Position numbers and translations under genes: made by a program
In this document: positions 1 to 64,000 of the stretch, in pieces
Layout: each line of letters opens with the position of its first letter
How positions within the stretch are numbered: the first letter of the stretch is position 1
NCBI GenBank assembly: GCA_947625155.1
Contig: CANQNG010000005.1
Location: forward strand, 1-64,000
Source of the DNA: an uncultured Clostridia bacterium
GTDB taxonomy: Bacteria; Bacillota; Clostridia; Oscillospirales; Ruminococcaceae
Reading direction: 5' to 3'
Length of the DNA stretch: 64,000 nucleotides
Notes under the pieces: generated by a model
The model's database searches: none
The model's input: the letters and a program-made list of their open reading frames with translations, nothing else
Told to the model about the DNA's origin: nothing

Positions 1-72
1 ACATAATAATTTCCCCCTAAAATGAATTTCACTCTTTTTGTTATTTTGTGTGTCTACTTTAAGGGGATTATA

Positions 73-1431
73 TCAAAGTGCCTTGACCGCCTTGATCATG
101 ATAGCGCACTCCACCCGTTTTTTCTCCATTTCGCAGGAAAGCGGGTGTGCCTTGAGAATATCGCCCTGATACAGATAATTATTGGCATTGCATCCACCGC
201 TGCAATAGAACCTTGCCCAGCAGTCACGGCACTTTTCCTTGGCGTAGATATGTGCCTGTGCAAAGCGCTGCTGCATCTCCCGGTCAAACGTTCCCTCGTC
301 CAAGTTCCCCATTTTATAGCCCTCGATCCCCACGAATTGGTGACAGGGGTAAATATCCCCGTCCGGCGTGACAGCGACATAATCATTCCCGCAGCCGCAC
401 CCACGCAGCCGCTTGACGGCGCAAGGTCCTTGGTCAAGGTCTATCATGAAGTGGAAGAAATTGAAATGCTTCCCCGCCCTGTCATTTTCCAGAATGCGGG
501 CAGCAAGGCGCTCATACTCCGCAAAAATTGCCGGCAGGTCATCTTCTGTGAGAGCGTAGTCATATTTCGGGTCGCAGACTGCCGGTTCAACGGAGATCTG
601 GTCAAACCCGGCTTCATACAGGCTGAATACATCCTCCGAAAAATCCAGATCATACTTCGTGAAAGTGCCCCGGACATAGTAGTCCTTATCCCGGCTTCTG
701 GATCCTACCAATTTCTTGAATTTTGGCAGTATCACGTCATAACTGCCCTTGCCGGAAGGAGTAGGGCGCATCCGGTCGTTGACTTCCTTTCTGCCGTCTA
801 TCGAGAGAACGACGTTGGACATTTCCCGGTTGATGAAGTCTATTTTCTCATCGTCAAGCAAAACGCCGTTGGTCGTTATCGTAAAGCGGAAACGCTTGCC
901 GAACTCCGGCTCACGGCTTCTGGCATAGCGAACGACCTCTTTCACCGCCTCGAAATTCATCAACGGCTCACCACCGAAGAAGTCCAGTTCCAGATTTTTT
1001 CGATTCCCGGAATGTTCCAGCAAGAAGTCGATCGCTTTCTTGCCCGTTTCCACCGGCATCAGCTTTCTGCCCGTCCCGAAATCCCCCGTAGAGGCGAAAC
1101 AGTACTGACAGCGCAGATTGCAGTCATGGGCGATATGCAGGCACATCGCCTTGACGGGAGAGGCAGTCGTGTGCTTGGCATATTTTTCATACTCATCCGG
1201 GGAGAAGAGAATTTTCTCCTCGCAGAGGGCAGCCAGTTCTGCGTAGCACTCCTGCACCTCCTCCGGGGCATAGTCCGGCAGGGCAGCGATAATTTCCGGC
1301 GGGCAGCTATCCGCAAAGGGCGGTGCAGCGTAGTCGAGCAGGTCATAGGTCAGTTTGTCCACCACGTGGACACCCCCGCTGTTGGTATCGAGGACGATAT
1401 ACAGACCGCCCAGTTCATATTTATGTATCAT
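73..1431 (-). CDS. scfB: SCIFF peptide radical SAM/SPASM maturase
   Basis: This is a 452-aa radical SAM enzyme that installs thioether crosslinks on the adjacent six-cysteine SCIFF peptide. The [4Fe-4S]/SAM motif CNLRCQYC sits near residue 105. The C-terminal third carries SPASM-type cysteines for auxiliary clusters (CGCGNDY, then CRDCWARFYCSGGC and a final SCEMEK). The N-terminal region resembles a peptide-binding wing. The start at 1431 follows GGGAGGAA; a longer reading would begin inside the hairpin between the two genes. It lies directly downstream of scfA on the same strand. Assignment rests on domain order plus the recognisable substrate gene; crosslink chemistry is family knowledge. 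Confidence 0.93.
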   Translation of the reverse strand: MIHKYELGGLYIVLDTNSGGVHVVDKLTYDLLDYAAPPFADSCPPEIIAALPDYAPEEVQECYAELAALCEEKILFSPDEYEKYAKHTTASPVKAMCLHIAHDCNLRCQYCFASTGDFGTGRKLMPVETGKKAIDFLLEHSGNRKNLELDFFGGEPLMNFEAVKEVVRYARSREPEFGKRFRFTITTNGVLLDDEKIDFINREMSNVVLSIDGRKEVNDRMRPTPSGKGSYDVILPKFKKLVGSRSRDKDYYVRGTFTKYDLDFSEDVFSLYEAGFDQISVEPAVCDPKYDYALTEDDLPAIFAEYERLAARILENDRAGKHFNFFHFMIDLDQGPCAVKRLRGCGCGNDYVAVTPDGDIYPCHQFVGIEGYKMGNLDEGTFDREMQQRFAQAHIYAKEKCRDCWARFYCSGGCNANNYLYQGDILKAHPLSCEMEKKRVECAIMIKAVKAL

Positions 1432-1453
1432 ATTCTTTCCTCCCAGAAAAATG

Positions 1454-1472
1454 CCCCGCACGAAATGCGGGG
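1454..1472 (-). terminator. Hairpin between scfA and scfB, terminator-like attenuator
   Basis: Read on the minus strand, CCCCGCA-TTTCG-TGCGGGG forms a perfect 7-bp stem followed by CATTTTTC. It lies 11 nt after the scfA stop and ends just before the scfB ribosome-binding site. A weak terminator here would make much more precursor peptide than maturase mRNA. Partial read-through is inferred, because scfB has no other obvious promoter. Confidence 0.7.
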
Positions 1473-1482
1473 CTGAGAAGTC

Positions 1483-1629
1483 TCACTTCTCGTCTCTCTC
1501 ACACTTCTGATTAGCGACCGTGCAGGAAGTCTTGCAAGCCGACTGGCAGGAAGCCTGACAATTGCCGCAGCCGCCTTTCTGAGCGCTTTCTTTCAGGTTT
1601 GCCTGATTGATGGTCACGATGTGCTTCAT
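1483..1629 (-). CDS. scfA: SCIFF ribosomal peptide precursor (six cysteines in forty-five residues)
   Basis: This 48-aa open frame begins MKHIVTINQANLKES and ends KCERDEK. It has six cysteines at residues 21, 24, 28, 32, 36 and 43, the hallmark of the SCIFF family that is near-universal in Clostridia. GGAGGG lies 8 nt before the ATG. It is the predicted substrate of the maturase downstream: the N-terminal 20 residues act as leader and the Cys-rich part is modified to thioethers. The mature product's role is unknown in the family as a whole. Confidence 0.94.
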   Translation of the reverse strand: MKHIVTINQANLKESAQKGGCGNCQASCQSACKTSCTVANQKCERDEK

Positions 1630-1673
1630 TTGGTATCTCCCTCCGTTTCTGTCGAGACAAGCTCTTTTTTATT

Positions 1674-1702
1674 ATTATAGCATATTTTTTGGGGTTTGGC
1701 AA
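1674..1702 (-). promoter_or_regulatory. Sigma-A promoter of scfA
   Basis: On the minus strand TTGCCA, a 17-nt spacer and TATAAT with an extended TGC are present, about 45 nt upstream of the scfA start. Confidence 0.7.
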
Positions 1703-1742
1703 GGGGTTTATAAAAAAAACAGCATTTGAACAGCTGACGGAA

Positions 1743-1831
1743 AGTGCAAGAGGGGGTGCAGGGGGTGAAGCCCCCGCAATACAGCCCCCTTCTCCTTGGG
1801 GGAAGGGGGGTGGGGGCAGCATCACGCTGCT
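1743..1831. repeat. GC-rich interspersed repeat, type B copy 1
   Basis: This run of alternating G and C tracts (AGGGGGTGCAGGGGG, GCCCCCTTCTCC, GGGGGAAGGGGGGTGGG) ends in a GCAGC-type inverted repeat. A closely similar stretch occurs at 5666-5752, with the same order of motifs. No open frame is convincing. It lies with other palindromes in the 550-bp gap downstream of the TIGR04086-like gene. Confidence 0.65.
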
Positions 1832-1873
1832 CCGCCCAAGGGCGGAAAGGATAGTACCTAATAATTGGAAAAA

Positions 1874-1933
1874 GGGGGCACTTTTTGCCAAAAGTGCCCC
1901 CTCGCCCAAAAACAGCATCTATGCTGTTTTTGG
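1874..1933. repeat. Two adjacent palindromes in the gap
   Basis: GGGGGCACTTTT and its complement (1874-1901) form one stem-loop. CCAAAAACAGCAT and its complement (1906-1933) form a perfect 13-bp stem with a 2-nt loop. Both lie inside the repeat block. Neither is followed by a clear T tract, so a transposon-like or REP-like nature is as likely as termination. Confidence 0.6.
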
Positions 1934-1975
1934 ACTTCACCCCCTGAAAATGGCGAGGTATAGAAGTGTTTCGCC

Positions 1976-2133
1976 GGCAGCGTGACGCTGCACCCGTCCT
2001 GCCTCCCAATGCGGCTACGCCGCAAAGGTCGGCTTGCATGCCTGCTGCTTTTATCTTACCTGAAAGCAGTCGCCCTTTGCGCCGTCAGGCGCATTGGGCG
2101 ACACTACGGAGGCGGCAGCCTGCCGCCGCTGCC
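1976..2133. repeat. GC-rich interspersed repeat, type A inverted pair
   Basis: Copy one (1976-2038) reads GGCAGCGTGACGCTGC and then CTCCCAATGCGGCTACGC followed by CGCAAAGG. Copy two (2069-2133) is the same unit in inverse orientation (CCCTTTGCGCCGTCAGGCG, ATTGGGCG). The core is itself palindromic. The same unit recurs at 2188-2229, 5474-5569 and 23671-23795, only in intergenic DNA or at gene ends. Confidence 0.75.
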
Positions 2134-2181
2134 CTCTGGACTCCTGCCAGCTTTTTTGAAAAAAAGCTGGAGCAAAAAACT

Positions 2182-2604
2182 TTAGTTGTGCCTCCCAATG
2201 CGCCTGCGGCGCAAAGGGCGGCTTGCACGACTGTTAACTCCTAATACGCCCCCACTCGCCCCACTCGGCAAGAGGAGCAGGCACCGCACCCAATAGCCCG
2301 GTGCAGCCGTTTCCCGGAGCAAGACCGTACCGCACAGCAGCACCAATAGCAGCGACCCGCCGCAGCACAGCCCGGAAAGCAGCCCATGCCGCCGCCCGTG
2401 CAGCCCTGCCCGTCTGCCTGCCATAAATGCGCCCCCGCACCAAAGCACCGCCCCGAAGCCGTGCATGACTGCCGCCGGAAGTACCCCCGTGACCAGCAAC
2501 AGCCCGGCGCAGAGCGCCCCGCCGCCGCCGACCCAGAGCATCCCCTCGGCGACTGCCAACAAATGCCGGAACAGAGCCGACTGCTCCTGCCTGAAATGCC
2601 GCAT
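2182..2604 (-). CDS. Small membrane protein, TIGR04086/YrzE-like
   Basis: This 140-aa protein has four hydrophobic segments (about residues 18-42, 45-62, 75-97, 103-122) separated by a basic loop (GRRAGLHGRRHG). Size, topology and position downstream of yajC and near the SCIFF genes fit the TIGR04086 family of clostridial membrane proteins, whose function is unknown. AAGGGGGT precedes the ATG. The last 17 or so residues (SRASRPLRRRRIGRHN) are encoded by a type A repeat, so the ancestral C-terminus was probably different. Confidence 0.6.
   Translation of the reverse strand: MRHFRQEQSALFRHLLAVAEGMLWVGGGGALCAGLLLVTGVLPAAVMHGFGAVLWCGGAFMAGRRAGLHGRRHGLLSGLCCGGSLLLVLLCGTVLLRETAAPGYWVRCLLLLPSGASGGVLGVNSRASRPLRRRRIGRHN
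2188..2229. repeat. GC-rich interspersed repeat, type A copy 3
   Basis: A single core unit (CTCCCAATGCGCCTGCGGCG, then CAAAGGGCGGCTTGC) overlaps the 3' end of the minus-strand membrane protein gene and supplies its last codons. Confidence 0.75.
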
Positions 2605-2648
2605 ACCCGTACCCCCTTCCGGTACAGCCTATGCAGCCGGCAGGGCGT

Positions 2649-3128
2649 TTATTCGTCCTTTGGCTTGCCAGTCGTGATGCCTTTCATGCGGTTTTTCTGC
2701 TTTTCTGCCTTTTCGGCGGCAGCCTGTTCGGTCGCCGTGACATTTTCCTTGATGGCATCGAGCTTCATGCGTATCTTGAGGCGGTCGCTGCCGGTCTCCA
2801 GCACGACCGTTTCCGTTGATTCCTCCACACGCAGCACGATACCCACAATGCCGCCGATGGTGACAACTTCATCACCCACCTGTAGGTTGCGCTGCATATT
2901 GCGAGTCTCTTTCTCCTGTTTCTGCTGTGGTCGTATCAGGAAAAAGTACAGAAATACGATCAGCAGCACCGGCAGTGCCAGCGTGGAAACGATAGTTCCG
3001 CCCATGGCTTGCGTTCCGGCATCCGCCGCAGCTTCGTCCTCCGCAAATACCGTCAGGCTGCCCGTCAGGCAGACCATACCTGCCCCGCACAGGGCAGCGG
3101 CTGCTCTCTTCCAGTTCAAATGTTTCAT
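2649..3128 (-). CDS. yajC: Preprotein translocase accessory subunit YajC
   Basis: This is a 159-aa protein associated with SecDF-YidC at the Sec translocon. An N-terminal signal-like segment is followed by a transmembrane helix (TLALPVLLIVFLYFFLIRP) and the conserved YajC core (RPQQKQEK, then LQVGDEVVTIGGIVG). The C-terminal tail is Lys/Glu-rich. The start at 3128 follows GAGAAAGG; an upstream in-frame start would overlap nfnB and lacks a site. It begins 14 nt beyond the nfnB stop and may be read from the same transcript. Confidence 0.93.
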   Translation of the reverse strand: MKHLNWKRAAAALCGAGMVCLTGSLTVFAEDEAAADAGTQAMGGTIVSTLALPVLLIVFLYFFLIRPQQKQEKETRNMQRNLQVGDEVVTIGGIVGIVLRVEESTETVVLETGSDRLKIRMKLDAIKENVTATEQAAAEKAEKQKNRMKGITTGKPKDE

Positions 3129-3141
3129 AGCTTTGCCTTTC

Positions 3142-4521
3142 TCAATTGGTTTTCCCCTGCATATAGGCATCCATTGCCTTTGCAGCAGCCTTGCCTGCCC
3201 CCATTGCCAAGATAACAGTCGCAGCGCCCGTCACGGCATCGCCGCCGGCATACACGCCCTGTTTGGTCGTCATCATGTTCTCATCGACCACAAGGCAGCC
3301 ACGCTTGTTGGCTTCGAGCCCCTCTGTCGTGGTGCGGATGAGCGGATTCGGGGAAGTGCCGATGGACATAATGACCGTATCGACCGCAAGTTCATACTCC
3401 GAACCCTCGATCGGCACGGGGCTTCTTCTGCCGCTCTCGTCCGGTTCACCAAGTGCCATGCGCTGCACCACAGCGGCACGCACCCTGCCGTTTTCATCGC
3501 CGAGAAGCTTCACCGGGTTGTTGAGGTCAAGGAACTCCACGCCCTCTTCCTTGGCGTGATGGACTTCTTCCCGGCGGGCAGGCATTTCCTCTTCGGAACG
3601 GCGGTAGATGATGTACACGTGCTCCGCCCCCATGCGCAGAGCGCTCCGGGCAGCATCCATTGCCACATTGCCGCCGCCGACCACAGCGACCGACTTTGAC
3701 TGCAAAACGGGCGTGTCATAGCCCTCCTGATAGCCTTTCATGAGGTTGATGCGTGTCAGGTACTCATTCGCCGAGCAAACGCCGACTAGTCCTTCTCCCT
3801 CGATACCCATGAACCGTGGCAGCCCTGCGCCCGAACCGACAAAGACAGCCTCATACCCGTCCGCCATCAGCTCGTCCACGCTCATGACCTTGCCAATGAC
3901 CATGTTCGTCATGACTTTCACGCCGAGTGCTTTCAGGTTCTCGACTTCTTTCTGCACAATGGCTTTCGGCAGACGAAATTCCGGGATACCATACATCAGC
4001 ACACCCCCGGCAACATGGAACGCCTCAAAAACCGTGACTTCATACCCCAATTTCGCAAGGTCACCCGCACAAGTCAGCCCGGCAGGACCGCCGCCGACAA
4101 TGGCAGCCTTATGCCCGTTGGGAACGGGTTTTTCGCTATGTTCCTGATGATAGCCAGCCGCAAAGCGTTCCAGTCTGCCGATACCGACCGGCTCGCCCTT
4201 GATACCACGCACGCACTTGCTCTCGCACTGCCGCTCCTGCGGGCAGACCCTGCCGCACACAGCCGGGAGACTGTTGGTGGTGTGGATGATCTCGCAAGCC
4301 CCCTCGAAATCGCCTTCCGCGATCTGATGGATGAATTCCGGGATGCGCACCCCGACCGGACAGCCGGACACGCAGGGCTTGTTCTTGCAATTCAGGCAGC
4401 GTGTCGCTTCCTCGACTGCCATTTCCTCCGTGTAGCCAAGTGTGACCTCCTGAAAATTTCTCGCACGTACCTTCGGATCCTGTTCCGGCATCGGTACTTT
4501 TGTCTGTGACATATTCGGCAT
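3142..4521 (-). CDS. nfnB: NfnB/SudA-like NADPH-binding flavoprotein (GltD family)
   Basis: This 459-aa protein has an N-terminal double [4Fe-4S] domain (CLNCKNKPCVSGCP and CGRVCPQERQCESKC) followed by two dinucleotide-binding folds (IVGGGPAGLTCAGDLAKLG for FAD, VVGGGNVAMDAARSALRMG for NADPH). It resembles the small subunit of glutamate synthase. The next gene upstream encodes the matching FNR-like subunit and no GltB large subunit is present. The pair is therefore most likely NfnAB, which couples NADH and reduced ferredoxin to NADP+ reduction, or the closely related sulfide dehydrogenase SudAB. Confidence 0.85.
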   Translation of the reverse strand: MPNMSQTKVPMPEQDPKVRARNFQEVTLGYTEEMAVEEATRCLNCKNKPCVSGCPVGVRIPEFIHQIAEGDFEGACEIIHTTNSLPAVCGRVCPQERQCESKCVRGIKGEPVGIGRLERFAAGYHQEHSEKPVPNGHKAAIVGGGPAGLTCAGDLAKLGYEVTVFEAFHVAGGVLMYGIPEFRLPKAIVQKEVENLKALGVKVMTNMVIGKVMSVDELMADGYEAVFVGSGAGLPRFMGIEGEGLVGVCSANEYLTRINLMKGYQEGYDTPVLQSKSVAVVGGGNVAMDAARSALRMGAEHVYIIYRRSEEEMPARREEVHHAKEEGVEFLDLNNPVKLLGDENGRVRAAVVQRMALGEPDESGRRSPVPIEGSEYELAVDTVIMSIGTSPNPLIRTTTEGLEANKRGCLVVDENMMTTKQGVYAGGDAVTGAATVILAMGAGKAAAKAMDAYMQGKTN

Positions 4522-4541
4522 AGTATTGACCTCCTCCGGTG

Positions 4542-5375
4542 TTACGCCTTATCGGCAGCCTGTAGCATACGGCATTCGGCTTCCCGCTGCTTGAATGTCC
4601 CGTTCCGCCGCATCAGCTCGTCAAAATCGACCTCATGCCCGTTAAAATCCGGACCCTCCACGCACGCATAGCGAATTTTTCCGCCCACGGTGACACGGCA
4701 GCCGCCGCACATCCCCGTGCCGTCTACCATGATCGGGTTGAGGGAAACGATCGTGGGGATGCTGTATTCTTTTGTCAACAGGCTGACGAACTTCATCATC
4801 GGTACAGGACCGATGGCGATGACCGCATCGTACTGCACCCCGGCTTCTATCTGCGCTTTGAGGGCATCCGTGACGAAGCCTTTCCGCCCGTAACTGCCGT
4901 CATCCGTGCAGAGGATCAGCTCCGTGCAGCTCTTCCGGAATGCCTCCTCAAGGATGACAATATCCTTGCTGCGGAAACCTGCGATGACATCCACGTGCAG
5001 CCCTGCGGCATGGAGCGCTTTTGCCTGTGGGTAGGCGATCGCACAGCCCACACCGCCCCCGATGATGCACACACGCTTCGCCCCCGCTGGAATTTCCGTC
5101 GGCACACCGAGCGGTCCGACCAAGTCCAGAACGCTGTCGCCCTCGTTCAGGGCATTGAGCTTTTCGGTAGAACGCCCCACGATCTGGAAGATGAGGGTGA
5201 TCGTTCCCTTTTCCCGGTCGTAGTCCGCGATCGTCAGCGGCACACGCTCCCCCTTTTCATCCACCCGGAAGATGATGAACTGCCCCGGCTTCGCCTTCTG
5301 GGCGATATAGGGCGCTTCCAGTTCCATGAGGGTGACAGAGGGGTTGAGTATCTCTTTTTTTATGATACGAAACAT
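4542..5375 (-). CDS. nfnA: NfnA/SudB-like FAD/[2Fe-2S] NAD-binding subunit
   Basis: This 277-aa protein of the dihydroorotate dehydrogenase electron-transfer (PyrK-like) family has an FAD-binding beta-barrel (PGQFIIFRVDEKGERVPLTI), an NAD domain (VCIIGGGVGCAIAYPQAKAL) and C-terminal cluster cysteines (GMCGGCRV, YACVEGPDF). It starts at 5375 after TAAGGAGGTAACTCTG. The upstream frame is open but is translated repeat DNA. It lies 20 nt before nfnB, forming a two-gene transhydrogenase operon. Confidence 0.86.
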   Translation of the reverse strand: MFRIIKKEILNPSVTLMELEAPYIAQKAKPGQFIIFRVDEKGERVPLTIADYDREKGTITLIFQIVGRSTEKLNALNEGDSVLDLVGPLGVPTEIPAGAKRVCIIGGGVGCAIAYPQAKALHAAGLHVDVIAGFRSKDIVILEEAFRKSCTELILCTDDGSYGRKGFVTDALKAQIEAGVQYDAVIAIGPVPMMKFVSLLTKEYSIPTIVSLNPIMVDGTGMCGGCRVTVGGKIRYACVEGPDFNGHEVDFDELMRRNGTFKQREAECRMLQAADKA

Positions 5376-5473
5376 CAGAGTTACCTCCTTATCGAAACAG
5401 TAAAGCAGCAGGAACGGCAAGCTGTCCCTGCTCTCCCATTCTATTATACCACAAAAAACGCATTTCGTCAAGA

Positions 5474-5569
5474 GGCAGCGTGACGCTGCACCCGATTTGC
5501 CTCCCACCGGCAGGCTGCCGGCTCCGATTTGCCTCCCAATGCGGCTTCGCCGCAAAGGTCGGCTTGCTC
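5474..5569. repeat. GC-rich interspersed repeat, type A copy 4
   Basis: GGCAGCGTGACGCTGCACCC, then a partial duplicated core (CTCCCACCGGCAGGCTGCCGG) and a full core CTCCCAATGCGGCTTCGC with CGCAAAGGTCGGCTTGC. It is nearly identical to 1976-2038 and sits upstream of nfnA. Confidence 0.75.
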
Positions 5570-5665
5570 GGGTGAAAGCGCAATTCAGGTAGGTGGGGAG
5601 GGTCACATCTACCCACCGGCGCAGGGGTGTGAACCACATTCACTCCCTTGGCTTGCCCGGTTGAT

Positions 5666-5752
5666 AGTGCAAAAAGGGGGTGCAAGGGGTTTACCCCCTG
5701 CAATATAGCCCCCTTCCCCTTGGGGAAGGGGGGTGGGGGGATGGGGGCAGCA
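5666..5752. repeat. GC-rich interspersed repeat, type B copy 2
   Basis: This stretch has the same order of motifs as 1743-1831: AGTGCAA, AGGGGGTGCAAGGGG, ACCCCCTGCAATA, AGCCCCCTTCCCCTTGGGG, AAGGGGGGTGGGG, GGGGCAGCA. It lies between nfnA and the plus-strand aldolase gene. No gene is seen in 5376-5820. Confidence 0.7.
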
Positions 5753-5824
5753 GGATCTGCACCGCAGTTTTAACGATCTTTTTTGTGCAAATTTCCGAAT
5801 ATCTACGTAATTCTCAGAAAAGTC

Positions 5825-5853
5825 TTGCAGTTTTTCCGGGATCGTGGTATAAT
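5825..5853 (+). promoter_or_regulatory. Sigma-A promoter of the aldolase operon
   Basis: TTGCAG, a 17-nt spacer and TATAAT lie about 60 nt upstream of the aldolase start. Confidence 0.8.
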
Positions 5854-5912
5854 AAATAAGTACATCGCTATTTTAGCGCATAAAAGCATTAAAACAAACG
5901 GAGGACTACTCA

Positions 5913-6890
5913 ATGGAAAGAAAAGGAAACCTGATGACTTACAGACCGGACATCAAGGTATTTGATGCGACCGTGCGGGACGGCGGACTGGTGAACAACT
6001 TCTTCTTCACGGACGAATTTGTCAAGGCGCTCTACGTTGCCAACCTGCGTGCCGGAGTGGACTACATGGAAATGGGCTATCTCGCCGACAAGGACATTTT
6101 TGACCCGGAGGAATTCGGCGACTGGAAATTCTGCCGGGATGAGGCGATCCGCCGCATCGTGGGGAACAATGACACCGACATGAAGCTTTCCGTCATGGCA
6201 GACGTGGGACGTGCCAACCTTCAGCGTGACCTCCTCCCCAAAGAGGAAAGCGTGCTGGACATGGTACGTGTCGCCACCTACATCAACACCATGCCCGCCG
6301 CGATCGAAATGATCGAATATGCCCACAAGCTCGGCTATGAGACGACCTGCAACATCATGGCGATCTCCAAGGCGAACACCCCCGACATCGAGGAGGCGCT
6401 TGCCCTGCTCGCCAAGTCGCCGGTCGAAGCCGTGTACATCGTTGACAGCTACGGCGCACTCTTCCCGGAGCAGATACAGCAGCTCGCTTCCCTGTACGTG
6501 GAAGCCATGGAAAAGGCAGGCAAGCGTGTCGGCATCCATGCCCACAACAACCAGCAGATGGCATTTGCCAACACAGTCGAGGCATGCTCCATGGGGGCAA
6601 GTTTCCTCGATGCCACGGTAGGCAGCATGGGCAGAGGGGCAGGCAACTGTGCGATGGAACTGCTGCTCGGCTTCCTGAAGAACCCGAAATACGACATCAC
6701 CCCTGTGCTGGACTTCTATGAGCATTATATTTTAGGGCTGAAAGAGTCCGGGCTGAAATGGGGCTATGACATCCAGTACCTGCTGACCGGCAAGATGAAT
6801 CTGCACCCGTCCTCTGCCATTGCCTTCACCAAGGAGGACAGGCGGGACTATGCTGATTTCTACCACCAGCTCTTTGATCTGGAACCGTAA
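5913..6890 (+). CDS. HMGL-type aldolase catalytic domain protein
   Basis: This 325-aa TIM-barrel protein belongs to the DRE-TIM metallolyase family (isopropylmalate synthase, HMG-CoA lyase, 4-hydroxy-2-oxovalerate aldolase). The N-terminal VFDATVRDGG supplies the metal/catalytic Arg-Asp, and IHAHNNQQMAFAN and GSMGRGAGN match the barrel metal-binding His pair and the glycine loop. It lacks the regulatory domain of LeuA or homocitrate synthase. CGGAGGAC precedes the ATG at 5913; an in-frame ATG at 5934 is an alternative. The substrate cannot be read from sequence. It is followed 11 nt later by a membrane protein gene, probably one transcript. Confidence 0.8.
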   Translation: MERKGNLMTYRPDIKVFDATVRDGGLVNNFFFTDEFVKALYVANLRAGVDYMEMGYLADKDIFDPEEFGDWKFCRDEAIRRIVGNNDTDMKLSVMADVGRANLQRDLLPKEESVLDMVRVATYINTMPAAIEMIEYAHKLGYETTCNIMAISKANTPDIEEALALLAKSPVEAVYIVDSYGALFPEQIQQLASLYVEAMEKAGKRVGIHAHNNQQMAFANTVEACSMGASFLDATVGSMGRGAGNCAMELLLGFLKNPKYDITPVLDFYEHYILGLKESGLKWGYDIQYLLTGKMNLHPSSAIAFTKEDRRDYADFYHQLFDLEP

Positions 6891-6901
6891 GGAGGACCTC
6901 C

Positions 6902-8470
6902 ATGAAAAAAACTGCCGAAAAGCAGCCAAAGACTGCCGCCGAAGCATCAGCTCCGGCGGTTTCTTCCGATAAGGCTGCCAAAAAAGAGAAACATTTTACG
7001 CTTTCAGATACTTCTGCCCTGCCCGTACAGCTCGGCTATCTGTATCTGGCGATACCGATGTATCTGTTCCTGTTCGGATGGCTGAAACTGCCGCTGGCGC
7101 TGCTCACGGGCGCTGTCCTGACGGCAGGGCTGGTATTTGCGTGGAGAGATGCCCCACAGGTCGATGTTTCCTTTCTGCGCAAAGAACCGGTCATCAAGCT
7201 GCTCTGTCTCGCACTGCTCGTCATTATCTGGCTGTATCTGTCCGGTGTCGGCGGGTACTGTTATCAGAATTATGACCACCAATGGCGCAATGCCATTCTG
7301 CACCAGCTCGTCGATCAGCCATGGCCTGTCGTCTATACCGACACACATGGCACTTTTAACGGACCTGCCGCTATGATCTACTACTTCCTGCAATGGCTCC
7401 CGGCAGCCTTGTGGGGGAAATGGTTCGGCTATGCAGCTTCTCAGATCTTTCTGTATTTCTGGTGTCTCATCGGCATTTTCCTGACGCTGCTGCTGGTCAT
7501 GGGGCGCATGCAGAAATGCTCTGTCTGGATCGTGCTTGCCTTTATCTGCTTCTCCGGTCTGGACACGGTCGGGGACTTTATCCTGAACAATTCGCCGTCC
7601 TTCCTCTGGTTCGCAGGCAACCATATCGAGCATTGGGCATACGGTTTCCAGTTCTCCAGCATGTCTACGCAGCTGTTCTGGGTCTTTAATCAAGCGATCC
7701 CCGCATGGCTCATCACCATGCTCCTGCTGCTCCAGAAGAACAACCGTTCTGTCATTTTCATCTACGCATTCAGCTTTCTGTTCTGTACGCTGCCGGCGGT
7801 CGGACTTGTGCCGATCCTTGCCTTCCTCGGCATCCGGCGCATCGTCCAGAGCTATGACAAAACGCTGACCGTGGAAAAGAATATCTGGCGCATCCTAGGA
7901 GAAGCGCTGACGTTCCAGAATCTGGTCTGCGGCTGTCTGATCACGCTCCTGTCCTATTTTTTCCTCACTGTCAACCATACGACCACCAACGGCATGCATC
8001 TGGCACCCATGGAGCAGTTGCTGCCGAGCTACCTGCTGTTCGTATTTCTGGAGGCACTGGTCTATTTCATTGCCATTTACAAATACCAGAAAAAAGAGCC
8101 TCTGTTCGCCGTTTCCCTGATCTCGCTGCTGATCATCCCGATGATCCGTGTCGGCGCAAGCGTCGATTTCTGCATGCGGGCTTCTATCCCGGCACTGCTG
8201 ATCCTGCTGCTTCTGATCATGGACACCGTGGCAGCTTCCAAAGCCAAAAAGGACTGGCGTGTGTTCGTGCCAACGGTCGCTTTGCTGCTGGTCGGCAGCC
8301 TGACACCCTACCATGAATTTGACCGTTCGATCGCCAATACCATTCGCTATGCCTACGATCAAAGCACGCCTATCTATGCAGAAGAGGTAGACCTCCTGAC
8401 GGACGGCATCCCCACGAATTTCTTTGGGGAGAGCGAAGGCTCTATCTTCTTTGACTATCTGGCAAAATAA
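6902..8470 (+). CDS. Polytopic membrane protein, glycosyltransferase-like architecture
   Basis: This 522-aa protein has a charged Ala/Lys-rich N-terminal tail of about 35 residues and then roughly 11-12 hydrophobic segments. The large loop after the third segment contains YCYQNYDHQWRNAI and YTDTHGTFNGPAAMIYYF. That layout resembles multi-pass lipid-linked sugar transferases of the GT-C type, but no diagnostic motif is certain. AAGGAGG precedes the ATG. It shares a transcript with the aldolase and ends at a strong terminator. Its function is not assigned. Confidence 0.6.
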   Translation: MKKTAEKQPKTAAEASAPAVSSDKAAKKEKHFTLSDTSALPVQLGYLYLAIPMYLFLFGWLKLPLALLTGAVLTAGLVFAWRDAPQVDVSFLRKEPVIKLLCLALLVIIWLYLSGVGGYCYQNYDHQWRNAILHQLVDQPWPVVYTDTHGTFNGPAAMIYYFLQWLPAALWGKWFGYAASQIFLYFWCLIGIFLTLLLVMGRMQKCSVWIVLAFICFSGLDTVGDFILNNSPSFLWFAGNHIEHWAYGFQFSSMSTQLFWVFNQAIPAWLITMLLLLQKNNRSVIFIYAFSFLFCTLPAVGLVPILAFLGIRRIVQSYDKTLTVEKNIWRILGEALTFQNLVCGCLITLLSYFFLTVNHTTTNGMHLAPMEQLLPSYLLFVFLEALVYFIAIYKYQKKEPLFAVSLISLLIIPMIRVGASVDFCMRASIPALLILLLLIMDTVAASKAKKDWRVFVPTVALLLVGSLTPYHEFDRSIANTIRYAYDQSTPIYAEEVDLLTDGIPTNFFGESEGSIFFDYLAK

Positions 8471-8474
8471 GATG

Positions 8475-8509
8475 AAAAAAGCAGGATGACCATGTGTTGT
8501 CCTGCTTTT
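8475..8509 (+). terminator. Rho-independent terminator after the aldolase/membrane-protein operon
   Basis: The 10-bp stem AAAAGCAGGA/TCCTGCTTTT with a 13-nt loop ends in TTTTG. Confidence 0.85.
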
Positions 8510-8576
8510 GTATTGATAGATCGCTCTTTTCTGCACAAACTATGGTTGCGGCAAGACCGCAGAAAGGAGGGATCTT

Positions 8577-9302
8577 ATGAAACACATTTGCTGTCTGCTG
8601 CTCATGCTGACCGCACTGACAAGCCTCCCCGTCCATGCAGGCACAGCGATCGGCTACGGGCAGGGCACACAGACCGATGCGGACAATGTCCCGCTCGGGG
8701 CGCTCGACTTCGATGCCCAGTACCGGCAGTATGGTGCTTATGCCACCACCCCGGACAGAGACCGCATCATCCTGACCTTTGACCAAGGCTATGAAAACGG
8801 CTACACGGACGACATCCTCGACACCCTGCAAGAGAAAGGCGTGACGGCGATCTTCTTTCTCACCGGCGACTATGCCAAAAGCGAACCGGAACTCGTCCGC
8901 CGCATGATCGCAGAGGGGCATATGCTTGGCAATCACGGCATGACACACGCCTCTCTGCCGCTGCTCGACAAGGCTTCGGCTGTGACAGAATTGCAGTCGC
9001 TGCACGACTATATGATCGAGAAATACAGCTATCCCATGCAGTATTTCCGCTGTCCGTGCGGCGAGTATTCGGAGGAGGCGCTCTGTACGGCGCAGTCGCT
9101 CGGGTATAAGACGATATTCTGGAGCGGTGCGCATGTAGACTGGCTGGTCGATGACCAGCCCGACCCTGCCGCTGCCCTCGAAAAGCTGACCACACAGGCA
9201 CACGGCGGTGAAATTCTCCTGCTGCACTCAGTCTCCTCGACCAATGCGGCAATTTTAGGCGAACTCATCGACCGTTTCCGGGAAATGGGCTATACCGTAT
9301 AA
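8577..9302 (+). CDS. Polysaccharide deacetylase, PdaA-like
   Basis: This 241-aa secreted NodB-fold enzyme has a signal peptide (about residues 1-22, ending VHA), then the metal site FDQGYENGYT, HGMTH (metal His pair), FRCPCGEYSEE and LLLHSVS. The FDxGYENG form, instead of TFDDG, is typical of PdaA, the delta-lactam-forming peptidoglycan MurNAc deacetylase of the spore cortex. A cell-wall role is therefore likely. AGAAAGGAGG precedes the ATG. It has its own terminator and no operon partner. Confidence 0.85.
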   Translation: MKHICCLLLMLTALTSLPVHAGTAIGYGQGTQTDADNVPLGALDFDAQYRQYGAYATTPDRDRIILTFDQGYENGYTDDILDTLQEKGVTAIFFLTGDYAKSEPELVRRMIAEGHMLGNHGMTHASLPLLDKASAVTELQSLHDYMIEKYSYPMQYFRCPCGEYSEEALCTAQSLGYKTIFWSGAHVDWLVDDQPDPAAALEKLTTQAHGGEILLLHSVSSTNAAILGELIDRFREMGYTV

Positions 9303-9307
9303 AGCGA

Positions 9308-9336
9308 TCACCCGCAGCATTTTCTGCTGCGGGTGA
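9308..9336. terminator. Convergent terminator between the deacetylase and GH5 genes
   Basis: The perfect 12-bp stem TCACCCGCAGCA/TGCTGCGGGTGA has a 5-nt loop, between the stop codons of two converging genes. The T tract is weak. Confidence 0.7.
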
Positions 9337-9340
9337 AGTC

Positions 9341-11428
9341 TTACTGTATGGCTTCCTGAATGGCATGCAGGATAGTGCCGTCATACCATGACAGATGTGC
9401 CCGGTCGAGCAAGCCAAAGCTGGCGGCTAAGCCGTTGTCCCAGATAAAGCACGGGATACCCCGCTGTGCGGCTGCCTGTATATAATAGCTGTAATACCTT
9501 GCCCGGTCGGCGGCGTTGTCCTTGTTCTCTGCCCCGAATTCGCCGATGATGACCGGGATGCCCTTGCTGACGAATTTGTCATAGAGCTTGTCAAATCCGC
9601 TGTTCAGTTCGGCTTCTCCGGCGCTGTCGAATACCGTGACCTGCGTTTCCTCGTCCTGTAGGATGTTCGCAAACTGCCACGGCGCATAGCTGTGGATGGA
9701 AAGGATCAGGTTATCGTCCGAGGGCAGGACGAAGCCGTTCAGGGCAGCATCCGTGATAGAGGCGGCATGGGTCGTCACGACCAGCGTCCGTTCCGGGTTC
9801 TTGCCGCCGGAAGCCCGCACGGTATCGACAAATTTCTGGAGCAGGTGATTGATCACATCTCGTTCCTCGTCCGTGCCGCCCATCCACTCGTTGGCAGAAC
9901 CGACCATGCGGGGTTCATTCAGCCCCTCGAACAGCAGGTGCGTATCGTAGTCCTGAAAGCGTTCCGCGATCTGTTCCCAGAGGTGGACGAATTTGACAGT
10001 AACGGCTTCTTCCTCGGCATAGACCGGATGGATCCAAGTGTAGTCGTCATGGTGTACGTTCAGTATCGTGTAAAGCCCGTCGTCCATGGCGTAGTCCACC
10101 ACTTCCTGCACCCTGTCCATCCATGCGGCTTCTACATTGCCGCTGTCGTCCATGTGGTCTGTCCACGAAACGGGAATGCGCACGGCATTGAACCCGGCTG
10201 CTTTTACGGTGTCGATGATCTCCTGCGTCGTCCGGACATTGCCCCATGCCGTTTCAAAGTCGTCCTCCACCCAGTCGATGTCGTAGCAGTCCAGCGTATT
10301 TCCCAGACACCAGCCCGCCTTGATGGATGCGGCGATCTCTGCCGCCTGTCCCTCTGTTGTCACTGGTTTTTTCTCCCCATTCCCCTCAGCAACAGGCTGC
10401 TGCACGGCGGACGTGCTGCTGCCGGTGCTGTATTTTACGGTGATGCTGTTGAGCGTGATGTCACTGACCTCGCCCCACCAGTAGCCAAGCATGACTTCCG
10501 CATTTTGCGGCACGGAGGGCTTGATGCTGTCCGGCAGGATCCATGTCAGGCTCAGGCTGCCGGACTCGGTCGGCACGGCGATCGTTCCGGTCTGATACCA
10601 GTCGCCGGTCGTGATACCGAATGCGCCGGTAAATTTCCCGATCGTCCCGCCTGCGCTGATGTCAAAGGTGACCGCCTGCGGCACACCGTTTTCGCCAAGC
10701 ACATCGGCGAGGGGCACTTTCACGGAATTGGTCGTATCGCTGCCGAAATCCAGGCTTTGTCCGACAGGGATCGTCTGTGTGCCGTCCACCGGGAGCGTTT
10801 TCGTCCGGGTGTAGGTGCAGATGACGTTCTTGAGTGTGACCTTTGCGGTATCGCCCCACCAGTAGCCGACCTGTATCTCCCCGGAGGCAGGCACATAGGG
10901 CGCAACATCGCCGGGGACATCCCATTTGACCTCGGCGTAGGAACCTTCCGCCTGTGCGCTGAAGTCCGGAGACTGGAACCAGCCGGGGTCGGTCGCTGCG
11001 GCGCAGTCGGCATTGACGGAAATGCCGCAGCCGCCCTGATACGTGCCGATATCGGAAGTTCCTTCCGCCGCATAGAACACGAACGTAAATGACTGTATCA
11101 CATCGCCGTCCTCGATAAAGTCGGAGAGGGACATTTTATAGTTCTTCTGGGTATCATCCTCGCTGTCACGGTCTAAAGTCGCATCGGTGTCTATCTGTGT
11201 ACCCAATACGGAAGTCACCTGCTCGGTCGGGCTGACATGCTCCGTGACAGGCGGTTCGGTCTCAGAGGGCGCTTCTGCTGCGGCTTCTGTCTCCTCCACG
11301 GCGGAGGATATCGGCGCTTCGGTATCGGATGTATCCTGCGAACTGCCGGAACATCCGGTCAGTGCCGTACAGCCCAGCACCGCCGCCAGCCAGCAAGCCC
11401 CCAGACGGGAACGAATGGACAATTTCAT
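9341..11428 (-). CDS. GH5 endoglucanase lipoprotein with two N-terminal binding-type modules
   Basis: This 695-aa surface glycanase has a lipobox LTGC with Cys26 as lipidation site, then a Ser/Thr/Glu-rich linker to about residue 90. Two homologous beta-rich modules follow (about 95-208 and 225-335), each ending in a GYWWG motif followed by a VTLKNV- or ITLNSI-like strand; they resemble ruminococcal carbohydrate-binding modules, but the CBM family number is not certain. The GH5 domain fills about 355-695: GWCLGNTLD, VRIPVSW, LNVHHD, FEGLNEPR (acid/base Glu), IHSYAPW, IIGEFGAEN (nucleophile Glu). There is no dockerin, so it is anchored by lipid and not through the cellulosome. GGGAGGAAATTCC precedes the ATG. 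Confidence 0.88.
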   Translation of the reverse strand: MKLSIRSRLGACWLAAVLGCTALTGCSGSSQDTSDTEAPISSAVEETEAAAEAPSETEPPVTEHVSPTEQVTSVLGTQIDTDATLDRDSEDDTQKNYKMSLSDFIEDGDVIQSFTFVFYAAEGTSDIGTYQGGCGISVNADCAAATDPGWFQSPDFSAQAEGSYAEVKWDVPGDVAPYVPASGEIQVGYWWGDTAKVTLKNVICTYTRTKTLPVDGTQTIPVGQSLDFGSDTTNSVKVPLADVLGENGVPQAVTFDISAGGTIGKFTGAFGITTGDWYQTGTIAVPTESGSLSLTWILPDSIKPSVPQNAEVMLGYWWGEVSDITLNSITVKYSTGSSTSAVQQPVAEGNGEKKPVTTEGQAAEIAASIKAGWCLGNTLDCYDIDWVEDDFETAWGNVRTTQEIIDTVKAAGFNAVRIPVSWTDHMDDSGNVEAAWMDRVQEVVDYAMDDGLYTILNVHHDDYTWIHPVYAEEEAVTVKFVHLWEQIAERFQDYDTHLLFEGLNEPRMVGSANEWMGGTDEERDVINHLLQKFVDTVRASGGKNPERTLVVTTHAASITDAALNGFVLPSDDNLILSIHSYAPWQFANILQDEETQVTVFDSAGEAELNSGFDKLYDKFVSKGIPVIIGEFGAENKDNAADRARYYSYYIQAAAQRGIPCFIWDNGLAASFGLLDRAHLSWYDGTILHAIQEAIQ

Positions 11429-11460
11429 GGAATTTCCTCCCTTTATGCTTCATTATCTTC

Positions 11461-11469
11461 ATTATAGCA
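11461..11469 (-). promoter_or_regulatory. Extended -10 promoter of the GH5 gene
   Basis: On the minus strand TGCTATAAT lies about 32 nt upstream of the start. The -35 position is poor. Confidence 0.55.
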
Positions 11470-11662
11470 CATCCGGCTGCATTTGGAGATCTTTTTTTGT
11501 AAAATTTTTGAAAAATCAGTATCTTTCACAGTTTTTACAAGGGCAGCCCGCCAAGGCTTTCCCCATTTTGCATAAAAAAAAGCTGCCAGATCTGTCAGAA
11601 ACGGAGAAAATCAGAAAATGCTTAATTTTTTTTAGAAATGGGATGATTTTTTGTGAGATCTG

Positions 11663-11671
11663 TGCTATAAT
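11663..11671 (+). promoter_or_regulatory. Extended -10 promoter of the cytidylate-kinase-like gene
   Basis: TGCTATAAT lies about 50 nt upstream of the ATG at 11720, with no good -35. The rest of 11472-11660 is AT-rich with no recognisable gene. Confidence 0.6.
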
Positions 11672-11719
11672 AAAAAGCAGGTATTTTATATCACGTTTCG
11701 ATACGGAGGAATACATACC

Positions 11720-12337
11720 ATGAAACACCCGATCATCACCATTGAACGGGAATACGGCAGCGGCGGCAGCGTGATCGGCAAACTGGTCGCTGAACAGCTC
11801 CACATTCCCTTTTATAATCATGATATTCTCGAAATGGCATCCGAACGGCTGGGCGTTCCGGTGGCAAAGCTGGAGGGCGCAGAGGAATCCTCACCGAAGA
11901 GTTTCCTCTATGCGCTGCTGATGAACTCTGACCCAGCCCGCACCATGGGGGATAACATCCCCGTCTCCGACAAGCTCTACATCACAGAAACGCAGATCAT
12001 CAAGGAGCTTTCCGCCGGGGGGAGCTGTGTGATCGTGGGACGGTGCGCCAACTGGATCCTGCGGGACGACCCCCATCGGTTCAGCACCTTCATCTATGCA
12101 CCGAAAGCCTTCCGGCGGGCGTATGCCATGTCGCAGTACGGCGTTTCGGAAAAAGAAGTGGACACGCTCCTCCCCCGGATAGACAGCCGGCGTGAGAAAT
12201 TCTACAACATCAACACCGGCGGCAACTGGCACGACAAGGGCAGCTATGCCCTGTGCATCAACAGCGGTCTGCTCGGCATCGAGGGCAGCGCCGGGCTGAT
12301 CGTGAGCGCTGCGGAACATCTTGCCGAAAAAGTATAA
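11720..12337 (+). CDS. Cytidylate kinase-like family protein
   Basis: This 205-aa P-loop protein has a phosphate-binding segment EREYGSGGSVIGKLVAEQL, a later VIVGRCANWIL and an arginine-rich lid (RREKFYN). It differs from canonical Cmk in motif spacing and belongs to the group annotated as cytidylate kinase-like, whose substrate is not established. CGGAGGAATACATACC precedes the ATG. It is a single-gene unit with its own promoter and a strong terminator. Confidence 0.8.
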   Translation: MKHPIITIEREYGSGGSVIGKLVAEQLHIPFYNHDILEMASERLGVPVAKLEGAEESSPKSFLYALLMNSDPARTMGDNIPVSDKLYITETQIIKELSAGGSCVIVGRCANWILRDDPHRFSTFIYAPKAFRRAYAMSQYGVSEKEVDTLLPRIDSRREKFYNINTGGNWHDKGSYALCINSGLLGIEGSAGLIVSAAEHLAEKV

Positions 12338-12343
12338 GACAAG

Positions 12344-12375
12344 GGCATCCGGTTTGCCGGATGCCTTTCTTGTTT
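12344..12375. terminator. Bidirectional terminator
   Basis: The 9-bp stem GGCATCCGG/CCGGATGCC with a TTTG loop ends in TTTCTTGTTT on the plus strand. It also overlaps the stop codon of the converging GH13 gene. Confidence 0.85.
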
Positions 12376-14242
12376 ATTCTGATGCTGCCGGCACACAGAC
12401 AACCACCGTGTAGTCATACGGCGCAATGGTGATCGTTCTGTCCTGTATGCTGCCATGTTCACAGCGATCCGGCTGGAATTCTCCCGCCGGGAATGTCACC
12501 TGCTGTTCCTGTGCGCTGCGGTTCACGCAGATGAGGATCGCCTGCCGTTCATACCGTCTGGAGAACATCATCACATCGTCCTGCGTGCGGAAGAATTTCA
12601 GCCGTCCGTCCCGGAATACCCGGTGCGCCCGCCGGATGCGCCCCAGTTCCTTGGTGTAGGCGATCAGTTCCTGATCTTCATGCCCCCACGGATAGCAGCG
12701 GCGGTTGAACGGGTCTTTGTAGCCCTGCAAGCCTGCCTCATCGCCGTAATAGATGCTCGGCACGCCCGGCAGGTAGAACATCAGCGCCATAGCCGCCTTG
12801 AGCATGGATTTGCCACGGTCGTACTGTTCCTCGCTGAGATAGCGCTCCGCCATCCAGTCCTTGGACTTGTCGTCACAGTTCTCACCGCCGAATCGGTTGA
12901 TAGCCCGTTCAATGTCATGCGTGGACACAAAATTCATCAGCACGTCCACGATCTCTTTCGGGTAATTCTCTAAAATGGTCATGATGCCGAGCTGGAAGTC
13001 CCGTCCGCTCATGCCCTTGATATACTGGATAATAGCTTCCCGGAACGGATAGTTCATTACCGAATCGAGCTGTGCGCCCAGCAGATAGCGGCGCTTCACG
13101 CCGTATGCCTCTTTGTTGGAGGCATCTTCCCAGACCTCGCCGATGACGATCTTCTCCTGACCGCATTTTTTCACACGGATGCGGAGATTATCCAGAAAAT
13201 CATCCGGCAGTTCGTCTGCCACATCCAGCCGGAAACCTGCTGCCCCCAGCGAGAGCCAGTAGTCCAGCACACCGCCTTCACCGCAGATGAAATTGGTGTA
13301 TTCTAAGTTATTTTCCTGTACGTTCGGGAGCGTGTCGATGCCCCACCATGCCTCATACTCGTCCGGATAGCGGTAGAACGTGTACCACGGGTAGTAGGGG
13401 CTGTCCTGCGACTGGTAAGCACCCAAATTTTCATAGCGCCCGAATTTGTTGAAATACACGCTGTCTGCGCCGGTGTGGGAGAATACGCCGTCCAGAATGA
13501 CGCTGATGCCCAGCTTTCCGGCTTCCCGGCACAGTTCCCGGAAATCATCGTTCGTGCCGAGCAGGGGGTCGACTTTTCGGTAGTTCGCCGTATTGTAGCG
13601 GTGGTTCTCGTGCGATTCAAAGATCGGGTTCAGGTAGATGCACGTCACGCCCAGATCTTTCAGGTAGGGCAGCTTCTCCTGTATGCCTGCAAGGTCGCCG
13701 CCAAAGTAGTCATTGTTCCAGACGTGTCCGTTTTCGTCCGGCTTGTAGAACGGTGTACCGCCCCAGTCCTCCCGGATCACTCTGCCCGCCGGGATGCCCT
13801 CATGCACCTTTCCGCTTTTCGCAAAGCGGTCGGGGAAGATCTGGTACATAATGCCGCCTTTCAGAAAATCCGGGGTCTTGAGATCGTCGTCATAGACCGT
13901 CAGCTGGAACAGGTCGCCGTCATTGAGATTGCCGATATGCCCGGCTGTCTTTTTGATGTAGAACCGTTCATTATTGACGATATAGGCAAAATAGTAGTAG
14001 TGTACGCCGATGAATTTCGGGATATAGCCGCATCCCCACACGATGCAGTCGTCCTCTTCCCGCACACGGCGCATATGGATGAAGCGCTCCTTGAAGCCCG
14101 TCCGGAACAGCACCAGACTTGGCGCAAAATCCGGCGTGACCTCTTTCGGCAGCCGTATGGTAAAATAGCAGACTCTCCCCAGTCTGACCGCACCGAACGG
14201 CGTTTTATAGTCCGCATCCCAACTGTCATACAGATGGCTCAT
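12374..14242 (-). CDS. GH13 alpha-glucan hydrolase (neopullulanase/cyclomaltodextrinase type)
   Basis: This 622-aa enzyme probably acts in the cytoplasm, as there is no signal peptide. An N-terminal beta domain (about 1-120, CBM34-like) is followed by the GH13 barrel: FPDRFAKSG, GVTCIYLNPIFES, DGVFSHTG, FRLDVADELP (nucleophile Asp), VIGEVWED (acid/base Glu), FVSTHDIER (third acid). The overall layout fits enzymes that open cyclodextrins, pullulan or short maltodextrins. The start at 14242 is chosen because GGGAG lies 9 nt upstream; an ATG 9 nt earlier overlaps that site. It follows glgP on the same strand, but a terminator separates them. The pair suggests glycogen or maltodextrin use. Confidence 0.87.
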   Translation of the reverse strand: MSHLYDSWDADYKTPFGAVRLGRVCYFTIRLPKEVTPDFAPSLVLFRTGFKERFIHMRRVREEDDCIVWGCGYIPKFIGVHYYYFAYIVNNERFYIKKTAGHIGNLNDGDLFQLTVYDDDLKTPDFLKGGIMYQIFPDRFAKSGKVHEGIPAGRVIREDWGGTPFYKPDENGHVWNNDYFGGDLAGIQEKLPYLKDLGVTCIYLNPIFESHENHRYNTANYRKVDPLLGTNDDFRELCREAGKLGISVILDGVFSHTGADSVYFNKFGRYENLGAYQSQDSPYYPWYTFYRYPDEYEAWWGIDTLPNVQENNLEYTNFICGEGGVLDYWLSLGAAGFRLDVADELPDDFLDNLRIRVKKCGQEKIVIGEVWEDASNKEAYGVKRRYLLGAQLDSVMNYPFREAIIQYIKGMSGRDFQLGIMTILENYPKEIVDVLMNFVSTHDIERAINRFGGENCDDKSKDWMAERYLSEEQYDRGKSMLKAAMALMFYLPGVPSIYYGDEAGLQGYKDPFNRRCYPWGHEDQELIAYTKELGRIRRAHRVFRDGRLKFFRTQDDVMMFSRRYERQAILICVNRSAQEQQVTFPAGEFQPDRCEHGSIQDRTITIAPYDYTVVVCVPAASE

Positions 14243-14320
14243 TGGTATCATCTCCCTGTGTGAAATATCCGGGGTGTGTTTCCCGGTTTTTACACGACAC
14301 TTGTCGCATTCCGTCGCATA

Positions 14321-14352
14321 AAAAGCCGCCCGGAGTGGATCGCACCCCGGGC
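14321..14352 (-). terminator. Rho-independent terminator of glgP
   Basis: On the minus strand GCCCGG...CCGGGC flanks a GTGCGATCCACTC loop and is followed by GGCTTTTTATG, just after the glgP stop. Confidence 0.8.
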
Positions 14353-14370
14353 AGATACTTTCCGTTCCGC

Positions 14371-16770
14371 TTAAAGTCCCCAGATATCACGTGCGTAGTC
14401 TCTTACGCTCCGGTCTGCGGAGAAAATGCCAGCCCCGGCAGTATTCATGAGGGACATCCTTGCCCAGCGCTGCGTGTCATTGTAACACTCCGTGCTGAAT
14501 GCCTGTGCCCGTCTGTAGTCCTCAAAGTCTGCTAAAACCATGTAGGGATCTTGTGTCTTGAGGGAATTTGCCACCTCGGCAAAGGTACAGCCGTTGATAC
14601 CGTGGTACATTCTGTTGATGCAGTCACGGATGACCTCGTTCTCGTTGTAGAGCTGTTCGGGGTTGTAGTGTGCCTTGCGGGCATTGACTTCCTCGGTCTT
14701 CATGCCGAAGATGATGATATTCTCATCGCCCACAGCATCCCGGATCTCTACGTTTGCGCCGTCCAGTGTACCCAGTGTCACTGCACCGTTGAGCATAAGT
14801 TTCATGTTGCCCGTACCGGATGCTTCCGTGCCTGCCAGTGAGATCTGCTCCGAAATATCACTTGCTGGCATGAGCAGCTCGGAGAGCGTTACCCGGTAGT
14901 CCTCGATGAAGTGGACAGCAAGCTTTTCGGAAATTCTCGGGTTCTTGCGGATCTCTTCCGAGATCGCCCAGATCATCTTGATGATCTGCTTTGCCAGATA
15001 GTAGCCCGGTGCAGCCTTGGCAGCGAAGATATAGGTCTTGGGCGTGAATTCTGCATTCGGGTCTGCCAGCAGATAGTTGTACTGTGCCAAGATGTTCATG
15101 ACATTCAGGTGCTGCCGCTTATACTCATGCAGGCGCTTGACCTGTACGTCAAAGATGCTATCCGTGTTGAGGACAGCCTTGGTAGAGTGCTTGACGAACT
15201 TGGCAAAGCGCTCCTTGTTCTGCTTCTTGACTGCCATGATATGCTCCAGCACATCGGGGTCGTCCTTGAATACTGCCAGCTTGGCAAGCTCCGAAGCATC
15301 TCTCAGGAAGCCGTCGCCGATCTTTTCCCGCAGCAGGTCTGTCAGCCCCGGGTTGGACTGGTACAGCCAACGTCTGTAAGCGATACCGTTGGTGACGTTC
15401 TTGAACTTGTGCGGCGTGTCCTTTGCCTCGTCAGCAAACACATCGGTCTTGATGATCTCGGAATGCAGCTTGGAAACGCCGTTGACACTGTGGGAAGCTG
15501 CCACGCAGAGGGTAGCCATGTGGATGGTGTTGTCCTTGATGATGGACATTCTGGTGGTCTTGGCACTGTCGTAGCCGTTGCGTTCCATGAGGGAAGCGCA
15601 GTAGCGGTTGTTGATCTCTACAATGATGGAGAAAATGCGGGGGATGATGTGCTTGACCATGTTGACATCCCACTTCTCCAGTGCTTCCGCCATGACGGTA
15701 TGGTTGGTGTAGGCAAAGGTATTGGTCACGATGTGCCATGCCTTTTCCCAGCCGTAGCCGCAGTCATCGAGCAGGATGCGCATCAGTTCCGGGATAGCAA
15801 GGGTCGGGTGGGTGTCGTTGATGTGGATAGCGACCTTTTCGTGCAGGTTATCCAGTGTCCCGTAGACGTTCATGTGGGTGTTGACGATGTCGCCCACGGC
15901 TGCCGCACAGAGGAAATACTGCTGACGCAGACGGAGAGATTTGCCCTCAAGGTGATTGTCGTTCGGGTAGAGAATTTTAGAGATCGCATTTGCCATGGAA
16001 TTTTGTCCCAGAGCCTTGGCATAGTCGCCCTGATTGAACATCTCCATGTTGAACGAGGGTGCTTTTGCCGTCCACAGGCGGAGCACGGACACGCCGGGGC
16101 TGTCATAGCCGGATACATACATATCCACCGGTGTTGCCATGACGGTGTTGTAGTTCACATGGGAAATGTGATGATACTGGTTGTCCCAGTACTCGTTCAG
16201 TTCGCCCTCGAAGTGGATCTCGATGGCACGTTCCGGCTTGGGGTCGAGCCATACGCTGCCGCCGGGGAGCCAGTTATCCGGCAGTTCCGTCTGCCAGCCG
16301 TCCTCGAGCTTCTGCTTGAAGATACCGTACTCGTAACAGATAGAATGTCCCATCGCAGGCATCGCTGTCGTTGCCATGCCGTCCAGATAGCAGGCAGCGA
16401 GCCGTCCCAGACCGCCGTTGCCCAGTCCGGCATCCGGCTCACATTCGTAAATTTTATCGATATTGATATTGAAATCCGCAAGCATCTCTTTAGCGGCATC
16501 CTGCATTTTCAGATTATACAGGCTGGTCTTGAGGGAACGCCCCATCAGGAATTCCATCGAGAGATAGTACACCTGCTTTTTCCCGGCAGAGTGTACGCCG
16601 TTGATGAACTTGCGGCGCTTTTGTTTCAGATGCTCCACAACGAGAGAAGAAAGCACCTCATATACCTGCTGATCAGAAGCCTCATCGGGAGAGACACTGA
16701 ACTTGGACATCAATCTCTCACTGAATGCTTTCTTCATCTGCTTGACCTGATTCGATTCGATCGCTGCCAT
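14371..16770 (-). CDS. glgP: Glycogen/starch/maltodextrin phosphorylase
   Basis: This 799-aa GT35 enzyme releases glucose-1-phosphate from alpha-1,4-glucan. Diagnostic segments are PDAGLGNGGLGRLAACYLDG, NDTHPTLAIPELMRIL, and the pyridoxal-phosphate lysine in EASGTGNMKLMLNGA. Length is normal for the family. The start is uncertain: the ATG at 16770 has GGAG 13 nt upstream, whereas a GTG at 16791 lies in the loop of a small hairpin (16783-16801) after AGGAAAGGAG. Confidence 0.94.
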   Translation of the reverse strand: MAAIESNQVKQMKKAFSERLMSKFSVSPDEASDQQVYEVLSSLVVEHLKQKRRKFINGVHSAGKKQVYYLSMEFLMGRSLKTSLYNLKMQDAAKEMLADFNINIDKIYECEPDAGLGNGGLGRLAACYLDGMATTAMPAMGHSICYEYGIFKQKLEDGWQTELPDNWLPGGSVWLDPKPERAIEIHFEGELNEYWDNQYHHISHVNYNTVMATPVDMYVSGYDSPGVSVLRLWTAKAPSFNMEMFNQGDYAKALGQNSMANAISKILYPNDNHLEGKSLRLRQQYFLCAAAVGDIVNTHMNVYGTLDNLHEKVAIHINDTHPTLAIPELMRILLDDCGYGWEKAWHIVTNTFAYTNHTVMAEALEKWDVNMVKHIIPRIFSIIVEINNRYCASLMERNGYDSAKTTRMSIIKDNTIHMATLCVAASHSVNGVSKLHSEIIKTDVFADEAKDTPHKFKNVTNGIAYRRWLYQSNPGLTDLLREKIGDGFLRDASELAKLAVFKDDPDVLEHIMAVKKQNKERFAKFVKHSTKAVLNTDSIFDVQVKRLHEYKRQHLNVMNILAQYNYLLADPNAEFTPKTYIFAAKAAPGYYLAKQIIKMIWAISEEIRKNPRISEKLAVHFIEDYRVTLSELLMPASDISEQISLAGTEASGTGNMKLMLNGAVTLGTLDGANVEIRDAVGDENIIIFGMKTEEVNARKAHYNPEQLYNENEVIRDCINRMYHGINGCTFAEVANSLKTQDPYMVLADFEDYRRAQAFSTECYNDTQRWARMSLMNTAGAGIFSADRSVRDYARDIWGL

Positions 16771-16858
16771 AAAACTGTTTCCGCTCCGCACCGTCCGGAG
16801 CGGTCTCCTTTCCTAAAAACGTTTTCGGACTTCGGTCATAGTTAGCCCTTCAATTATT

Positions 16859-16887
16859 AGTATACCCGATTTTTGACAATAACGCAA
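16859..16887 (-). promoter_or_regulatory. Sigma-A promoter of glgP
   Basis: On the minus strand TTGCGT, 17 nt and TATACT lie about 85 nt upstream of the coding region. Confidence 0.6.
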
Positions 16888-16984
16888 TTGACTTTTTCTA
16901 CAAATATTCTCCCCCTTGTTATCACGATTTATCAAAAACAGGAAAAAATAGGAAGAATACTTGTGAAATTTACAAAAATTTATA

Positions 16985-17404
16985 CTATTTGTTATCGACT
17001 TGGAGCTGTTCCAACATCAGCGCATGCAGTTCCGGGCGTTCCCGGCGCAGGCGGACGATGTTCCCTGCCGTGTCCAGAAAGCAGTGCAGACTTTTTCCGG
17101 TGCAGCAAAGTTCCCCTGCCGCATGGCGCACCTCGTAGCGGTAGCCATAGCGCACACCATTGTAGAAGTCGAGACTTGTGCAGATCTGCACTGTCTCCCC
17201 GAAGCGCACCATTTGCTGATAGTCCGCCTCCACATGCAGCACCGGGCAGACGATGCCCGAAGCCTCCAGCTCGGCAAAGCGGATGCCCACGCTCTCGAGG
17301 TGGTGGATGCGTGCCTCCTCGAACCAGCGGATATAGTTGGAGTGGTGGACGATGCCCATTTTATCTGTCTCATAATAATGCGGTGTCCGTTCGTAAATAT
17401 CCAT
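16985..17404 (-). CDS. Acyl-CoA thioesterase, YbgC/FadM hotdog family
   Basis: This 139-aa single hotdog domain begins YERTPHYYETDKMGIVHHSN, the YbgC-type active-site signature in which the Asp of ETDKMG is catalytic. YNGVRYGYRYEV continues the sheet. It should hydrolyse short or medium acyl-CoA or acyl-ACP thioesters. Its ATG overlaps the stop of the upstream GtrA gene by one base (TGATG), so translation is probably coupled. Confidence 0.85.
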   Translation of the reverse strand: MDIYERTPHYYETDKMGIVHHSNYIRWFEEARIHHLESVGIRFAELEASGIVCPVLHVEADYQQMVRFGETVQICTSLDFYNGVRYGYRYEVRHAAGELCCTGKSLHCFLDTAGNIVRLRRERPELHALMLEQLQVDNK

Positions 17405-17952
17405 CAGCCATCCTCTTTCTTTTTCCGGAACACGATCAGCTTGCTGAAGAAGTAATTCGCCAGTGTGACAACGACCTGTGCCATGAACTTGAATACCCAG
17501 TACATCAGCTTGTTATCGACCGTTATGCCGTCGGTGGAATAGAAGCCGGCACCGATATTCATGATGACCATTTCCATGAGCAGGGAAGCGATCCTCGCAG
17601 AGATAAATGTCCAGAACTCATACCAGAGCTGCTTTCCTGAACGGGTAACACTTTTGAAAACGTACTTCTTATTGACATAGAAGGCGAAGATCACAGCCAC
17701 CGTCCATGCGATCGCCGTGGCAATGGTCGCCTTGACCTTGACGGCATCCCATGTCAGGAGACCGTCGATGACGAGCGCAGGGATGGGGATCGGATCCAAG
17801 ATCGCCTGTGAGATGCCCTGCACGATCAGGTTCAGAATGGTCGTCAGAACGCCGTAATAAATATAGATGATGAGTTCCTCGAACTTGTCATAGAGTTTTT
17901 TCAGCGGCGCAGGCAGCAGCTTCACAAAAAACTGTAAGATCTTATCAAACAT
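17404..17952 (-). CDS. GtrA-family membrane protein
   Basis: This 182-aa protein has four hydrophobic segments (about residues 25-50, 70-90, 115-140, 150-172). The motifs YYGVLTTILNLIVQ near the start and FYVNKKYVFKS in the loop are typical of GtrA/DPMS-associated proteins, thought to move or present lipid-linked sugars. The start at 17952 is preferred because AAGGGAATGCT precedes it. It is coupled to the thioesterase. Confidence 0.8.
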   Translation of the reverse strand: MFDKILQFFVKLLPAPLKKLYDKFEELIIYIYYGVLTTILNLIVQGISQAILDPIPIPALVIDGLLTWDAVKVKATIATAIAWTVAVIFAFYVNKKYVFKSVTRSGKQLWYEFWTFISARIASLLMEMVIMNIGAGFYSTDGITVDNKLMYWVFKFMAQVVVTLANYFFSKLIVFRKKKEDG

Positions 17953-17974
17953 AGCATTCCCTTTCATAACACCA

Positions 17975-18002
17975 TAAGCCCGTTCCTCCCGGAGCGGGCT
18001 TA
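17975..18002 (-). terminator. Hairpin after htpG
   Basis: TAAGCCCG/CGGGCTTA with a 12-nt inner part lies between the htpG stop and gtrA. The T tract is weak, so part of the transcription may continue into gtrA. Confidence 0.55.
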
Positions 18003-18010
18003 CAGCTTAT

Positions 18011-19882
18011 TTACATCAGTTCGCAGATCAGTTCGGAGAACTCTGCCGGGTCATCGATCGGCATGCCTTCCAGCAGCAGCGCCTGATCAAACAGCAGTTT
18101 GGCATACTTGGCGACCTTGTCCGTGCCTTTCAGGGCAGTCAGCCTTGCAAAGACGGGATGTTCCGGGTTCACTTCCATGACCAGCTTTGCCTGTACCTTC
18201 TTTTCGGTCGGCATGGCGTTGAGCACTTTTTCCATTTCCAGCGTGAGGTCGCCCTCGCTCGTCAGGCAGACAGCATGCGACTTCAGACGGCTCGAAAGCG
18301 CTACACGCTCCACCTTGCCCTCCAGTGCCGCAGCCATTTCGGTCAGCAGCTCCTGATGCTCGTTCTGCTTCTCTTCCAGTGCCTTCTTCTCCTCTTCCGT
18401 GCCGAGGTCAAGGTCATTGGCGGTGACGGACTTGAATTCCTTGTCCTTGTAAGTCATCATCTGCTTGGCAGCAAATTCATCCACCGGAGCAGTGAAGTAC
18501 AGGATCTCATACCCCTTGGCAAGGACGGCTTCCGTCTGCGGGAGCGCAGCAATGGCTTCCCGTGTAGCGCCGGATGCATAGTAGATCTCTTTCTGCCCCT
18601 CCGGCATAGCTTCCACATATTCCGCAAGCGTTACGGGCTTTTCGCCTCTCGAAGAGGCAAAGAGCAGCAGATCCTGCAGATCTTCCTTGTGCATCCCGTA
18701 GTCGCTGTAAACACCGTATTTCAGTTGTGTGCCGAATGCCTCGAAGAATTTCTCGTACTTGTCACGGTCGTTCTTCACCATGCGCACCAGCTCGGAGCGA
18801 ATGGTCTTTTCGATGCTCTTGGCGATCAGTTTGAGCTGGCGGTCGTGCTGGAGCATTTCACGGGAGATGTTCAGCGACAGATCCTCCGAATCCACCAGAC
18901 CACGCACGAAGCTGTAATAGTCCGGCAGCAGGTCGCCGCATTTCTCCATGATCAGCACGCCGTTGGAATAGAGCTGCAAGCCCTTTTCATATTCCCGTGT
19001 GTAGTAGTCGAACGGTGCTTTCGAGGGGATATACAGCAGCGCATCGTAGCTCACCGTTCCCTCGTTGTGGACGTGCTTGTATGCCATGGGGGGCATGTAG
19101 TCCATGAACTTTTCCTGATAGAAATTATTGTAGTCGTCCTCTGTTAGTTCCGTGCGGTTCTTGCGCCACAGGGGGACCATGCTGTTGAGGGTGTCAAGGG
19201 TGATCTCCTCCTCATATTCATCCTCCGTGCCGTCCTTGAGCTTCCGGTGGGAGACTTCCATCTGAACGGGGAAGCGGATGTAGTCCGAATAGCGCTTGAC
19301 AAGCCCTTGGATCCGGTATGTCTCCAGAAATTCGCTGTAGTTCTCGTCGTCGGAGTCCTCCATCAGTTCGAGCACGATCTTCGTGCCGTGGGTGTCCATT
19401 TCCGTTTCCTCGATCGTATAGCCCTCTACGCCCTCGGACTGCCACTTGTATGCCTGTTCTGCGCCGAATGCCTTGCTGTAGACGGTCACACGCTTTGCGA
19501 CCATGAATGCCGAATAGAAGCCGACACCGAACTGCCCGATGATCTGCTGATCATCTCCCAGTTCATTGTCCGTCTTGAACTGCTGCGAACCGGAGCTTGC
19601 GATCGTGCCGAGGTTGTGTTCCAGTTCCTCAGCGGTCATGCCGATGCCGTTATCTGTAATGGTGATCGTGCGGGCATCCTTGTCCAAGTCGATGCGGATC
19701 GCAAAGTCCTCCTTGTTCATGCCCACGGAATCATCCGTCAGCGAACGGAAGTAGAGCTTGTCAATGGCATCCGACGCATTGGAGATCAGCTCACGCAGGA
19801 AAATTTCCTTGTGCGTATAAATGGAGTGGATCATCATGTCCAGCAGTTTTTTCGATTCCGCCTGAAATGCTTTTGTTTCCAT
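18011..19882 (-). CDS. htpG: Molecular chaperone HtpG (Hsp90)
   Basis: This 623-aa protein has the GHKL ATPase motifs in order: ELISNASDAIDKLYF (E and N for ATP/Mg), DNGIGMTAEEL, GQFGVGFYSAFMVA. Middle-domain YIPSKAPFDYY and NISREMLQHDRQL follow, and the C-terminal dimerisation region lacks the eukaryotic MEEVD end. It is a cytosolic ATP-dependent folding chaperone. It has its own promoter overlapped downstream by a perfect CIRCE element, so HrcA repression and heat induction are expected. Confidence 0.97.
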   Translation of the reverse strand: METKAFQAESKKLLDMMIHSIYTHKEIFLRELISNASDAIDKLYFRSLTDDSVGMNKEDFAIRIDLDKDARTITITDNGIGMTAEELEHNLGTIASSGSQQFKTDNELGDDQQIIGQFGVGFYSAFMVAKRVTVYSKAFGAEQAYKWQSEGVEGYTIEETEMDTHGTKIVLELMEDSDDENYSEFLETYRIQGLVKRYSDYIRFPVQMEVSHRKLKDGTEDEYEEEITLDTLNSMVPLWRKNRTELTEDDYNNFYQEKFMDYMPPMAYKHVHNEGTVSYDALLYIPSKAPFDYYTREYEKGLQLYSNGVLIMEKCGDLLPDYYSFVRGLVDSEDLSLNISREMLQHDRQLKLIAKSIEKTIRSELVRMVKNDRDKYEKFFEAFGTQLKYGVYSDYGMHKEDLQDLLLFASSRGEKPVTLAEYVEAMPEGQKEIYYASGATREAIAALPQTEAVLAKGYEILYFTAPVDEFAAKQMMTYKDKEFKSVTANDLDLGTEEEKKALEEKQNEHQELLTEMAAALEGKVERVALSSRLKSHAVCLTSEGDLTLEMEKVLNAMPTEKKVQAKLVMEVNPEHPVFARLTALKGTDKVAKYAKLLFDQALLLEGMPIDDPAEFSELICELM

Positions 19883-19906
19883 ATCAACACTCTCTTTCTC
19901 AACGGT

Positions 19907-19933
19907 TTAGCACTCGGGAAGTTTGAGTGCTAA
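19907..19933. promoter_or_regulatory. CIRCE operator (HrcA site)
   Basis: TTAGCACTC, a 9-nt spacer and GAGTGCTAA form a perfect match to the CIRCE consensus. It lies just downstream of the htpG -10, in the 5' untranslated region. Confidence 0.96.
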
Positions 19934-19938
19934 TACTT

Positions 19939-19966
19939 AGTATACCACGTTTTTTGGAAATTGCAA
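19939..19966 (-). promoter_or_regulatory. Sigma-A promoter of htpG
   Basis: On the minus strand TTGCAA, a 16-nt spacer and TATACT directly precede the CIRCE element. Confidence 0.8.
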
Positions 19967-20149
19967 TAGAATTTTCTGAAAATTCATAAAATATTCAAAT
20001 TTCAGACACATTCAGAATGCAGCCGCCCCCCTGCCGCCATGTGCTTGACGGAAAGGGTTCAGAAAACATTCACAATTTTTGTGAAAAGTGCTAAAAAATT
20101 CACACTGAAATTCTACCAAAAAATGATAGCTTTTTTTTCAAATGTATGG

Positions 20150-20155
20150 TATAAT
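20150..20155 (+). promoter_or_regulatory. -10 element of ppdK
   Basis: GGTATAATAGAAT gives a good -10 about 80 nt upstream of ppdK. The -35 region is an uninformative T-rich stretch. The rest of 19967-20140 holds no recognisable gene. Confidence 0.6.
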
Positions 20156-20236
20156 AGAATGGTGATCCGGCGGCAGAGCTGTTCTGCACCCGTATCCGGG
20201 GCTGCGCCGGGAAAATTATCTTGGAGGTAAAGACCA

Positions 20237-22870
20237 ATGAGCAAAAAGTATGTTTATCAGTTCACTGAGGGCAACGCAAATATGCGTGAGCTTCTCGGCG
20301 GTAAGGGCGCGAACCTTGCTGAGATGACATCCATCTTCGGTAAGGACAGAGTGCCGCAGGGCTTCACGATCACGACCGAAGCTTGCACACAGTACTATGA
20401 GGACGGCGGTATCAGCGATGAGATCATGGCTGAGATCGAAGCCAATATCGCTAAAATGGAAGAAGTGACCGGCAAGAAGTTCGGTGACATCGAAAACCCG
20501 CTGCTCGTTTCCGTTCGTTCCGGTGCAAGAGCTTCCATGCCCGGCATGATGGACACCATCCTGAACCTTGGTCTGAATGAGGCCGTTGTGGACTCTATCG
20601 CCAAGAAGTCCAACAACCCCAGATGGGCTTGGGACTGCTACAGAAGATTTATCCAGATGTATTCCGACGTCGTTATGGAAGTCGGCAAGAAATATTTTGA
20701 AGAGCTGATCGACAAGATGAAGGCTGAGAGAGGCGTGACACAGGACGTTGAGCTGACCGCTGACGACCTCAAGGAGCTGGCTTCTCAGTTCAAGGCTGAA
20801 TACAAGGCAAAGATCGGCACTGACTTCCCGGCTGACCCGAAGGAGCAGCTCGTTGGTGCGATCAAGGCTGTGTTCCGCAGCTGGGACAACCCCCGTGCCA
20901 ATGTTTACAGACGTGACAATGACATCCCGTTCTCGTGGGGCACGGCTGTCAATGTACAGTCCATGGCATTCGGTAACATGGGCGATGACTGCGGTACAGG
21001 CGTTGCCTTTACCCGTGATCCTGCAACTGGCGAGAAGAAGCTCATGGGCGAGTTCCTGACCAATGCACAGGGCGAGGACGTAGTTGCCGGTGTGCGTACC
21101 CCGATGCCGATCGCACAGATGGCAGAGAAGTTCCCGGAGGCTTTCGCAGACTTCCAAGACGTTTGCCAGAAGCTCGAAGCACACTACAGAGACATGCAGG
21201 ATATGGAGTTCACCGTTGAGCACGGTCATCTGTACATGCTCCAGACCAGAAACGGCAAGAGAACTGCACAGGCTGCCCTGAAGATCGCCTGCGACCTCGT
21301 AGACGAGGGCATGCGTTCTGAGCAGGAAGCAGTTGCTATGATCGACCCGAGAAACCTCGACACACTGCTGCATCCGCAGTTCGACGCTGCCAAGCTGAAG
21401 GCTGCTGTACCGATGGGCAAGGGTCTGGGCGCATCTCCCGGTGCGGCTGCCGGCAAGATCGTATTCACGGCTGCTGATGCTGAGGAATGGGCTGCAAGAG
21501 GCGAAAAGGTCGTTCTGGTCCGTCTCGAGACCTCTCCGGAGGACATCACAGGCATGAAGTCCGCACAGGGCATCCTGACCGTTCGCGGCGGTATGACTTC
21601 CCATGCAGCCGTTGTGGCTCGTGGTATGGGTACTTGCTGCGTTTCCGGCTGCGGCGACATCAAGATGGATGAGGCAAACAAGAAGTTCGAGCTTGCCGGC
21701 AAGACCTTCACCGAGGGCGATGAGATCTCCATTGACGGTACGACCGGTAACATCTATGACGGCATCATCCCGACCGTAGATGCAAAGATCGCCGGCGAAT
21801 TCGGGCGCATCATGGCTTGGGCTGACAAGTACAGAACGCTCAAGGTACGCACCAATGCTGACACACCGGCAGATGCCAAGAAGGCTCGTGAGCTGGGTGC
21901 TGAGGGTATCGGTCTGTGCCGTACCGAGCATATGTTCTTTGAGGAAAGCAGGATCGCTGCATTCCGTGAAATGATCTGCTCCGATACCGTTGAGGAGCGT
22001 GAGGCTGCACTGGAGAAGATCCTGCCGATGCAGCAGGCTGACTTCGAGGCGCTGTATGAGGCTCTGGAAGGCAACCCTGTTACCATTCGTTTCCTCGACC
22101 CGCCGCTGCATGAGTTCGTTCCGACAGAAGAAGAGGACATCCAGAAGCTGGCTGCCGCACAGGGCAAGTCCGTTGAGACGATCAAGAACATCATCGCATC
22201 CCTGCATGAGTTCAACCCGATGATGGGTCATCGTGGCTGCCGTCTGGCTGTTACCTATCCGGAGATCGCTAAGATGCAGACAAGAGCTGTCATCCGTGCT
22301 GCGATCAACGTCAAGAAGGCACATCCCGACTGGGCACTCGTTCCCGAGATCATGATCCCGCTGGTCGGTGAGGTCAAGGAGCTGAAGTATGTCAAGAAGG
22401 TAGTCGTTGAGACTGCGGATGCTGAGATCGCTGCTGCCGGTGCTGATCTGAAGTACGAAGTAGGTACGATGATCGAGATCCCGAGAGCTGCTCTGACGGC
22501 TGACGAGATCGCAAAGGAGGCTGAGTTCTTCTGCTTCGGTACGAATGACCTGACACAGATGACTTACGGCTTCTCCCGTGACGATGCAGGCAAGTTCTTG
22601 GGCGCTTACTACGATGCAAAGATCTTCGAGAACGATCCGTTCGCAAAGCTCGATCAGGTCGGCGTTGGCAAACTCATGAAGATGGCTGTAGAGCTGGGCA
22701 AGAGCGTCCGTCCAGAAATGCACATGGGCATTTGCGGTGAGCATGGCGGCGACCCGACATCCGTGGAATTCTGCCACAAGATCGGTCTGTCTTATGTATC
22801 CTGCTCTCCGTTCCGTGTACCGATCGCAAGACTGGCTGCTGCACAGGCTGCGATTAGCGAAAACAAGTGA
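20237..22870 (+). CDS. ppdK: Pyruvate, phosphate dikinase
   Basis: This 877-aa enzyme interconverts pyruvate + ATP + Pi and PEP + AMP + PPi; in cellulolytic Firmicutes it often works in the glycolytic direction. An N-terminal ATP-grasp domain (LLGGKGANLAEM) is followed by the phosphohistidine swivel GGMTSHAAVVARGMG and a C-terminal PEP/pyruvate barrel (GIGLCRTEHMFF, TNDLTQMTYGFSRDD). Length is standard. TTGGAGGTAAAGACC precedes the ATG. Codons are strongly biased (AGA, AAG, GCT) unlike GC-richer neighbours, as expected for a very abundant enzyme. Confidence 0.97.
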   Translation: MSKKYVYQFTEGNANMRELLGGKGANLAEMTSIFGKDRVPQGFTITTEACTQYYEDGGISDEIMAEIEANIAKMEEVTGKKFGDIENPLLVSVRSGARASMPGMMDTILNLGLNEAVVDSIAKKSNNPRWAWDCYRRFIQMYSDVVMEVGKKYFEELIDKMKAERGVTQDVELTADDLKELASQFKAEYKAKIGTDFPADPKEQLVGAIKAVFRSWDNPRANVYRRDNDIPFSWGTAVNVQSMAFGNMGDDCGTGVAFTRDPATGEKKLMGEFLTNAQGEDVVAGVRTPMPIAQMAEKFPEAFADFQDVCQKLEAHYRDMQDMEFTVEHGHLYMLQTRNGKRTAQAALKIACDLVDEGMRSEQEAVAMIDPRNLDTLLHPQFDAAKLKAAVPMGKGLGASPGAAAGKIVFTAADAEEWAARGEKVVLVRLETSPEDITGMKSAQGILTVRGGMTSHAAVVARGMGTCCVSGCGDIKMDEANKKFELAGKTFTEGDEISIDGTTGNIYDGIIPTVDAKIAGEFGRIMAWADKYRTLKVRTNADTPADAKKARELGAEGIGLCRTEHMFFEESRIAAFREMICSDTVEEREAALEKILPMQQADFEALYEALEGNPVTIRFLDPPLHEFVPTEEEDIQKLAAAQGKSVETIKNIIASLHEFNPMMGHRGCRLAVTYPEIAKMQTRAVIRAAINVKKAHPDWALVPEIMIPLVGEVKELKYVKKVVVETADAEIAAAGADLKYEVGTMIEIPRAALTADEIAKEAEFFCFGTNDLTQMTYGFSRDDAGKFLGAYYDAKIFENDPFAKLDQVGVGKLMKMAVELGKSVRPEMHMGICGEHGGDPTSVEFCHKIGLSYVSCSPFRVPIARLAAAQAAISENK

Positions 22871-22910
22871 TCCCGCTCTATTCTGCGCCATACAGGATCT
22901 GAACGGATAC

Positions 22911-22950
22911 GCACCCCCTCATGGTGATACACTGTGAGGGGGTGCTTTTT
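22911..22950 (+). terminator. Rho-independent terminator of ppdK
   Basis: The 11-bp stem GCACCCCCTCA/TGAGGGGGTGC is followed by TTTTT. Confidence 0.9.
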
Positions 22951-23044
22951 GTCACCTTTTTTGCTGTGCTGCATATACTGACAGGGTACGAAGATAGCAG
23001 CGGGCTGCTAGGGGCAGTTTTCGATAGCATAAGAGGTGGTTCGT

Positions 23045-23650
23045 GTGTTCAGAGCTTGTCTGCTGGCAGCGGCGGTCTGCATGGATACATTTTTTGCGGC
23101 AATGGGGTGCAGCATGAGCGGCATTACCGTCCCGAAACGCTGTGCGGCGCTCATCAGCCTTGTGGGGACGATCTTTTTAGGGGCATCCTTGCTGATGGCG
23201 CAGCTCATCGGGCAGCTTTTCCCGGCAGATGTCTTTCGCTGGGTGGGGGCTGGCATTCTGCTGGTGCTGGGCTTTCTGCAAGTCATGAAAGAGGGGCTGA
23301 CAGCGCTGTTCCGGGCGCATCCGCCGCATATCCGGTGGAAAACATTGGGGCTGGTGGTGGAGATCTGCTTTGACGAGACATGCGCCGATGCGGACGGTTC
23401 TAAAACGCTGAGCCTGCGGGAGTCGGCTGCTTTTTCGGCTGCGCTGTCGCTGGATTCGCTGGCAAGCGGACTGGGGGCAGGCATTGCACTGCCGCATCTG
23501 CCGCTGTGTCTGGGGCTGACGCTCCTGCTCGGGTTTGTGCTGACGATGGCAGGCTGCCGCCTTGGCAGACACTGCCACAGCCGGGCAACATGGGTCGGCG
23601 GTGTCATGCTCATCGGGCTGGGGGTGCTGCGGCTGACCGCTGCAGCGTGA
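23045..23650 (+). CDS. YtaF/MntP-like membrane protein
   Basis: This 201-aa protein has about six transmembrane segments. Two pseudo-symmetric halves carry acidic motifs CMDTFFAAMGCSMSG and SLDSLASGLGAGIAL, the pattern of the MntP manganese-efflux and YtaF sporulation families. The middle loop (GLVVEICFDETCADADGSKT) is closer to YtaF. The start is a GTG at 23045 with AAGAGG 8 nt upstream; another GTG 9 nt earlier overlaps that site. Either Mn export or a sporulation-membrane role is possible. Confidence 0.75.
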   Translation: MFRACLLAAAVCMDTFFAAMGCSMSGITVPKRCAALISLVGTIFLGASLLMAQLIGQLFPADVFRWVGAGILLVLGFLQVMKEGLTALFRAHPPHIRWKTLGLVVEICFDETCADADGSKTLSLRESAAFSAALSLDSLASGLGAGIALPHLPLCLGLTLLLGFVLTMAGCRLGRHCHSRATWVGGVMLIGLGVLRLTAAA

Positions 23651-23670
23651 CATGCAGAGCCTGCGCTCCC

Positions 23671-23795
23671 GTTGTGTCTCCCAATGCCGCCTGCGACGGC
23701 AAAGGTCGGCGCAGTGCCTGCGTTCCCGTTTTGCCTCCCTTTGCGCCGTCAGGCGCATTGGGCGACACAAGGGGGGCAGCGTCACGCTGCTGCAG
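23671..23795. repeat. GC-rich interspersed repeat, type A inverted pair (copies 5 and 6)
   Basis: CTCCCAATGCCGCCTGCG with GGCAAAGGTCGG (23679-23710) is followed by the inverse unit CCCTTTGCGCCGTCAGGCGC with ATTGGGCGACA and GGCAGCGTCACGCTGC (to 23795). Arrangement and spacing match the inverted pair at 1976-2133. Confidence 0.75.
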
Positions 23796-23823
23796 CTGTG
23801 CATTATGTACAAATTTTCCACCG

Positions 23824-23841
23824 TTTTTTTTTTTTTTTTTT
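23824..23841 (+). repeat. Homopolymer tract of 18 T
   Basis: Eighteen consecutive T follow CCG, about 55 nt upstream of the -10 of the GGDEF-EAL gene. This length is prone to slippage. Confidence 0.9.
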
Positions 23842-23891
23842 GTAATCTTTGTTGAAAACCTTGTGGAAATCTTTTCTTGTATCTAAAAATA

Positions 23892-23900
23892 TGCTATAAT
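23892..23900 (+). promoter_or_regulatory. Extended -10 promoter of the GGDEF-EAL operon
   Basis: TGCTATAAT lies 43 nt upstream of the ATG at 23944. No strong -35 is seen. Confidence 0.65.
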
Positions 23901-23943
23901 AAGACCATATCCATTTCAGAGATCAGATGCAGGAGGTGACAGC

Positions 23944-25857
23944 ATGTCGTTCGGGGTCGAATTGTGTTCTTTGCTATTTCTGGTCTTTCTGCTGGTCATG
24001 GCGGTCATGCAGCGGGGCGTGGAAGTCTTGGTCTCCAAGCGTACCGGGACATGCCTGTTTGCTGTCACGCTCTCCCAAGTCCTGACACTGGCAGACCGCA
24101 TGATACTTGCCGGGCAGGAACTGTCCCCGGCAGGCACGGCGCTGTTCTGTGCGGTGACGTTTTCTGTGCAGGCACTTGTCCCGGCACTGCTGCGGGATGT
24201 GGTGCTGCGCAGCCGTAAAAATATTCCCAGCCATATCCGCCGGCTGAGGTGGCTGCATTTTCTGCCGTGGGCAGTGGTCACAGGCTGCATCTTCTACAGC
24301 GTGTGGAGCAAAGGCGTATTCTATGTGGATAGTCAGGGTTTCCACCGGAGCGGGCTTTTCTGGATCTTTCATGTCAATTATCTGATCTATGCGGTGGGGA
24401 CGGTCGCTTACGGGCTGCGGCACAAACAGTTGATGCGGGTGAACATCCCCATGCTGTTCACTTATTTTACGCTGACAGGGATCCCTTGCTTCCTGCTGAT
24501 CCCGTTTCAGGATCATCCGCTGTATGGCGTGTGCATGACGATCTTGGTATATTTTCTGTGCCGACAGGGAGAACGGGTGCTGTACTTTACGGATACCGTT
24601 TCCGGTGCGCTGGTGCGGGAGTCGTTCCTCTTTGACGTGCAGAAAGCGGAGCTGCGTGGGATCAGGCAGCACATCTTTGCCATTGCCATCGACAATTTCA
24701 AGCTGGTGAACGAATTCTACGGCGTGGAGGGCGGCAATGAGATCCTGCGGAAGATCGCTGCGAATCTGCAAACGGAATTCGGCAAGTACCATGTCTACCG
24801 CTTCGGGGGAGATATTTTTCTGCTGATGCTGAATGCAGACAAGGAGTGTGCGAGGATCCTAGACACGATCCGGCATCTGTTCCTGATGCCTGTCCCGGTC
24901 AACGGACGGAGCGCCTCCCTGACGGCATGTATCGGCATCGTACATACGGAGCATTACAAGGCATCGGAGATCGCTTCGGCAGTGGACTTTGCCGTTTCCC
25001 AAGCGAAAAGGGTCGGCAAGGGCGTGATCTTTGAGATGGCAGAAAATACTGCCGGGCTGATGAAGCGCCGCAAGGCGATCGAACAGGCACTGGTCAAAAA
25101 TATCCGGGATAACCATTTCGAGGTACACTACCAGCCGATCTTTGACACCAAGAAGAAGCGTTTCCATTCCATGGAGGCGCTTGCCCGCCTGAATGTGCCC
25201 GGCTACGGCTATGTCTCGCCGGAAGAATTCATCCGCATTGCGGAAAAGAACGGCACGATCTTACAGATCGGTATGCTCGTGCTGGAGGAGGTCTGCCGCT
25301 TCATCCGGGACGCAGGGTTGAAAAACAAGGGCATCGACTTCGTGGAAGTGAACCTTTCGGTCGTCCAGTGCATGCAGGACAAGATCTGCAACCACATCCG
25401 GGATATGCTGGAAAAATATGACGTGCCGCCGGAAATGATCAATCTGGAGATCACCGAATCGGCAGCGGCATACTCCGAAAAGAAACTCATGCAGAATATG
25501 GCAAGAATGTCTCTGATGGATCTGGAATTTTCTCTGGACGACTACGGGTCGGGGTATTCCAATATCAATTATCTTGTCAGCCTGCCTTTTTCTATCGTCA
25601 AGATCGACAAATACCTTGTCTGGGAGGCTGCCAAGTCCGTCATGTCCCGTGCGATCTTAGAAAACACCATCAACATGTTCAAGGAGATCCACCTAAAAGT
25701 CGTGGCAGAAGGCATTGAAGATGCGGAAATGGCAGATATGCTGATCCGCATGGGGGCGGATTATCTACAGGGCTATTACTACAGCAAGCCCGTACCGGCG
25801 GAGGTGCTTGCCGAACGGCTTGACCCTGCCTATCTTGCGAAGCTGCTGGAAGGTTAG
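23944..25857 (+). CDS. Membrane GGDEF-EAL protein, probable c-di-GMP phosphodiesterase
   Basis: This 637-aa protein has six or seven N-terminal transmembrane segments (to about residue 215), then a GGDEF domain (about 235-370) and an EAL domain (about 385-630). The GGDEF signature is RFGGDIF: the catalytic Glu is replaced by Ile, so cyclase activity is doubtful. The EAL site looks complete (MEALAR, EVNLSVVQ, LEITESAA, LDDYGSGYSN, VKIDKY, VAEGIE). The likely role is c-di-GMP breakdown tuned by an N-terminal membrane sensor. AGGAGGTGACAGC precedes the ATG. A chemoreceptor-like gene follows after 10 nt. Confidence 0.88.
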   Translation: MSFGVELCSLLFLVFLLVMAVMQRGVEVLVSKRTGTCLFAVTLSQVLTLADRMILAGQELSPAGTALFCAVTFSVQALVPALLRDVVLRSRKNIPSHIRRLRWLHFLPWAVVTGCIFYSVWSKGVFYVDSQGFHRSGLFWIFHVNYLIYAVGTVAYGLRHKQLMRVNIPMLFTYFTLTGIPCFLLIPFQDHPLYGVCMTILVYFLCRQGERVLYFTDTVSGALVRESFLFDVQKAELRGIRQHIFAIAIDNFKLVNEFYGVEGGNEILRKIAANLQTEFGKYHVYRFGGDIFLLMLNADKECARILDTIRHLFLMPVPVNGRSASLTACIGIVHTEHYKASEIASAVDFAVSQAKRVGKGVIFEMAENTAGLMKRRKAIEQALVKNIRDNHFEVHYQPIFDTKKKRFHSMEALARLNVPGYGYVSPEEFIRIAEKNGTILQIGMLVLEEVCRFIRDAGLKNKGIDFVEVNLSVVQCMQDKICNHIRDMLEKYDVPPEMINLEITESAAAYSEKKLMQNMARMSLMDLEFSLDDYGSGYSNINYLVSLPFSIVKIDKYLVWEAAKSVMSRAILENTINMFKEIHLKVVAEGIEDAEMADMLIRMGADYLQGYYYSKPVPAEVLAERLDPAYLAKLLEG

Positions 25858-25867
25858 GAGGCGGCAT

Positions 25868-27082
25868 ATGGAGGAAAAGAAAAAACACATCTGGCTGAGT
25901 ATCCGGCAGAAAATGCTGACCAGCTATCTTGTTCTGGTGGCGATCATCGTCCTGACCGCTGTCGTCAGCGTGTGGAATATTTACCGGGTCTACACCAACG
26001 GCAGCACCATTTATTCCCACTACATGAAAAACGTGGAAACGATACAGTCTATCAACCAGAACCTGCGTGAGATCGACCGAAATTTAGTCCTCCTCACCAC
26101 GGAGGAGGACGAGGAAAACCGGGCATCGTATGCGTTCACCGTGCTGGACCTGCAAGCGGAAAATGACGAGCTGCTCGCAGAATACGGCAGGCTTGCTGCC
26201 AATGATACGGAACGGCAGCATTATGATGCATGCGCCGCCGGGGTGGCTGCCCTGAACAGATGTGCAGACGAGATCCTCCGTCGGCTCGAAAGCGGTGACA
26301 CGGCAGGAGCGCTTTCCGTCTATGAGACCGAGCTGTCAGATGCCAAAAGCACCGTGTTTTCCATGATGAGATCCATGGCGGAAGCTTCCGTCCAAAATGC
26401 CGAGGAAAAGAATGCCGAAAACCAGCATATTTTCTCGCAGATCATCATAACGGCTATCCTGATCGGTGTGGCGGCAGTGATCATTGCTTTTATGATCGCA
26501 TTGCAAATGAGCAACTATTTCAACCGCCGGCTGGAGAGTATCCGGAAACTTGCCCAGCGGCTGGCAGAGTACGATATTTCGGACGATATAGAGGGCATGC
26601 CGGCGGATGAGCTTGGCGAGACCATGAAAGCGCTCAATGACTCCCAATTCAAGATGCGGGGACTGCTCGAACGGGTCGTGGAAGAAGCGGCTGCCATGTG
26701 CGAAATGGGTACGGACGTTTCCAAAGCCGTCCGCAAGGCAGAGGAGCGCATTTCCACCGCCAATATCCGGATCGTGCAGTCTTTCCGGATGGCAAGCGGC
26801 ATGGATCAGACCGTTTCCGATATGATCAACAGCGGACAACTCGGCGAACCGGACACGCAGAAACTCCGTGAAGTGCTGAAACTGTCCGATACTGCACGGG
26901 AGATGCTGACGGATTCCTGCGGAGAACTGAGCAGCATCACCAAATTTCTGGAACAGATCGCCGTAACGGTGGACTGCCAAAACGAAATGGCAGCCTCCTA
27001 TCAGGAGCAGGTGGGCAGATTCAAGCTCAAGCCCACGACCGGTACATCTGCTGTCCAGCCCGCCGATGAAAAAACCGAATGA
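25868..27082 (+). CDS. Chemoreceptor-like membrane protein lacking a signalling domain
   Basis: This 404-aa protein has one transmembrane segment near residues 17-38, a 170-residue extracytoplasmic helical domain of four-helix-bundle type, a second transmembrane segment (IIITAILIGVAAVIIAFMIA, about 198-218) and a HAMP-like helix pair. A cytoplasmic coiled-coil-type tail of about 150 residues ends the protein. The highly conserved MCP hairpin tip and methylation helices are absent, so it should not couple to CheA in the usual way. TTAGGAGGCGGCAT precedes the ATG. Co-transcription with the GGDEF-EAL gene suggests a sensory partner. Confidence 0.65.
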   Translation: MEEKKKHIWLSIRQKMLTSYLVLVAIIVLTAVVSVWNIYRVYTNGSTIYSHYMKNVETIQSINQNLREIDRNLVLLTTEEDEENRASYAFTVLDLQAENDELLAEYGRLAANDTERQHYDACAAGVAALNRCADEILRRLESGDTAGALSVYETELSDAKSTVFSMMRSMAEASVQNAEEKNAENQHIFSQIIITAILIGVAAVIIAFMIALQMSNYFNRRLESIRKLAQRLAEYDISDDIEGMPADELGETMKALNDSQFKMRGLLERVVEEAAAMCEMGTDVSKAVRKAEERISTANIRIVQSFRMASGMDQTVSDMINSGQLGEPDTQKLREVLKLSDTAREMLTDSCGELSSITKFLEQIAVTVDCQNEMAASYQEQVGRFKLKPTTGTSAVQPADEKTE

Positions 27083-27089
27083 TCTAAAA

Positions 27090-27116
27090 AAACAGCACCC
27101 TGTCCGGGTGCTGTTT
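27090..27116. terminator. Bidirectional terminator
   Basis: AAACAGCACCC/GGGTGCTGTTT with a 5-nt loop lies between two converging genes, with A and T tracts on both sides. Confidence 0.85.
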
Positions 27117-27117
27117 C

Positions 27118-27813
27118 TCAGTTTTGATCCACTTTCAGAACGGAGAGGATGAATACATTCTCCTCCTCCGACATGCTGGCTGCAAGCCCGTCCACATAGT
27201 CCACACGGAGCAGATAGGAGACAGTATTGTTCGTGTTCTGATCCTTGTAATAGTACTTGTAAACTTCCTGAATGCCGTCATTGGTATACCGTGTCTGCAA
27301 GGGCGCAAAGCCTATGTAGTGCTGGACGGCATCTGCATCCATGCTGGTAGTGATACCGCTTGGTTCGATGTGGGACTTGGTCTTGACACCGTTGCCGTAT
27401 TTTTCAAGCTGCCGGTAATCATAATATTCGATACCGGTAATGGTGTTGTTGTTCTCCTGCACGTAGATGACCCACTGCGGCAGTGTGACACCGCTGACCT
27501 GCACGGTCTTTTTGCTCTCGAACAGGTGCGGGCAGTCCTCGGCTGCCATGTTGATGAACGCATACTCCGAAGAACCCTCCAATGTCATGTGGGCATACTT
27601 GCCGGCCGTTTCAGGGCTGACACCGATCTGTTCCGCCAGTTTTTCCGCATAGCGCTTGCCGTCATTGCGCAGCCCTGTGACGACGATGATCACCACAATG
27701 ATCACGATGACCGCCAGCACGATGCCTAAAATAATGCCAAGCCGTTTCAGGGACAATTTCCCATGCTTGCGCTGTTTGGGTACGCTGCCCTGTTCTTTGA
27801 TCTCTTCTGCCAT
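27118..27813 (-). CDS. Single-pass membrane protein of unknown function
   Basis: This 231-aa protein has a basic cytoplasmic N-terminus (KQRKHGKLSLKRLG), one long transmembrane helix (about 27-47) and an extracytoplasmic domain. The last part, GITTSMDADAVQHYIGFAP followed by VYKYYYKDQNTNNTVSYLLR, loosely resembles the small alpha/beta BamE-type fold; that is only an impression. AAGGAGGTATTACC precedes the ATG. It is the last gene of the murD operon. Confidence 0.65.
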   Translation of the reverse strand: MAEEIKEQGSVPKQRKHGKLSLKRLGIILGIVLAVIVIIVVIIVVTGLRNDGKRYAEKLAEQIGVSPETAGKYAHMTLEGSSEYAFINMAAEDCPHLFESKKTVQVSGVTLPQWVIYVQENNNTITGIEYYDYRQLEKYGNGVKTKSHIEPSGITTSMDADAVQHYIGFAPLQTRYTNDGIQEVYKYYYKDQNTNNTVSYLLRVDYVDGLAASMSEEENVFILSVLKVDQN

Positions 27814-27837
27814 GGTAATACCTCCTTGATACACGCT

Positions 27838-29112
27838 TTACAGCGTAATTGCCCCCTGCTCCAGCAGCTCCTGCGCCGCTAAAAGCACCGAGATCTTGCC
27901 GCTTCGCCAACTGATGCCGCCCTGCATCCATGCCGCATAGGGACTGCGCAGCGGACCGTCTGCCGAAAGCTCGATGGATGCGCCGTTGGTGAATGCGCCT
28001 GCCGCCATGATGACCTTGTCCTCGTAGCCGGGCATGTCCCACGGTTCGGGGGTGACATAGGCATCGACCGGAGAGCCTTTCTGGATGCCCCGGCAGAAGG
28101 CGCAGAGCGCATCCGGCGTGCGCAGTTCCACGGCGGTCACGATGTCGCCCCGCACGGCATCCGCAGCCGGCGTACACCGGAAGCCCAGCATGGTGAACAC
28201 CTGCGAGGCAAAAACCGCCGTTTTCAGAGCATTTGCGACAATGTCGGGCGCTAAGTACAGCCCCTGAAACAGCTCCCGGTTCATGCCAAGCGTACAGCCG
28301 ACTTCCTTGCCAAGCCCCACGCATGTCAGCCGATAGGCGCATTTTTCCACGAGGTCGGCACGCCCGGCGATATAGCCGCCCGTCCGGGCAATGCCGCCGC
28401 CGGCATTCTTGATCATAGAGCCGATGATGAGATCCGCCCCTGCCTGTGTGGGTTCGATGGTCTCCACGAATTCACCGTAGCAGTTGTCCACCATGATGAT
28501 CGTCTGCGGATCAGCCCGGCGGACTGCCTTGCAGATCTCTGCAATGGTGTCAGTCGTGAATGCCTCCCGGAGGGTGTAGCCCCGTGAGCGCTGGATGTAG
28601 GCGACTTTCGCACCGGAAATGCGCTTTTCGATGGTTTCCAGATCGGGCGAACCGTCATGCTTCAGGCTGATCTGCGAATAGATGACCCCGAAATCTTTCA
28701 GCGACCCATCTCCGGCATTGCCTGCCGTGCCCAGTACGGGCTGCAGCGTGTCATAGGTGTCCCCCGTCACGGAGACCAGCCTGTCCCCCGGTCGAAGCAC
28801 GCCGAACAGCGCCACCGTCAGCGCATGTGTCCCCGAAACGAAATTATGCCGCACCAATGCATCTTCCGCACCGAGCACCTGCGCCCAGACCTTGTCAAGC
28901 ACATCCCTGCCCATATCGCCGTAGCCGTAGCCCGTGCTTGCCGCAAAGCAGGGTTCGCTGACACGGTTGTCCTGAAAGCTCCGCAATACTTTCGCAGCAT
29001 TGTGCTGTGCGGTCTCCTCGATGCGGGCGAAGGTCTCCGCACAAGCCTGTTCTGCCGCTTCGCCGAGGGCTTCGATGCGTGCATCGACTGAAAAAAAGTC
29101 ACGTATTCCCAT
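27838..29112 (-). CDS. Methionine gamma-lyase-like (YnbB/aluminium-resistance family) PLP enzyme
   Basis: This 424-aa fold-type-I PLP protein has HNFVSGTHALTVALFGVLRP, a PLP-Asp region IIMVDNCYGEFVE and a lysine site GSMIKNAGGGIARTGGYIAG. It belongs to the family annotated as methionine gamma-lyase or aluminium resistance protein; the physiological substrate is unproven. The start at 29112 overlaps the 3' end of the GNAT gene by 14 nt. Confidence 0.85.
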   Translation of the reverse strand: MGIRDFFSVDARIEALGEAAEQACAETFARIEETAQHNAAKVLRSFQDNRVSEPCFAASTGYGYGDMGRDVLDKVWAQVLGAEDALVRHNFVSGTHALTVALFGVLRPGDRLVSVTGDTYDTLQPVLGTAGNAGDGSLKDFGVIYSQISLKHDGSPDLETIEKRISGAKVAYIQRSRGYTLREAFTTDTIAEICKAVRRADPQTIIMVDNCYGEFVETIEPTQAGADLIIGSMIKNAGGGIARTGGYIAGRADLVEKCAYRLTCVGLGKEVGCTLGMNRELFQGLYLAPDIVANALKTAVFASQVFTMLGFRCTPAADAVRGDIVTAVELRTPDALCAFCRGIQKGSPVDAYVTPEPWDMPGYEDKVIMAAGAFTNGASIELSADGPLRSPYAAWMQGGISWRSGKISVLLAAQELLEQGAITL

Positions 29113-29887
29113 TATCCAGCAGTCCTTTCGTGATCTGTTCCATATCCTGCCTGCGCTCCAGAACAAATTCCGTTTCCACCGGCTGAAAGCCGATCTCCCG
29201 GTAAAAACTCTCCCGGATGTCGAGTGCGTACAGAATGGCTTTTTTATCGAATTGCGCCAGAAAGCCTGCCAGCCACCGCAGGAAAATGCGGGCATGCCCC
29301 AAGCCCCTTGCCTCCGGGAGCGTTGCCACCTGACTGACCAGCACACAATTGTCAATGTCAAACATGATCGTTGCCGTGGTGCTGTTCTTATAGGTCAGCA
29401 CATGGCTGACCCCATGCCTGCATCGGTGTGAGGTGTCCGTCAGCCACAGCGCATAGTCCTCCAAGTTCGGGAATCCCTCGTGCAGGATGTGGTACACGTC
29501 CTCCAGACGGGGGTTGAATTCCACAAACGTCTCCGCAGCGGCAGCTTCCGGATCCGGGCGCAGTTCAAAGGCTGTGCGGTGCAGGGAACAGTATTCCGGC
29601 AGCAGCTCCGAGAGCATATGCAGGACGGGTCCATTGCATTCCACCCGGAACGGGATGTGCATCCGGATGAACAGCGCTATGTCCTCCGCTTCTTCCTCGT
29701 CGGCGCTGACGATGTACACCGTGCTGTTGAAAACGAGCAGGATACCGCTTTCCCCGACCGTGTAGAACTGACAGAACGGATAGTCCAGCCCATAGGCTTT
29801 ATAGTAGGCGAACATCTTCCGACCCCGCCACGTTTTTCGCAGCAGGTAGGTATTCAGATCCCGTTCTTTTGTGATAAGCTGGATCAT
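29099..29887 (-). CDS. GNAT-family N-acetyltransferase
   Basis: This 262-aa protein has its acetyl-CoA motif in the C-terminal half (SQVATLPEARGLGHARIFLR) followed by ILYALDIRESFYREIGFQPV. The N-terminal 130 residues form a second, degenerate GNAT-like or substrate domain. The substrate is unknown. Its start overlaps the M42 peptidase stop by 4 nt (ATGA). Confidence 0.8.
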   Translation of the reverse strand: MIQLITKERDLNTYLLRKTWRGRKMFAYYKAYGLDYPFCQFYTVGESGILLVFNSTVYIVSADEEEAEDIALFIRMHIPFRVECNGPVLHMLSELLPEYCSLHRTAFELRPDPEAAAAETFVEFNPRLEDVYHILHEGFPNLEDYALWLTDTSHRCRHGVSHVLTYKNSTTATIMFDIDNCVLVSQVATLPEARGLGHARIFLRWLAGFLAQFDKKAILYALDIRESFYREIGFQPVETEFVLERRQDMEQITKGLLDNGNT

Positions 29888-30909
29888 ACTTCCTGTAACT
29901 TCTCCGTCATTTTTTCAGCAAGCAGGAGGCTTTGCTCCATGTCGCTGATCTGTGCCGTACAAGAGGGGGTGTGCAGACAGCGGCACGGCACGGAAATTGC
30001 CATGGTGCGCACGCCCTCTCTCGTGAGGTGGACTGCCCCGGCATCATTGCCGCCTGCAATGCGGGTCTTGGTCTGACAGGGGATGCCGAGGGCTTCCGCC
30101 TGTGCAAAGGCTTCCCGGTAGAATGCCCGGTCGTAGATCGTGCTTCTGTCCATGAAAGAGACCACCGGACCGCCCCCCAGTTTGCAGACCGCTTCACTGC
30201 CGTGTACGCCGTCAAGGTCTGCCGCCGTGGTCGCTTCGAGGATAAGGGCAGCTTCCGGATCGACCGCAAATGCCGCTGTCCGGCTGCCACGCAGTCCGAT
30301 CTCCTCCTGCACGAAGAAGCCGAACCACGTATCATAGGCAAGCTCCCCTTTCAGCAGATGCAGCATGACCGCACACCCGAAGCGGTCGTCAATGGCTTTT
30401 GCCGTCACTCTGCCGCCGCCCAGTTCCGTCCAGTCCCCGACAAAGGCGGCGGAAGTACCCGGCGAAAGGAGTTTTGCCGTTTCTTCGGCATTTTTCGTGC
30501 CGATGTCAAGGAACATCGACTTCCAGTCGGGCTTTTCGTCCTTTTCCTTGTCGGACAGCTTGTGAACGGGCACAGCGGAGATCACCCCATAGCCCAAGCC
30601 CGGTATCTGCACCGCCCTGCCGAGTACGGCATCCGGTTCGATACCGCCGACAGGGGCAACGGACAGCCGTCCGTCCGGCTCCAGTCCGGTGACGATCAAG
30701 CCCACTTCATCCATGTGCGCCCCGACAAGCACCCTGCGCTTTGCGGGGGATTTGCCTTTTTTATGGACGAGGAGATCGCCGAGGGCATCCTGCCGCATTT
30801 CGAGAATGCCGTCAAATCCGTTGATCTGTTCGGAAATATAGGCAGCAACTGCACTTTCATCCCCGGAAATACCGCAGAGCTGTGTCAGTTCTTTCAGGTA
30901 ATTCAGCAT
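29884..30909 (-). CDS. M42-family aminopeptidase (second paralogue)
   Basis: This 341-aa cytosolic dinuclear-metal peptidase has metal ligands in GAHMDEVGLI, AIDDRFGCAVM, VQEEIGLRG and CLHTPS. M42 enzymes trim short peptides and usually assemble as large tetrahedral complexes. The start at 30909 has AGGAGG 8 nt upstream; a GTG 9 nt earlier overlaps that site. It overlaps the upstream M42 gene. Confidence 0.88.
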   Translation of the reverse strand: MLNYLKELTQLCGISGDESAVAAYISEQINGFDGILEMRQDALGDLLVHKKGKSPAKRRVLVGAHMDEVGLIVTGLEPDGRLSVAPVGGIEPDAVLGRAVQIPGLGYGVISAVPVHKLSDKEKDEKPDWKSMFLDIGTKNAEETAKLLSPGTSAAFVGDWTELGGGRVTAKAIDDRFGCAVMLHLLKGELAYDTWFGFFVQEEIGLRGSRTAAFAVDPEAALILEATTAADLDGVHGSEAVCKLGGGPVVSFMDRSTIYDRAFYREAFAQAEALGIPCQTKTRIAGGNDAGAVHLTREGVRTMAISVPCRCLHTPSCTAQISDMEQSLLLAEKMTEKLQEV

Positions 30910-31925
30910 GATACGCACCTCCTGAGAAAGGCTGCTATCAGTTTCCCGGTGTATGCCACATCTGCCGGGTCAATGCTTTCCGCCGGTGTGTGCATATTGT
31001 ACAGCGGAATGGATACCGTGCAGGCAGCAATGCCCTCCCGTGTCACGCTGAAACGGTCGGCATTCGTGCCGGTCGTGCCGGGCATGACTTCATACTGCCA
31101 CGGAATTTCCTCCGCCACGGCAGCATGAACGAGCGCATCGGAAATGCGCCGGGACAGTGACGGCGAAAAGCCGATCATCGCACCTGCTCCGGCAATGCCT
31201 GTCTCCGTCCGCTTGCCGTCTCCTGCAAAGGAGACATCCACCGCAAGTGCCATATCCGGATCAACGGCAAATGCCCCGATCATCGCACCCCGTTCGCCGA
31301 CTTCTTCCTGTGTGGAGAACAGGACGGTGATCCGGCAGGGGAGCGTTTCAGTTTTCAGTGCATCGAGTGCATATAATATCGCAGCCACGCCGCAGCGGTC
31401 GTCCAGTGCCGGAGCGGTGAACCTGCCGCCCGGCATTTCTGCTGCCACGCCGTCAAACGTGATACAGTCTCCCGGCTTAACGAGTTCCTGTAGTTCCTGC
31501 ACCGGATAGCCTGTGTCGATGCGGACTTCTTTCCACGAAAGAGCTTTTTCCGTGCCGTCTGTCAGATGCGGCGGCATACAGCAGATCACGCCGGGAACGG
31601 CTTGCTTCCCGTGTACCGTGACACGCTGTGCCGGAAGAAGCCGCCTGTCCAGTCCGCCGACCTGCCCCACGGTCAGGAAACCGTCCTCCGTGACCGAGGT
31701 CACGATCAAGCCCACCTGATCGATATGGGCATCGAGCAGGACATGCGGTGCGCTGCTGTCCGTGCTGCCGCACGTGCCAAGTACATTGCCGTGCCGGATC
31801 TGTGCATCCGGGCAGTAAGCGGAAAGGGCTTTGCAGGCGATCGCCGCAGCCGTGTCCTCTGCGCCGGAAACGCCGGGGACTTTGCACAAGGCAGTCAGCA
31901 GGGAAAGCAGTTCCTGACGGTTCAT
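30903..31925 (-). CDS. M42-family aminopeptidase (first paralogue)
   Basis: This 340-aa protein has the same fold and ligand set as its neighbour: DAHIDQVGLIV, ALDDRCGVAAI, STQEEVGERG, YNMHTPAES. The two proteins differ throughout, so this is an old duplication. It starts on the murD stop (ATGA overlap). Confidence 0.88.
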   Translation of the reverse strand: MNRQELLSLLTALCKVPGVSGAEDTAAAIACKALSAYCPDAQIRHGNVLGTCGSTDSSAPHVLLDAHIDQVGLIVTSVTEDGFLTVGQVGGLDRRLLPAQRVTVHGKQAVPGVICCMPPHLTDGTEKALSWKEVRIDTGYPVQELQELVKPGDCITFDGVAAEMPGGRFTAPALDDRCGVAAILYALDALKTETLPCRITVLFSTQEEVGERGAMIGAFAVDPDMALAVDVSFAGDGKRTETGIAGAGAMIGFSPSLSRRISDALVHAAVAEEIPWQYEVMPGTTGTNADRFSVTREGIAACTVSIPLYNMHTPAESIDPADVAYTGKLIAAFLRRCVSC

Positions 31926-33316
31926 TCTGTCAGCTCCTTTACAAGACGTTTGAAGTGCAGACCTCTTGCTTCAAAATTCGGGTAGAGGTCAAAGCTGGCG
32001 CAGGCGGGGGAAAGCGTCACGATATCGCCCGGCAGTGCTTCCCGCTTTGCGGTCAGGACGGCTTCTTCCATAGAGGCAGCGTGCAGGATGCGGATATGTT
32101 CCGGGTCGTAATTTTTGGCGGCAGTGACGGCTTTTTCGATCTTTTCTGCCGTTGCCCCCATGAGGATGAGAAGCTTCACCCGTTCGCAGACAGTTTCTGC
32201 CATTGGCTCAAAGGGTATCTTCTTGTCATAGCCGCCTGCAATGACGATAATTCTCTGCGAGAACGAACGCAGCCCGGCAAGAACTCTCGTGGGACTGGTG
32301 GCAATGCTGTCATTGTACCATTTCACACCGCCAAGCTCCCGGACAAATTCGATACGATGCTCCACGCCGCCAAATTCCTTTGCGACCCTGACAAAGGCGG
32401 AAACAGGCGCATCGCCCCAGAGGGCTGCAATGACACCCAAGAAATTCTCCACGTTGTGCATCCCCGGAATACGAATGTCGTCCCGGTGTACGACCGGGGT
32501 GTCCGTGCCATTTTCCGTGTAGCAGAGCATACCGTCCTCCCGGAGGTATGCACCCCGTTCCGGCTTTTCCCGGCGGGAGAACCAGCCAAGCTGCCCACGC
32601 ACCGATCCAGCGAGCGCCCGTGTGCCGTCATTGTCGAGATTCAGGACGGCACGGGAGAAGGCGTTCTGGTGGGTGATGAGGTTGGTCTTGCACTGGATGT
32701 ATTCTTCCATCGTGCCATGTACGTCAAGGTGATTCGGGGTGATGTTCGTAATGAGGGCAGTGTCCGGGCTTTTCCGCATGGAGATGAGCTGAAAGCTCGA
32801 CAGCTCCACCACGGCGCAGTCCTCCTCGTGGATGCGTTCGATGATGGGGAGCAGCGCTCTGCCGATATTGCCGCCCTTGTGTACGGTCTTGCCGGATGCG
32901 GCAAGGATCTCCGCAATGAGGGTCGTCGAGGTCGATTTCCCGTCCGAACCGGTGACACCGTAAATTTTACACGGACACAGATCGAAGAACACTTCCATTT
33001 CGGAAGTCACGACCACGCCTACTTCTCTTGCTTTTGTGAGGGCGGGGTCGTTGAAATACATACCCGGTGTGCGGAACACGACGTCAAAATCTGTCAGGGA
33101 TCCCAGATAGTTCTCCCCTAAAATGAACTGCACGCCCTTTGCCGAGAGCCGGTCATATGTTTCCTGAAACTTGTCGGCAGTGCGCTTGTCGCACACGGTC
33201 ACGGCGATGCCCTTGTCCCGGAACATCAGGATCAGCTCCGTATGGCTGACACCTGTGCCGATAAAGGCGACTTTCTTCTCTTTCATCTCTGCAAAAAATC
33301 TCTGGATCTTGTTCAT
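31922..33316 (-). CDS. murD: UDP-N-acetylmuramoyl-L-alanine--D-glutamate ligase
   Basis: This 464-aa Mur ligase adds D-Glu in peptidoglycan precursor synthesis in the cytoplasm. It has the ATP site VTGSDGKSTSTTLIAEILA (the DGKST variant of the usual NGKTT), ITPNHLDVHGTMEEY, and the C-terminal domain with WYNDSIATSP. GCAGGAGGCTGTT precedes the ATG. It is the first gene of a six-gene operon of overlapping reading frames. Confidence 0.93.
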   Translation of the reverse strand: MNKIQRFFAEMKEKKVAFIGTGVSHTELILMFRDKGIAVTVCDKRTADKFQETYDRLSAKGVQFILGENYLGSLTDFDVVFRTPGMYFNDPALTKAREVGVVVTSEMEVFFDLCPCKIYGVTGSDGKSTSTTLIAEILAASGKTVHKGGNIGRALLPIIERIHEEDCAVVELSSFQLISMRKSPDTALITNITPNHLDVHGTMEEYIQCKTNLITHQNAFSRAVLNLDNDGTRALAGSVRGQLGWFSRREKPERGAYLREDGMLCYTENGTDTPVVHRDDIRIPGMHNVENFLGVIAALWGDAPVSAFVRVAKEFGGVEHRIEFVRELGGVKWYNDSIATSPTRVLAGLRSFSQRIIVIAGGYDKKIPFEPMAETVCERVKLLILMGATAEKIEKAVTAAKNYDPEHIRILHAASMEEAVLTAKREALPGDIVTLSPACASFDLYPNFEARGLHFKRLVKELTE

Positions 33317-33355
33317 AACAGCCTCCTGCATGGATAAATCGTTGCACCTTTTACT

Positions 33356-33384
33356 ATTATAGCAGATATCCCGGAAAAAATCAA
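33356..33384 (-). promoter_or_regulatory. Promoter of the murD operon
   Basis: On the minus strand TTGATT, 17 nt and TGC-extended TATAAT lie about 40 nt upstream of murD. Confidence 0.7.
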
Positions 33385-33467
33385 TGATCATCCGGAATTT
33401 TTTTCACAAAATGCAAAGAAAACGAAATTTTTTTCAATTGCCTATTCCATTTTCTGCCCAGATGTGG

Positions 33468-33473
33468 TATAAT
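33468..33473 (+). promoter_or_regulatory. -10 element of ppk1
   Basis: GGTATAATAGAAAG gives a good -10. The leader 33480-33555 has a GC-rich imperfect hairpin (CCCGGAGAACGGGG) but no recognised riboswitch. Confidence 0.6.
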
Positions 33474-33555
33474 AGAAAGTAGTACCCGGAGAACGGGGAC
33501 GTTTGCATACTGTCCGGTCTCCGTACCCCATTTCCCATGAAAAGGAGCGTTGTCT

Positions 33556-35610
33556 ATGGTACAGCCTTATTATATGGACAGGGAACTGTCATGGATCAAT
33601 TTCAATGTCCGTGTACTCGAAGAAGCAGAGGACCCGGATGTCCCGCTGCTCGAACAGCTCGGGTTTTCTGCCATCTACCAAAGCAATTTAGACGAGTTCG
33701 TGCAGGTGCGTGTCGGTACGATGCTCGACCGCATGAAGCATGATCCGAAGAAAAAGGACTCCCGCAGCGGCAGGAGACCCAAGGAACAATTCCGTGCCAT
33801 GCTGGACGGCATACGGGAGCTGCTCCCCCGGAAAGACCGTGCCTATTCCCACACCATGGAGCAATTGAAGAACTATGGATTTGAGCGCATCATGTTCGGG
33901 GATGCGGATGCGGAGGAACAGCGCTTTCTGGAGCAGTATTTCAAGCGTGAGGTGAAACCCCTGCTGTCCCCGATCATCATCGACAAGCGGCAGCCGTTCC
34001 CGTTCCTGCGCAACAAGGCGCTCTATGTGGTGGTACACATTGCGGCAAAGCGGGGCATCAAGCTCGGTATCATCCCGGCATGGACAAGATCCGGCAGGGT
34101 CATCCGCACCGGCAAAGCGTGGCGGTTCATGCTGCTCGAGGATCTGATCCTGCACTTTGCACCACAGGCATTCAAGGGCTACCGGGTACTGGATGCCGCT
34201 GTCATGCGTGTGACGAGAAGCGGTGTGATCGAATTTTCCAATGCCGCCACGGGCGGCGGTTCGGATCTTCGGGAGATCATGGAGGAGCAGGTCGCCAAGC
34301 GCCGCAAGCGTGAACCTGTCCGCCTGCAAATGAACAGCGCCCTTGCGCCGGAGGCGATGGACTACCTGATCCAGAAACTCGGGCTGAAACACCGGCAGGT
34401 GTTCTTTGAGGAAACACCGCTTGACCTGTCCTTTGTCTATAAGCTCGCAGAATCCAACGATGACCCGGCGCTCTGCTATCCGCAGAACAAGCCGCAAAAT
34501 CGGGCAGACATCTCCGCACGGAAGAGCATGATGAGCCAGATCCTGCAAAGGGACATTCTGCTGTCCTATCCATATGAGTCCATTTCGCCCTTCCTGCGCC
34601 TGCTGGATGAAGCGGCACTGGATCCGGATGTGGTGTCCATCAAGATCACCCTCTATCGTGTCGCAGCCAACAGCCGGGTGGTCGAAGCACTCTGTCAGGC
34701 TGCCGAAAACGGCAAGGATGTGCTGGTTCTGGTGGAACTGCGGGCACGGTTCGATGAGGAAAACAATATTGCATGGGCAAAGCGCCTCGAAGATGCCGGG
34801 TGTACGGTCATCTACGGTCCGCACAATATGAAAGTCCATTCCAAGCTCCTGCTCATTTCCCGCCGGACGGAAAACGGCGTGGAAAACTTCGTGCAGATCG
34901 GCACGGGCAATTACAACGAAAAGACTGCCCGCATTTACACCGACCTCTCCCTGATGACTGCCAACTCGGAGATCGCAGCGGATGCAAGGCACGTGTTCGA
35001 TGCGCTCTCCACGGATTCACTGGTGGAGCAGACGGGGCAGCTTCTGGTCGCACCGCTGTGTATGCGGGGGAAGATACTTGCCATGCTCGAAGAGGAGATC
35101 CGCCATGCCGAAAACGGTGGACCTGCCTATTTTGCAGCAAAGGTGAATTCCATCAGCGACCGGGGCATCATGGATAAGCTTGCCGAAGCCTCACAGGCAG
35201 GCGTGAAAATTGAACTTGTCGTGCGTGGTATCTGCTGCCTGAAGCCGGGCGTGCCGGGGTATACGGACAATATCCGCATCGTGAGCATCGTGGGGCGGTA
35301 TCTCGAACATAGCCGCATCTATATTTTCGGCACGCCGGAAAGACGGCGGGTATACATCAGCTCCGCAGACCTCATGACCCGTAATACACAGCATCGTGTG
35401 GAGGTCGGTGCGCCGCTGCTCGACCCGCAGCTCCGGGAGCAGGCGATCGCTATGGTGCAGCTCTGTCTGTCGGACAATACCAAGGCAAGAGAGGGACAGC
35501 CGGACGGCAGCTTTCTCCACTGCACCCCCGTCAAGGGAGAGGGTGCTGTCAATGCACAGGCGATCCAGTATGAAAATGCCGTCCGTGCTTCCCGTAAACG
35601 AAAGGAGTAA
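33556..35610 (+). CDS. ppk1: Polyphosphate kinase 1
   Basis: This 684-aa enzyme reversibly makes polyphosphate from ATP. The four PPK1 domains are visible: YYMDRELSWINFNVRVLEEA at the N-terminus, the long helical head domain, the phosphohistidine region HNMKVHSKLLLISRR, and the second phospholipase-D-like site YISSADLMTRNTQHRVEVG. AAAGGAGCG precedes the ATG at 33556. A TTG-started permease follows after 3 nt. Confidence 0.94.
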   Translation: MVQPYYMDRELSWINFNVRVLEEAEDPDVPLLEQLGFSAIYQSNLDEFVQVRVGTMLDRMKHDPKKKDSRSGRRPKEQFRAMLDGIRELLPRKDRAYSHTMEQLKNYGFERIMFGDADAEEQRFLEQYFKREVKPLLSPIIIDKRQPFPFLRNKALYVVVHIAAKRGIKLGIIPAWTRSGRVIRTGKAWRFMLLEDLILHFAPQAFKGYRVLDAAVMRVTRSGVIEFSNAATGGGSDLREIMEEQVAKRRKREPVRLQMNSALAPEAMDYLIQKLGLKHRQVFFEETPLDLSFVYKLAESNDDPALCYPQNKPQNRADISARKSMMSQILQRDILLSYPYESISPFLRLLDEAALDPDVVSIKITLYRVAANSRVVEALCQAAENGKDVLVLVELRARFDEENNIAWAKRLEDAGCTVIYGPHNMKVHSKLLLISRRTENGVENFVQIGTGNYNEKTARIYTDLSLMTANSEIAADARHVFDALSTDSLVEQTGQLLVAPLCMRGKILAMLEEEIRHAENGGPAYFAAKVNSISDRGIMDKLAEASQAGVKIELVVRGICCLKPGVPGYTDNIRIVSIVGRYLEHSRIYIFGTPERRRVYISSADLMTRNTQHRVEVGAPLLDPQLREQAIAMVQLCLSDNTKAREGQPDGSFLHCTPVKGEGAVNAQAIQYENAVRASRKRKE

Positions 35611-35613
35611 ACG

Positions 35614-36960
35614 TTGCAAGGACCTGATTTTCTGAAAGACCATTCCGGAAGGACATGGAAAGAAAAGGCAAGTGTCTCCCTCTGGGTATTCCTGACGGTG
35701 GCGGCATTGATCCTGTTCTACTATCTGCTGCAATATCTGGCGAATATTTCGGCATTTTTCGGAGCGATCCTGTCGGGTATCAGCCCGGTGCTCTGGGGAC
35801 TGATCTTTGCCTATCTGCTTGACCCGATCGCACGGTTCTACGAACGGAACCTGCTGGACATCTTTTCCCGCCGGGAAAAAGCGACCCCGAAACTGCCCCG
35901 GCGGGTACGGGTCGTATCGGCGCTGCTGACACTGCTGACGGCGCTGATCTTTATCGGCGGGCTGCTGAGTCTGATCGTGCCGGAGATCTCCAACAGCATT
36001 TCCGGCATCGTCAAGGAACTGCCCTCCCAGATCGACCGCCTGACGACACAGCTCCAGAACAAGACTTTTTTCAACAATGAAACTGCCCTCGGCAGCTATG
36101 CGAACAGTGCCATTTTAAGCGGTCTTGCGGCGGCGGAAACATGGCTCAAGGACGATCTGCCATCACAGGCGAACCTGCTGTTCGGGTATTTCTACACGGG
36201 CGTGAAGGGCGTGTTCAATGTCGTGTACAATCTGGTGATCGGTCTGATCCTGTCGGTGTATATCATCATTGACAAGGAACGGCTGATGCGGCAGATCAAG
36301 CAGATGGTCTACAGCATTTTCCCGACCGGCACTTCCAACACCATGCACCGGATGTTCGCAAGAGGCAACCGCAAGCTCAACGGTGCGATCCGTGGCAAAA
36401 TGGTGGATTCCCTCATCATCGGCATGATCTGCTTCATCCTGTTGAGCTTTCTCAATCTGATCCCGTGGTTCAACTATCCGTACCCGGTGCTGCTGGCGGT
36501 GATCGTAGGCGTGACCAATGTCGTGCCGTTCTTCGGACCGTTTGTCGGCGGCTTCATTACGGGCGTGCTGGTGCTGTTTGAGGATCCGAAAATGACGATC
36601 CCCTATGTGATCCTGATCGTCGTATTGCAGCAGTTCGACTGCAACTTCCTCGATCCGCACATCGTGGGCGGTTCGATCGGGCTGCGGCCGTTCTGGTCGA
36701 TCTTCGCCTGTCTGCTCGGGAGCAGCATCCTTGGCGTGCCGGGCTTTATCATCGGACCGCCGGTGGTGGCATTTTTGTATGAGATCGCCAGCGAGTGGAC
36801 GGAGGAGCGTCTGCGGGCAAAGCATCTGGAGGATATGTTTGGCATCAAACCCCTCGAAGAACCCGCACCCGAAGAAGAACGTCAGCCCGAAACGCAGAAA
36901 TTAGGGCAGCTCATGCAGGCTGGTGCAGAGGCGATCCAGAAAATGCGCAAAGATAAATAG
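35614..36960 (+). CDS. AI-2E family (PF01594) permease
   Basis: This 448-aa membrane protein has about eight transmembrane segments. The family signature region GAIRGKMVDSLIIGMICFIL, NVVPFFGPFVGG, and LDPHIVGGSIGLRPFW are present. Members export autoinducer-2 or act as Na+/H+ antiporters; the substrate is not determinable here. The start is a TTG at 35614 with AAAGGAG 7 nt upstream, overlapping the ppk1 stop region. Confidence 0.87.
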   Translation: MQGPDFLKDHSGRTWKEKASVSLWVFLTVAALILFYYLLQYLANISAFFGAILSGISPVLWGLIFAYLLDPIARFYERNLLDIFSRREKATPKLPRRVRVVSALLTLLTALIFIGGLLSLIVPEISNSISGIVKELPSQIDRLTTQLQNKTFFNNETALGSYANSAILSGLAAAETWLKDDLPSQANLLFGYFYTGVKGVFNVVYNLVIGLILSVYIIIDKERLMRQIKQMVYSIFPTGTSNTMHRMFARGNRKLNGAIRGKMVDSLIIGMICFILLSFLNLIPWFNYPYPVLLAVIVGVTNVVPFFGPFVGGFITGVLVLFEDPKMTIPYVILIVVLQQFDCNFLDPHIVGGSIGLRPFWSIFACLLGSSILGVPGFIIGPPVVAFLYEIASEWTEERLRAKHLEDMFGIKPLEEPAPEEERQPETQKLGQLMQAGAEAIQKMRKDK

Positions 36961-36969
36961 AGCAGGCAG

Positions 36970-37007
36970 GAAGCAGGGATGAACGATACGGTGATCCCTG
37001 CTTCTGT
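36970..37007 (+). terminator. Hairpin after the ppk1/AI-2E operon
   Basis: GAAGCAGGGAT/ATCCCTGCTTC forms an 11-bp stem 9 nt past the stop. Confidence 0.75.
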
Positions 37008-37017
37008 CATACAACAA

Positions 37018-37054
37018 AACGCTGCACCCCCGGTAAAACGGCGGTGCAGCGTTT
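37018..37054. terminator. Second hairpin between converging operons
   Basis: AACGCTGCACC/GGTGCAGCGTT forms an 11-bp stem with a GC-rich loop, suited to termination from either side. The rest of 37055-37233 is AT-rich without a gene. Confidence 0.7.
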
Positions 37055-37233
37055 GTGCAGTTCCGGCAGTACAGCTACGGGACTGCGCTCTTTCCCTCTC
37101 CTCATTTATATAACAACGAAAATGAAAATAAATTGGATTTTTTCTGATAATTTTTGAAAATATCATCATTTTGTACAATGATCACCATGCAGGATCGGAC
37201 AAAATGACTGAAATGATCCGCTGCCGCAGAGAC

Positions 37234-39537
37234 TTAGTTTTCACGTTTCTTGCGGAGCAGTCCGGAGCGGATCACGAGGAACAGACCCATGCCCACACAC
37301 AGCAATGCGCCGAAAGCGATGTAATAATTCGTCATGTCATATCTGCCTGTCTGCGGCAGGGTCACATAAGTACCATCCCCGAATACGCCTTCTCCGGTCA
37401 CGGGGTCGATCACATAGGTCTCCAGGATCGCGCCCTCCGCATCAGTCAGGACGATCGATACCGTGTCATCTTCGTTCTCGGTCAGCTGTGCATCCGCAGG
37501 AGCTGCGCCGTTTCTTGTCTCGTAGTCATTGATCGCCCACTCGATGAGCTGCTCCTCTGAATACGGTGTTGTTTCCGGTGCAGGTTCAGTCGGTGCAGGT
37601 TCAGTCGGCTCGGGTTCTGTTGCTTCTGTTGGTTCTGTTTCAGTCGGTGCGGGTTCTGTCGGTGCGGGTTCTGTCGGTGCTGGCTCTGTCGCTTCTGTTG
37701 GTTCTGTTTCAGTCGGTGCAGGCTCGGTCGGCTCGGGTTCTGTCGGAGCTGGCTCTGTTGCTTCTGTTGCTTCTGTTTCGGTCGGCTCAGGCTCGGTCGT
37801 GTCAGGTTCGGTCGGGTCGGGTTCAGTCGGGTCGGGTTCGTAAAATTCAATGGGAGGAACGACTAAACTACCGGACATATAATTTTCACAGTATGCTTCC
37901 TGACCTGCGGCATTCATCACGGCTGCATACATACTAAAATCGAATACTTTACCATCGATAATTGCGTCATATTCTTCATCATTGTAGTACATTGCAAGAG
38001 AAAGCTCTGTCATCAAGGGTTCATCACTCTGTACGATCCACGAAAATTCTCCTGTGTATTCATTGAAAACAAATAGCCCTGACACAGTGTCTCTATCCTG
38101 ATCTGCCCAGTCTGTACCGATCACTTCAAAGCCCGTATCTTCAAAATATCTGCCATCAATGTAAAGCCTACCTTCGATCGCAACGTAGTCATCTGTCTGG
38201 GGTACGTTAAAATCAATATTGACCCATGTATAATCTTTATGATCTCTATCGACTACACTGTCGGGCAGATAATATTCCACGGGTGTCGGTTCTTCGTCAT
38301 CAGACGGGTCCTCGATAGCATCAAGAACAGCATCGCCCTGTTCGATATACTGGCAGAGTGCCGCAGCATCAGCGGTGTTGACTACACCGTCACAGTTGAA
38401 ATCACCAAAATATACATTTTCTAAAGCTTGTTCCGATACTGTGTAGCTGATCGATGAATCTCCTCCGACCCCACCGGTGTTTAACGGGAAATCGGCTTGG
38501 CTGATCACACCGGCAGCATATCTCATGATGCCATAGACATCCAGCATGGAAAGGCAACAGTCCATGTCCACATCGCCGTTTACCTGTGCCTGTTCTTTGA
38601 ATGTGACAGGCGCATCTTCCGGCGGATCGGTCGGTGCGGATCCTGTTGCTTCTGTCGGTTCTGTTTCGGTCGATACAGGCTCGGTCGGCTCTGGTCCTGT
38701 CGTTGCTATATCCCACACATAAAGTGCCTTTGTGACTTGTGTCGATGTGATCTTTGTAGCAGTCGCAATGTCAGCATCCAGACAAAGGTCGTAGTATGCA
38801 CCATCTGTAGGCGCTTGACACTCCAGCTCAAACGAGAACGTTACCGAAGCGCTGCCGTCATTGGGGATGATCACCGAAAACTCTCCCGTTTCGTAGTTGG
38901 GTACAAAAGTCACCCGATCCCGATCCCGATAGTCGTCAAAACTCTCCACATGCTGTATTGCCAATTCCACTAATTCAAAGCCCATATCACCGAGATCATA
39001 ACCATCAAGGGTGAGTTTGCCATGGAGCGCAACGCATTTTGCATTGGTATCCGGTACTTCAAAAGTGATAGTGCCTTCTGCATAACTATCCCTTCCGCTT
39101 TCAAGGTAAACGTTCGACATATCCAGATCGTATGCGATCTCGGTCGCAGACGGACTCAGCAGCTCGGAAAAGGTGCTGCTGTTCCCAAGCCACTCGCTGA
39201 CCCCCACTGCATCCGTGATGTCGACTTTGTTGTCACAGTTGAAATCGCCGGCAAGTGTGGCATTTTCGCTCACGACAAGCTCGATCTGATCGCTGTAACC
39301 AGTAACATATTCTAGGATAAGAAGCACATCTATGGGTGTGAGAGCCCCGTCATTATCCACATCTGCGTTTGCCCATGCCTGTTCTTCGAGGGCTGTTAAT
39401 TCTTCTTCTGTCAGTTCGGATCCTGCTGCCGCTGCCGACACCCCCGCTCCGGTCTGGAGCGTAAAGGTCAGTGCAACTGCCGCCGAAGAAAGTCCGGCTG
39501 CTGCACGTGACAGAAATGTTTTGCCTTTCTTTTTCAT
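37234..39537 (-). CDS. LPQTG-anchored surface protein with two dockerin-like modules
   Basis: This 767-aa protein has a signal peptide (about 1-35), dockerin-like module 1 (about 52-125: ANADVDNDGALTPIDVLLIL and GDFNCDNKVDITDAVGVSEW), a beta-rich X module (about 128-290), a short Thr/Pro/Glu linker and dockerin-like module 2 (about 310-415: VNGDVDMDCCLSMLDVYGIM, GDFNCDGVVNTADAAALCQY). A homologous X module (about 425-570), a 100-residue EPTEPAPTE-type repeat linker and a sortase signal LPQTG at 727-731 with hydrophobic helix and RKKREN tail follow. The Ca-loop pattern DxDxDG marks the dockerins. It is covalently wall-bound, so it could attach scaffoldins to the cell. AGAGAGGTCACAAGG precedes the ATG. 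Confidence 0.87.
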   Translation of the reverse strand: MKKKGKTFLSRAAAGLSSAAVALTFTLQTGAGVSAAAAGSELTEEELTALEEQAWANADVDNDGALTPIDVLLILEYVTGYSDQIELVVSENATLAGDFNCDNKVDITDAVGVSEWLGNSSTFSELLSPSATEIAYDLDMSNVYLESGRDSYAEGTITFEVPDTNAKCVALHGKLTLDGYDLGDMGFELVELAIQHVESFDDYRDRDRVTFVPNYETGEFSVIIPNDGSASVTFSFELECQAPTDGAYYDLCLDADIATATKITSTQVTKALYVWDIATTGPEPTEPVSTETEPTEATGSAPTDPPEDAPVTFKEQAQVNGDVDMDCCLSMLDVYGIMRYAAGVISQADFPLNTGGVGGDSSISYTVSEQALENVYFGDFNCDGVVNTADAAALCQYIEQGDAVLDAIEDPSDDEEPTPVEYYLPDSVVDRDHKDYTWVNIDFNVPQTDDYVAIEGRLYIDGRYFEDTGFEVIGTDWADQDRDTVSGLFVFNEYTGEFSWIVQSDEPLMTELSLAMYYNDEEYDAIIDGKVFDFSMYAAVMNAAGQEAYCENYMSGSLVVPPIEFYEPDPTEPDPTEPDTTEPEPTETEATEATEPAPTEPEPTEPAPTETEPTEATEPAPTEPAPTEPAPTETEPTEATEPEPTEPAPTEPAPETTPYSEEQLIEWAINDYETRNGAAPADAQLTENEDDTVSIVLTDAEGAILETYVIDPVTGEGVFGDGTYVTLPQTGRYDMTNYYIAFGALLCVGMGLFLVIRSGLLRKKREN
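37570..37840. repeat. Pro/Thr/Glu linker-coding tandem repeat
   Basis: Degenerate units of 12-15 bp (GGTTCTGTCGGTGC and variants) encode repeated EPTEP/APTE segments in the surface protein. Length variation between strains is likely. Confidence 0.8.
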
Positions 39538-39613
39538 CCTTGTGACCTCTCTTTACTGAAATTTGCCTGTCCAGATGAACCGCGCGCCAGCATCTGTGCA
39601 GACATCTATACCA

Positions 39614-39633
39614 GAAAGCACACCTGTGCTTTC
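39614..39633 (-). terminator. Hairpin downstream of the split regulator
   Basis: GAAAGCAC/GTGCTTTC with a 4-nt loop follows the regulator's final stop on the minus strand. A short T-poor tail makes this a weak terminator. Confidence 0.5.
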
Positions 39634-39642
39634 CAATATACG

Positions 39643-41028
39643 CTATAGCCCAAGCGCCTGCTCCATCAGCCGGAGCGTGTCGTCTTTGGAACGGAGTATC
39701 CCCCATTTTTCGAGCTTTTTGAGATGATCGACAAACATATCCGTGATGCGCTTGTTATAGACCACGGAAATATAGCATTTTCCCTCAAAATCGACCATGA
39801 CCAGAAGCATGCCGTTTGTCCTGAGGTTGACGACCGTGTTGTCCGACATCCGTATCGCTGGGAAACGCAGAGCATTGTAGCTGTTCGTGTCCGTCTCCCT
39901 TGCCACTTTGACGGCTCTGTGCAGCGAATCTTCCCGCAGTTCGAGCGGGATCTCTTTCGTAAAGGACAGCATTTCCCGCAGCTTTTTGCCCTGCAGAATG
40001 ATCTCTATCCCGTCCTCAAAAAAGATATCATGTGTGACAGTCGCATCACCGAGATATTGCCCCAGAAAGCGGATATAATTTTACGCGATCAGCTCCTTGT
40101 TGTCAAGATCTGCAATGTACTCATAAATGTACCGGACGTTCGCCTCCATGATGTAGCACGGGGTCTTTTTGAGGAGATACAGTTCTCCGCCGGAGACCAT
40201 GTCTTTCCCGGTCGTCATCATATCCTGCAAAAAGACAATAGGATCGCTGTACACGCTGATGAACGGAGCTGCTTTTTCGAGGAGCGTGTCAAAGTGCTGC
40301 CTTTCGGCATGGACAAAGCTCTCCTCGTTCAGGAACACGCCATTTTCGGTTTCCTTATCGAACAAGATCATGCCCCTGTCCGTGATGAGCCGGAAACAAT
40401 ACCGGCTGCTCTCGATAAAGCTGTTGACATCCGTCTGAAAGCCGCACGGTGCGACATTCTTGACCAGCAGCGCCGGAATGGCATTGACGATCGAGAGAAA
40501 GTCCATGCCGGTCTCGTTTTTGTCGAGCGGTATCAGCCATGTGACCGCACAGTCCTCGCCGAGTAAAGCAAACAGACATTCCACGAAGGTCTCCCTTGCA
40601 TAAACGGGCGACTCCAGAAGACGCACCTGTGCCGCCCCCTGACAGAGCCACACAGCGGCGGCGGTCAGTTCTTCCAGACCGCAGATGTCCTTGCCCGGCT
40701 GGGGCGCACGGGCTTTCAGGTAATTTTCCGGTATGGTCGGGTAAGTAATGGAATAGAGCTTGTTGAATGCCCGGCTGACGAACTGGTTCGCCGGGGAGGA
40801 ACGGTCATACTGAAAGGCTTCTGCCAGCTCCAGTTTTTCCTCGGGGGCAAGGGACATCACCTGTGAGATCTCCTCGATCATGTCATAGCTTGCCAAGAGC
40901 AGATGTCCGTTTTTGATCTTGCTGAAATGCGACCGTTTCATGTTTAGTTTTTCACACAGTTCTGCGGATGAAGTATTGTGTGCAAGCATGACCGCACTTA
41001 ATTTTTTCCCAAATTCCGTAATGATCAT
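39643..41028 (-). pseudogene. XRE-type helix-turn-helix regulator interrupted by an in-frame TAA
   Basis: The first part (41028-40081, 315 codons) starts MIITEFGKKLSAVML and has an N-terminal helix-turn-helix (SSAELCEKLNMKRSHFSKIKN), then a long unknown domain ending LDNKELIA. A TAA at 40081-40083 follows. The same frame then stays open for 145 more codons (NYIRFLGQYLGD to LRLMEQALGL, stop at 39643), with coherent charged/hydrophobic composition. No start codon with a ribosome-binding site is apparent just after the stop. A single C-to-T change (CAA to TAA) would explain it; read-through or a functional short form are alternatives. Confidence 0.7.
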
Positions 41029-41058
41029 CTCCTGTTACCATAATTCCCCCCACCCGCC

Positions 41059-41085
41059 TTGACAATAATTATTATAGCATGTCAA
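41059..41085. promoter_or_regulatory. Palindromic operator-like site over the regulator's promoter
   Basis: TTGACA-ATAATTATTATAGCA-TGTCAA is a 27-bp inverted repeat with a palindromic centre that covers the -10 of the minus-strand promoter. Autoregulation by the HTH protein is an inference. Confidence 0.5.
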
Positions 41086-41099
41086 AAAGTGCAAGTCAA
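41071..41099 (-). promoter_or_regulatory. Promoter of the XRE-type regulator
   Basis: On the minus strand TTGACT, 17 nt and TGC-extended TATAAT lie about 42 nt upstream of the start codon. Confidence 0.75.
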
Positions 41100-41189
41100 T
41101 ACAGAACGGGGTGGTTTCCATTTTTTGAAATACTTTTGGAAACTGCATTTTTGCTGACCGCCCTCCCTGTGTCCGTTTCCTTTTTCTGC

Positions 41190-41219
41190 AAAATGAGGGG
41201 ACACAGGTGTGTCCCCTCA
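41190..41219 (-). terminator. Rho-independent terminator of clpB
   Basis: The 11-bp stem TGAGGGGACAC/GTGTCCCCTCA with a 4-nt loop is followed by TTTTGC on the minus strand, 7 nt after the clpB stop. Confidence 0.85.
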
Positions 41220-41225
41220 GCATGC

Positions 41226-43820
41226 TTATTGATCCAGTACGAACCGCCCGTCCCGATGATCGACGGTGAGCGTCGTCCCCGGTGCAGGTACGTCCGAAAG
41301 GATGCGCCTTGCGATCAGCGTTTCCAGCTTCTGCTGGATGTAGCGCCGCAGCGGTCTTGCCCCGAAGCTGACATCATAGCTGTTGTCCACGACCGCCTGT
41401 TTGGCGGCATCGGTCAGCTCCAGACCGAGCTGCTGTTCTTGCAGGCGGCTGCGCAGATCATCGAGCAGAAGTTCCACGATGCGGAAGATCTCTGCTTTTT
41501 GCAGCGGCTTGTAGAATACGATCTCGTCCAGTCGGTTGAGGAATTCGGGGCGGAACTGCCGATGCAGCAGGGCATTGACACGCTCCCGTGCCGCCTGTGA
41601 GATCTCCCCGTCTGCCTGTATGCCCTCCAGAATGTCCGGCGAACCTAAGTTGGAAGTCAGGATGAGGATCGTATTCCGGAAGTCCACCGTCCGCCCCTGC
41701 GAATCGGTGATCCTGCCATCGTCCAGCACTTGCAGCAGCAGATCGAACACGTCCGGATGTGCCTTTTCCACCTCGTCCAGCAGCACCACGCTGTAGGGCT
41801 TGCGGCGGACGGCTTCGGTGAGCTGACCGCCCTCTTCGTAGCCGACATAGCCGGGAGGCGCTCCGATCAGGCGGCTCACGCTGAATTTCTCCATATATTC
41901 GCTCATGTCGATGCGCACCATATTGTTCTCATCGTCAAACAGTGCCTGTGCCAGAGCCTTGGCAAGCTCCGTCTTGCCCACGCCCGTAGGTCCTAAGAAC
42001 AGGAACGAACCGATCGGTCTGTCCGGATCCTGAATGCCCGCACGGGAGCGCAGGATCGCTTCGCTCACCTTCGTGACGGCTTCGTCCTGCCCGATGACAC
42101 GCTGGTGCAGCACGTCCTCTAAGTGCAGGAGCTTTTCCCGTTCGCCCTCCATCAGCCGGGAGACCGGGATACCCGTCCAGCGTGCCACGATCTCGGCGAT
42201 CTCCTCGGCTGTCACCTCGTCACGCAGCAGGGCGGACTTCGTTTCTGTTCCGGCAGCTTCGCATTCCTTTAGCTGCTTCTGGAGACCGGGGAGCTTGCCG
42301 TATTTCAGTTCCGCAGCTTTTTGCAGATCGTACTCCCGTTCTGCCTTTTCCATAGCAGCGGTGGTCTGTTCGATCTCTTCCCGGAGCTTCTGGACTTTAT
42401 TGATACCGGAGCGCTCGTTCTCCCACTGGGCTTTCATGGCAGCCAGTTTGTCCCGCAGCTCGGCGAGTTCTTTCTGGATCTCCTGCAAATGCGCCTGTGA
42501 AACGGCGTCTGTCTCCTTTTTCAGGGCAGTTTCCTCGATCTCCAGCCGGATGACCTGCCGTGAGATATCGTCCATCTCCTGCGGCATGGAGTCCATCTCC
42601 GTCCGGATGACGGCGCACGCCTCGTCCACAAGGTCGATCGCCTTGTCCGGCAAAAATCTGTCCGAAATATACCTGTCCGAAAGCGAAGCCGCCGACAGCA
42701 GCGCACCGTCATGGATGCGCACACCGTGGAACACCTCGTAGCGTTCTTTCAGCCCACGCAGAATGGAAACGGTATCTTCCACGGTCGGTTCATCGACCAT
42801 GACGGGCTGAAAACGGCGTTCGAGCGCCTGATCTTTCTCGATATACTGGCGGTACTCGTTGAGGGTAGTCGCACCGATGCAGTGCAGTTCCCCACGGGCA
42901 AGCATGGGCTTGAGCAGGTTGCCGGCATCCATTGCACCGTCCGTCTTGCCTGCCCCCACAATGGTATGCAGTTCATCGATGAACAGGATGATACCGCCCT
43001 CACTTTTCTTGATCTCGGCGAGGACAGCTTTCAGCCGTTCCTCAAATTCGCCCCGGTACTTTGCCCCGGCGACCAGTGCCCCCAGATCGAGGGAGAACAC
43101 CTTGCGGTCTTTCAGGCTGTCGGGTACATCGCCCCGGACGATACGCAGAGCAAGCCCCTCGGCGATCGCAGTCTTGCCGACACCGGGTTCTCCGATGAGA
43201 ACGGGGTTGTTCTTGGTCTTGCGGGAGAGAATGCGGATGACATTGCGGATCTCAGCATCCCGTCCGATGACAGGGTCAAGCTTGTTCTGCCGGGCAAGTT
43301 CCACCAGATCCTGCCCGTACTTGGCAAGCACATCGTAAGTCTCTTCCGGGTTTTCGCTGGTGACACGGGTATTGCCCCGCACCTGCATCAGTACCTGCAA
43401 AAAGGTATTTTTCTGGATGCCATGCTGCCGGAACAGCTTCTGCAAAGTGCTGTCGGGATGTTCGGTCAGGGCGAGGAAGATATGCTCGACCGAAACATAT
43501 TCGTCTTTCATGGCGGCAGCCTGCTGTTCGGCAGCATTCAGGACAGCTTCGGTCTCTTTGGAGACATAGAGCGCATTCGGCTGGTAGCCGCTGCCGGAGA
43601 CTTGCGGGAGCTTTTCCGCTTCCGTCCGGAGCTGACTGAGCAGTTCCTGTGTGTTCACGCCCATTTTCTGCAAAAGCTGCCCGATCAGACCGTTTTCCTG
43701 TCGGAGCAAAGCAGTCAGCAGGTGGACTTGTTCCATCTGTGGGTTCTGTGCGGTGCGCACGAGGTTTTGCGCTTCCTGTAAAGCTTCCAGTGACTTCTGT
43801 GTGAATTTCTGCATGTTCAT
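41226..43820 (-). CDS. clpB: ATP-dependent disaggregase ClpB
   Basis: This 864-aa Hsp100 chaperone rescues aggregated proteins. It has the N domain (about 1-145), first AAA+ module with [15 protein letters not shown], the long M-domain coiled coil (about 410-525), and the second AAA+ module with [16 protein letters not shown] and [13 protein letters not shown]. The IGF/IGL loop of ClpP-binding Hsp100s is not seen, so it is a disaggregase and not a protease subunit. AAGGGGGTCTTGTT precedes the ATG. It lies 12 nt after an RHH-like gene and shares its promoter. Confidence 0.96.
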
Positions 43821-43832
43821 AACAAGACCCCC

Positions 43833-44462
43833 TTATATTGTGATACCGGTTTTCTGTGCCTGTACAGCGAACGCAGTGCCGAGCTGCTGTGCCGTTTCCT
43901 GCGGGCTGGAAATGCCGGCAAACCATGCTTTGAGATAGCTGTCAAACTGTCGGATATAGCTGCTGATGCACCTGCCGAGCGCTTCTTCCGGCAGACCGGT
44001 GTCCCGTATCGTGCGTTCCAGTCTGCCAGCCGTGATGCGGCAGGAGACTTGTGCGAAAGCGCTTTCCCACTCCGTCCAGAGCCGGAAAAAGCTGTCAAGC
44101 ACGGCAAGGAGCGATGCATTCTGGGTGCGGAGCTGCACCCGGAGCTTTCCGGCTGCGCCGTCTTCCGGGACACGGTACAGCTCCACGAAATACTGCACGG
44201 TGGGCTTGTACTTGTAGTCCAGACGGCTTTGCAGGGAGAGCAGGTGGGCGGAAGTCTGCTCCAGCACCCGGAACTGTTCCGTCAGGGCATCCATGGCGGA
44301 GAACACGGACTGCATGCGCATTTCCGGCGTGGTGCAGGAGAGCCGTTCGGCAAGCAGCTGGTTGATCAGGTTGGAACGGCTGGTGTGCAGCTCGTAAGCC
44401 ATCCGGTCAACGGCTGCGACCACCTCGTCCGCTAGGACAAGGCTGTAGATGCTTTTCTTCAT
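43833..44462 (-). CDS. Ribbon-helix-helix-like protein upstream of clpB
   Basis: This 209-aa protein starts MKKSIYSLVLADEVVAAVDR, and the first 45 residues look like an RHH DNA-binding domain (short beta strand, two helices, SRSNLINQLLAERL). The remaining 160 residues are helical with no recognised family. ATCAGGAGGCGGGTCCC precedes the ATG at 44462. Its position between a strong promoter and clpB suggests a regulator of the clpB transcript or a ClpB partner; that is inference. Confidence 0.65.
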   Translation of the reverse strand: MKKSIYSLVLADEVVAAVDRMAYELHTSRSNLINQLLAERLSCTTPEMRMQSVFSAMDALTEQFRVLEQTSAHLLSLQSRLDYKYKPTVQYFVELYRVPEDGAAGKLRVQLRTQNASLLAVLDSFFRLWTEWESAFAQVSCRITAGRLERTIRDTGLPEEALGRCISSYIRQFDSYLKAWFAGISSPQETAQQLGTAFAVQAQKTGITI

Positions 44463-44517
44463 GGGACCCGCCTCCTGATAATTTGAGGAATAAATTATTA
44501 ACTTTTCCCACAAGTTC

Positions 44518-44546
44518 ATAATACCACATTTCAGAAGATCTGTCAA
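44518..44546 (-). promoter_or_regulatory. Sigma-A promoter of the RHH-clpB operon
   Basis: On the minus strand TTGACA, 17 nt and TATTAT are present. No CIRCE or clear CtsR box overlaps it. Confidence 0.8.
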
Positions 44547-44604
44547 GGGGTTTTTGAAAAATTTTTTCAGATCATGCGATAAGTTTTTTATTTTTTCAAA
44601 ATAC

Positions 44605-44633
44605 TTGACAAACCACAGCGTTTCGTGTACAAT
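44605..44633 (+). promoter_or_regulatory. Sigma-A promoter of the first GH9 gene
   Basis: TTGACA, 17 nt and TACAAT lie about 66 nt upstream of the ATG at 44700. Confidence 0.85.
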
Positions 44634-44699
44634 AATAATGTACACATGCGCCCTTTCGGGGGCGGACGAAGCAGTACTTTTCAGAGAGGGGAAGATACT

Positions 44700-47087
44700 A
44701 TGAAAAAATTGACGGCATTCCTTGCCGGGCTTGCTGTGTGTGCTGCTGCACTGACCGCACCCATGCAGGCGGCTGTCCCGCTGACCGTCAGGGCAGAGGG
44801 AGACTATAACTATGCGGAAGCGCTCCAGAAGTCCATGTTCTTCTATGAGGTGCAGCAGTCAGGCATCCTGCCGGAATGGAACGAGGTCTCATGGCGCTCC
44901 AATTCTATGGTAGACGAGGACGGCAAGGAAACAGATGTCGTTCCCGGCGGCTGGTTCGATGCGGGCGACCACTTCAAATTCACCCTGACAAATGCCTATA
45001 GTGCATCTATTCTGGCATGGGGCTATATGGAGTATCAGGATGCTGTAGACAAGGCAGGGCTTGGTGAGCTTTACCGGAACAACATCCAGTGGGGCATGGA
45101 TTATGTCCTTGGCGCAGACCGAGGCGGCGGGAAAATGGTCGGCACGATCGGCGACTTTACCGGCGGCTCGACTGACCATAATATTTGGTGCAGTGCCGAA
45201 GTTTACCTGAGAAAGCATCACCTGAACAACGACGACTGGGAACGTCCCTATGACATCATCGAAAACTCCACCGTTGCTGCCCTTTCCGCAGCGGCGCTCG
45301 CACAGGGGTATATGATCTTCCAAGACAGCGACCCTGACAAGGCAGCGGAATACCTTGAACATGCAAAAGATCTTTTCGAGGGCGCAGATGCGATCCGTGA
45401 TACGGAAGATGTCGGCGGTATGGCAGGGATGTACAATACTTCTACATGGGTCGATGACTGCATGTACGCCGCTTGCTGGCTCTATAAAGCGACCGGCGAT
45501 CAGAAGTATCTGGACAAGATCGAGAGCGACTATATCCCGAATTTCCCCACAGAAAACCAGTCGAACGACCGGAAGTACACATGGGGGCTTGCGTGGGACG
45601 ATACGACACAGGCTGCTGCGCTCCTCTATGCGCAGATCACCGGGAAAGAAGAATGGATCGACCATATCGACAAGCACATCCGCTACTGGATGAATGAGGG
45701 CGAAGCTGCCGGGCTGAAACCCTTTGAGGGGAAAGTTACCCCCGGCGGGCTTTCTCACCTCACCAACTGGGGCTGCCTGCGCCATGCTACCAATACGGCA
45801 TTCCTTGCGAAGCTCGCCAGCGATACGATCTTCAAGGACGATGCCGCAAAGGTGCAGAAGTATAACGACTGGGCTGACAGCCAGATGGACTACTGCTTCG
45901 GCGATAATGAGGAAAATATGAGCTATGTGCTGGGTATGGGCGATAAGCAGCCTACCGCCATCCACCACAGGACTGCTTCCGGCATCCATGACGACCATTG
46001 GAACGAACTCGGTCAGGAAACAGGCGGCGAAGAGGGCTGGCAGACCGAATATGCACATACCCTTTACGGCGCACTGATCGGCGGTCCGGACAGCACGGGC
46101 ACTTATGGCAGCTATAAAGTTTCGGACTACCAGTATACAGAGGTCGCTATCGACTACAATGCCGGATATACAGCTTGTCTCTGCGCTATGATCGACGACC
46201 ACGGCGGAACGCCGCTGGCGGATTTCCCGCCGACAGAAACGCCAAAGTGGGCGGAATGGGAAGTGGCAGCCGTCCTGAACGGCTCCGGCGACAGCTACAC
46301 GGAGATCAAGGCATGGGCAATGAACCACACGGCATGGCCGGCAAGAGTGGAGAAGAACGTTTCCTACCGCTACTATTTCGATGTTTCGGAAGTGCTGGCG
46401 GCTGGGCTCTCGGTGGATGATATTTCCATTATCTGTGGTTCTCAGCAGTATCAGGAGGGACAGCAGGGCTTTGCCGAAGTCTCTGGTCCTTTCCCGTACG
46501 ACGGCGACCCGACAGGCAATACCTACTATGCACTGATCCAGTTCCCGGACGGACGTGCCATTCAGCCGACCGGACAGAGCGAACACCGTGACGAGGTGCA
46601 GTTCCGGGTCTCCATTCCCGATGCCGTGGACGGAAAGCCGACAACGGGCGCATGGGATCCCACGAATGACTACTCCTATCTGGGCGGTATCGAGACTGCT
46701 ACCGACCTCAAGAGCAGCGATTCGCTCAACGACCATATCACCATGTACGTGAATGATGAGCTGGTATGGGGCATCGAGCCGGACGGTACAACGCCGGATG
46801 CGGAGACACCGACCCGCCCTGTGCCGGTCGAGCCGGAAGATACGACCTCCGGCGGTGATGCTACTGGATCTGCACCGGACGGTGTGGTCTACGGCGATGT
46901 GAATTTGGACGGCAGAGTAACGCTTGCGGATGTCGTTGAGATAAACAAGTTCCTGCTGAATCTCACGGATCTGGACGACCAGCAGGCAAAGAACGCTGAC
47001 GTGGACAGGAATGAACTGCTCGATCCGGTCGATGCGCTCAACATCCTGAGTTACGTGATCAAGCTGCTCACGGAGCTGCCTGTCTGA
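44700..47087 (+). CDS. GH9 cellulase with CBM3c-like module and dockerin
   Basis: This 795-aa secreted cellulase has a signal peptide (about 1-34), GH9 domain (about 35-490: GGWFDAGDHFKF with catalytic base Asp, AIHHRTASG, and TEVAIDYNAGYTACL with acid Glu) and a CBM3c-like beta module (about 500-690: WAEWEVAAVLNGSGDSYTEI, NHTAWPARVEKNVSYRYYF). A Thr/Pro linker and a C-terminal dockerin (YGDVNLDGRVTLADVVEINK, NADVDRNELLDPVDALNILS) follow. The GH9-CBM3c arrangement is typical of processive endoglucanases, and the dockerin predicts assembly on a scaffoldin. The start is the ATG after GAGAGGGGAAGATACT. Confidence 0.94.
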   Translation: MKKLTAFLAGLAVCAAALTAPMQAAVPLTVRAEGDYNYAEALQKSMFFYEVQQSGILPEWNEVSWRSNSMVDEDGKETDVVPGGWFDAGDHFKFTLTNAYSASILAWGYMEYQDAVDKAGLGELYRNNIQWGMDYVLGADRGGGKMVGTIGDFTGGSTDHNIWCSAEVYLRKHHLNNDDWERPYDIIENSTVAALSAAALAQGYMIFQDSDPDKAAEYLEHAKDLFEGADAIRDTEDVGGMAGMYNTSTWVDDCMYAACWLYKATGDQKYLDKIESDYIPNFPTENQSNDRKYTWGLAWDDTTQAAALLYAQITGKEEWIDHIDKHIRYWMNEGEAAGLKPFEGKVTPGGLSHLTNWGCLRHATNTAFLAKLASDTIFKDDAAKVQKYNDWADSQMDYCFGDNEENMSYVLGMGDKQPTAIHHRTASGIHDDHWNELGQETGGEEGWQTEYAHTLYGALIGGPDSTGTYGSYKVSDYQYTEVAIDYNAGYTACLCAMIDDHGGTPLADFPPTETPKWAEWEVAAVLNGSGDSYTEIKAWAMNHTAWPARVEKNVSYRYYFDVSEVLAAGLSVDDISIICGSQQYQEGQQGFAEVSGPFPYDGDPTGNTYYALIQFPDGRAIQPTGQSEHRDEVQFRVSIPDAVDGKPTTGAWDPTNDYSYLGGIETATDLKSSDSLNDHITMYVNDELVWGIEPDGTTPDAETPTRPVPVEPEDTTSGGDATGSAPDGVVYGDVNLDGRVTLADVVEINKFLLNLTDLDDQQAKNADVDRNELLDPVDALNILSYVIKLLTELPV

Positions 47088-47100
47088 AGCTTTCCTAGGT

Positions 47101-47131
47101 AAGCAGCCTTTCCCTCGGGAGAGGCTGCTTT
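47101..47131 (+). terminator. Rho-independent terminator of the first GH9 gene
   Basis: AAGCAGCCT/AGGCTGCTT with an inner CCCTCGGGAG ends in TTTG. Confidence 0.8.
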
Positions 47132-47193
47132 GTATATTATGCACAAAAATTGTGACCGTATATTGGAAATTGTACCAAAGTTCAAAAAAAAGC

Positions 47194-47222
47194 TTTACTT
47201 TTTTGTGTATCTATTATATAAT
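47194..47222 (+). promoter_or_regulatory. Promoter of the second GH9 gene
   Basis: TTTACT, 17 nt and TATAAT lie 128 nt upstream of the start. The 120-nt leader has no recognised riboswitch. Confidence 0.7.
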
Positions 47223-47349
47223 GATAATGATGAGTTGGACTGTCCGCAGTCCACGTATATCTGCTCGTCAAGAAACGTGGAGATGCTGTGTGTATTGCAC
47301 TGGCATACAGTATGTCTGAAACCTAATTTTCAAAAGGGAGGGTGCTGAA

Positions 47350-50300
47350 ATGCATAAGAAATTTTCCAGAGCTGTCATAGCCGGGATCATGGCTGTGGCA
47401 ATGCTCGCACCGATGGCTGCAGAATTTGCGCCGATCGATGTTTCAGCAGGTCAGGTGCTTGGTGAAACGTCCTTCGATTACAAGGCGCTTCCGTGGCACA
47501 CCTGTGAGACAAGTCCCGCAAAGCAGGAGTTTGAGCTGACCAAGGAAGGTGACAACGGTGTAGTTCACCTGAAAGTCCTCGTGCCGGAGGGCGGCGACGG
47601 TGAGAAGTGGGATCTGCAGTTCAGATGCAGAAACCTCAATTTCAAGGCAAATCATGAGTACAAGGTAAGCTTTAAGGTAAAGGCAAAGAGAGCCGGTATG
47701 CAGCTCTGCTCCAAGATCGGTAATATCAAGGGCGATGAGGAGTACTTCGAGCTGGACGGCAATCAGGGCAATATGCACATGGGTCCGCACATGGGCGGTC
47801 AGTACGGCAGTGCTGCTGTCCTTTCCACGGACTGGCAGACCTATGAGGGCATATTCAAGCCGACCCAAGATCTGGAAGGTATTGAGTGGGCATTCCACTA
47901 TGCAATGGGTCACCAGTATGAGGGTAATGCACAGGAGGGCGACGAGCTTTGGTTCGATGATATGTCCATCGAGTGCCTGACCTGCGACGACTGCGATGCT
48001 GACCCGGGCAAGTCCTACGGTGCAACAGACCGTAACTACAGCGTAGTAGGACATCCGGAATTGCAGGTAGACGGTGAGCCTGTCAACTTTATCTCCGTAA
48101 ACCAGATCGGTTACTACTCCAATCTGGCTAAGATCGCTACACTGGGCGACAACCAAGGCGACATCGTATATGGCGCTACCAAGATCTCTATCGGCGTAGG
48201 CGATACTTACGACTTCGAGCTGGTAGATTCTAAATCTAACAAGGTCGTTTATGAGGGAACGTCCGGCAAGGCATTCAAGGATCCGGATTCCGCAGATACT
48301 GTCTGCAAGCTCGACTTCTCCGATTACACCACACCCGGCAGATACTTCCTGCGCATCAAGGGCAAGGATTGGAGATCGTTCGATTTCAACATCGGCGACA
48401 ACATCTATTCCGATGATTCGCACGACTTGCTGACCAATGCGGTCAACTACTTCTATCAGAACCGTTCCGGTATCGATATTGAAGATAAATATTGTACATC
48501 CGGCGGATCTGACGGCAAGGGCACAGGCATGGGTCACGAAGGCGGTCACAAGATAGATACGGCTACCGTTCAGACCATCTGGAAGAATGAGTACGCAAGC
48601 AAGGAAGAAGCTACCAACACATATAAATCCACCACTATCACCGCAAGCGGCGGCTGGTACGATGCCGGTGACCATGGTAAGTACGTTGTAAACGGCGGTA
48701 TCTCCGTATGGACGCTCCAGAATATGTACGAGAGAGCTATCAAAGTCGATCCGGATGCAGGTAACGAAAAGTTTGCTGATGATTCTGGTACAATTATTAT
48801 CCCGGAGAACGGCAACAAGTATCCGGATATCCTCGATGAGTGCGCTTACGAACTTGACTGGATGTCCAAGATGGTCGTTCAGGAAGATGATCCGACATGG
48901 GGCAAGTATGCAGGCATGGTCTACCACAAGCTGCATGACCACAAGTGGACCGGTCTGGCTACAAGACCTTGGGACTATGAAAAGGAATGGGAGACTGTTC
49001 GTATCGTAAAGCCTCCGACGTTTGCAGCTACCCTGAACTACGCAGCTTGCGCAGCACAGGCAGCAAGACTTTGGAAGGATTATGATGCTGAAAAGGCTGC
49101 CTTCTATCTGGATGAAGCAAAGAAGGCATATGCAGCTTATGAGGCACACTATTATCCGGCTGTCCTGACACAGGGCACTCACTACACGAAGGAAGAGGAG
49201 AGAGTAGATTCTCTCTATGCGCCGATGTATCAGGCAAAGGGCGGTGGCCCTTACGGTGATACCGAGGTCAAGGATGATGCTTACTGGGCAGCTTGCGAGA
49301 TCTTCGTTTCCGCAAAGGAGATGGAAGATGCTGATGCCTCTAAGTATTTTGACAAGCTCTCCGAATACGCAGATGCTTTCAAGGTAACGACAAGATGCAC
49401 CGGCGGTGAGAACAAGGGTTCCTTCACCTCCTTCAACTGGGGCAACACGGCATCTGCTGGTTCTCTGACACTGGCTCTGCATAAAGATCTGCTTTCCCCT
49501 GATCAGCAGAAGACGCTGGAGGATTCCATCGTAGAAGCTGCACAGGCTTATGTGGATGAAGAAGCTGTACAGGGTTATGGTATCCCTTACAAGTATGACG
49601 GTCCTGCTTACAACGACCCGAACAACCTGCCTGAGAACGTTATGATCAAGGGCTATGAGTGGGGTTCCAACTCCATGGTCATCAACAACACGATCGTCAT
49701 GGCTTACGCTTATGATCTGACCAATGATGTGACCTACATGAACGGCGTTGTTTCCGCTCTGGACTACCTGCTCGGCTGCAACCCGCTGTCCTTCTCCTAC
49801 GTTTCTGGTTACGGTTCTTACAAGCTGACGAACCCGCACCACAGATACTGGTCTTACGAGCTTGACAAGACTCTGCCTATGGCTCCTGACGGCGTTCTGT
49901 CCGGCGGTCCTAACGCAGGTCTGCAAGACCCGTATGTACGTGCGCTGGGCTTTGTTCCGGGCGATGACAGCAACCCGTCCCAGAGATGCTATGTAGACTC
50001 CATCGAAGCATGGTCTACCAACGAGGTAACGATCAACTGGAACGCACCGCTCGCATGGATCGCATCCTTCATGCAGGATGAAGCTGCTGAAGCTGGTGAC
50101 GGCGAAGTACAGAAACCGACCACGCCGACCGAGGAAGCTAGCGATCCTACTCCGACCGAGCCTGATCCGACGGACGGTGATACCAAGCCTATCCCGACGG
50201 ATGTTGTTTGGGGCGACGCTGACTGCAGCGGATCTGCCAATCTGCAGGACGTTGTTCTGGTCAACAAGATGCTGCTCAACATTGACGGCACTGAACTGAC

Positions 50301-50430
50301 CGATCAGGGTGTTACCAATGCGGACGTAGACGTAGACGGCGCTGTTACACCTCAAGATGCACTGAACATTCTGTGTCTGGTCATCAACCTGTACGCACCG
50401 ACTGATTTCCCGATGACAGCACAACAGTAA
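47350..50430 (+). CDS. GH9 cellulase with N-terminal CBM and Ig-like domains and dockerin
   Basis: This 1026-aa secreted enzyme has a signal peptide (about 1-33), CBM4/CBM22-like jelly-roll (about 35-205: FDYKALPWHTCETSP, WFDDMSIEC), Ig-like cellulase N domain (about 240-335: VNQIGYYSNLAKIATLGD), GH9 barrel (about 345-915: ASGGWYDAGDHGKYVVNGG, LTNPHHRYW, STNEVTINWNAPLAW) and a Thr/Pro/Asp linker. The C-terminal dockerin reads GDADCSGSANLQDVVLVNK and NADVDVDGAVTPQDALNIL. Codon use is strongly biased to AGA/AAG/GCT, unlike the neighbouring GH9, pointing to very high expression. AAAGGGAGGGTGCTGAA precedes the ATG. Confidence 0.94.
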   Translation: MHKKFSRAVIAGIMAVAMLAPMAAEFAPIDVSAGQVLGETSFDYKALPWHTCETSPAKQEFELTKEGDNGVVHLKVLVPEGGDGEKWDLQFRCRNLNFKANHEYKVSFKVKAKRAGMQLCSKIGNIKGDEEYFELDGNQGNMHMGPHMGGQYGSAAVLSTDWQTYEGIFKPTQDLEGIEWAFHYAMGHQYEGNAQEGDELWFDDMSIECLTCDDCDADPGKSYGATDRNYSVVGHPELQVDGEPVNFISVNQIGYYSNLAKIATLGDNQGDIVYGATKISIGVGDTYDFELVDSKSNKVVYEGTSGKAFKDPDSADTVCKLDFSDYTTPGRYFLRIKGKDWRSFDFNIGDNIYSDDSHDLLTNAVNYFYQNRSGIDIEDKYCTSGGSDGKGTGMGHEGGHKIDTATVQTIWKNEYASKEEATNTYKSTTITASGGWYDAGDHGKYVVNGGISVWTLQNMYERAIKVDPDAGNEKFADDSGTIIIPENGNKYPDILDECAYELDWMSKMVVQEDDPTWGKYAGMVYHKLHDHKWTGLATRPWDYEKEWETVRIVKPPTFAATLNYAACAAQAARLWKDYDAEKAAFYLDEAKKAYAAYEAHYYPAVLTQGTHYTKEEERVDSLYAPMYQAKGGGPYGDTEVKDDAYWAACEIFVSAKEMEDADASKYFDKLSEYADAFKVTTRCTGGENKGSFTSFNWGNTASAGSLTLALHKDLLSPDQQKTLEDSIVEAAQAYVDEEAVQGYGIPYKYDGPAYNDPNNLPENVMIKGYEWGSNSMVINNTIVMAYAYDLTNDVTYMNGVVSALDYLLGCNPLSFSYVSGYGSYKLTNPHHRYWSYELDKTLPMAPDGVLSGGPNAGLQDPYVRALGFVPGDDSNPSQRCYVDSIEAWSTNEVTINWNAPLAWIASFMQDEAAEAGDGEVQKPTTPTEEASDPTPTEPDPTDGDTKPIPTDVVWGDADCSGSANLQDVVLVNKMLLNIDGTELTDQGVTNADVDVDGAVTPQDALNILCLVINLYAPTDFPMTAQQ

Positions 50431-50444
50431 TGTGACTGACTTAT

Positions 50445-50478
50445 CAAAAAACAGGACTGCTCCGGCAGTCCTGTTTTA
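50445..50478. terminator. Bidirectional terminator
   Basis: AACAGGACTGC/GCAGTCCTGTT with a TCCG loop and TTTTATTT follow the second GH9 gene, and the element overlaps the end of yqfD. Confidence 0.85.
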
Positions 50479-51636
50479 TTTCTGGATGTAGAAATCCGAT
50501 ACTGCCCCGATCTCACCCTCTACCCGGTAGTGCAGGCGGCAGGTGATGCCGTCCTCGCCGGGTATGTAGTCAAGGGTCCTGTCCAGTATCGTCACATCGG
50601 AGAGCAGATTTTTTTCATAGCGGACGACTGCCGCATGCAGGGCAAGACGAACTTCCTCTTCGGTGCGTGCCGTCTCGGTGGTAACGGTCTCCGTGACGGT
50701 GCGCTGGAGGATGCCGCAGGGCAGTGTCATGCCCAGAAAGGAGAAGGGGGTCTCTGTTTCCGCTTCGGTACTTTCCGCAAAGTCCGGCTGTCGGAATGTC
50801 AGGGGGAGCTTCAGCCCGAAGATCCGCAGCCATTTCTGACGGACAACATTTCCGGTCGGCACAGTCTCCGTGACGGTGAAAGGTTCTGCCAGCTCTGCCT
50901 CCCGTTCATAAATGCCCGTCACCGAGGCAATGGCATGATGATAGGACATCTGCCCCCGTTCGTCCGTGTACATGCCGCTGACCAGCAGATCGCCCTTTGC
51001 GACACCGTCTCCGATCAGACGCTCCAGATGTCCGCAATACACCCGAACGCCCGTGATCTGGGCATTTTCGGCGGCGATGATGTTGCAGGGCGTGCGCTCG
51101 TGGAGCAGTTCCGGGGCATGCTTGACCTCCGTCACCTCCACCACAAGGCGGTTGCCGGTGTGCCGGATGCCGACCCACGCAAGATCAGGCACGGCAGCCC
51201 GCAGCCGCCTTTCGCAATGGAGCATGTCAATGTCCGGGATCCACACGCCCCGGTGTATGCCCTCTGCATCCAGAATGCTGAGAATGACGCTATCGGCAAC
51301 GGTGGTATTGCCCTGTAGTTCAATGGTCTCCACGACATTGGACTGGTAGAACAGCAGCGCCGTCCCCAACAGGATGCCCGCCGCCAAGCCGAGCCGAGCC
51401 CGATAGCGCCGGAGAGTACCCAGTACCGAACGTTTCCGGCGGATCTGGAGCTGCATGCGGCAGCGGTCGGCAATTTCCCGAAATTCTGCCAGATCGGACT
51501 GTGCGATCCGGCAGCAGAATACACTGCCCCGGCAGTGCTGACTGCCGCAGGCAATGGAACTCTGCCGGATGGCATTGATGAAAGGGTAAGGGTTGCCGCC
51601 GGAAGCTTCAATGTCACAGTATTCCCGGAAATTCAT
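50476..51636 (-). CDS. yqfD: Sporulation protein YqfD
   Basis: This 386-aa protein has an N-terminal cytoplasmic part, one transmembrane helix (LGLAAGILLGTALLFY, about 81-98) and a large extracytoplasmic domain beginning VVETIELQGNT and containing GMYTDERGQMSYHHAIASV. This is the YqfD layout, a sigma-E-type mother-cell protein of unknown biochemical role. It follows and overlaps yqfC by 4 nt, the conserved gene order. Confidence 0.88.
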   Translation of the reverse strand: MNFREYCDIEASGGNPYPFINAIRQSSIACGSQHCRGSVFCCRIAQSDLAEFREIADRCRMQLQIRRKRSVLGTLRRYRARLGLAAGILLGTALLFYQSNVVETIELQGNTTVADSVILSILDAEGIHRGVWIPDIDMLHCERRLRAAVPDLAWVGIRHTGNRLVVEVTEVKHAPELLHERTPCNIIAAENAQITGVRVYCGHLERLIGDGVAKGDLLVSGMYTDERGQMSYHHAIASVTGIYEREAELAEPFTVTETVPTGNVVRQKWLRIFGLKLPLTFRQPDFAESTEAETETPFSFLGMTLPCGILQRTVTETVTTETARTEEEVRLALHAAVVRYEKNLLSDVTILDRTLDYIPGEDGITCRLHYRVEGEIGAVSDFYIQK

Positions 51637-51896
51637 GTGCGTTTCCTCCTTTCAGAAAGGTGGACGGAGGTAATTTTTCCGGTAACGAGGACGCTGTTGT
51701 CGTTGTAGTCGAACACCCGCAGCCCCGTTCCCCAGACCTCGACCGTCATATCCGGTGTCTGGAGGCGGACGAGCACATCGTTGTATTCTAAAATTCTCCG
51801 GCAGTTTTCCAGCCGGAGGGATTCGTTGCCATGGAGGCTGATGTAACTGTCCAGATACATCCAGCTCATGAAAGTGCGTTTCAGACCCTTGCGCAA
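51633..51896 (-). CDS. yqfC: Sporulation protein YqfC
   Basis: This 87-aa protein starts at a TTG (RKGLKRTFMSWMYLD) with AGAGGTGATC just upstream; the first ATG downstream would remove the basic start and lacks a site. YISLHGNESLRLENCRRILE and VTGKITSVHL match the small YqfC/YabP-like beta fold. The adjacent yqfD supports the call. Confidence 0.75.
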   Translation of the reverse strand: MRKGLKRTFMSWMYLDSYISLHGNESLRLENCRRILEYNDVLVRLQTPDMTVEVWGTGLRVFDYNDNSVLVTGKITSVHLSERRKRT

Positions 51897-51988
51897 AAAG
51901 ATCACCTCTGTTTCAATGTATGCGGCAGAATGCCAGATCATGCGGCATAATGCCCGCAGCGGGGACATATGCTGTATAGGTGATCTGT

Positions 51989-52978
51989 ATGAAAAAAATA
52001 GTTCTTGCGGTATCTGTGGCATTGCTGACGGTCGGTGCGGTGGTGTACCATACACAAACGGCTGCAGGGGTCTATGCGGCAGGGGAGCGCTGTTTGCGGG
52101 TGCTGCTGCCATCGTTGTATGTATTTTCGATCTTGGCAGCCTGCAGTGTGAAGATCGGGGCGCTGGAGCTTTTGGCAAAACCGCTGCAGCGCATCAGCGG
52201 ACGGTACGATGCAAGGCATGTGGCAGTTTTGCTGTTTTCGCACGTGGGTGGGTATCCGGTCGGGGCGCAGCTGCTGCATACGATGCGGCAGGAGGGCAGC
52301 ATCAGCGCCGCAGAGGAGCGAAGGCTCTTGTGCGTGTGTATGGGATGCGGTCCGGGCTTTTTGCTGGGAACGGTCTGCGGGAAACAGTCGGTCGGAGTGG
52401 GACTTTGGCTGCTGCTTTCGGTGAGCCTGCCGGATCTGCTGCTTGCGCCTTTGGTTTTACCCCGGAAAGCTGCCGATACGGTCGCTCCCCCTGTCCGCAG
52501 GGTGGGCGTGCAGCTGTTCACGGAGGCGGTAGAGAGCGCTGCAGAGGCAATGCTGAAGATCACGGCAATGGTCACGGCATTCGGGGCAGTGCTGGGCATA
52601 CTGGATGGCATGGGATTGCCCGATGTGCCTGTGCTGCGCAGTCTGTTGGAGATCAGTTGTGTGACTTCGTTTACCGCTGCGGGTGGTTCGCTTCCGGGCG
52701 CAGCGGCGCTGCTTGCATTCGGTGGGATCTGTGTGCATTTGCAGGTAGCAGCGATCTGCGGGGGAGATCTTGGGTGGCTGCAGTTCTGGGCATTCCGGGC
52801 GGCAGCGGCGGCAATGGCATATGTGTTTGCAGCGGTCGGGATGCAGTTTCTAGGAGTAGAACAGGTGTTCCTGCCGGAAATGCGCCCCGCTGTGTACGGC
52901 GGAAGTGCCCTGCCGGGGCTGTGCCTGCTGCTGATGTCGGTGATGCTCTGTAGGAAGAAGGGGTATGGACAGGAATAA
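51989..52978 (+). CDS. YlbJ-like nucleoside-recognition (Gate) membrane protein
   Basis: This 329-aa protein has about eight hydrophobic segments. SHVGGYPVGAQLLHTMRQEG and EERRLLCVCMGCGPGFLLGT correspond to the GxPxGA and C-x-GP segments of the sporulation membrane protein YlbJ. It is divergent from yqfC across a 92-bp gap. TATAGGTGATCTGT precedes the ATG at 51989. It is shorter than B. subtilis YlbJ, so orthology is likely but not certain. Confidence 0.7.
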   Translation: MKKIVLAVSVALLTVGAVVYHTQTAAGVYAAGERCLRVLLPSLYVFSILAACSVKIGALELLAKPLQRISGRYDARHVAVLLFSHVGGYPVGAQLLHTMRQEGSISAAEERRLLCVCMGCGPGFLLGTVCGKQSVGVGLWLLLSVSLPDLLLAPLVLPRKAADTVAPPVRRVGVQLFTEAVESAAEAMLKITAMVTAFGAVLGILDGMGLPDVPVLRSLLEISCVTSFTAAGGSLPGAAALLAFGGICVHLQVAAICGGDLGWLQFWAFRAAAAAMAYVFAAVGMQFLGVEQVFLPEMRPAVYGGSALPGLCLLLMSVMLCRKKGYGQE

Positions 52979-53016
52979 ACGCCGCTGTTTATCCACTTTC
53001 GCTTTTTGCCGGATGC

Positions 53017-53045
53017 TTGACAGAAAGGCTTTTTTGTGCTATGCT
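53017..53045 (+). promoter_or_regulatory. Promoter of the DtxR-like regulator
   Basis: TTGACA, 17 nt and TATGCT. A small hairpin CCCGG-AGAG-CCGGG follows in the leader (53057-53070). Confidence 0.65.
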
Positions 53046-53097
53046 ATAAACAGGACGACCCGGAGAGCCGGGTATTTCAAAGCAAGGAGTGACAACA

Positions 53098-53511
53098 ATG
53101 AATATTTGTGCCGGACAATACCGGTATCTGCTGTGCATCTACCGGCTGCAAAAGGAAAAGAAACGCATTCGCTGTGTGGACATTGCCGCAGAACTTGGCG
53201 TGACCCGACCCAGTGTGAGCAAGATGATGAAATGTATGGTACGTATGGAGCTTGTCGAGCCGGAATATTGCGAGGCGGTACGCCTTACTCCACAGGGACA
53301 TGTGCTTGCCGAGCAGCTGAATGAGAATTATGACCTGACCTATGCCTTTTTCCGGCGGATCCTGCGGTTATCGCCCTCTGATGCAAAGGAACATACCTTT
53401 CTGTTCCTGTCGGATTTCCCGGATCAGACCGTTCGGAAACTGGGCAGCCTTACCATCAGGAGCATTGAACTGGCACGGCGCAAAAACAGCGGTGTGCCTT
53501 CCGGATCATAG
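53098..53511 (+). CDS. DtxR/MntR-like metal-dependent transcriptional regulator
   Basis: This 137-aa protein has an N-terminal winged helix (YRYLLCIYRLQKEKKRIRCVD, then LGVTRPSVSKMMKCMVRMEL) followed by LTPQGHVLAEQL and a short helical dimerisation part. This is the DtxR/IdeR/MntR layout without the SH3-like third domain. AAGGAGTGACAACA precedes the ATG. Iron or manganese response is expected; the following small gene suggests iron. Confidence 0.78.
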   Translation: MNICAGQYRYLLCIYRLQKEKKRIRCVDIAAELGVTRPSVSKMMKCMVRMELVEPEYCEAVRLTPQGHVLAEQLNENYDLTYAFFRRILRLSPSDAKEHTFLFLSDFPDQTVRKLGSLTIRSIELARRKNSGVPSGS

Positions 53512-53547
53512 GACTTTGTACAAAATGCCGAAACGATGCCGACCCAC

Positions 53548-53576
53548 TTGACAAATTGGTCTTGTTGTGTTACACT
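53548..53576 (+). promoter_or_regulatory. Promoter of the FeoB-associated protein gene
   Basis: TTGACA, 17 nt and TACACT lie about 80 nt upstream of the start. Confidence 0.75.
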
Positions 53577-53657
53577 AATGAGTGGAACATGGCTTATATT
53601 TCATGATATTGCCAAGATAAATAAGCCATTGCTAACTAATTTATGGAGGCGGTCGCT

Positions 53658-53858
53658 GTGGGAACATGGGTCATAGCAGGCATCCTGCTTGTCATTGTAT
53701 GCTGTATCGTGCGGTATCTTGTCAGACAGTGGAAAGCGGGACACGGCTTCTGCGTGGGCGGAGACTGCAAGCACTGTGGGCACTGCACACCGGAAACAGG
53801 CTGTTCCGGGAATTGTGCATCCTGTAAGGGCTGCACCGCTGCGAAACAGCAGAAATAA
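53658..53858 (+). CDS. FeoB-associated Cys-rich membrane protein
   Basis: This 66-aa protein has one N-terminal transmembrane helix (WVIAGILLVIVCCIVRYLV) and a cytoplasmic tail with cysteines in CVGGDCKHCGHC, CSGNCASCKGC. The pattern matches the small proteins usually encoded after feoB. Here no feoA or feoB is adjacent. The start is a GTG at 53658 with GGAGG 8 nt upstream; an ATG at 53643 overlaps that site. Confidence 0.78.
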   Translation: MGTWVIAGILLVIVCCIVRYLVRQWKAGHGFCVGGDCKHCGHCTPETGCSGNCASCKGCTAAKQQK

Positions 53859-53859
53859 G

Positions 53860-53890
53860 AAAGGCATCCGCCGGGCAGCGGATGCCTTTT
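53860..53890. terminator. Bidirectional terminator
   Basis: AAAGGCATCCGC/GCGGATGCCTTT with a 6-nt loop lies between converging genes. Confidence 0.85.
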
Positions 53891-53892
53891 GT

Positions 53893-54138
53893 TCATGTCG
53901 GGAGTACCTCGTACATCTGCGAAGCTTCTGCTTTCATGACATGCTCCGCCACGGTGAGTACACGCACCTTGATCGGGTGTGCCCCCATCTGGATCTCGAG
54001 CACGTCCTGTTCTTTGACATCGTAGGAGGCTCTTGCTGCCTTGCCATTGACCAGCACCCTGCCGGCATCGCAGGCTTCGTTAGCAATGGTCCGGCGCTTG
54101 ATCAGCCGGGAAACTTTCAGGTATTTGTCCAGTCTCAT
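53893..54138 (-). CDS. rqcP: S4-domain RNA-binding protein RqcP
   Basis: This 81-aa single S4 domain (MRLDKYLKVSRLIKRRTIAN, VLVNGKAARASYDVKEQD) is of YabO/HslR type. In Firmicutes RqcP works with RqcH in C-terminal alanine tailing of stalled nascent chains. It overlaps the HU gene by 4 nt and lies downstream of mazG. Confidence 0.88.
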   Translation of the reverse strand: MRLDKYLKVSRLIKRRTIANEACDAGRVLVNGKAARASYDVKEQDVLEIQMGAHPIKVRVLTVAEHVMKAEASQMYEVLPT

Positions 54139-54428
54139 TTATTTTGATCCTTTTTGGGGTCAACTGCATCCCGCAGACCTCTGCCGGATCTGAAAACGGC
54201 TGCTCTGCCGGGCGGGAGCTGCATGGGTCTTTTGCTGCGGGGATTCAAGCAGCGCTTCCCCTTGCGGTCCTTGACATTGAACGTCCCGAAACCCGTCAGT
54301 ACGACCTTTTCATCTCTGGCAAGTGCTTCTGTAATAGCATCAAAGATGAAATTGACATCTGCTTCGGCTTCCTTTTTTTTGCGGTTGCGGCTTTTGGCAT
54401 ACAGTGCGATCAGTTCAGATCTGGTCAT
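54135..54428 (-). CDS. HU-family DNA-binding protein
   Basis: This 97-aa histone-like protein has LTGFGTFNVKDRKGKRCLNP followed by the beta-arm and C-terminal VFRSGRGLRDAV. It has the conserved GFGTF and R-x-G arm but reads RSKRPM where many HUs have PQTGE, so it is a variant paralogue. It sits between mazG and rqcP with 4-nt overlaps on both sides. Confidence 0.88.
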   Translation of the reverse strand: MTRSELIALYAKSRNRKKKEAEADVNFIFDAITEALARDEKVVLTGFGTFNVKDRKGKRCLNPRSKRPMQLPPGRAAVFRSGRGLRDAVDPKKDQNK

Positions 54429-55261
54429 GATCCATTCCTCCTTCGGGGGCTATTGAGCGCAAGGCGGCAGCTCTCTTTGGCATCTGCCCAGTATCCATCC
54501 ATCTCATCCGCAGACAGCTCAGGCATTTTTTTCCCGTCCCTGCTGATCAGTGTTTCGGCAGCGGCAAAGCGCTCTATGAATTTGTTGGTGGCTTTTGTCA
54601 GAGCTTGTTCAGCGTCTATGCCCAGATGTCTTGCTGTGTTGACGCAGGAGAACAGCAGGTCGCCCAGCTCCTCTTCCATCATGGAAGCATCTCCCGCCGC
54701 AATGGCAGCCTGTAATTCCGCACGTTCCGCACGCACGCAGTCAAAGGCATCTGCCATACTTTCCAGATCCATGCCGGCTCTTGCTGCCCGTTTGCCGACT
54801 TTCTGTGCCCTTGCAAGGGCAGGGAGAGACTTGGCAACGCTTCTCAGGGTATCGGCATAGGTTTCCTGTCCCTTTGTCTGTTTTTTGATCGCATCCCAGT
54901 TTTTGAGAACGGTCTCGCTGTCCTCCGCTTTCACATCTCCGAATACATGCGGATGCCGCACGATCAGCTTTTTGCACACTGCATCGCAGACTGCATCAAA
55001 GTCAAAAGCTTTCGTTTCCTCCGCCATGGTGCAGTGGAACACGACCTGTAACAGCACATCTCCCAGCTCCTCCCGGAGCAGTGTCATATCTTGCAGATCG
55101 ATCGCCTCCGCTGCCTCATATGCCTCCTCCAAAAGGTCATTCCGTACAGAAGCATGTGTCTGTTCCTTATCCCACGGGCAGCCCTCCGGGGAGCGCAGCA
55201 GTCTGACGATCTCCCTCAGATCAGCGATCGTATACTGTGGTTTCTGCTCAAATTCTACCAT
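54425..55261 (-). CDS. mazG: Nucleoside triphosphate pyrophosphohydrolase MazG
   Basis: This 278-aa tandem MazG protein hydrolyses (d)NTPs to NMP and PPi. The first domain has CPWDKEQTHASVRNDLLEEA and ELGDVLLQVVFH; the second has EEELGDLLFSCVNTARHLG. Both carry the EExxE/ExxD metal motif. CCGGGAGGTAGAGT precedes the ATG. It is the first gene of the mazG-HU-rqcP operon. Confidence 0.92.
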   Translation of the reverse strand: MVEFEQKPQYTIADLREIVRLLRSPEGCPWDKEQTHASVRNDLLEEAYEAAEAIDLQDMTLLREELGDVLLQVVFHCTMAEETKAFDFDAVCDAVCKKLIVRHPHVFGDVKAEDSETVLKNWDAIKKQTKGQETYADTLRSVAKSLPALARAQKVGKRAARAGMDLESMADAFDCVRAERAELQAAIAAGDASMMEEELGDLLFSCVNTARHLGIDAEQALTKATNKFIERFAAAETLISRDGKKMPELSADEMDGYWADAKESCRLALNSPRRRNGS

Positions 55262-55287
55262 ACTCTACCTCCCGGAACATCGTTCCT

Positions 55288-56307
55288 TCAGTGCAGCTCC
55301 GATCGTACAAAGCCGATCTTTCTGTATACCTTGTTCAGAATGCGTGTGGAATAGCGGAGCGCTTCTGCACCGCAGCGGGTGTAGCATTCTTTCAGGTATT
55401 CCTTGTCGGCGATCAGCCGTGCGTAGGTTTCCCGGACAGGTGCAAGGTGATCGGCAACGGCTTCCCCGACAGCGAGTTTGAATGTGCCATACCCCTGCCC
55501 GTCAAATTCCTTTTCTGCCTCCGGTATCGTCTTGCCCGTCACAGCAGAATAAATGGTGAGCAGGTTGTTGATGCCGTCCTTCCCCTCACGGAACACGACC
55601 TCCGAACCGCTGTCTGTGACAGCCCGCTTACACTTGCGGATGATGGTGTCCTTATCATCGAGGATAAGAATGACAGCATTGGGGTTTTCATCGGATTTGG
55701 ACATTTTTTTGGTCGGCTCCTGCAAGCTCATGACCTTTGCGCCGACCGGCGGGATATATGCCTCCGGCACGGTAAAGGTGTCGCCGTAACGCCCGTTGAA
55801 GCGCCTTGCAATGACTCTTGCAAGCTCCAGATGCTGCCGCTGATCTTCTCCCACCGGAACGAGGTCGGCATTGTAGACGAGAATGTCCGCAGCCATCAGT
55901 ACCGGGTAATCGAACAGCCCGGCATTGACATCGTCCGGATGTTTCTGGCTCTTGTCCTTGAACTGTGTCATCCGGGAAAGCTCCCCGAACTGCGTGGAGC
56001 AGTTGAGTACCCAGCTCAATTGTGCATGGGTCGGCACATGGCTCTGGATGAACAGCAGTGATCTTTCCAGATCGATGCCGCAGGCAAGGAGCTGTGCATA
56101 AGCCTCGAGGGTCTTTTGCCGCAGCTTTGCCGGGTCGATGCGGACCGTAATGGCATGTTCATCGACCACGCAGTAAACGCAGCGGTATTCCTCTTGCAGA
56201 GGCGCCCAGTTCCGGATCGCCCCGATATAGTTGCCGAGCGTGAAAGTGCCGGTCGGCTGGATACCGCTGAAGATCAGCTTCTTTTCGGCAGGCTTCTGTT
56301 CACTCAT
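55288..56307 (-). CDS. trpS: Tryptophanyl-tRNA synthetase
   Basis: This 339-aa class I synthetase has the HIGH-equivalent GTFTLGNYIGAI near residue 20 and KKMSKSDENP near residue 197. QFKDKSQKHPDDVNAGLFDY is the characteristic substrate region. GGAAGGCGGTAAGCGGG precedes the ATG at 56307, which overlaps the end of the upstream gene by 8 nt, so the two are probably coupled. Confidence 0.95.
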   Translation of the reverse strand: MSEQKPAEKKLIFSGIQPTGTFTLGNYIGAIRNWAPLQEEYRCVYCVVDEHAITVRIDPAKLRQKTLEAYAQLLACGIDLERSLLFIQSHVPTHAQLSWVLNCSTQFGELSRMTQFKDKSQKHPDDVNAGLFDYPVLMAADILVYNADLVPVGEDQRQHLELARVIARRFNGRYGDTFTVPEAYIPPVGAKVMSLQEPTKKMSKSDENPNAVILILDDKDTIIRKCKRAVTDSGSEVVFREGKDGINNLLTIYSAVTGKTIPEAEKEFDGQGYGTFKLAVGEAVADHLAPVRETYARLIADKEYLKECYTRCGAEALRYSTRILNKVYRKIGFVRSELH

Positions 56308-56842
56308 CCCGCTTACCGCCTTCCGGAAGTCCTTCCTGATCCCGCAGCTGTGCCCTGCGCAGCGCACCCATGACCTGCTGGTACAGGTAATAGACGACAC
56401 GCTTTTCATTCTCTTCCGTTCTGATATTGCGGGGGTCTAGCTCCGTCTTGAACGTGCCGCGCTTGGTCATCAAATAGATAAAATGGCGGTCGCCGACCGG
56501 CAGCGGGTACTGTGAGGTACGCTTGGACAGCGCTTTCAGCGGGGTCGCATTGAGTACGAGATCACGGGCTGCCTGCACAACGGACTTGTACCTTGTGGAA
56601 GCACCGGTATATTCACCGCCATTGTTGAAATAGAGATTTGCTGCGCCGTTGATGAAGCAGACCATCGTGCAGAGTACAGCCGCATTCATCGGGATGTCGA
56701 TGATAACGCCGTATACTTCATCTGCCTTGAATTTCAGACCGGAGAACTGTGCCGGGGGGATGTGCAGCGCACTGCTGCGGGTCGCAAGATACTTTGGTGT
56801 CACCGGATAGGGGTCAAGCGGTGAACGTCTTACTACTGCCAT
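56300..56842 (-). CDS. Conserved-looking protein of unknown function upstream of trpS
   Basis: This 180-aa soluble-looking protein is not recognised. A central hydrophobic stretch (VIIDIPMNAAVLCTMVCFIN) precedes a loop with NGGEYTGASTRYKSVVQAAR, and the C-terminus is charged (NIRTEENEKRVVYYLYQQ). AAAGGATCTTCAATT precedes the ATG. Its codon use is like its neighbours, and the coding potential is supported by overlap with trpS. Confidence 0.6.
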   Translation of the reverse strand: MAVVRRSPLDPYPVTPKYLATRSSALHIPPAQFSGLKFKADEVYGVIIDIPMNAAVLCTMVCFINGAANLYFNNGGEYTGASTRYKSVVQAARDLVLNATPLKALSKRTSQYPLPVGDRHFIYLMTKRGTFKTELDPRNIRTEENEKRVVYYLYQQVMGALRRAQLRDQEGLPEGGKRDE

Positions 56843-56876
56843 AATTGAAGATCCTTTCCTGATAAAATTGCTGTGT

Positions 56877-58073
56877 TCAGCAGCCGAACATGTCTTTGGT
56901 CAGGCTGCCGAGCATGGTGATGCCCTTGTCGATCGCATCGTCCGTCGGGGTGGAGTAATTCAGACGGAACGAATAGGTCACATCGCTTTCTGCCACCATG
57001 AAGGCATTGCCGGGAACGACAGCGACCTTGTAGTCTGCCACTGCCCGCTTGCAGAAGCCGGGCATATCATTGCCTTCCGGCAGTGTACACCAGAGGAACA
57101 GACCGCCCTGCGGACGTGTGAAAGCAACGGCGGACGAGAAACAGCTTTCTATGCCGTGGATCATCCGTTCCGCCTTCTGCTTGTAGATCTGCCGAAGCCC
57201 TGCTAGATGTGCGTCAAAGTCCGTCCCTGTCAGGAAGCGGTAGGCAAGCATCTGCCCGTAATTGCTGGTATGCACATCGGAGACTTGCTTGCAGACCACC
57301 ATTTTGGAGATGATCTCCTTGGGGGCGATGGCATAGCCGACACGGATACCGGGGGAGAGCACCTTGGAGAACGTGCCTGCATAGATGACCCTGCCGTCTG
57401 TGTCCATGCTCTTGAAGGAAGCAACATCCTCTCCTGCAAAGCGCAGATCGCCGTAGGGATCATCCTCCAGGATGAGCACGTTGTATTTCTGGGCAAGTGC
57501 ATACAGCTCTTTCCGGCGGGCAAGCGTGGTCGTCTGTCCGGTCGGGTTCTGGAAATTCGGGATGAGGTAAATGAGCTTCGTGTTAGGATGTGTCCGGAGC
57601 GTATCCTCCAGCAGAGCCGGATCCATGCCGTCCGCATCCATCGGGACACCGACCAGATCGGCATTGTAAGACTTGAACGCATTGAGCGAGCCGATAAAGC
57701 TCGGTGCTTCGCAGATAAGGGTATCTCCGGCGCTGCACAGGGATTTGCAGGCAAGCTCCATGACCTGCTGTGCGCCGGAGGTGATGATGAGTTCATCAGT
57801 ATCTGCCCGGAACCGATCCAGCTTTGCCATGCGTGCCTTGAGCAGGTCACGCAGCGGTGTATAGCCCTCCGTAATGCCGTACTGGAGCATCGTGATCGGT
57901 TCTTCGGCGATAATGGCATCGGAGCATTTCCGTATCCGTTCTACCGGAAAAGCTTCCGGCGCAGGATTGCCGGCTGCGAAGGAGATGACCTCCGGGTCGG
58001 AGGTGAATTTCAGGATCTCACGGATCGCGGAAGCCTGAAGCCCGGCGACCCGATCGGAGAATACATAATTCAT
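56877..58073 (-). CDS. PLP-dependent aminotransferase, class I/II (2-aminoadipate/MocR-type)
   Basis: This 398-aa fold-type-I enzyme has ISFAAGNPAPEAFPVERIRK near the start, ITSGAQQVMELACKSLCSAG, PNFQNPTGQTTTLARRKELY and the Schiff-base lysine region YAGTFSKVLSPGIRVGYAIA. This layout is typical of the 2-aminoadipate or aromatic aminotransferase group without a GntR domain. The substrate is not determinable. AAAGGAACGGATCC precedes the ATG at 58073. Confidence 0.88.
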   Translation of the reverse strand: MNYVFSDRVAGLQASAIREILKFTSDPEVISFAAGNPAPEAFPVERIRKCSDAIIAEEPITMLQYGITEGYTPLRDLLKARMAKLDRFRADTDELIITSGAQQVMELACKSLCSAGDTLICEAPSFIGSLNAFKSYNADLVGVPMDADGMDPALLEDTLRTHPNTKLIYLIPNFQNPTGQTTTLARRKELYALAQKYNVLILEDDPYGDLRFAGEDVASFKSMDTDGRVIYAGTFSKVLSPGIRVGYAIAPKEIISKMVVCKQVSDVHTSNYGQMLAYRFLTGTDFDAHLAGLRQIYKQKAERMIHGIESCFSSAVAFTRPQGGLFLWCTLPEGNDMPGFCKRAVADYKVAVVPGNAFMVAESDVTYSFRLNYSTPTDDAIDKGITMLGSLTKDMFGC

Positions 58074-58150
58074 AGGATCCGTTCCTTTCACATAAAATGC
58101 TTTTGAAAGTCAGCTTGACCGGAGCGATCCTCCGGAAAGCCCATATGTAT

Positions 58151-58179
58151 ATTTTACACCAAAACCCCGTTTCTGTCAA
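58151..58179 (-). promoter_or_regulatory. Sigma-A promoter of the aminotransferase gene
   Basis: On the minus strand TTGACA, 17 nt and TAAAAT lie about 78 nt upstream of the start. Confidence 0.75.
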
Positions 58180-58240
58180 GAGTAATTTTGCAATGTTCTG
58201 CTGAAAAGCTTGCGCAGAACGGCTGTGAGAGGAGTATTTC

Positions 58241-59860
58241 ATGAAAAAACAATCATTTCTGACCGGTTCTCTGCTCCTGACTGCCTCCGCCCTGACTGCC
58301 AAGCTGCTGGGGGCACTGTTCAAGATCCCCCTGACTGCGATGCTCGGCGGGACGGGGATGGGATATTTTAGCTGTGCCTACGGGCTGTTCCTGCCGCTGT
58401 ATGCGGTATTTGTGACAGGGGTATCCACGGCGGTAGCCCGTCCCACTGCGGATCATGCCGGAAAGGGAAATTTTTCCGCTGCCCGTTACGTACGTAAGGT
58501 CGCAAGGACACTCTTCTTCTGGACAGGGCTTGTGGGAACGCTGCTGGCAGCCGGTTTTGCAAAGGGCTTTGCCGCACGCACCAGCCCGGGATCCTACCCG
58601 TCGGTGCTTGCCATTACGCCTGCTGTGCTGCTCTGCTGCCTGACAGCGGTGGAACGGGGGTATTACGAGGGTCTATGCAGCATGACACCGACTGCTGTCT
58701 CACAGGCAGTGGAGGCATTGGCAAAACTGGTCTGCGGGCTTATCTGCTGTTCCTTTTTTCTGAGACATCCGCTGCCCGGCATGACCCGTGAAGCGGCAGG
58801 GGCATTCGGGGCAGTGCTGGGCGTGACAGTCTCCACGCTGGCAGGTCTGCTGTGCATGGTGTTCCGGAATTGTTTGGGCAGACAGGACACTGCCGGCAGT
58901 CAGCCGCACCCGTCAGCCGGCACGGTTATCCGTCTGCTGCTGTCTGTCATGATACCGGCAGCTTTGGGAGCGCTTGTAACAAATCTGACATCCCTGATCG
59001 ACCTGATGACGGTCATGCGGTGTTTTTCAGAACTGCTGCGGACCGACCCGGAAGCCTTTTACAGGGGGGCAGCCCTTTCCGAAAGCATACCGCCCGAAGA
59101 AGCGGCAGCCTTTGTGTACGGCTCGTTCATGGGCTTGTCGGTCACGGTGTTCAACCTTGTGCCAAGCCTGACAAATATGCTTGCGAAAGGTGTCCTGCCC
59201 TGTACGGCACAGGCATGGGCAAGCGGCAGCCGCCGGGAAGCAGCCGGCTATGCAAGGCAGGTGCTGCTGCTGACGGGGCTTGCGGCGATCCCGGCAGGGT
59301 GCGGCATCTTTGTTTTGGCAAGGGGCGTATTGGAATTTCTGTTTGCAGGACGGGAGGCGGAGATCGATGCCGCTGTGAGCAGCCTGCAATGGCTCGCACC
59401 GGGAATGGTGTTCCTGTGTATGACGTTTCCGGTGTTCAGCCTGTTACAGGCAGTGGGAAAAGAAAAACTCCCCGTCCTGCTGATGCTGCCGGGTATTGCC
59501 GTAAAGCTGGTCGGGAATATTTTGCTGATCCCGTACCTGTACACGGCAGGCGCAGCACTTTCCACAAGTCTCTGCTATCTGGTGATCCTGATCCCGGCTC
59601 TGATCTGTTTGAGAAAGGCACTCGGTGAAACTTTGCAGCTCACAGGGATCTTGACGGCGCAGTGCTACAGCGGGGCGATGTGTGCTGCGGCAGCGTGGCT
59701 CTGCTATACAAGATCCCCGTTTCCTCAGCGGCTTTCTCTCCTGCTGGCAGTAGCAGCGGGGGTGGGGGTGTATGTGATCTGTATGCTGCTGTGTGCCCGG
59801 AGGACATTGACGCAGATGCTTCTTCCTGCTGCACGGTATACTTGTGATCCGGATACCTGA
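58241..59860 (+). CDS. SpoVB/MurJ-like polysaccharide flippase (MOP superfamily)
   Basis: This 539-aa protein has about 13-14 transmembrane segments. The N-terminal segment KLLGALFKIPLTAMLGGTGMG and following YAVFVTGVSTAVAR are typical of stage V sporulation protein B and related lipid-linked sugar flippases. The family moves peptidoglycan or wall polymer precursors across the membrane. GAGAGGAGTATTTC precedes the ATG. It is divergent from the aminotransferase gene. Confidence 0.85.
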   Translation: MKKQSFLTGSLLLTASALTAKLLGALFKIPLTAMLGGTGMGYFSCAYGLFLPLYAVFVTGVSTAVARPTADHAGKGNFSAARYVRKVARTLFFWTGLVGTLLAAGFAKGFAARTSPGSYPSVLAITPAVLLCCLTAVERGYYEGLCSMTPTAVSQAVEALAKLVCGLICCSFFLRHPLPGMTREAAGAFGAVLGVTVSTLAGLLCMVFRNCLGRQDTAGSQPHPSAGTVIRLLLSVMIPAALGALVTNLTSLIDLMTVMRCFSELLRTDPEAFYRGAALSESIPPEEAAAFVYGSFMGLSVTVFNLVPSLTNMLAKGVLPCTAQAWASGSRREAAGYARQVLLLTGLAAIPAGCGIFVLARGVLEFLFAGREAEIDAAVSSLQWLAPGMVFLCMTFPVFSLLQAVGKEKLPVLLMLPGIAVKLVGNILLIPYLYTAGAALSTSLCYLVILIPALICLRKALGETLQLTGILTAQCYSGAMCAAAAWLCYTRSPFPQRLSLLLAVAAGVGVYVICMLLCARRTLTQMLLPAARYTCDPDT

Positions 59861-59894
59861 TCGTTTCGCACCTATCGGCAGGCGCTAGGCTGCC

Positions 59895-59942
59895 AAAAAG
59901 TGCCGCCTCGTTTGGGATGAGACGGCACTTTTCTGCTTTGAT
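59895..59942. terminator. Bidirectional terminator
   Basis: AAAAGTGCCG/CGGCACTTTT encloses a further CTCGT...GATGAG arm, between converging genes. Confidence 0.85.
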
Positions 59943-59959
59943 CTATAACGCTGTTCTTC

Positions 59960-61459
59960 CTACTCCCAGTTCCGGACGGCATCGTTGTAATACTGTATCA
60001 TGACGGGTCTGGTGAGCTGATTGACCGCTACGCTGTCCGTCATTTCGTCCTTTCCGAACATGAACAGCCCGGCAAGATCTTCCTCGGTGAGAAAACGGGT
60101 ATCTTCCGGCAAAGGATGCTGCTGTGTCAGGGCCTCCCTGCCAGCCATGTTGAACCCCCAGTCACCGAAGGCAGGCACTTGCAGATGATAGGGCAGCACC
60201 TGCAGCCCTTCGCTTTTCAGGGTAGCATTCACACACCAGAAAGCCTTGGTGGCATAGTAGGGGCTGGTGGACTGCACGTTCAGCACACCGCCCGGTGCAA
60301 GGTGCTGGGCACAGAGACGGTAGAAAATGTTCGTGTACAGCTTGTTGAGAGCTTCGTTATTCGGGTCGGGCAGATCGACCAGTATCACGTCATAGGTTTC
60401 CGTACAAGTCTCCAGATATTCGTAGGCATCTTCGTTGATCAGCGTCAGGCGGTCACTGGTGAGGGAATCCTGATTGAGGGCAGTGATCAGCGGATGTTCA
60501 CTGCAAAGCGCCGTCATGCCCGGATCCAGATCGACCAGCGTGATGTGCGTTTCCGGGTAGCGCAGCAATTCCCTTGCCGCAAGCCCGTCGCCGCCGCCAA
60601 GTACCAGTACCTCGTCCTGTGCAGCGGCATATGCCATGGGGATGTGTACCAGCGCTTCATGGTAGCGGTATTCGTCCATCGTGGAGAACTGACAGTTCCC
60701 GTCGATGTAGAGGCGTATGTCATCTTTATGCCTTGTCATAACGATCTTCTGATAGGCAGTCTGTTCGGAGAGGATGATATTGTCCCGGTACAGTCCGCCC
60801 TCAATGACACTTCCGATATTTTCCGAAAGCAGCATACCGCAGAACATGCACCCCAGCAGAAAACAGGTCAGGATACGGAGCGTTCTGCCGTGCCGCATCC
60901 GTTCCCGGTAGCGGAACAAGATCAGCACTGCCGCCGTCAGATTGCACGTCCCTGCCAGAAAGGCAGTCGCAAAATAGCCCAGATGCGGCAGCAGGAGCAG
61001 CGGAAATGCGATCGAGCCGACTAGACCGCCGATGTAGTCAAAGGAGAAGATCGCAGAAAGCGTGATCCGCAGGTCTTTGCGGTCGGCTTCAATGATGCGG
61101 GTGAGCAGCGGGATCTCTAAGCCTGCCAGTGTGCCGATGAGGATGATCTCCAGATACATGACCAGAGCGTAGGAGGCGAGATACAGATTTGCCAGAAACA
61201 GGATGAGGGAGCTGCATCCGCCGACCACGCCGATCGCGATCTCCACACAGGTAAAGCAGTTCCAGAGGTGTTTCCGGATGTATTTGGAGAGGAACGAACC
61301 AACGCCCAAGGCGCACATGTACAGTCCGATCGTGACCGAATACTGCAAGGTCGAGTCGCCCACCAGATAGGAACTGACCGCACTGATGATCAGCTCATAG
61401 ACCATCGAACAGCCTGAGATCATCAGTGTGGTCAGCATTAAAAGTCTGTATGGCTTCAT
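59960..61459 (-). CDS. Membrane-fused spermidine-synthase-like protein
   Basis: This 499-aa protein has an N-terminal membrane part of about six or seven helices (to about residue 210) followed by a spermidine-synthase-type Rossmann domain: EYRYHEALVHIPMA, LVLGGGDGLAARELLRYPET and ILVDLPDPNNEALNKLY. The aminopropyl-transfer Asp is kept (DLPDP) but the usual D-S-S/T-D-P context is changed. Its start codon overlaps the DUF350 stop by one base (TGATG), and no good ribosome-binding site is seen, so coupling is likely. It is the last gene of the speD-like operon. Confidence 0.82.
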   Translation of the reverse strand: MKPYRLLMLTTLMISGCSMVYELIISAVSSYLVGDSTLQYSVTIGLYMCALGVGSFLSKYIRKHLWNCFTCVEIAIGVVGGCSSLILFLANLYLASYALVMYLEIILIGTLAGLEIPLLTRIIEADRKDLRITLSAIFSFDYIGGLVGSIAFPLLLLPHLGYFATAFLAGTCNLTAAVLILFRYRERMRHGRTLRILTCFLLGCMFCGMLLSENIGSVIEGGLYRDNIILSEQTAYQKIVMTRHKDDIRLYIDGNCQFSTMDEYRYHEALVHIPMAYAAAQDEVLVLGGGDGLAARELLRYPETHITLVDLDPGMTALCSEHPLITALNQDSLTSDRLTLINEDAYEYLETCTETYDVILVDLPDPNNEALNKLYTNIFYRLCAQHLAPGGVLNVQSTSPYYATKAFWCVNATLKSEGLQVLPYHLQVPAFGDWGFNMAGREALTQQHPLPEDTRFLTEEDLAGLFMFGKDEMTDSVAVNQLTRPVMIQYYNDAVRNWE

Positions 61460-61890
61460 CACATGATAACACCGCTGATGAGAATGGCAAGCCCTGCAAA
61501 AATGCCGGCTACCATGATGCCTGCGGCAGTGTTGCCGCTGCCGATCTCATCATTGAGGTTGTACTGCCTGTTGAAATACCGGATCACCAGATACCCCAGC
61601 ATAAAGAACAGGATACCGGTGAGGAAATAGATCACACTTCCCAGCAATCCGGTCAGGAGCGTTTCTTTCACGGCTTCAGCGGGTGCGGAATAAATGGCTG
61701 CCCGCAGCAGGATGCCGATGCCGACAAATGTGCCTGCCGACACAAAACCGACTGCCTGATTTCCCTTTTTGATCTCCTCCGGGAAAGAACAGGGAATGAT
61801 CAGGTCGATCAGGAAATTGCCCGCCAGCATCAGCACGATGCCCAGACAGGAATAAATTGCCACATCCAGCAGATCATACAAATAATTCAT
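61459..61890 (-). CDS. DUF350 membrane protein
   Basis: This 143-aa protein has four hydrophobic helices in two similar halves (IYSCLGIVLMLAGNFLIDLI..., LGSVIYFLTGILFFMLGYLV...). The loop IKKGNQAVGFVSAGTFVGIG and the later IGSGNTAAGIMVAGIFAGLA show the internal repeat typical of DUF350 (YjfL family). Function unknown. AGCAAGGAGGAAATGAT precedes the ATG. Confidence 0.85.
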   Translation of the reverse strand: MNYLYDLLDVAIYSCLGIVLMLAGNFLIDLIIPCSFPEEIKKGNQAVGFVSAGTFVGIGILLRAAIYSAPAEAVKETLLTGLLGSVIYFLTGILFFMLGYLVIRYFNRQYNLNDEIGSGNTAAGIMVAGIFAGLAILISGVIM

Positions 61891-61921
61891 ATCATTTCCT
61901 CCTTGCTATCTGGGTAGATGA

Positions 61922-63004
61922 TCACTTACCGTCGCTCAGACCGCCGCCGGAGCTGGAACGGGAAGCGATGCTGCTCTGACGGACACTGTTGGAGTAGGTG
62001 TTATAGGCGTTGGAGCTGGAATAGCTGATCGTGTCCGCAGAAGAGTAACTGCTATAGGGAGAGGCGTAATGGTAAGACGACGAGTCCGCCGTATACCCTG
62101 TGGAATAGTAAAATCTCCGGTAATACCGCCTTGTACGGTCACTGGACTGGTAGGGGTCATCGTCCGTTGTGTAGGCATATTTCCGGTTGGAGATCTGTAC
62201 GAGCACCTCATCGTTCAGTGAGCTGTAGACCAGACAGTACTCCTTATCCGTCAGAATGGCGATCGCACCCTCTGTTTCCGCATCGTCACGCTGCACATAT
62301 TCTGTGTCTCCTTCGATGGCATTGATGATATCTGTCGCTGCGGCATCCACGGTGGCAGAAACTGCCTTGTAAACATTCGCTTTCTGTTTTTCGTTCCCGG
62401 TGATCGAGGTCACATAAGAATAGTAGGCAGAATTTTTCTTGAGGTATTTTGCGATCGTTCCATGTGTCGGCAGCAGCGGGGGGATAAAATTGAGCAGGAC
62501 GGTCAGAACGAACACGACCGTGATGACGATAAACCCGGCGTTCTTCCTGACGGTGTTCCCGGTCACAGTGACGGCAGTCTTGGCAGCATTGCTGCTGACC
62601 TGCCAGAATTCATCCGCATCTAAGTAATAGCCGACAGAAGTCTCCCGTTCTCCGTCCCATGTTTCGTTGGAAATGATCTTTTCCTCTGTCTCGTCCTCAA
62701 ATTCCGAAAAGAACGCCCGTTCCCCCGTGGATACATCCACATCCCCTGCATGGGAAACGACTTCCTCCGTCCCCTGATCGACCTGATGATAGCCTGTCAT
62801 ATCCGGTGTAGCTGTGACTTCCCAGAGGGAATATTCCTGATTTCCCTCATCGACGGTCAGCCAGCGTTCCGGACCGCCGCCTTCCGGGCGCAGGCGATAC
62901 TCGTCCCACGTGCTCCCCTCCATGGTATCCCGGAAAGAAATGCGCCCCAGCACTTCAAACAGCATACCGTCTGCACAAATGGTATCGCCGACCTGAAATT
63001 TCAT
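61922..63004 (-). CDS. DUF4178 membrane protein with Ser/Tyr-rich tail
   Basis: This 360-aa protein has an N-terminal beta-rich DUF4178-type domain (VGDTICADGMLFEVLGRISF, WDEYRLRPEGG), one transmembrane helix (about 157-178, FIVITVVFVLTVLLNFI), and an extracytoplasmic or lumenal region ending in about 80 residues dominated by Ser and Tyr (YSSYSSADTISYSSSNAY). The start at 63004 overlaps the speD-like stop by 4 nt. Tail composition resembles that of membrane-anchored DUF4178 proteins in PspA/YjfL-type operons. Confidence 0.8.
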   Translation of the reverse strand: MKFQVGDTICADGMLFEVLGRISFRDTMEGSTWDEYRLRPEGGGPERWLTVDEGNQEYSLWEVTATPDMTGYHQVDQGTEEVVSHAGDVDVSTGERAFFSEFEDETEEKIISNETWDGERETSVGYYLDADEFWQVSSNAAKTAVTVTGNTVRKNAGFIVITVVFVLTVLLNFIPPLLPTHGTIAKYLKKNSAYYSYVTSITGNEKQKANVYKAVSATVDAAATDIINAIEGDTEYVQRDDAETEGAIAILTDKEYCLVYSSLNDEVLVQISNRKYAYTTDDDPYQSSDRTRRYYRRFYYSTGYTADSSSYHYASPYSSYSSADTISYSSSNAYNTYSNSVRQSSIASRSSSGGGLSDGK

Positions 63005-63351
63005 ATGCTGCCCCCTTTTATAATGTCACGCCTGATCTTGCGGATACGGTGTTCCGTGCATCCGATCGCTTCTGCAAAGGCGACCGCAGCCGCTTCCGGA
63101 ATGTCCTCGGCGCAGGAAAAGATATCGACTGCCGCATATCCGTATTCCGGCCATGTGTGAATGGAAAAATGCGAAGTCGTGATCACTGCAATATACGATA
63201 CCCCGATCGGTGTAAACGAATGCACACATTCACTGACGATCTCTGCGCCGATGGCATGCACGACGGAATGTGCCATTCCGGCGAGTGCTTCTGCATCGTT
63301 GAGCAATGCCGTGTCACAGCCATAATAATCTGCTATCATCTGAACTGCCAT
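63001..63351 (-). CDS. speD: S-adenosylmethionine decarboxylase proenzyme-like (SpeD/SpeH)
   Basis: This 116-aa pyruvoyl-enzyme homologue has GVSYIAVITTSHFSIHTWPE followed by YGYAAVDIFSC. The family's self-cleaving Ser, catalytic His (SIHTWPE) and Cys (FSC) are in place, but the residue before the Ser is Thr where typical SpeD has Glu (ESH). It could be an AdoMet decarboxylase, or a homologue with altered substrate such as an arginine or ornithine decarboxylase. The start at 63351 follows AAAGGAGGCGGATAC; the longer upstream reading covers the promoter. First gene of the operon. Confidence 0.83.
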   Translation of the reverse strand: MAVQMIADYYGCDTALLNDAEALAGMAHSVVHAIGAEIVSECVHSFTPIGVSYIAVITTSHFSIHTWPEYGYAAVDIFSCAEDIPEAAAVAFAEAIGCTEHRIRKIRRDIIKGGSI

Positions 63352-63385
63352 GTATCCGCCTCCTTTGGTAGAAATTATTATAAGT

Positions 63386-63414
63386 ATTATATCATTTCCC
63401 GCTGAAAATGTCAA
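63386..63414 (-). promoter_or_regulatory. Consensus sigma-A promoter of the speD-like operon
   Basis: On the minus strand TTGACA, exactly 17 nt and TATAAT, about 35 nt upstream of the speD-like start. It is a full consensus promoter, so strong basal expression is expected. Confidence 0.88.
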
Positions 63415-63449
63415 TAGCTTTTTGAAAGAAGGAGTGGACAATAGCGTTG

Positions 63450-64000
63450 TTAAAGAAAATCAACGACAGAGAAAGGAAGTTCACCGGTCTTCTTACGTTG
63501 ACGGTATTTATATTTAGCTAAGCCAAAGCGATTGTAAGCATCAATGAATACAGCCACAACCGCATAAAGTGTTTCAATTTTTCGGGCAAAGCATCTGCTT
63601 CTTCTTGCAAGAACAGGAATATAATGGCGTAAATCAGCATTTATGCTTTCAACATTATGTGTATCTTTTTTATCTCGTATATTACGAATGTGCCTGCCCG
63701 GAAAAACAACATCCATGTATCCGAAGTATCCATCAGTATAATAAAAATCAGCTTCAGGTGAATTGTCAACAATATTTTGTATTCGTTCACTCGATTTATC
63801 AGACGCAGCATCAAAACCGACGATCAAACGTGGATCTCGGCTTATCATCGTTATTAAATAAACATTTTCACGAGTTTCCGAATTACCTTTTCTTCCTACA
63901 AACCAATAGAGTTCATCTAATTCACGCTCTGATGGCAAATTTTCAATCTCAACATCAACCTCAACGTCAAGATTTAGTTTTTTTTATCCAGTTATAGACA
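63450..64000 (-). mobile_element. IS1-like transposase, 3' part, cut by the window end
   Basis: The main frame has DELYWFVGRKGNSETRENVY, YYTDGYFGYMD and HNVESINADLRHYIPVLARR, a DDE set like IS1-family InsB with the typical C-terminal arginine-rich NxxLRHY region. It stays open upstream to a TAA at 63984-63986. A second frame from the window edge reads VYNWIKKTKS and stops at 63967. The two meet at a run of eight A (63978-63985), so the element may have two frames joined by slippage. DNA here is clearly more AT-rich than the rest of the window, as for an acquired element. The IS end lies somewhere in about 63420-63450. Confidence 0.75.

Follow-up and report, generated by a model that had tools for sequence, protein, structure and literature searches.

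A membrane-fused spermidine-synthase-like operon in a Clostridia genome, with a lysine-ended protein tail as its possible acceptor

What does a spermidine-synthase-like enzyme act on when it is fused to a membrane domain? Li et al. reportedly left the substrate of such membrane-fused enzymes open in 2019. The part of Ravi 2024 (PMC11237479) drawn on here also leaves it open for these numerous enzymes. A four-gene operon in a 64,000-nucleotide stretch of contig CANQNG010000005.1 (the window), from an uncultured Clostridia bacterium of the Ruminococcaceae, raises the question again and offers a candidate acceptor that is one exact residue, which makes the substrate question testable by mass spectrometry.

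Operon layout and conservation

All four minus-strand ORFs proved real by ORF check and Pfam search, and the families named in the preliminary description were confirmed: speD (63001–63351, its start corrected to 63351; PF02675, 6.8e-33), encoding a class-1b-type AdoMet decarboxylase proenzyme of 116 aa; a DUF4178 protein of 360 aa (61922–63004; PF13785, 3.9e-16); a DUF350 (YjfL-type) membrane protein of 143 aa (61459–61890; PF03994, 6.8e-28); and a fused 7-TM/spermidine-synthase-like protein of 500 aa (59960–61462; PF01564, 4.6e-33). The single promoter described ahead of these genes was found again as a sigma-70-type element with an extended −10 (63386–63414, minus strand), assigned purely by its consensus match (12/12 to TTGACA-17-TATAAT, with TG before the second hexamer). 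Overlaps of 4, 0 and 1 nt had been claimed; the first stood at the speD/DUF4178 junction, and the others were corrected to a 31-nt gap between DUF4178 and DUF350 and a 4-nt overlap between DUF350 and the fused gene. About 30 nt beyond the last stop, a likely intrinsic terminator (59894–59929, minus strand) was read from the sequence by eye, with 10/11 stem pairs, a loop of 9 and TTTTT on the minus strand; the automatic hairpin scan, which allowed loops of 3–8, did not report it. Upstream of the promoter lies an IS1-like transposase fragment (63450–63938, minus strand; PF03400, 1.9e-05; NF033558, 8.7e-09, below cut-off). No Rfam match was obtained in the window at gathering thresholds.

The DUF4178 protein, delineated by alignments and TM scan, is organized into an N-terminal DUF4178 domain, a single TM predicted by hydropathy (residues 156–174; 62483–62539, minus strand), a C-terminal domain and a tail, SVRQSSIASRSSSGGGLSDGK (61925–61987, minus strand), which was defined by alignment and locus-wide tail counts. 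The tail ends ...SSSGGGLSDGK, and its last codon, Lys, is the proposed acceptor. PDB sequence searches returned no match for the DUF4178 protein and a single chance match for DUF350 (E 0.84). In other loci DUF350 also occurs at half length (66–75 aa), at times as tandem genes.

The co-occurrence survey named beforehand as the test covered 74 loci collected via the fused enzyme (73 plus our own), with families counted within the fetched stretch. DUF350 was present in 59, a DUF4178 profile match in 58 (one of them, L039, a weak cross-hit) and SpeD in 30, in agreement with the earlier view that the genes form a conserved unit. Among 197 genomes of the order, DUF4178, above-cut-off DUF350 and a strong short SpeD were combined in our own genome only. 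The operon had also been called a minimal version of PspA-associated systems. The scan of adjacent ORFs found no PspA and no ATP-grasp ligase match, as stated, and no CesT/Tir in the operon; the word minimal fits only in part, since a PspA gene lies elsewhere in the genome and a part that other phyla encode separately is here fused to DUF4178.

The fused enzyme and its donor

The operon SpeD matches TIGR03330 above cut-off and PDB 1tlu (5e-22) and contains the Ser, His and Cys processing residues (TSHFSIHTWPE...FSC), whose roles, with Ser as the pyruvoyl residue, are set out in the part of PMC10407285 drawn on here. The residue preceding the processing Ser is Thr instead of Glu; among the close relatives listed it is Thr or Ala. 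The Pro of HTWPE is present, and the same part of PMC10407285 uses a Pro to set AdoMetDC apart from the ADC group, its column not being given in that text. At family level, there is support for the prediction that the operon SpeD makes decarboxylated AdoMet (dcAdoMet). It is the sole PF02675 match found in its genome (assembly 86.5% complete). A genome-level query of 49 of the 73 loci plus our own genome located an AdoMet decarboxylase in 41/50 genomes; of the 43 genomes without SpeD near the locus, 34 have one. Neither Pfam family was detected in 9/50, three of them actinobacterial isolates.

Elsewhere, the genome encodes agmatine deiminase, N-carbamoylputrescine amidase, carboxynorspermidine decarboxylase and a soluble SpeE above cut-off, and decarboxylase-like and carboxynorspermidine-synthase-like genes below it. 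The soluble SpeE (contig 1) exceeds the cut-off of two SpeE models, carries unusual residues (YDE, and Cys in IPTCPSG) and adjoins carboxynorspermidine-type genes. The idea that the operon SpeD mainly feeds this enzyme was dropped in view of those residues and neighbours, and because no PF02675 match is found in 19 of the 63 genomes of the order whose soluble SpeE match is strong (E < 1e-50; a set that includes our own); sharing of dcAdoMet with it is possible, given the two models that it passes. A modified polyamine, one of the products first suggested, is not supported, in view of the agmatine deiminase, amidase and carboxynorspermidine decarboxylase genes and of the altered acceptor pocket of the fused enzyme, neither fact being decisive.

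The fused protein scores 608.8 bits against NF002956 (cut-off 472), and alignments indicate that its aminopropyltransferase-like domain (residues 228–500; 59963–60781, minus strand; predicted on the outer face) keeps the donor-site and catalytic residues of SpeE type. Gln238, Tyr267, Asp345, Asp363 and Asp366 are invariant in 50 aligned fused enzymes; Asp292 and Asp311 are kept in at least 90% of these, and Asp292 is Asp in 68/74. We take the donor-site and catalytic roles to carry over to the fused enzyme, with Asp292 as the aminopropyl-binding Asp. By the sequence test applied, the acceptor pocket is not of the putrescine type. Arg266, next to Tyr267, occurs in 74/74 fused enzymes and in 23/23 additional ones where this stretch could be located, with an equivalent in 0/10 soluble SpeE from related genomes; Trp409 and Phe432 occur in 72/74 (two gaps), and soluble SpeE differ at both. 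These three residues presumably line the pocket, as judged from SpdSyn structures or by inference. Together, the alignments support an aminopropyltransferase that retains the donor site and catalytic aspartates, with an acceptor pocket changed from that of soluble SpeE. The Met before DEY was not conserved in extra loci, and the motif was rescanned without Met and then without His. In the SpeE search across the order, four weaker matches (G119, G147, G180 and G199; frames of 541–552 aa) may represent further fused proteins.

The orientation of the 7-TM domain (residues 7–213; 60824–61444, minus strand) was assessed from TM and charge-bias analysis. Lys and Arg are more frequent in the presumed-inside loops in 50/50 fused proteins (mean 9.7 vs 1.1), and the same bias is seen in 10/10 additional ones. 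By the positive-inside rule, the N-terminus would thus lie inside and the catalytic domain outside. Counting against outside placement, basic residues exceed acidic ones after TM7 in 7/50 and 2/10 fused proteins; a half-inserted seventh TM would leave the catalytic domain inside. Acidic residues occur within the TMs (E23, E74, E116 and D142) and are replaced by Gln in 4/10 check sequences. Cys counts per domain, considered as a pointer to outside placement but lacking a proper cytosolic control, are 0–3 in rows L033 onward and 1–7 in the window and L002–L032.

Distribution of the lysine-ended tail

The fused enzyme goes with a Lys-ended tail, and this association is well supported. The final Gly-Lys is invariant in 25/25 aligned proteins, and the carrier varies: the DUF4178 C-terminus here, a small TM protein or DUF4247 elsewhere. 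A Lys-ended flexible-tail protein, in most cases bearing a TM or signal segment, was found in 59/59 DUF350-bearing loci. Gly/Ser-rich C-termini number 42 among the 5772 ORFs of at least 40 aa in the 74 loci; 38 of the 42 end in Lys, and every one of these 38 lies upstream of the fused gene on the + strand. The ORF that ends immediately ahead of DUF350 is Lys-ended in 50/59 loci vs 219/2606 background ORFs (the 15 loci without a DUF350 match being left out of this count); in the remaining nine, the Lys-tail protein lies just beyond the counting window or one gene off. The same 74 loci served both to discover the pattern and to count it for the first time.

Ten of the 15 loci without DUF350 carry the fused enzyme but no plausible Lys-tail, namely five from Poribacteria (L037, L038, L040, L051, L071) and five from Bacteroidota (L053, L055, L059, L060, L069), which makes lysine unlikely as the acceptor in those loci. 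Among the others, L056 is tailed, L033 has a terminal fragment ending in K, and L061, L070 and L074 are cut by contig ends. Two short minus-strand frames in L053 pass the loose tail filter and look like chance.

Further samples were then compared. DUF4247 proteins were Lys-ended in 16/16 cases, beside DUF350 in 16/16 and beside the fused enzyme in 15/16; one genome (L133) is that of L061, and 15/16 were counted as new. DUF4178 loci of the phylum have a Lys tail in 12/12 cases with the enzyme (our own included) and 0/10 without it (Fisher 1.5e-6, not corrected for kinship, with 6/10 negatives from one family, f54), enzyme absence being judged within the fetched stretch. Two of these loci, L179 and L182, were found by the Pfam DUF4178 profile and not re-found by our own. 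All ten separate tail proteins in the phylum sample begin with a hydrophobic segment, lipobox-like in seven, which speaks for their export. The DUF1190 sample (3/143 genomes) gave two readable tails, both Gly-ended (n = 2). In an enzyme-free locus the DUF4247 partner beside DUF350 ends ...GGGRIMRRR, and L172 has the enzyme and a tail (...RGGGFGFGK; counted as such although the automatic filter missed it by a single residue) with no DUF350 in 12 kb. As the lysine is missing from enzyme-free DUF350 loci and L172 is tailed without DUF350, it appears to follow the enzyme. The tail, the topology and the published precedents are absent from the preliminary description.

Proposed modification, rival readings and known systems

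The membrane or secreted target suggested earlier is retained in our best reading, in which proteins are modified on the outer side of the cytoplasmic membrane by a system that would aminopropylate the terminal lysine of a partner tail; we give it somewhat less than an even chance. SpeD would supply dcAdoMet, and the fused enzyme would transfer the aminopropyl group using its kept donor site and altered acceptor pocket. The 7-TM half, with its N-terminus inside, would put the catalytic domain outside; with acidic residues within its helices, it may also move the cationic donor to the outer side, possibly together with DUF350. The acceptor would be the C-terminal Lys of a dedicated partner's flexible tail, here the one that closes the DUF4178 protein. 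As the side chain of lysine corresponds to the aminobutyl half of putrescine, an added aminopropyl would yield a spermidine-like tip. Speculatively, envelope-stress control might involve binding of this tip to anionic lipid or to DUF350. More tentatively, and with some doubt, such systems may be widespread, exporting dcAdoMet through their own 7-TM domain, converting C-terminal Lys to N-epsilon-aminopropyl-lysine as a spermidine mimic. They would then be a convergent counterpart of ATP-grasp peptide-spermidine ligation, the two sharing DUF350 and PspA as readers. If true, the lysine modification would be a post-translational modification not described before and would connect DUF350, DUF4178 and DUF4247 with the PspA stress system; to our knowledge, no earlier case of aminopropyl transfer to a protein has been reported, nor any such transfer outside the cytoplasm.

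Passing the NF002956 polyamine aminopropyltransferase model, keeping the catalytic residues and sharing an operon with speD are all expected of a membrane-tethered ordinary spermidine synthase that makes spermidine for local use. We consider this quite improbable: the fused family shows almost uniform changes at the near-acceptor positions Arg266, Trp409 and Phe432, the genome already has other polyamine genes including soluble SpeE, and the Lys tail is left unexplained. Li et al. in 2019 also reportedly failed to complement a SpdSyn mutant. In lineages that lack AdoMet decarboxylase, the fused enzyme might instead transfer 3-amino-3-carboxypropyl from AdoMet, like nicotianamine or betaine-lipid synthases. 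The nine genomes without a detected decarboxylase point this way, as does the control Corynebacterium glutamicum, a safe laboratory organism, which matched DUF350, DUF4178, DUF4247 and PF01564 and gave no PF02675 match in the profile search; the decarboxylase in 41/50 genomes and the prevalence of Asp292, the presumed aminopropyl-binding residue, make it very improbable, and our window, having speD, falls outside its scope.

Two other readings keep the tail but alter its part. An envelope lipid or other small envelope molecule may be aminopropylated, with the tail protein as a presenting or sensing accessory, and we assign this a minor but real share of the probability. The membrane fusion and predicted outward topology would suit it, as would the loci with enzyme yet no Lys tail, PspA within three related Bacillota loci (Pfam scan) and an amine-oxidase-like gene adjoining the fused enzyme in 19/74 loci, in 13 of the 19 with a twin-Arg export motif. 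It gives no reason to expect a C-terminal lysine in five or more phyla (from record titles), or loss of the lysine in loci missing the enzyme alone. Gly-rich tails often act as flexible docking peptides, and a chemically unchanged tail that signals recognition by, or assembly with, DUF350 or the enzyme would explain why tails track DUF350 (59/59 loci with it vs 2/15 without, these being L056 and the terminal fragment of L033). We regard this reading as fairly improbable overall. Such a signal is unlikely for DUF350, whose enzyme-free loci lack the lysine, one DUF4247 partner there ending in Arg, and which is out of reach in L172; docking to the enzyme itself is possible.

Returning to terminal-lysine aminopropylation, several known systems offer comparisons. 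Li et al. are said to have described in 2019 an AdoMetDC and MFS-SpdSyn-like fusion pair with DUF350 and to have proposed a non-putrescine acceptor; decarboxylase, fused enzyme and DUF350 are found together here as well. That study reportedly named no acceptor and made no tail or topology claim. Operons of this kind had been described before (Ravi 2024; Li 2019), and the present gene set is one variant of them; its association with a Lys tail is new. In the part of Ravi 2024 (PMC11237479) drawn on here, the PspA-CesT/Tir operon of group 2 combines, as here, the 7-TM/spermidine-synthase fusion, co-located DUF350 and DUF4178, and a lipoprotein; our operon differs in having no adjacent PspA, in including speD and in fusing the tail-bearing part to DUF4178. 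That part of the paper predicts an intracellular DUF4178, and its text contains no words beginning 'lysine' or 'glycine-rich'.

Soluble SpeE (PDB 1uir, 6bq2) has the fold family and the donor-site and catalytic motifs in common with the fused enzyme, and differs in lacking the 7-TM domain and the Arg before the acceptor Tyr (0/10). Hypusine on eIF5A likewise lengthens a lysine side chain with a polyamine-derived amine, but there deoxyhypusine synthase transfers aminobutyl from spermidine to an internal lysine in the cytosol. E. coli YjfC/YgiC, which we take to be ATP-grasp ligases, differ from the aminopropyltransferase here. In yjfIJKLMC, DUF350 (YjfL) and PspA-family YjfJ lie near a polyamine-type enzyme, as in the proposed system, and our locus places a partner with a conserved flexible C-terminus beside such an enzyme and DUF350; for ygiBC, the stretch examined shows no DUF350. 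The E. coli tail proteins are also Gly/Ser-rich (YjfM, ...HWGG; YgiB, ...SMGG) but end in Gly, not Lys. RefSeq annotation identifies YjfC and YgiC, beside which YjfM and YgiB are encoded, as peptide-spermidine ligases (see also Pederick 2023). The YjfM/YgiB tails and the lysine-ended tail may represent two routes to a polyamine-ended flexible tail, both linked to DUF350 and PspA.

The operon and its distribution

The window has a four-gene operon on its minus strand, identified from open reading frames (ORFs) and family profile matches. It comprises speD (63351–63001, 116 aa), the gene for a DUF4178 protein (63004–61922, 360 aa), a DUF350 gene (61890–61459, 143 aa) and the gene for a 500-aa fused protein (61462–59960), in which a seven-transmembrane (7-TM) domain is joined to a spermidine-synthase-like domain. 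By consensus scoring, the sigma-70-type promoter ahead of speD matches 12 of 12 consensus positions, and the speD ATG is preceded by AAAGGAGG. A terminator-like stem followed by five T was read by eye beyond the last stop. The downstream neighbor is a convergent gene for a SpoVB/MurJ-like flippase, while an IS1-like transposase fragment (63450–63938) lies directly upstream of the promoter; Rfam gave no match here at the gathering score.

Using the fused protein as query, we retrieved 73 loci in named genomes, which together with the window formed a set of 74 that was scanned with profiles built in this analysis. The co-occurrence of these genes across genomes, anticipated in the preliminary description, was borne out: DUF350 was present in 59 of the 74 loci, DUF4178 in 58 (one of them, L039, a weak cross-hit) and SpeD in 30, counted inside the retrieved stretch. 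Thirteen loci have SpeD, DUF4178, DUF350 and the fused enzyme in exactly this sequence; in the remainder, SpeD follows the fused enzyme or is located elsewhere. In L023 and L025–L032, DUF350 occurs as two tandem genes, mostly of 66–70 aa (e.g., L023:6538-6741 and 6769-6972), each about half of the window's 143-aa form.

Among 197 genomes of the order Oscillospirales, the window's own genome was the only one with DUF4178, with a DUF350 match above the cut-off and with a strong short SpeD (1e-32), a pattern that fits gain of the whole four-gene set by transfer. Other SpeD matches in the order ranged from 4e-7 to 8e-15, in frames of 176–357 aa. The own fused enzyme was the sole match of its strength in a long frame of non-soluble type, and four weaker matches in 541–552-aa frames represent possible further fused proteins.

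A Lys-terminated tail beside the fused enzyme

In the window's relatives, the DUF4178 proteins, which have a mean column identity of 44%, end in a flexible C-terminus reading SVRQxSxxxRxSSGGGxSxGK or near it, with the final Gly-Lys invariant in 25/25 aligned proteins. The DUF4178 C-terminus is different in other phyla, often acidic, and the Lys-terminated tail is there located on a separate gene. In Proteobacteria, Elusimicrobia, Planctomycetes and others, these tail genes lie between DUF4178 and DUF350, and their 43–69-aa products have a single hydrophobic segment; in Actinobacteria, the tail is carried by DUF4247-type proteins (one confirmed by Pfam). Across the 74 loci, 42 of 5772 ORFs have a Gly/Ser-rich end; 38 of the 42 end in Lys, and all 38 are upstream of the fused gene on the same strand. 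In a position-based test, the ORF ending just before DUF350 ended in Lys in 50/59 loci, versus a background of 219/2606. The nine misses were checked singly: four had a stop 51–52 nt past the DUF350 profile start, one had a tail gene after DUF350 and four had a tail gene one gene further up. Short members in L035 and L045 end in Lys and are not Gly-rich.

Separate checks were made by family. DUF4247 was found in 16 of 148 actinobacterial genomes, one of which (G033) the first set had already included; these proteins end in Lys in 16/16 cases, with DUF350 beside them in 16/16 and the fused enzyme in 15/16. Within the phylum Bacillota, 398 genomes gave 22 with DUF4178, on stretches of 3.4 kb (own genome and G926) or 9–13 kb (all others). 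A Lys tail was present in 12/12 loci encoding the fused enzyme, the own locus being one of them, versus 0/10 loci lacking that enzyme in the stretch, the whole stretches having been rechecked (Fisher 1.5e-6, without kinship correction and with six of the ten negatives from one family). DUF350 was detected in five enzyme-free loci (L173, L174, L175, L176 and L180, by profile or Pfam), and PspA in L173. In four enzyme-free loci (L175, L176, L177 and L180), the lipoprotein beside DUF4178 ends in Arg, as GGGRIMRRR or KIRKRGRR. The one in L175, the only one of the four scanned, is DUF4247 (8.8e-27); thus, the same family is Lys-ended beside the fused enzyme and Arg-ended where the fetched stretch lacks it.

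Predicted topology, catalytic domain and donor supply

Family-averaged hydropathy revealed seven TM segments, the last being the most hydrophobic. Lys and Arg alternate between the loops, with a mean of 9.7 per protein in loops 2–3, 4–5 and 6–7 versus 1.1 in loops 1–2, 3–4 and 5–6, and the sign of this bias is the same in 50/50 sequences and 10/10 new ones. The charge rule would thus place the N-terminus inside and, given the odd number of TM segments, the catalytic domain is predicted to lie outside. Past TM7, an excess of acidic over basic residues was counted in 34 of the 50 sequences and the opposite in 7; the ten new sequences comprise five acidic, three even and two basic. Ten separate tail proteins of the enzyme-positive loci all have an N-terminal hydrophobic segment (lipobox-like motif in 7/10), and PMC3726780 predicts a DUF4247 protein to be extracellular, so the tail should be outside the cell, which is also where the charge rule puts the catalytic domain.

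Acidic residues are embedded inside TM1, TM3, TM4 and TM5 (E23, E116 and D142 invariant, E74 at 90% or more in 50 aligned sequences); among ten additional sequences, four have Gln at one or two of these positions. Speculatively, these residues might pass the cationic donor, decarboxylated AdoMet, across the membrane.

Alignment of the catalytic domain with soluble SpeE and with 49 relatives showed that Gln238, Asp292, Asp311, Asp345, Asp363, Asp366 and Tyr267 are kept, residues which we take from spermidine synthase structures to be donor-binding or catalytic. Positions near the acceptor differ from soluble SpeE and are almost fixed within the fused family. Arg266 is present in 74/74 fused enzymes, the ten soluble enzymes having Ile, Val, Thr or Phe there, and recurs in all 23 further fused proteins in which the stretch was found (19 + four; the stretch was not seen in three loci); Trp409 and Phe432 occur in 72/74, with two gaps. 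This Arg, which adjoins the acceptor Tyr, could bind a C-terminal residue through its carboxylate.

For donor supply, the window SpeD has the processing Ser, His and Cys, with Thr replacing Glu before the Ser. A genome-level query covered 50 genomes: the own genome, six with SpeD in the locus and 43 without. PF02675 was found in 36 (own, the six and 29 of the 43), compared with 45/197 genomes of the order, a different taxon mix. Of the 14 genomes lacking PF02675, five encode the class 2 AdoMet decarboxylase PF01536, and all five are Elusimicrobia. Where SpeD is missing from the locus, an AdoMet decarboxylase is thus usually encoded elsewhere in the genome (34/43). Neither PF02675 nor PF01536 was detected in nine of the 50 genomes, several being possibly incomplete metagenome assemblies and three actinobacterial isolates (Micromonospora rosaria, Janibacter sp. 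and Gordonia soli).

The own genome also encodes a soluble SpeE paralogue (G000:C1 48044-48586; loci L097 and L119:7874-8731), with YDE for YHE and Cys in IPTCPSG, which passes two SpeE models and is flanked by a decarboxylase-like gene on one side and carboxynorspermidine-type genes on the other. A PF02675 match is absent in 19 of the 63 order genomes with strong soluble SpeE, so some such enzymes may use another substrate or donor.

Candidate substrate and comparison with known systems

The best explanation, which as a whole we rate as somewhat short of probable, is that the fused enzyme aminopropylates the terminal Lys of the tail outside the membrane. The lysine side chain corresponds to the aminobutyl part of putrescine. 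Against this explanation, ten fused-enzyme loci (five Poribacteria, five Bacteroidota) showed no DUF350 match and no plausible tail within reach; part or even the whole of the fused family may have a different substrate.

A flavin amine-oxidase-like gene lies beside the fused enzyme, after its gene, in 19/74 loci, none of which belongs to Bacillota according to the record titles (L035, L037–L039, L041–L048, L051, L052, L054, L058, L065, L071 and L072; weak in L041; four scanned by Pfam). Thirteen of the 19 carry a twin-arginine motif, one in an over-extended frame, and lipobox-like signals were also frequent. These genes fit the presence of some amine outside, and their enzymes may oxidize the product of the fused enzyme. 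In the poribacterial L037, which yielded no Lys tail, the fused enzyme is preceded by an FGE-like gene of the sulfatase-modifying-factor type (5820-6905); the other four Poribacteria loci have similarly sized genes in that place.

Ravi et al. 2024 (PMC11237479) already describe operons in which the fused enzyme is joined by DUF350, DUF4178, a lipoprotein and PspA, and suggest monitoring of the polyamine level or of the aminopropylation of other substrates. Li et al. 2019 reportedly argued for an acceptor other than putrescine. The literature searched, which covers few subscription journals, yielded in its accessible text no report of the Lys tail or outward topology. The operon kind is therefore already in print, and the reading with both features would be new if shown.

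The E. coli DUF350 gene yjfL is grouped with a PspA-family gene and with the genes for YjfM, a DUF1190 protein, and YjfC, which is annotated as a peptide-spermidine ligase; ygiBC is a second such pair. YjfM ends in HWGG and YgiB in SMGG, whereas the tail described here ends in Lys. A peptide-spermidine ligase requires a carboxylate and spermidine, whereas an aminopropyltransferase requires an amine. We infer that YjfM or YgiB is the substrate of the E. coli ligase; both kinds of enzyme would then produce a flexible tail with a polyamine at its tip.
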